In this document: positions 1-12,879 of the stretch, in pieces
How the letters are laid out: each line of letters begins with the position of its first letter
Numbering within the stretch: the stretch's first letter is position 1
Assembly: GCA_023262065.1 (NCBI GenBank)
Contig: JALRDW010000014.1
Coordinates: forward strand, 1 to 12,879
Source: Acidimicrobiia bacterium
GTDB taxonomy: Bacteria; Actinomycetota; Acidimicrobiia; IMCC26256
DNA length: 12,879 nt
Reading direction: 5' to 3'
The notes under the pieces: model-generated
Seen by the model: only the letters and a program-made list of their open reading frames with translations
Database searches by the model: none
What the model was told of the DNA's origin: nothing
Translations under genes and position numbers: made by a program

Positions 1-1
1 C

Positions 2-1108
2 GTCGTGCCGGGGTCAGACGGCGGGGTGCCGGATTTCGAAACCGCGCTCGAGGTGGCCGAGGACATCGCCCGCAAGCTCGAGGCGTTCGCGAACTTCGGC
101 TTCCCCGAGAGTCACTCGGTGTCCTTCGCCTACATCGTGTACGCGAGCGCGTGGCTCAAGTACCACCACCCGGCGGAGTTCGCGTGCGCGCTCCTCAACG
201 CCCAGCCGATGGGCTTCTACTCGCCGCACACGATCGTGCGCGACGCTCGTCGGCACGGGGTCGAGGTGCTCGGGCCGTGCGTGCTCGCGTCGCGGCGCGA
301 CTGCACGCTCGAGCCCCGCACCGAGGCGGCCGGGCCGCAGGGCTTCCCGAAGCGGGGCTGGCACGCCGAGGCCTCCGTGCACGCGGTGCGCACCGGCCTG
401 CGCTACGTGCGCGGCCTCTCGGGCGATCTCCTCGACCGCATCGACGCCGAGCGCGCGGCGCGACCCTTCGCCGACCTCGAGGACTTCGCCCGGCGCACCG
501 AGGCCCCGGTGGACGCGCTCGAGTCGCTCGCCACCGCGGGTGCGTTCGCGTGCTTCGGGCACGACCGGCGCGAGGCGCTGTGGTCGGCCGGCGCGCTCCA
601 CGCCGTGCGTCCGAGCCGTCACGGCGGGGTGCGCGAGGACCGGCTCCCCGGGGTGGTGCCCGGGCTCGAGGCCCCGACCCTGCCCGGCATGGAGCCGGCC
701 GAGGAGGTCGCGGCCGACCTCTGGGCCACCGGCATGTCGGCGAGTCACCACCCGACGGAGTTCGTCCGGCCCGCGCTCACCGCGAGCGGGGTCGTCACCA
801 CCGGGGCACTGCGAGACCTCCCGCACGGCGCACTGGTCGAGGTCGCCGGACTCGTCACCCACCGCCAGGCCCCTGAGACCGCAGGTGGTGTCGTGTTCCT
901 CAACCTCGAGGACGAGGACGGTCTCGTCAACGTCATCTGCACCGCTGCGGTCTGGCGCCGGTTCCGTCGGGTCGCCCGCTCGGCCCCCGCGGTGCGGGTG
1001 CGGGGTGTGCTCGAGCGGCGGCACGGGGTCGTCAACCTCCTCGCCCAGCGGATCGAGGTGCTGGCTCTGGCGCTGCCGGGTGCGGCCCGGTCCCGCGACT
1101 TCCGCTGA
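2..1108 (+). CDS. dnaE2: Error-prone DNA polymerase III alpha subunit, DnaE2/ImuC type (C-terminal part)
   Basis: The 5' end lies outside the window; the frame is open from base 2 and ends with TGA at 1106-1108, leaving about 368 residues. The first third carries a C-family polymerase signature, FGFPESHSVSFAY, followed by YASAWLKYHHPAEFACALLN and QPMGFYSPHTIVRDARRHGV, which is typical of DnaE2/DnaE thumb-finger regions. A helix-hairpin-helix-like stretch follows (LRYVRGLSGDLLDRI onward). The last ~90 residues form an OB-fold (VEVAGLVTHRQAPETAGGVV, then FLNLEDEDGLVNVI). In the DnaE2 family this polymerase does damage-induced translesion synthesis with ImuA'/ImuB. The ending just after the OB-fold, with no tau-binding tail, favours DnaE2 over replicative DnaE1. 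No imuA or imuB is visible here. It converges on the GGDEF-EAL gene with a 22-bp gap. Confidence 0.9.
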   Translation, partial: VVPGSDGGVPDFETALEVAEDIARKLEAFANFGFPESHSVSFAYIVYASAWLKYHHPAEFACALLNAQPMGFYSPHTIVRDARRHGVEVLGPCVLASRRDCTLEPRTEAAGPQGFPKRGWHAEASVHAVRTGLRYVRGLSGDLLDRIDAERAARPFADLEDFARRTEAPVDALESLATAGAFACFGHDRREALWSAGALHAVRPSRHGGVREDRLPGVVPGLEAPTLPGMEPAEEVAADLWATGMSASHHPTEFVRPALTASGVVTTGALRDLPHGALVEVAGLVTHRQAPETAGGVVFLNLEDEDGLVNVICTAAVWRRFRRVARSAPAVRVRGVLERRHGVVNLLAQRIEVLALALPGAARSRDFR

Positions 1109-1135
1109 GGTCGCCGTGGTCTGGACCGCCTCAGC
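1104..1135. terminator. Hairpin at convergent 3' ends of dnaE2 and the GGDEF-EAL gene
   Basis: GCTGAGG (1104-1110) pairs with CCTCAGC (1129-1135) across an 18-nt interval, with some further inner pairing (GGTC with GGACC). Each arm overlaps the stop codon of one of the two converging genes. It could serve as a bidirectional terminator, although there is no T-run, as is common in high-GC actinobacteria. Confidence 0.4.
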
Positions 1136-2903
1136 CGGCGTCGAGTGAGTCCTTCATGAACTCGGTGAACGCCTCCGCCGACATCGGGCGGGCGAAGAGG
1201 TAGCCCTGGGCGAGGCCGGCGCCGAGGTCGATGAGGATCTCTCGTTCGCGCTCGGTCTCGACGCCCTCGGCGACGAACCACATGCCGAGCGCATCCGCGA
1301 CCTGCACGATGCTGCGGAGCACCGCCCGGTCGCGGTCCGAGTCCACGATGCCCCGGACGAACGCGCGGTCGACCTTCACGGTGTTGACCGGCAGGTCACG
1401 CAGGTACGACAGCGACGAGTACCCCGTGCCGAAGTCATCGATCGCCACCCAGACACCGATGTGCCGCAGCTCCTCGAGGACGCGGACCGCGCGGGTGAGA
1501 TCGTGGAGCGCGACCTCCTCGGTGATCTCGATCGCAAGCGCGTCCGGGTCGAGCCCGGTCACGTCGAGCACGCGCTGCACGAGGTGGACGAAGCCCGGTG
1601 TGAGCAACTGGCTCGCCGAGATGTTCACCGACATCACGAAGTGTGGGACCTGCGCGCGCCAGCCGATCGCATGCTGTGCCGCCGCGATGAGGACCTGCTG
1701 GCCGATCGCGCTGATGAGGCCGCGCTCCTCGGCGACCGGGATGAACTCGCGGGGCGGCAGCAGGGTGCCGTCGGCCGTGCGCCACCGGACCAGCGCCTCG
1801 GCGGCCATGCAGGTACCGGAGGCGAGGTGGACCACGGGCTGGAACTCCACGACGAACTGCTCCTCGTCGAGGGCCTGCTCGAGTCCGGCGGCGACGGCGA
1901 TCGCGGACTCCGCCTCGCGGCGCAGGTCGGCGTCGAACTGCGTCAGTCGGTCCTTGCCGCCGCTCTTGGCCCGGTACATCGCGAGATCGGCGTGGCGGAT
2001 CAGGTCGGCGGCCGAGGTGCCGTCGCCCGGCACGGCGATGGCGAGGCCGGCACTGGCGGTGATGGGTGCGATCCGATCCCCGAGCGGGACGGGGACCCGC
2101 AGTGCGGCGAGGATTCGATCGACGACCTCCCGGGCCTGCGGACCCGCCTCGGTGCTCGGGAGGTCCTCGATGAGCACCGTGAACTCGTCGCCCCCGAAGC
2201 GGCCGACGGTGTCGCCGGGTCGCAGGTGGGTGCGGAGACGGTGGGCGACCTCCATGAGGACCTCGTCGCCGCCGACGTGTCCGAAGGTGTCGTTGATCGA
2301 CTTGAACCGATCGAGGTCGATGAAGGCGACCGCCGTGGCCAGTCCGTTGCGCTCGTTGCGGGCGATCGCGTGGGCGACCAGTTCGGTGAACAGCGCGTGG
2401 TTCGGGATGTTGGTGAGGCGGTCGTGGGTGGCCTGGTGCTCGAGCGTGGCCTCGATGTGCTTCATGGCCGAGATGTCACGCGAGATGCTCGAGAAGAACG
2501 CAGGGCTGCCGTCCTCCTCGAGGTGGACGGTGGTCACCTGCGACACGGGGAAGGTCCGACCGTTCCGGGACCGCAGGATGAGTTCCCCGGACCACGAACC
2601 GGTGGCGATGAGGCTCTCGAGGATCGAGTCCGAGACCTGCGCGTAGTGGTCGACGTCGAAGAACGCGCCGGACGGCAGTTCGGTGACGTCCTCGTCGTGC
2701 CCGATGCCGAGCATCTCCCGGGCCGCCGGGTTCAGGTAGAGGAACGCTCCGTCCACGTCGGTGATGCCGACGAAGTCGGTCGTGGCCTCGCAGATCGCCT
2801 CGTAGCGGCGGGCCCGTTCCTCGTCGGAGGGTCCGGTGGGGGGCTCGGCGGTCCCTGCGGGCGCGACGTCACCACCGGCCCGCCTGCTCTCGGTGTCGCC
2901 CAT
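1131..2903 (-). CDS. PAS-GGDEF-EAL cyclic-di-GMP synthase/phosphodiesterase
   Basis: This 590-residue protein combines c-di-GMP synthesis and breakdown modules under a sensory domain. A PAS domain spans about residues 32-147. A GGDEF domain (about 155-325) contains FIDLDRFK and an intact GGDEF at 237-241. An inhibitory-site RxxD (RPGD, 228-231) lies five residues before GGDEF. An EAL domain (about 335-585) has EAL at 369-371, NISASQ, EITEEV, IDDFGTGYSS and VAEGVETE, so metal-binding and catalytic residues look intact and both activities are possible. No membrane segment is seen, so it is probably cytosolic. I chose ATG at 2903, with GGGAG (2914-2918) ten bases upstream. The frame stays open far upstream, but only as antisense of the neighbouring ATPase gene. 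The signal sensed by PAS cannot be read from sequence. Confidence 0.93.
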   Translation of the reverse strand: MGDTESRRAGGDVAPAGTAEPPTGPSDEERARRYEAICEATTDFVGITDVDGAFLYLNPAAREMLGIGHDEDVTELPSGAFFDVDHYAQVSDSILESLIATGSWSGELILRSRNGRTFPVSQVTTVHLEEDGSPAFFSSISRDISAMKHIEATLEHQATHDRLTNIPNHALFTELVAHAIARNERNGLATAVAFIDLDRFKSINDTFGHVGGDEVLMEVAHRLRTHLRPGDTVGRFGGDEFTVLIEDLPSTEAGPQAREVVDRILAALRVPVPLGDRIAPITASAGLAIAVPGDGTSAADLIRHADLAMYRAKSGGKDRLTQFDADLRREAESAIAVAAGLEQALDEEQFVVEFQPVVHLASGTCMAAEALVRWRTADGTLLPPREFIPVAEERGLISAIGQQVLIAAAQHAIGWRAQVPHFVMSVNISASQLLTPGFVHLVQRVLDVTGLDPDALAIEITEEVALHDLTRAVRVLEELRHIGVWVAIDDFGTGYSSLSYLRDLPVNTVKVDRAFVRGIVDSDRDRAVLRSIVQVADALGMWFVAEGVETEREREILIDLGAGLAQGYLFARPMSAEAFTEFMKDSLDAG

Positions 2904-2936
2904 GTCCGTGGGTCTCCCGCCCGAATCAGCCCGGTG

Positions 2937-2955
2937 GGGTGAAGCGGTTTCACCC
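2937..2955. promoter_or_regulatory. GGGTGAA dyad upstream of the GGDEF-EAL gene
   Basis: GGGTGAA (2937-2943) and TTCACCC (2949-2955) form a perfect 7-bp inverted repeat with a 5-nt spacer, 33 bases upstream of the GGDEF-EAL start and inside its divergent gap with the ATPase gene. On the minus strand a possible -10 (TACATT, 2968-2973) lies upstream, which would put the dyad in the leader RNA. It could be an operator or a leader hairpin; the sequence does not decide. Confidence 0.35.
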
Positions 2956-3062
2956 GGTCCGGGCGGAATGTAGACGGCGGCGACCTCGGCCGTCACCTGG
3001 GGCTGCCCCCCCGGGCCCGACCCGGGCGGTCGGTTCGCCGGACCGGGTCCCGGGGCCGCCGG

Positions 3063-3068
3063 TAGGTT
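3063..3068 (+). promoter_or_regulatory. Candidate -10 for a leaderless ATPase transcript
   Basis: TAGGTT fits the actinobacterial TANNNT -10 pattern and ends six bases before the GTG start at 3075, the spacing expected for a leaderless mRNA. No good Shine-Dalgarno sequence or clear -35 accompanies it. The element is short, so this is only suggestive. Confidence 0.3.
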
Positions 3069-3074
3069 GCCGCC

Positions 3075-5438
3075 GTGGAACCGCTCGAGGCAGTCCCGCA
3101 GGTCCCGTCGCTCGACGAACGCACGCCGCCGGCGGGCCTCCTGCCGGCCGAGGTCGCCGACCGCCGGGCCCGGGGGCTGGCGAACATCGCACGGGACCGC
3201 ACGAGTCGCAGCGTCGTCGACATCCTGCGCGGGAACATCATCACCCGGTTCAACGCCATCCTCGGGGCGATGCTCGCGATCGTGTTGGTGCTCGGGGATC
3301 CCCGGGATGGGCTCTTCGGGCTCGTGCTCATCGCCAACTCCGCGATCGGCATCGTGCAGGAACTCCGGGCCAAGCGGACCCTCGACTCGCTCTCGGTCCT
3401 CCATGCGCCGAGGTTGCGGGTGGTGCGGGGCGGCGAGGTCGAGGAGGTGCCGGCCGTCGATCTCGTCCGGGACGACGTCATCGAACTCCGCGCCGGTGAC
3501 CAGGTCCCGGCCGACGGCGTCGTGGTGGCGTCGGATGCGCTCGAGGTCGACGAGTCCCTGCTCACGGGCGAGTCCGACGCGATCGCCAAGCACGAGGGTG
3601 ACCACGTGCTCTCCGGGAGCGCGGTCATCGCGGGGACGGGCCGGTTCCAGGCCACCGCCGTCGGGGAGGCCGCCTACGCGCACCGCCTCGCGGCCGCGGT
3701 CCGCGCCTTCTCGCTCGTCCACTCGGAGGTCGCAGCCGGGATCGACCGCATCCTCAAGTGGGTGACCCTCGGCCTCCTCGTCGTCGGGCCGCTGCTCTTC
3801 TGGAACCAGTTGCGCCACGACGGCGTGGCCGATGCCCTCATCGGTGCGGTCGCCGGCGTCGTCGGTATGGTCCCCGAGGGCCTCGTGCTCCTGACGAGCC
3901 TCGCGTTCGGGGTCGCCGCAGTGACCCTCGCGCGACGGCAGGTGCTGGTCCAGGAGTTGCCGGCGGTCGAGGTCCTCGCCCGCGTCGACGTCGTGTGCCT
4001 CGACAAGACCGGGACCCTGACCGAGGGGTCGATCGCCCTCGACCGGGTGGTGGTGCTCGGGGATGCGGACCCTGCGTGGGTGCACGACGCGCTCGGTGCG
4101 ATCGCAGCGGACGAGGCCGCGAACGCGACGTTGCTCGCGGTGCGGGCGGCGCACCCGGCGCCGCCCGGCTGGGACCGCGTCGCCGGGGTCGCGTTCTCCT
4201 CGGCCCGCAAGTGGAGCGCGACCGGCTTCGCGGCGCAGGGTGCGTTCTGGCTCGGCGCGCCCGAGATGCTCCTCGCCGGATCCGCCGGCGAGGCCCGGCG
4301 GCTCGCCGACGAGATCGCCGGGACGGGGGCCCGGGTCCTCGCCCTGCTGCACGACGCGGGTCCCGTCGACGGGGAGACCGTGGCCCCCTCGGCCCGACCG
4401 GTCGCGCTCGTCGTCCTCGCCGAGCAGGTACGACCCGATGCTGCCGACACGCTCGCGTACTTCCGGGCCCAGGGGGTGACCCTCAAGGTCATCTCCGGTG
4501 ACAACCCGCTGACGGTCGGCGCGGTGGCGCGCCGGGTCGGGCTCGAGGTCGGGGTGCCGGTCGACGCCCGTACGCTGCCCACCGATCGCGAGGCGTTGGC
4601 CGCGGTCGTCGACGAGCACACGGTGTTCGGTCGTGTGACCCCCGAGCAGAAGCGGGCGATGGTCGGTGCGCTGCAGTCCCGGGGCCACGTCGTGGCCATG
4701 ACGGGGGACGGGGTGAACGACGCGCTGGCCCTCAAGGCCGCCGACATCGGCGTGGCGATGGGGTCCGGGGCCCCCGCGACCCGGGCCGTGGCGAAGCTCG
4801 TGCTGCTCGACGGTCGGTTCGACCGGATGCCGGGCGTGGTGGCCGAGGGGCGGCGGGTGATCGCGAACGTCGAACGGGTCGCGAACCTGTTCCTCACGAA
4901 GAGCACCTATGCAGCGCTCATCGCGATCGCGGTCGTCCTCGGATCCTGGCGGTACCCGTTCCTGCCCCGGCACCTCACGATCGTCAGCAGCCTCACGATC
5001 GGCATCCCGGCGTTCTTCCTCGCGCTCGAACCGAACGCTCAGCGGTACCTGCCCGGGTTCGTCGGGCGCGTGCTGCGGTTCGCGGTCCCCGCCGGCGTGA
5101 TCGTGACCCTCGGGGTGCTCGTCGCGTACGGCCTCGCCCGCCAGGACGGCGCGCCGCTCGTGGAGTCCCGGACGCTCGCAACGCTCGCGCTCGTGGTGAT
5201 CGGCCTCTGGGTGCTCGGCCTGCTCGCCCGTCCGCTCACCCCGTTGCGCACGGTCCTCGTCGTCGCCCTCGCCGCCGCCGTGCCGGTCGGCGCGGCGCTG
5301 CCGTTCGTGCGGCAGTTCTTCGACCTGTCCTTCGGGGGCGTGCTCGGCGTGACGCGCACCCTCCTCGTCGCCGCGTGCACCTGCGGCGTGCTCGAGGCGT
5401 GGTGGCGGCTCCGGCGCCGTCCGGCGTCCCTCGGATGA
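3075..5438 (+). CDS. ctpE: Cation-transporting P-type ATPase, CtpE-like
   Basis: This 787-residue membrane pump couples ATP hydrolysis to cation transport. Seen in order: N-terminal membrane pair (about 58-97), actuator domain with TGES (164-167), membrane pair around MVPEGL (265-270), phosphorylation loop DKTGTLT with Asp310, nucleotide domain (KWSA, 379-382), hinge TGDGVND (543-549), and about six C-terminal membrane segments (605-775). There is no N-terminal heavy-metal-binding domain or CPx motif, which argues against a copper or zinc P1B pump. From memory of the family, INAILG/FGL-IANS-IG-VQE-RAK-TLD and the overall length match mycobacterial CtpE, which is reported to take up calcium; substrate here is inferred from that resemblance. 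The start is GTG at 3075, consistent with family N-termini. It is divergent from the GGDEF-EAL gene and convergent with the multicopper oxidase gene. Confidence 0.92.
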   Translation: MEPLEAVPQVPSLDERTPPAGLLPAEVADRRARGLANIARDRTSRSVVDILRGNIITRFNAILGAMLAIVLVLGDPRDGLFGLVLIANSAIGIVQELRAKRTLDSLSVLHAPRLRVVRGGEVEEVPAVDLVRDDVIELRAGDQVPADGVVVASDALEVDESLLTGESDAIAKHEGDHVLSGSAVIAGTGRFQATAVGEAAYAHRLAAAVRAFSLVHSEVAAGIDRILKWVTLGLLVVGPLLFWNQLRHDGVADALIGAVAGVVGMVPEGLVLLTSLAFGVAAVTLARRQVLVQELPAVEVLARVDVVCLDKTGTLTEGSIALDRVVVLGDADPAWVHDALGAIAADEAANATLLAVRAAHPAPPGWDRVAGVAFSSARKWSATGFAAQGAFWLGAPEMLLAGSAGEARRLADEIAGTGARVLALLHDAGPVDGETVAPSARPVALVVLAEQVRPDAADTLAYFRAQGVTLKVISGDNPLTVGAVARRVGLEVGVPVDARTLPTDREALAAVVDEHTVFGRVTPEQKRAMVGALQSRGHVVAMTGDGVNDALALKAADIGVAMGSGAPATRAVAKLVLLDGRFDRMPGVVAEGRRVIANVERVANLFLTKSTYAALIAIAVVLGSWRYPFLPRHLTIVSSLTIGIPAFFLALEPNAQRYLPGFVGRVLRFAVPAGVIVTLGVLVAYGLARQDGAPLVESRTLATLALVVIGLWVLGLLARPLTPLRTVLVVALAAAVPVGAALPFVRQFFDLSFGGVLGVTRTLLVAACTCGVLEAWWRLRRRPASLG

Positions 5439-5464
5439 TCCGGGTCCCCGAGCCGATGCCGGTG

Positions 5465-5516
5465 GGACGAGGGTGAGGGGCACCCCATGGGGATGCCCCT
5501 CACCCGCACTCGTCCT
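5465..5516. terminator. Strong bidirectional hairpin between ATPase and multicopper oxidase genes
   Basis: GGGTGAGGGGCA (5471-5482) pairs perfectly with TGCCCCTCACCC (5494-5505). Inside, CCC/GGG can add three pairs around a CATG tetraloop with one bulged A. Outside, GGACGAG (5465-5471) can pair with CTCGTCC (5510-5516) across a small bulge. It sits in the 101-bp gap between convergent stop codons. There is no T-run, but stability and position support a terminator for both strands. Confidence 0.65.
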
Positions 5517-5539
5517 CCGGCCGTGAGGGGGGAGCCCGG

Positions 5540-6910
5540 CTAGGAGACGATGAAGGTGGTCACCATGCCGAACATGCCGGTCGTGGCCTCGGCGTGGTTC
5601 AGGATGTGACAGTGGTAGGCCCACACGCCGGTCTGGGCTGCGGTGGGTTTGATGAGCACCGTGACCCGTTGCCCGGGGGCGACCATCACGGTGTCCTCCT
5701 GGTGCGGGAGCGGCAACGGGAACCCGTCCATCGCGATGACGGTCTGCGGGATGCCGTGGAGGTGCATCGGATGGATCTGGAGACCCTCGTTGTAGTACGT
5801 GACCATCACCGTCTCACCGACCTTCGCCTGGATCGGCAGGGTGGCGGGGAACGACTTGCCGTTGAGGGAAAGACCGATCGCGCCCGCGTCGTTGAGGATC
5901 ATCGACTGGTTCGAGGACGGTCGGCTGAAGCCGTCCGGGATCGGGAGCTCACCGACCAGGAACACGCCCACGAGACCGTCCGGCACCTGCTTCTCGGCGT
6001 TGTGGTGCGAGTGGTACATGCCCGTGGCCGGGGTCGACTGCGCGGTGAACACGTAATCGCGGGACCCGCCGGGCTTCACGGGGCCCTCGTTCGTCACGTA
6101 GGGCACACCGTCCTCGGACACCGGCACCTCGAGACCGTGGAAGTGGATCTCGGTGCTCTGGGGGAGCTCGTTCTCGAGGTGGATCCGGACCTTGTCGCCC
6201 GCGTCCACCTGGATCAGCGGTCCGGGCACCGTGCCGTTGTAGGTCCACGCCCGCACGGTCTGACCGGGGGACACCTCCCAGTCCACGATCTCGGCCGTCA
6301 GGTTGAAGACCTTCGTCCCGTCCGGCTCGATCACCGGCTCGAGCGGCACGTTGCCGAGCCCCTTCGTGTTCGGTCCGTTCTTCAGCTGGTCGACGTACGC
6401 GAGCACTGCGGCCTTGGCCGACGCGTCCTGCCCTGCGTTGGCCCGACGGATCGCGACCTCCTCGGCGTCCGTGGTCCCGCCGGCCATGCCGCCCTTCCCG
6501 ATCGTGACCGTGCCCTTCATGCCGGAGGACGCGTGACCGGGGATCGCGCAGTACATCTCGTAGGTACCCTCGTCGAGTCCCTCGAGGCTGAGCAGCTTCG
6601 ACTCGCCCGGCTGGATGTCGCCGGACTTCTTGTCGGTACCGGTGATCTCGAGGTTGTGCACGATCTTGCCCGCGTTCTCGACGTTGATGGAGCCGTCGAC
6701 CACCGCCACGACCGCGTTCGGCGAGAGCGTGAACTCGGTCTCCACGACCTTCGGTGAGTTCGCCTTCGCCGCCTCATCCTGTGCGTCGTTCGATCGGCCG
6801 AGCGCGTCGGCGGCCATCCACAGCGCGAAGAACGCGAACGTGAGGCCCAGCAGGGCGAACACCCACGCGCCGAAGCCGAGGGATCTGCGATCGTCCGTGG
6901 AGAGCGCCAC
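5540..6910 (-). CDS. Membrane-anchored cupredoxin-multicopper oxidase fusion (three cupredoxin domains)
   Basis: This 456-residue protein has one hydrophobic N-terminal segment (about 12-34) with no evident cleavage site, so it is probably anchored with its copper domains outside. The first cupredoxin domain (about 54-138) has a complete type 1 copper set: His85, Cys121, His126, Met131. A two-domain oxidase follows: HFHG (256, 258) and YHSH (300, 302) in domain 2; HPMHLHG (380-386) and HCHILNH with Met446 in domain 3. That supplies a second type 1 copper and the His pairs of a trinuclear centre, so a laccase-like oxidase is most likely. A nitrite reductase is less likely because domain 2 has Ser where NirK has its type 1 Cys. 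GTG at 6910 is preferred because GGAGG (6917-6921) lies six bases upstream; TTG at 6955 lacks this support. A DevR-like box lies 65 bases upstream. Confidence 0.88.
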   Translation of the reverse strand: MALSTDDRRSLGFGAWVFALLGLTFAFFALWMAADALGRSNDAQDEAAKANSPKVVETEFTLSPNAVVAVVDGSINVENAGKIVHNLEITGTDKKSGDIQPGESKLLSLEGLDEGTYEMYCAIPGHASSGMKGTVTIGKGGMAGGTTDAEEVAIRRANAGQDASAKAAVLAYVDQLKNGPNTKGLGNVPLEPVIEPDGTKVFNLTAEIVDWEVSPGQTVRAWTYNGTVPGPLIQVDAGDKVRIHLENELPQSTEIHFHGLEVPVSEDGVPYVTNEGPVKPGGSRDYVFTAQSTPATGMYHSHHNAEKQVPDGLVGVFLVGELPIPDGFSRPSSNQSMILNDAGAIGLSLNGKSFPATLPIQAKVGETVMVTYYNEGLQIHPMHLHGIPQTVIAMDGFPLPLPHQEDTVMVAPGQRVTVLIKPTAAQTGVWAYHCHILNHAEATTGMFGMVTTFIVS

Positions 6911-6975
6911 GGTCCACCTCCAGTGGGATCGGGAACGACGGGGCGAGTGTGCCAACCGCCGGGGCCCGACGCGTA

Positions 6976-6989
6976 GGGCCGAAGGTCCC
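6976..6989 (-). promoter_or_regulatory. DevR/DosR-type box upstream of the multicopper oxidase gene
   Basis: On the minus strand this reads GGGACCTTCGGCCC, flanked as CTCGGGACCTTCGGCCCTAC. It closely fits the mycobacterial DosR box TTSGGGACTWWAGTCCCSAA. It is one of three exact 14-mer copies in the window, all intergenic. It ends 65 bases before the oxidase start; a CACACT (-10-like, 6946-6951) lies about 25 bases downstream, as expected for an activator site overlapping -35. Confidence 0.72.
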
Positions 6990-7009
6990 GAGGCGAGGGC
7001 CTTGTGGCC

Positions 7010-7029
7010 GACCCGCGTCGTGTCGGGTC
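7010..7029 (-). terminator. Small hairpin at the end of the small unknown gene
   Basis: GACCCG (7010-7015) and CGGGTC (7024-7029) form a 6-bp stem with an 8-nt loop overlapping the stop codon of the small gene, just before the DevR-like box of the oxidase gene. It is weak, and a terminator role is only possible. Confidence 0.25.
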
Positions 7030-7441
7030 AGTCGACGAGCGGGGCGAGTGCGAGCAGGCCGGCCGCCGCGAGCAGGAACTCCCGGACGACCGTCTCGGTC
7101 TCGTGGCGGGCCCGCAGCGATTCGCCCCGCGTGCTCGTGCGGGTCCCGGCGGTGTCCCAGCTCGCGCTCACGCTGAGGTGGGTGCGCTCGCCGTGGACCG
7201 GCGCGACCTCGAGTTCGCCCCCGAGTCGGGCGAACGGGCCCGGCCAGCCCGAGCGTTCCCATTGCACCGACAGGGCCCACCCGTCCCCGCGCGGACGCAG
7301 CTCACCGGTGTCGGGCGCCGCCGGCTCGGCACCGCCGGCGCGCGCGGCCGCGTCGCGCAGGATCTCCCGTGCGCCGGCGCGGAGGCGATCGGCGACGAGC
7401 TCGACCGGCGCGTCAACGATCGTGAAGTCGTAGAGGAACAT
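7028..7441 (-). CDS. Small protein of unknown function preceded by a DevR-like box
   Basis: I do not recognise this 137-residue protein with certainty. It starts MFLYDFTIVDAPVELVADRL. It later has a Trp-rich stretch (WALSVQWERSGWPGPFARL), then alternating beta-like sequence (GELEVAPVHGERTHLSVSAS), and a C-terminal helix (about 112-134) that is Ala/Leu-rich near its end. The strand-helix-strands-long-helix order and the -GPF-RL-G-LEV-P---RTHL- pattern resemble SRPBCC/START-like lipid- or ligand-binding proteins, but that is a weak inference. The C-terminal Leu/Ala stretch is short for a membrane segment. It lies between the kinase gene (97-bp gap) and the oxidase gene (117-bp gap), all on the minus strand. 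Its own DevR-like box 40 bases upstream suggests separate induction. The ATG start has only a weak GGGA ribosome site. Confidence 0.72.
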   Translation of the reverse strand: MFLYDFTIVDAPVELVADRLRAGAREILRDAAARAGGAEPAAPDTGELRPRGDGWALSVQWERSGWPGPFARLGGELEVAPVHGERTHLSVSASWDTAGTRTSTRGESLRARHETETVVREFLLAAAGLLALAPLVD

Positions 7442-7481
7442 GGTTCCCGGGACCCTGCCGCGCCTGGAACGTCCCCGGGTA

Positions 7482-7495
7482 GGGCCGAAGGTCCC
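7482..7495 (-). promoter_or_regulatory. DevR/DosR-type box upstream of the small unknown gene
   Basis: This is the second exact copy of GGGACCTTCGGCCC (minus-strand reading), followed by TACC much as in the first copy (TACG). It lies in the 97-bp gap between the kinase stop and the small gene's ATG, 40 bases before that ATG. A site centred near -42 would place the transcript start almost at the ATG. The match to the DosR consensus and the identity with the other two copies are the evidence. Confidence 0.72.
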
Positions 7496-7538
7496 GTCCG
7501 TGCCGGTGCGCCCGCGGGTGCGCGCGACCGTCGGCGGA

Positions 7539-8666
7539 TCAGGTCGCGAGGGGGACGCGCCAGTCGACGACCGTCCCGCCGCTGGGTACCCGCTCGATCT
7601 GGACGCTCCCGCCGAGCTGCTCGGCGCGGTGCGCGAGGTTGCGGGTGCCGTTGCCGTTGCCGGTCTGCGGTCCGGCGCCCGGGCCGATGCCGTCGTCGGT
7701 CACCCGCAGGGCCAGGTCGGCCCCGGCGACCACCACCACCTCGACCCGGCTCGCCCGGGCGTGGCGCGCGACGTTCGTGAGCGCCTCGCGGGTGCATGCG
7801 AGCAGGTGCTCGCCGATCTCGGTGGGCACGACCGTGTCGATCGGGCCCTCGACGATGAGCCGGGGTCGGAACCCGAGCGCCGGCGTCACCTCGCTCATGA
7901 TCACCTGCAGCTCGCGGTGGAGGGAGGCCCCGGGGGCCTGCTGGAGGGCGAAGATGGTGCCCCGGATCTCCCGGATCGTCTCGTCGAGCTCATCGACCGC
8001 GGCCAGGATCCGCGTGCCGGTGTCCGGGTCGGTCGTCCGGGCGATGGCCTGCATCGTCATCGCGGTCGCGAAGAGGCGCTGGATCACGGTGTCGTGGAGG
8101 TCGCGCGCGATGCGGTCCCGGTCCTCGACGACGGCGTACTCCTGGATCTGGCGGTGCAGGCGGGCGTTCTCGATCGCCACACCGGCGGCGGCCGCGAGTG
8201 CCACAGCGAGCGCCTCGTCCTCCTCGGTGAACTCGCCGCCGCCGATCTTGTCGGTGAGGTAGAGGTTGCCGAACACCCGATCGCGCACCACGATCGGCAC
8301 CCCGAGGAACGCGCCCATCGGTGGATGCCCCGCAGGGAACCCGGCCGACCGGGGGTCGCGTGCGATCTCGGGGATCCGCAACGGGGCGGGCTCGACGATG
8401 AGGGTGCCGAGCAGACCGAGTCCCTCGGGTCGGTGGTCGATCCCGGCGATCGTCGTCGCGTCCATCCCGGCCGTGATGAACTCGCCCAGTTCGCCGCCGG
8501 GTCCGAGCACCCCGAGCGCGGCGTACCGGGCGTCGGCGACCTCGCCGGCCGCCCCGACGATGTGCTCGAGGGTGGTGGCGAGACTGAGGTCCGAGGCCAC
8601 GAGGAGGACGGCGTCGAGCAGGCGGCTCAGCCGGGCGGCCGGATCTGCGGCATGATGGGGGCTCAT
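7539..8666 (-). CDS. devS: DevS/DosS-like GAF sensor histidine kinase
   Basis: This 375-residue cytosolic kinase has one GAF domain (about 30-170). HisKA_3 follows, with RDRIARDLHDTVIQRLFA and phospho-accepting His191. A HATPase domain completes it (REALTNVARHA with Asn298; DDGIGP at 324-329). It should phosphorylate the divergent response regulator. The GAF sequence is very close to the haem-binding GAF-A of mycobacterial DosS: ARY-AL, PEGLG-LG-LI, GHPPM, FLGVP, FGNLYLTDK. His114 in HPPM aligns with DosS haem ligand His149, and Tyr136 aligns with distal Tyr171, with the same 22-residue spacing. The protein lacks the second GAF domain and the N-terminal extension of DosS (about 578 residues). 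Haem binding is inferred, because HPPM also occurs in related GAF kinases not known to bind haem. ATG at 8666 gives a 31-bp divergent gap to the regulator. Confidence 0.92.
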   Translation of the reverse strand: MSPHHAADPAARLSRLLDAVLLVASDLSLATTLEHIVGAAGEVADARYAALGVLGPGGELGEFITAGMDATTIAGIDHRPEGLGLLGTLIVEPAPLRIPEIARDPRSAGFPAGHPPMGAFLGVPIVVRDRVFGNLYLTDKIGGGEFTEEDEALAVALAAAAGVAIENARLHRQIQEYAVVEDRDRIARDLHDTVIQRLFATAMTMQAIARTTDPDTGTRILAAVDELDETIREIRGTIFALQQAPGASLHRELQVIMSEVTPALGFRPRLIVEGPIDTVVPTEIGEHLLACTREALTNVARHARASRVEVVVVAGADLALRVTDDGIGPGAGPQTGNGNGTRNLAHRAEQLGGSVQIERVPSGGTVVDWRVPLAT

Positions 8667-8697
8667 CGCCGTCCGATACTAGGGAGCCGAACACGAC
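8667..8697. promoter_or_regulatory. Compact divergent promoter region of the devS-devR pair
   Basis: Only 31 bases separate the two start codons. On the minus strand TAGTAT (8681 down to 8676) fits a -10 element, nine bases before the kinase ATG, implying a very short or absent leader. On the plus strand GGGAG (8682-8686) is a distant possible ribosome site for the regulator. No DevR-like box is present in the gap. Confidence 0.35.
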
Positions 8698-9396
8698 ATG
8701 GGGGCCGACGAACGGACGGGCGTGAGCGGTGAGGGCGCGGGCCGCACCCGGGTCTTTCTGCTCGATGACCACGAGATCGTGCGCCGGGGGCTGCGGGAGC
8801 TCCTCGAGGCCGAGGAGGACCTCCACATCGTGGGCGAGGCCGGGACCGCGGCCGACGCGCTCGCCCGCATCCCGCCCACCCGACCGGACGTCGCCGTGCT
8901 CGACGTTCGGCTCCCGGACGGCAACGGGGTCGAGGTGTGCCGCGAGGTGCGCTCCCGGCACCCGGAGATCCGCTGTCTGATGCTCACCTCGTTCAGTGAC
9001 GACGAGGCGCTGTTCCAGGCGATCATGGCGGGGGCTGCCGGGTACCTCCTCAAGCAGGTGCGGGGCACCGACCTCGTGACCGCGATCCGCAACGTCGCCG
9101 CCGGCCAGTCCCTCCTCGACCCTGCGATCACCGCGCAGGTGCTCGAGCGCCTGCGCAAGGGGAACGAGGAGGACGAGCGCCTCGCCCACCTGACCCCGCA
9201 GGAGCGCAACATCCTCGAGCTCATCGCCGAGGGGCTCACGAACCGTCAGATCGCCGAGCGCGTGCACCTCGCCGAGAAGACGGTCAAGAACTACGTGTCG
9301 AACCTGCTCGCCAAGTTGGGTATGGAGCGACGCACCCAGGCCGCGGTGTACGCGGCCCGCCTCGCCGAGCAGCGCGAGCACCAGCCCGACCTCTGA
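8698..9396 (+). CDS. devR: DevR/DosR-like NarL-family response regulator
   Basis: This 232-residue regulator has a receiver domain (about 17-135) with acidic pair Asp23-Asp24, phospho-accepting Asp69 (VLDVRLPDGNG), Thr97 and Lys119. A LuxR-type helix-turn-helix follows (about 163-228). Many segments match DevR/DosR of Mycobacterium as I recall it: DDHE-VRRGL, RPDVAVLDVRLPDGNG, and the DNA-recognition region LAEKTVKNYVS-LLAKLGMERR. Lys194, Lys197 and Asn198 have the spacing of DosR residues Lys179, Lys182 and Asn183, which contact the DNA box; this predicts recognition of the same kind of site. Three such sites lie within 2.6 kb. The start may be ATG 8698 or GTG 8722, since the receiver domain begins only around residue 17. 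It is divergent from its presumed partner kinase. Confidence 0.93.
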   Translation: MGADERTGVSGEGAGRTRVFLLDDHEIVRRGLRELLEAEEDLHIVGEAGTAADALARIPPTRPDVAVLDVRLPDGNGVEVCREVRSRHPEIRCLMLTSFSDDEALFQAIMAGAAGYLLKQVRGTDLVTAIRNVAAGQSLLDPAITAQVLERLRKGNEEDERLAHLTPQERNILELIAEGLTNRQIAERVHLAEKTVKNYVSNLLAKLGMERRTQAAVYAARLAEQREHQPDL

Positions 9397-9404
9397 GGCG
9401 TCGT

Positions 9405-9423
9405 GCGGTCCGGCCCGGACCGC
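9405..9423 (+). terminator. Hairpin after the response regulator gene
   Basis: GCGGTCC (9405-9411) and GGACCGC (9417-9423) form a perfect 7-bp stem with a GGCCC loop, starting eight bases after the regulator's TGA. There is no T-run. It likely separates devR transcription from the box-controlled gene downstream. Confidence 0.45.
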
Positions 9424-9460
9424 CGACGGGTTCGGCCCTTCCGGGGGTTGCGTCGGGATC

Positions 9461-9474
9461 GGGCCGAAGGTCCC
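9461..9474 (+). promoter_or_regulatory. DevR/DosR-type box upstream of the pseudo-receiver gene
   Basis: This third exact copy reads GGGCCGAAGGTCCC on the plus strand, so its orientation relative to its gene is opposite to the other two; as the site is nearly palindromic this may not matter. It ends 98 bases before the ATG at 9573. A separate half-site TTCGGCCC (9431-9438) lies 22 bases before it in inverted arrangement and could be a degenerate second site. Confidence 0.68.
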
Positions 9475-9572
9475 CCCGGCCGGGACCGGCGGCCCTGTCG
9501 GATGTGGACCGCACCCGGTCATCCTCTCGGTACGGGTGGTACGGCACCACTCGCACGTCGAGAGGGGTCGTC

Positions 9573-10181
9573 ATGAAGGTACTGGTGCTCGAGGCCGAAC
9601 CGGGTGCGGCCGAGGACTCGGTCGCGCAGCTGACCGCGAGTGGCCACGAGGTCGTCCGGTGCCACGCCGCGGGCGAGGCTGCGTTCCCGTGCGTCGGGAT
9701 CGACTCGGGCGGTGCGTGTCCCCTCGACGACGGCGGGGTCGACGTCGCCCTCACCGTGCGCCGTCACGCGCGATCCGTGCCCACCCCGCACGAGGACGGT
9801 GTCGCGTGCGCGATCCGCAACCGGGTCCCGCTCGTGGTGACCGGCGAGACCTCACTCAACCCGTACGAGCGCCTCGGGGCGATCGTGGCCTCCGAGGGTG
9901 ACCTCGAGAACGTGCTCGCCGAGGCGGTGCGCGACGCGCGTCCCGATCACAGCGAGGTCGCGCTCGGCGCGCTGCTCGCGTCGCTGCGGGCGAACGACCA
10001 GCCGACCGCGACCGCCAACGCCCGGGTCTGGCGGGCCCGCACGGGACTCCACGCGGTGCTCGAGGTGGCCGAGTCGGTGCCCCAGCGGGTGCGGGACATG
10101 GCGGCGGTTCGGGTGACGAGCGCGCTGCGGGCCTACGACCGGTTCGCCGCGCAGATCGACGTGAGCATCGAGGCCGTCTGA
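9573..10181 (+). CDS. Pseudo-receiver-like protein with four cysteines, unknown function
   Basis: This 202-residue protein starts at ATG 9573, with GAGGGG (9562-9567) five bases upstream; an earlier in-frame GTG at 9504 lacks such a site. The N-terminal ~110 residues look like a receiver fold: MKVLVLEAEPGAAEDSV as strand-helix, SGHEVVRC, then VDVALTVRRH where a receiver has its phospho-acceptor Asp. Here that position is Thr61, the acidic pair is only Glu7/Glu9, and no clear conserved Lys is seen, so phosphorylation is unlikely. Four cysteines (30, 40, 49, 79) lie in the same half, in CH, PC, ACPLDDG and VACAIRN contexts. The C-terminal half is helical, with no HTH I can recognise. An upstream DevR-like box suggests induction with the DevR regulon. 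A redox- or metal-responsive role is speculation. Confidence 0.8.
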   Translation: MKVLVLEAEPGAAEDSVAQLTASGHEVVRCHAAGEAAFPCVGIDSGGACPLDDGGVDVALTVRRHARSVPTPHEDGVACAIRNRVPLVVTGETSLNPYERLGAIVASEGDLENVLAEAVRDARPDHSEVALGALLASLRANDQPTATANARVWRARTGLHAVLEVAESVPQRVRDMAAVRVTSALRAYDRFAAQIDVSIEAV

Positions 10182-10205
10182 CCCGCCCCGCGCGGCCGGG
10201 GCGGG
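10182..10205. terminator. Hairpin between pseudo-receiver and VanW genes
   Basis: CCCGCCCCG (10182-10190) pairs with CGGGGCGGG (10197-10205) around a 6-nt loop, filling most of the 31-bp gap between two convergent stop codons. Flanking GA and TC may extend it. A bidirectional terminator is likely from stability and position. Confidence 0.6.
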
Positions 10206-10212
10206 GGTCTCA

Positions 10213-12111
10213 TCAGGGCGTCGGCGGCGGCGGCGGGACGGTCGTGGGAGGCGGCGGCACCGTCGTGGGTGGCGCGGTCGGAGGCGGACCGGTGGCTCCG
10301 GTGGTGCCGGTGGCGCCCGTCGCACCGGTCCCCGGGCACGGGAACCGCTTCGGCTGCATCTGGTACCGCTCGGAGAAGCGCTGGCGCTTCGTCGAACCGT
10401 CGGCCGATCGGATGATCCGGAAGTTCTCGACCACGTACCCGGTGTGGCCGGCCGTGGTGACGGCCTTCTTGGGCGGGGTGGTCGCGGGGTCGAAGCACTC
10501 CTCGACGATCGGGATCGTCTGGAGGATGTTCGGGCCCTCCGCGGTGACCGTGCGGCCGCCGTTGTCGCCGTAGAGACTCACCGTGATCGAGGTGCCGGAG
10601 ACCGCGGTGCGGATGAGGACACCGTTCGGTGTGTCGTTCCGGAACCGGTTGTCGATCGACGGGTAGTTGAGCGTGGCCTCCCGGCCCATCGGGTACCGCT
10701 CGATGTAGAGCGCATGCACCGTGTGCGTGACGTCCTCGTACCCGCCGAAGAAGACCGCGTTGAACAGGGTGGTCGACAACTGGCTGACGCCGCCGCCCAC
10801 CGAGTCCTCGTAGGACAGGTCGGCCCCGATCTGGGGCGCGAGCACGTAGCCCTTGGCGAGGGTTCGGGGTCCGAGGTGCTGGTTGAGCGAGAACGTCTGT
10901 CCGGGTTCGACGATCGCGCCGTTGAGCGCGGCGGCTGCGGTGTGGATGTTCGTGACCCGCGGCTGGCAGCACGGGTGGTTCGTCGTGTAGCTCGAGACCA
11001 GCTTCGTGATGTTGAGCCGCTGGGCCCATGCGGTGTCGCGGGCGGGGGACACCTCCGTGATCCGACCCGTGACCCGGTGGCGGCCCCGGGCGATCGCGGC
11101 GGCCACGGGTCCGAGGTCGACCTGGCGACCGGTCACCGACGGCACGACGCTCACCGTCGCCCCGTTCACTGCGAAGTCGGCGTCCTTCGGCGGGGTCTCG
11201 ATCGATGCGAGCGTGGGCGCGAGCGCGGTGCGCAGTGCGGCCGCGTCGACGGTGAGCTCGAGGCGGCCATCGGTCGGGCGCACCCCGAGCGTCGGCGCGA
11301 GGGTCTCGGGCGCGATCGGGTACCCGGTGCCGCCCACGGTGAGCACCACGGGACGGGCGAGCAGGGCCCGGGCGCGACGAGCCGCGGCGAGGGTCTCGGC
11401 TCGGTCGATGGTCGGTCGGGTGCGGCCGACAGGGAGCACGACCCCGTTCGTGTCGCCGGACGCCAGTGCGGCACGGACCCGGTCGTCGGCCGCGGGTCGC
11501 AGGAGACCCTCGCCGCGGGCCGGGGGACGGACGACGACCTCGGTGCCGCGGAACTCGATGGTACCGTCGGTGAGGCCTGCGCCGACCTGCCGCTGCCACT
11601 CGTCGATGGCGGCGGTCACGGTGCGGTCGTCGATCGTGACCGGGACCTCGACGTCGATCCCCGTGGCGCGACGTCGGAAGGTGTCCAGGATCGCACGGAA
11701 GGGGTTCGTCCGCCCGGCCCGGCGCACCGCGCGCCGCGCGGCCTCCGGGTCGTAGGTCGCACCGAGCGCCGTGGCGTCAGCGGCCACCAGCCGGGTGGAC
11801 CCGGCGATCGCGGTGAACGGGCGGGCCTGGGCGCGGGCCGCTGCGAGTCGGGCCACCGCGAGGATCTCCGCCTCGGATCGGCCGCCGACGTCGATCCCGT
11901 CAAGCGAGACGCCGGGCAGGGCCTCGCCGCGGTGGTTGACGCGGTCGGCGAGCGCGGCGAGGACGACGACGAGGGCGATGCAGAGGAGGCCGACGACGGT
12001 CCAGACCCGCTCGGCGGGTGCGTGTCCGGCCCGACGGGCCGAGACCCGATGCCGCGGTACCCGGGGGGCGTGGCGCGGGGGGCTCGGGCGGGCGGGGGGC
12101 GTGGTCTCCAT
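10213..12111 (-). CDS. Membrane-anchored VanW-family cell-wall protein with Gly-X-Y and proline-rich tail
   Basis: This 632-residue protein has a basic N-terminus, one membrane segment (about 36-57) and a large outside part. Residues about 62-345 hold two peptidoglycan-binding-like (YoaR/PG_binding_4 type) repeats: the first opens with LPGVSLDGIDVGG, and the second covers about 240-345. A VanW domain follows (about 375-515), with NITKLVSSYTT, LNGAIVEPGQTFSLNQ-LGPRT, SVGGGVSQLSTTLFNAVFFG and NYPSIDNRFRNDTPNG. A G5-like beta region follows (about 515-590). The tail has Gly-X-Y triplets (596-610) and then TTVPPPP-type repeats to the end. VanW proteins are cell-envelope proteins of uncertain biochemical role; vanW itself accompanies some vancomycin-resistance clusters, but nothing else here suggests resistance. 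ATG at 12111 is chosen because sequence further upstream in frame is antisense to the acyl-CoA dehydrogenase gene. Confidence 0.9.
   Translation of the reverse strand: METTPPARPSPPRHAPRVPRHRVSARRAGHAPAERVWTVVGLLCIALVVVLAALADRVNHRGEALPGVSLDGIDVGGRSEAEILAVARLAAARAQARPFTAIAGSTRLVAADATALGATYDPEAARRAVRRAGRTNPFRAILDTFRRRATGIDVEVPVTIDDRTVTAAIDEWQRQVGAGLTDGTIEFRGTEVVVRPPARGEGLLRPAADDRVRAALASGDTNGVVLPVGRTRPTIDRAETLAAARRARALLARPVVLTVGGTGYPIAPETLAPTLGVRPTDGRLELTVDAAALRTALAPTLASIETPPKDADFAVNGATVSVVPSVTGRQVDLGPVAAAIARGRHRVTGRITEVSPARDTAWAQRLNITKLVSSYTTNHPCCQPRVTNIHTAAAALNGAIVEPGQTFSLNQHLGPRTLAKGYVLAPQIGADLSYEDSVGGGVSQLSTTLFNAVFFGGYEDVTHTVHALYIERYPMGREATLNYPSIDNRFRNDTPNGVLIRTAVSGTSITVSLYGDNGGRTVTAEGPNILQTIPIVEECFDPATTPPKKAVTTAGHTGYVVENFRIIRSADGSTKRQRFSERYQMQPKRFPCPGTGATGATGTTGATGPPPTAPPTTVPPPPTTVPPPPPTP
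10216..10335. repeat. Low-complexity Gly-X-Y and Pro-rich coding repeats
   Basis: The 3' end of the VanW gene is built of short imperfect repeats. GGTGGCTCC/GGTGGTGCC-like units encode GAT/GTT triplets, and GGCGGCGGC/GTCGTGGG units encode PPPP/TTVPP (read on the minus strand). Such tracts can change length by slippage. Confidence 0.6.
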
Positions 12112-12122
12112 GGGCGTCGCCG

Positions 12123-12128
12123 AGGCTA
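12123..12128 (-). promoter_or_regulatory. Candidate -10 of the VanW gene
   Basis: Minus-strand TAGCCT fits TANNNT, eleven bases before the VanW ATG, implying a leader of only a few bases. A mirror copy faces the other way at 12219-12224. No clear -35 is visible, so confidence is low. Confidence 0.3.
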
Positions 12129-12218
12129 CAGAACCTCGTGCGCGTTCCTCCCGCGGGCCGGGCCGCGGCGCACGCGCGCATCGTGCGGACGGCCGGGTCC
12201 TGCCACGGGGAGGGCGGA

Positions 12219-12224
12219 TAGCCT
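12219..12224 (+). promoter_or_regulatory. Candidate -10 of the acyl-CoA dehydrogenase gene
   Basis: Plus-strand TAGCCT (within GGATAGCCTC) lies 43 bases before the ATG at 12268, so a transcript would carry a leader of about 35 bases including the GGAGGA ribosome site at 12257-12262. Together with the opposite copy at 12123-12128 it forms an inverted GAGGCTA/TAGCCTC pair across the divergent gap. Confidence 0.35.
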
Positions 12225-12267
12225 CACGCCCGGACAGGACCGAACGAACCCCCGGTGGAGGACGACC

Positions 12268-12879
12268 ATGGCGATCGACACCCGCGATCTCGAGCCCGCT
12301 CAACTGCGCGACATGACGACCTCGTGGCTGCGGGAGCACCTCCCGGCCGGGTGGATGGAGGCGGTCGACGCCGGTGCCGACGACGAGGTCGCCCGCCTGC
12401 GCGAGGCCCAGGACTTCTCGGACTGGTGCACCAGGATGGGTGAGGCCGGCTTCGCCACGCCGACCTGGCCCTCCGAGTACGGCGCGGGGCTCTCGCTGAC
12501 CCCGGGACAGGCCAAGCACGTCAACGAGGTGCTCGGCCACTACAAGGTCTCCCGGTCGTTCAACATCATCGGCATCGGGATGGGTGGCCCGACGCTGCTC
12601 ACCTGGGGTTCCGAGGAGATGAAGCACCGCCTCCTCAAGCCGATGGCCTGCAACCAGGAGATCTGGTGCCAGCTCTTCAGCGAGCCGGGGGCGGGCTCGG
12701 ACGTCGCCGGCCTCGCGACGCGCGCGGTGCGCGACGGCGATGAATGGGTCGTCAACGGGCAGAAGGTGTGGACGACGCTGGCCCACCTCGCGAAGTGGGG
12801 CATGCTCGTGGCCCGCACCGACCCGGACGCGCCGAAGCACGCCGGCCTCTCGTACTTCATCGTGGACATGGAGCAGCCC
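12268..12879 (+). CDS. Acyl-CoA dehydrogenase family protein (N-terminal part)
   Basis: The gene runs off the right edge; 204 residues are visible. ATG at 12268 has GGAGGA (12257-12262) five bases upstream. The N-terminal helical domain spans about 15-130 (FATPTWPSEYGAGLSLTPGQ; GGPTLLTWGSEEMKHRLLKP). The beta domain begins with IWCQLFSEPGAGSDVAGLAT (132-151), the FAD/substrate-contacting signature of acyl-CoA dehydrogenases, followed by WVVNGQKVWTT. These flavoproteins form the alpha-beta double bond of acyl-CoA thioesters and pass electrons to ETF. The WCQLFSEPGAGSD variant is common in actinobacterial FadE proteins for long-chain, sterol or other CoA substrates; the substrate cannot be told here, and the catalytic base lies outside the window. 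It is divergent from the VanW gene. Confidence 0.92.
   Translation, partial: MAIDTRDLEPAQLRDMTTSWLREHLPAGWMEAVDAGADDEVARLREAQDFSDWCTRMGEAGFATPTWPSEYGAGLSLTPGQAKHVNEVLGHYKVSRSFNIIGIGMGGPTLLTWGSEEMKHRLLKPMACNQEIWCQLFSEPGAGSDVAGLATRAVRDGDEWVVNGQKVWTTLAHLAKWGMLVARTDPDAPKHAGLSYFIVDMEQP

Follow-up and report, generated by a model that had tools for sequence, protein, structure and literature searches.

Within 12,879 nucleotides from the genome of an uncultured member of the Acidimicrobiia (the stretch analysed here, hereafter the window), three copies of one 14-bp sequence surround the genes for a sensor kinase and a response regulator, raising the question of whether this two-component system controls the genes that follow the copies. 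A preliminary description had read the locus as a self-contained DevS/DevR regulon.

Identical boxes in intergenic DNA

The three exact copies of GGGCCGAAGGTCCC are located at positions 6976-6989, 7482-7495 and 9461-9474, as previously described. Only 0.01 exact copies are expected per window, and three were reached in none of 200 dinucleotide shuffles. When up to three mismatches are allowed, there is no clear excess (9 matches versus 6.17 expected, with 33 of 200 shuffles reaching 9), so that only exact and near-exact copies are counted. The proposed fit to the DosR box agrees with the OsdR/DevR palindrome given in PMC5069765. As also claimed, all copies lie between predicted genes (intervals 6911-7027, 7442-7538 and 9397-9572), each 5' of a different one.

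Box 1 (6976..6989; this and the other boxes carry no strand) is found 65 bp before the GTG start codon of an oxidase gene at 6910 and has a weaker partner 21 bp away (6997..7010), which retains seven of eight fixed positions and has one A/T in its centre. Box 2 (7482..7495) lies 40 bp before the ATG of a small-protein gene at 7441 and has no partner at a distance of 20-22 bp. Box 3 (9461..9474), 98 bp upstream of the ATG of a pseudo-receiver gene at 9573, is again followed at 21 bp by a weaker partner (9482..9495), with all eight fixed positions and a G+C centre. Paired boxes are also known from mycobacteria, a likeness to the pairs in the window. There is no box for devS or devR in the window (8660-8705 scanned).

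The source assembly (79% complete, 2.10 Mb, 300 contigs) holds four exact copies of GGGCCGAAGGTCCC and none of the same sequence read backwards. The fourth copy lies on another contig (C64), upstream of a gene whose product resembles type III sulfide:quinone reductase (NF049943, E 4e-38) but, at 131 bits, falls so far under the curated cut-off of 525 that we grade it only as SQR-like. This box was scored as intragenic solely through a predicted start that is too early. Outside the window, 13 of 20 loose palindrome sites are situated within genes and 7 between them (by crude gene calling), and single loose sites are therefore not claimed as operators. None of 23 scanned box sites lies within 1.5 kb of the starts of this genome's three Usp matches.

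Sensor, regulator and box-associated proteins

The regulator (8698..9396, plus strand) consists of Response_reg and GerE domains (Pfam), and its best solved match is DevR of M. tuberculosis (3c3w, E 2.1e-80). Asp69 is invariant in all 13 aligned orthologues, and so are Lys194, Lys197 and Asn198, which in the 3c3w alignment correspond, at an offset of 15, to Lys179, Lys182 and Asn183, reported as the base-contacting residues of DosR in PMC4082495. The spacing of contact residues noted earlier is therefore genuine, and the protein is a DevR/DosR-like regulator predicted to bind the DosR/OsdR palindrome.

The histidine kinase (7539..8666, minus strand) comprises one GAF domain (residues 27-166), followed by HisKA_3 at 183 (Pfam); the second tandem GAF domain of the DosS/DosT type is absent from it. 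The GAF domain matches 2vzw (E 1.6e-43) and DevS GAF-A (2y8h, E 2.3e-41), in line with the initial assignment as a DevS-type sensor. Its His114 is aligned with position 92 of the 2y8h chain. Provided that this chain consists of GAMDP followed by Asp63 onward, that position is residue 149, and His149 is given as the proximal heme ligand of DosS GAF-A (PMC4082495). By this correspondence, the kinase GAF domain may bind heme.

The product of the gene behind box 1 (5540..6910, minus strand) is, by Pfam, ligand motifs and solved relatives, a cupredoxin joined to a two-domain multicopper oxidase, as the earlier term cupredoxin-oxidase fusion implied. In laccase-type multicopper oxidases four HxH motifs make up the trinuclear site and the last domain carries the T1 HCH, whereas in the copper nitrite reductase NirK it is the first oxidase domain that carries the T1 Cys. 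All 30 aligned relatives carry HxHG, HxH, HPMHxH and HCHILxH motifs, the laccase-type ligand set shared with those two-domain laccases whose last domain holds the T1 copper. Unlike those enzymes, the window oxidase carries an additional blue-copper cupredoxin domain towards its N-terminus (CxxxxHxxxxM, 30 of 30) and, probably, an N-terminal membrane anchor. Assignment as NirK was rejected: the first-domain T1 Cys position is Ser, Ala or Pro in 30 of 30, and the TIGR02376 score is 72.4 bits against a cut-off of 296.3.

The small protein (7028..7441, minus strand) has no Pfam match; a structural model and fold search predict an SRPBCC/Bet v 1-like fold. The pseudo-receiver (202 aa; 9573..10181, plus strand), which likewise has no Pfam match (at E 0.1) and no full-length match in the fold search, has an OsmC/Ohr-like C-terminal half. 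His25, Cys30, Cys40, Cys49 and Cys79 are kept in all 64 aligned family sequences, and the strand at 58-63 closes on a nearly invariant Arg63 instead of the phosphoacceptor Asp found at the end of beta 3 in receivers.

Conservation of boxes and gene sets

The placement of boxes before these three gene families recurs in relatives. Within the class, a box lies upstream of 22 of 30 oxidase loci (shuffled mean 2.3; largest of 300 shuffles 7), 18 of 30 pseudo-receiver loci (mean 2.2; largest 6), 8 of 9 small-protein loci (mean 0.75; largest 4) and 3 of 6 SQR-like loci (largest 2), while the backward-pattern control gives 0/30 for the oxidase and 1/30 for the pseudo-receiver. At the same threshold, 8/30 oxidase, 12/30 pseudo-receiver and 3/6 SQR-like loci have no box, among the last the closest SQR relative (L129, 82% identical). 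Partner boxes peak at a spacing of 21-22 bp in class loci. Outside the class, where the oxidase is present in 34 genomes, a box precedes it in 28 of 32 loci, compared with 2.88 on average and 9 at most in shuffled sequence and 4/32 for the backward pattern. One genus of another class unites regulator, small protein and pseudo-receiver with paired boxes, joined by the oxidase in one genome. Confinement of the target set to the class is ruled out by these findings. Three genomes of the same genus as the source have none of these genes at the cut-offs used.

Three identical copies near each other might also be expected of a dispersed repeat, a mobile or structural element lying between genes by chance and serving as no operator. 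Against this stand the scarcity of exact copies in the genome, the drift of relatives' boxes, which nevertheless keep the palindrome and their place upstream of the same families, the prevalence of A at the unscored position 4 (45 of 63 sites in relatives) and the retention of the box by the oxidase outside the class, and we regard such an origin as extremely improbable.

The boxes could alternatively serve a different regulator of the NarL/LuxR type that recognises a similar palindrome, the neighbouring DevR acting elsewhere. A first look at the source genome yields 19 NarL/LuxR-type candidates, and in a minority of target-bearing genomes no match to DevR reaches E 1e-55 (7 of 63 with the oxidase and 4 of 33 with the pseudo-receiver, several of them incomplete). 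However, the window DevR has the DosR contact residues, and the targets, which often adjoin devR, co-occur with it (29/33 pseudo-receiver and 56/63 oxidase genomes, versus 131/247 overall). Moreover, box density in the order tracks DevR presence, with 1.18/Mb in 37 DevR-positive versus 0.57/Mb in 21 DevR-negative genomes (one-sided p 0.006), at control densities for the backward pattern of 0.38/Mb and 0.39/Mb, respectively. Recognition by a different regulator is thus very unlikely.

Autoregulation of devRS was considered and rejected, since the window has no such box and only 5 of 30 devR loci of the class have their own, inside the shuffled range (maximum 6). Ten box-adjacent products near relatives' devR, hand-picked from a box-to-gene list of these 30 loci that includes false frames, comprise by Pfam three Usp, three Pyridox_ox_2, one Peptidase_M50, one VIT1, one Haem_bd and one matchless protein. 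With such genes behind relatives' boxes and a fourth exact box elsewhere in the genome, the regulon is not self-contained. Among 80 named DevR loci (flanks of up to 6 kb), the oxidase is nearby in one and the small protein and pseudo-receiver in none. Six of the 80 have titles with Acidimicrobi-, and these are also without target genes nearby.

Proposed mechanism and relation to known systems

Taken together, it is highly probable that the window comprises a DevS/DevR (DosS/DosR-type) system plus three promoters that it targets. The heme kinase with its single GAF domain would be activated by loss of O2 or by the presence of NO or CO, and possibly H2S, and phosphorylate DevR at Asp69. DevR~P would then bind the 14-bp boxes, which often form pairs with a spacing of 20-23 bp, and activate the genes for the cupredoxin-laccase-type oxidase, the small SRPBCC-like protein and the Cys-rich pseudo-receiver, as well as, elsewhere in the genome, the SQR-like gene. 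Homology suggests induction by hypoxia, NO or CO, and the abstract of PMC9062744 suggests H2S as an additional candidate signal. Speaking against this explanation are the single GAF domain of the kinase, the boxless devS and devR, the boxless fraction of target loci, the target-bearing genomes with no DevR match and the three genomes of the same genus that have none of these genes.

Conversely, DevR might bind and repress its targets, leading to oxic expression, as might be expected for a laccase-type oxidase that consumes O2, and the copper ligands of O2-reducing enzymes are indeed kept in 30 of 30 oxidase relatives. In an osdR mutant, too, some genes rise while others fall (PMC5069765). DosR, by contrast, is known mainly as an activator, and in 6 of 9 small-protein loci the box starts 51-54 bp before the start codon, a position that suits activation only with short leaders. 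Overall, we consider repression unlikely.

The activating DevS/DevR system proposed here shares with Mycobacterium DosS-DosT/DosR the three base-contact residues, the GAF-A proximal His and the palindromic box (PMC4082495). It differs in having one GAF domain in its kinase, where DosS and DosT have two, in its boxless devRS and in what it targets: a cupredoxin oxidase together with an SRPBCC-like protein and the pseudo-receiver. In Streptomyces coelicolor, OsdK/OsdR uses the same box class (consensus AGGGCCGATCGGCCCT) and, like relatives in the class, has boxes before Usp and pyridoxamine-oxidase genes, but osdR carries its own box, unlike the window devR (PMC5069765). The words copper, sulfide and Acidimicrob are absent from the main text of that paper. 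In the open-access literature searched, nothing joined DosR with Acidimicrobi or with cupredoxin, or Acidimicrobi with hypoxia, two-component and dormancy. Open-access papers mentioning DosR and multicopper oxidase exist, and those with DevR and laccase are mostly fungal by title.

The switch is already known, and the conserved target module appears to be new. It is possible, if doubtful, that beyond the studied mycobacteria and streptomycetes a DosR-type switch governs a redox module, old and conserved, that is linked to gases, copper and sulfide, in which heme-GAF sensing of O2, NO, CO or H2S would switch on a tethered cupredoxin-laccase, an SRPBCC-like carrier, an SQR-like sulfide oxidase (in this genome) and a new metal- or Fe-S-binding pseudo-receiver family relaying or buffering redox state. 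Mostly uncultured actinobacterial lineages thereby gain a testable gas-sensing regulon, whose footprints point to the cupredoxin-laccase as a target kept within and beyond the class, and an uncharacterised cysteine-rich family gains a predicted regulator and signal.

DosR-type boxes in the window and its genome

The window encodes a predicted DosS/DosR-type system with a conserved predicted target module. The preliminary description had reported three exact copies of a DosR-type 14-bp palindrome (box), all intergenic and each preceding a different gene, and this arrangement was recovered in full. The sequence GGGCCGAAGGTCCC occurs at 6976-6989, 7482-7495 and 9461-9474; dinucleotide-shuffled windows contain 0.01 copies on average, and three copies were reached in 0/200 shuffles. 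Box 1 lies in the gap 6911-7027, 5' of the minus-strand gene (5540-6910, start 6910) for a protein combining a cupredoxin with a two-domain laccase-type multicopper oxidase (oxidase). Box 2 occupies the gap 7442-7538, 5' of a minus-strand gene (7028-7441, start 7441) for a small protein with a predicted SRPBCC/Bet v 1-like fold, and box 3 the gap 9397-9572, 5' of the plus-strand gene (9573-10181, start 9573) for a Cys-rich, 202-aa pseudo-receiver. Second, weaker boxes are found 21 bp from box 1 and 21 bp from box 3. The window additionally contains a P-type ATPase gene (E1-E2_ATPase, 3075-5438) whose 3' end faces that of the oxidase gene, a long minus-strand gene (1131-2905) whose product looks by eye like a PAS-GGDEF-EAL protein, and a gene (10213-12111) for a VanW/PG_binding_4 protein whose end is of low complexity and rich in proline and glycine.

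Frequent occurrence of the 14-mer throughout the genome, which the preliminary description regarded as an argument against its reading, was not observed. The assembly (79% complete, 2.10 Mb) contains only four exact copies, three in the window and one on another contig (C64, 343-356), and no exact copy of the pattern read backwards, our control. Allowing up to two mismatches gives 94 places, compared to 40 for the backward pattern, and the loose palindrome GGGNCNWWNGNCCC has 23 sites, compared to 6. Near-exact copies are scarce and in clear excess, and loose single matches say little. The term 'self-contained regulon' has to be dropped, since the fourth exact box lies elsewhere, on C64. It is accompanied by another box at a distance of 20 bp (L027, 323-356) and is followed, 60 bp on, by an SQR-like gene. 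Two distant SQR-like homologues (L131 and L132) also have an upstream box; none was found upstream of the closest one (L129). Single-mismatch boxes located shortly before the genes for a 407-aa unknown protein (L028, 54-67) and a DUF2510/DUF2157 protein (L025, 2042-2055) mark possible further targets in the same genome.

Regulator and sensor kinase

The best solved relative of the regulator encoded by devR (8698-9396, plus) is M. tuberculosis DevR (3c3w, E 2.1e-80). As claimed earlier, it keeps the spacing of the DosR contact residues: Lys194, Lys197 and Asn198 align to Lys179, Lys182 and Asn183, described as base-contacting in DosR/DevR (PMC4082495), and are invariant, together with Asp69, in 13/13 aligned orthologues. 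Judged by its sequence, the predicted regulator shows all the DevR/DosR family features that could be tested.

The kinase gene devS (7539-8666, minus) encodes one GAF, a HisKA_3 and an ATPase domain, with the GAF domain best matching 2vzw (E 1.6e-43) and DevS GAF-A (2y8h, E 2.3e-41). Its His114 aligns to chain position 92 of 2y8h. The proximal heme ligand of DevS GAF-A is His149; if the 2y8h chain starts with GAMDP-Asp63, as described in PMC4082495, His114 corresponds to His149. A GF-HPPM-like heme motif is present in 12/30 class devR loci, window included (flanks of ~1.5 kb), a count that leaves out one extra HPPM match outside this context. The kinase departs from DosS by its single GAF domain, and the devRS genes depart from the DosS/DosR type by the absence of a box, none being found in the 31 bp (8667-8697) between the divergent devS and devR. 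Since their starts lie 31 bp apart on opposite strands, the promoters must overlap or the transcripts be nearly leaderless. On the minus strand of this gap, TAGTAT resembles, by eye, a -10 element.

Box footprints and DevR in class relatives

We surveyed 247 evenly drawn genomes of the class for four families (oxidase, pseudo-receiver, DevR and SQR-like protein); the small protein was sought in 58 genomes of the order. Upstream DNA (300 bp + 30 bp) of up to 30 best loci per family, window counted, was scanned for boxes with at least 7/8 fixed positions and at least 9/10 including the A/T centre. A box precedes the oxidase gene in 22 of the best 30 loci from 68 match rows (shuffled mean 2.3, maximum 7), the pseudo-receiver gene in 18 of the best 30 from 37 match rows (2.2, 6), the small-protein gene in 8/9 loci (0.75, 4) and the SQR-like gene in 3/6 (0.36, 2; 300 shuffles each). 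For devR, the count of 5/30 best class loci falls within the shuffled maximum of 6 (mean 2.1, 300 shuffles), so that there is no box signal at this gene. The backward pattern matched at no oxidase, one pseudo-receiver and one devR locus. Position 4 of the box, which lies outside the scoring, is A in 45/63 class sites. Across 51 regions, a weaker partner match lies 22 bp from the best box 17 times, 21 bp 10 times and 20 bp five times; among the other distances between 5 and 60 bp, 28 bp follows with five cases, and the rest have at most four. At small-protein loci, the box starts 51-54 bp 5' of the start codon in 6/9 cases.

These genes tend to co-occur with DevR. A DevR match (E 1e-55 or better) is present in 29/33 pseudo-receiver genomes, 56/63 oxidase genomes and 131/247 class genomes overall, as raw counts that ignore kinship, and 7/8 small-protein relatives lie within a few kb of devR or the oxidase gene on the same contig. 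Within the order, strict boxes, with palindromic sites counted on both strands, reach 1.18/Mb in the 37 DevR-positive and 0.57/Mb in the 21 DevR-negative genomes, some of the latter incomplete (one-sided p 0.006, 58 genomes), compared to 0.38/Mb and 0.39/Mb, respectively, for the backward control. A wider scan met at least 590 DevR-like loci, of which the 80 best were kept; these come from Acidimicrobiia, Streptomyces, Frankia and other actinobacteria, and 42 of them have a full box (59 sites, compared to 6 for the backward control). Within flanks of up to 6 kb, L182 alone contains an oxidase relative, and no relative of the small protein or pseudo-receiver was found; since six Acidimicrobi- loci among the 80 also lack all three nearby, nothing is learned from this about class limits. 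In class relatives, boxes near devR also lie 5' of Usp, Pyridox_ox_2, VIT1, M50 and Haem_bd genes (ten picked products), and an OsdR/DevR comparison mentions Usp as well as pyridoxamine-oxidase genes (PMC5069765). In three genomes of the window's genus (G003, G174 and G197; two assemblies incomplete), devR, the oxidase, the pseudo-receiver and the small protein were not found at the cut-offs used, which makes the module (5540-10181) patchy in the genus, through loss or transfer.

The module beyond the class

At E 1e-80 or better, 44/396 genomes of the phylum have the oxidase, 34 of them outside the class. Upstream DNA was available for 32/34 of these loci, two lying too close to a contig end; by the same rule, 28/32 have a box (shuffled mean 2.88, maximum 9), compared to 4/32 for the backward pattern. 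The pseudo-receiver occurs in 7/396 genomes, five in the class and two (G363 and G499) in one outside genus, where the matches are weak (E 3e-4 and 5e-4). In both, the match is a short frame (~136 aa in L228) adjoining a small-protein-like frame and a DevR relative (60 and 59% identity over 192 aa); the G363 locus (L228, 1-3219) additionally contains the oxidase and the G499 locus (L227, 1-3180) a GAF-type kinase. Profiles of the two small families scored 26.0 and 29.9 bits against the L228 frames, bits rather than E-values being the measure to use because the search covered two sequences. The short pseudo-receiver has, by eye, three of the Cys in place and lacks the C-terminal half. Both loci contain boxes paired 23 bp apart between the two divergent small genes, and a further such pair past devR. 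Because G363 and G499 share one genus, they represent one independent recurrence of the gene set.

A study of CsoR in M. tuberculosis reports that disturbed copper balance leads to induction of the DosR regulon (PMC4801387), which loosely ties copper to the DosR switch but provides no evidence on the window. The recurrence outside the class speaks for a module that is old and shared, and against a local novelty.
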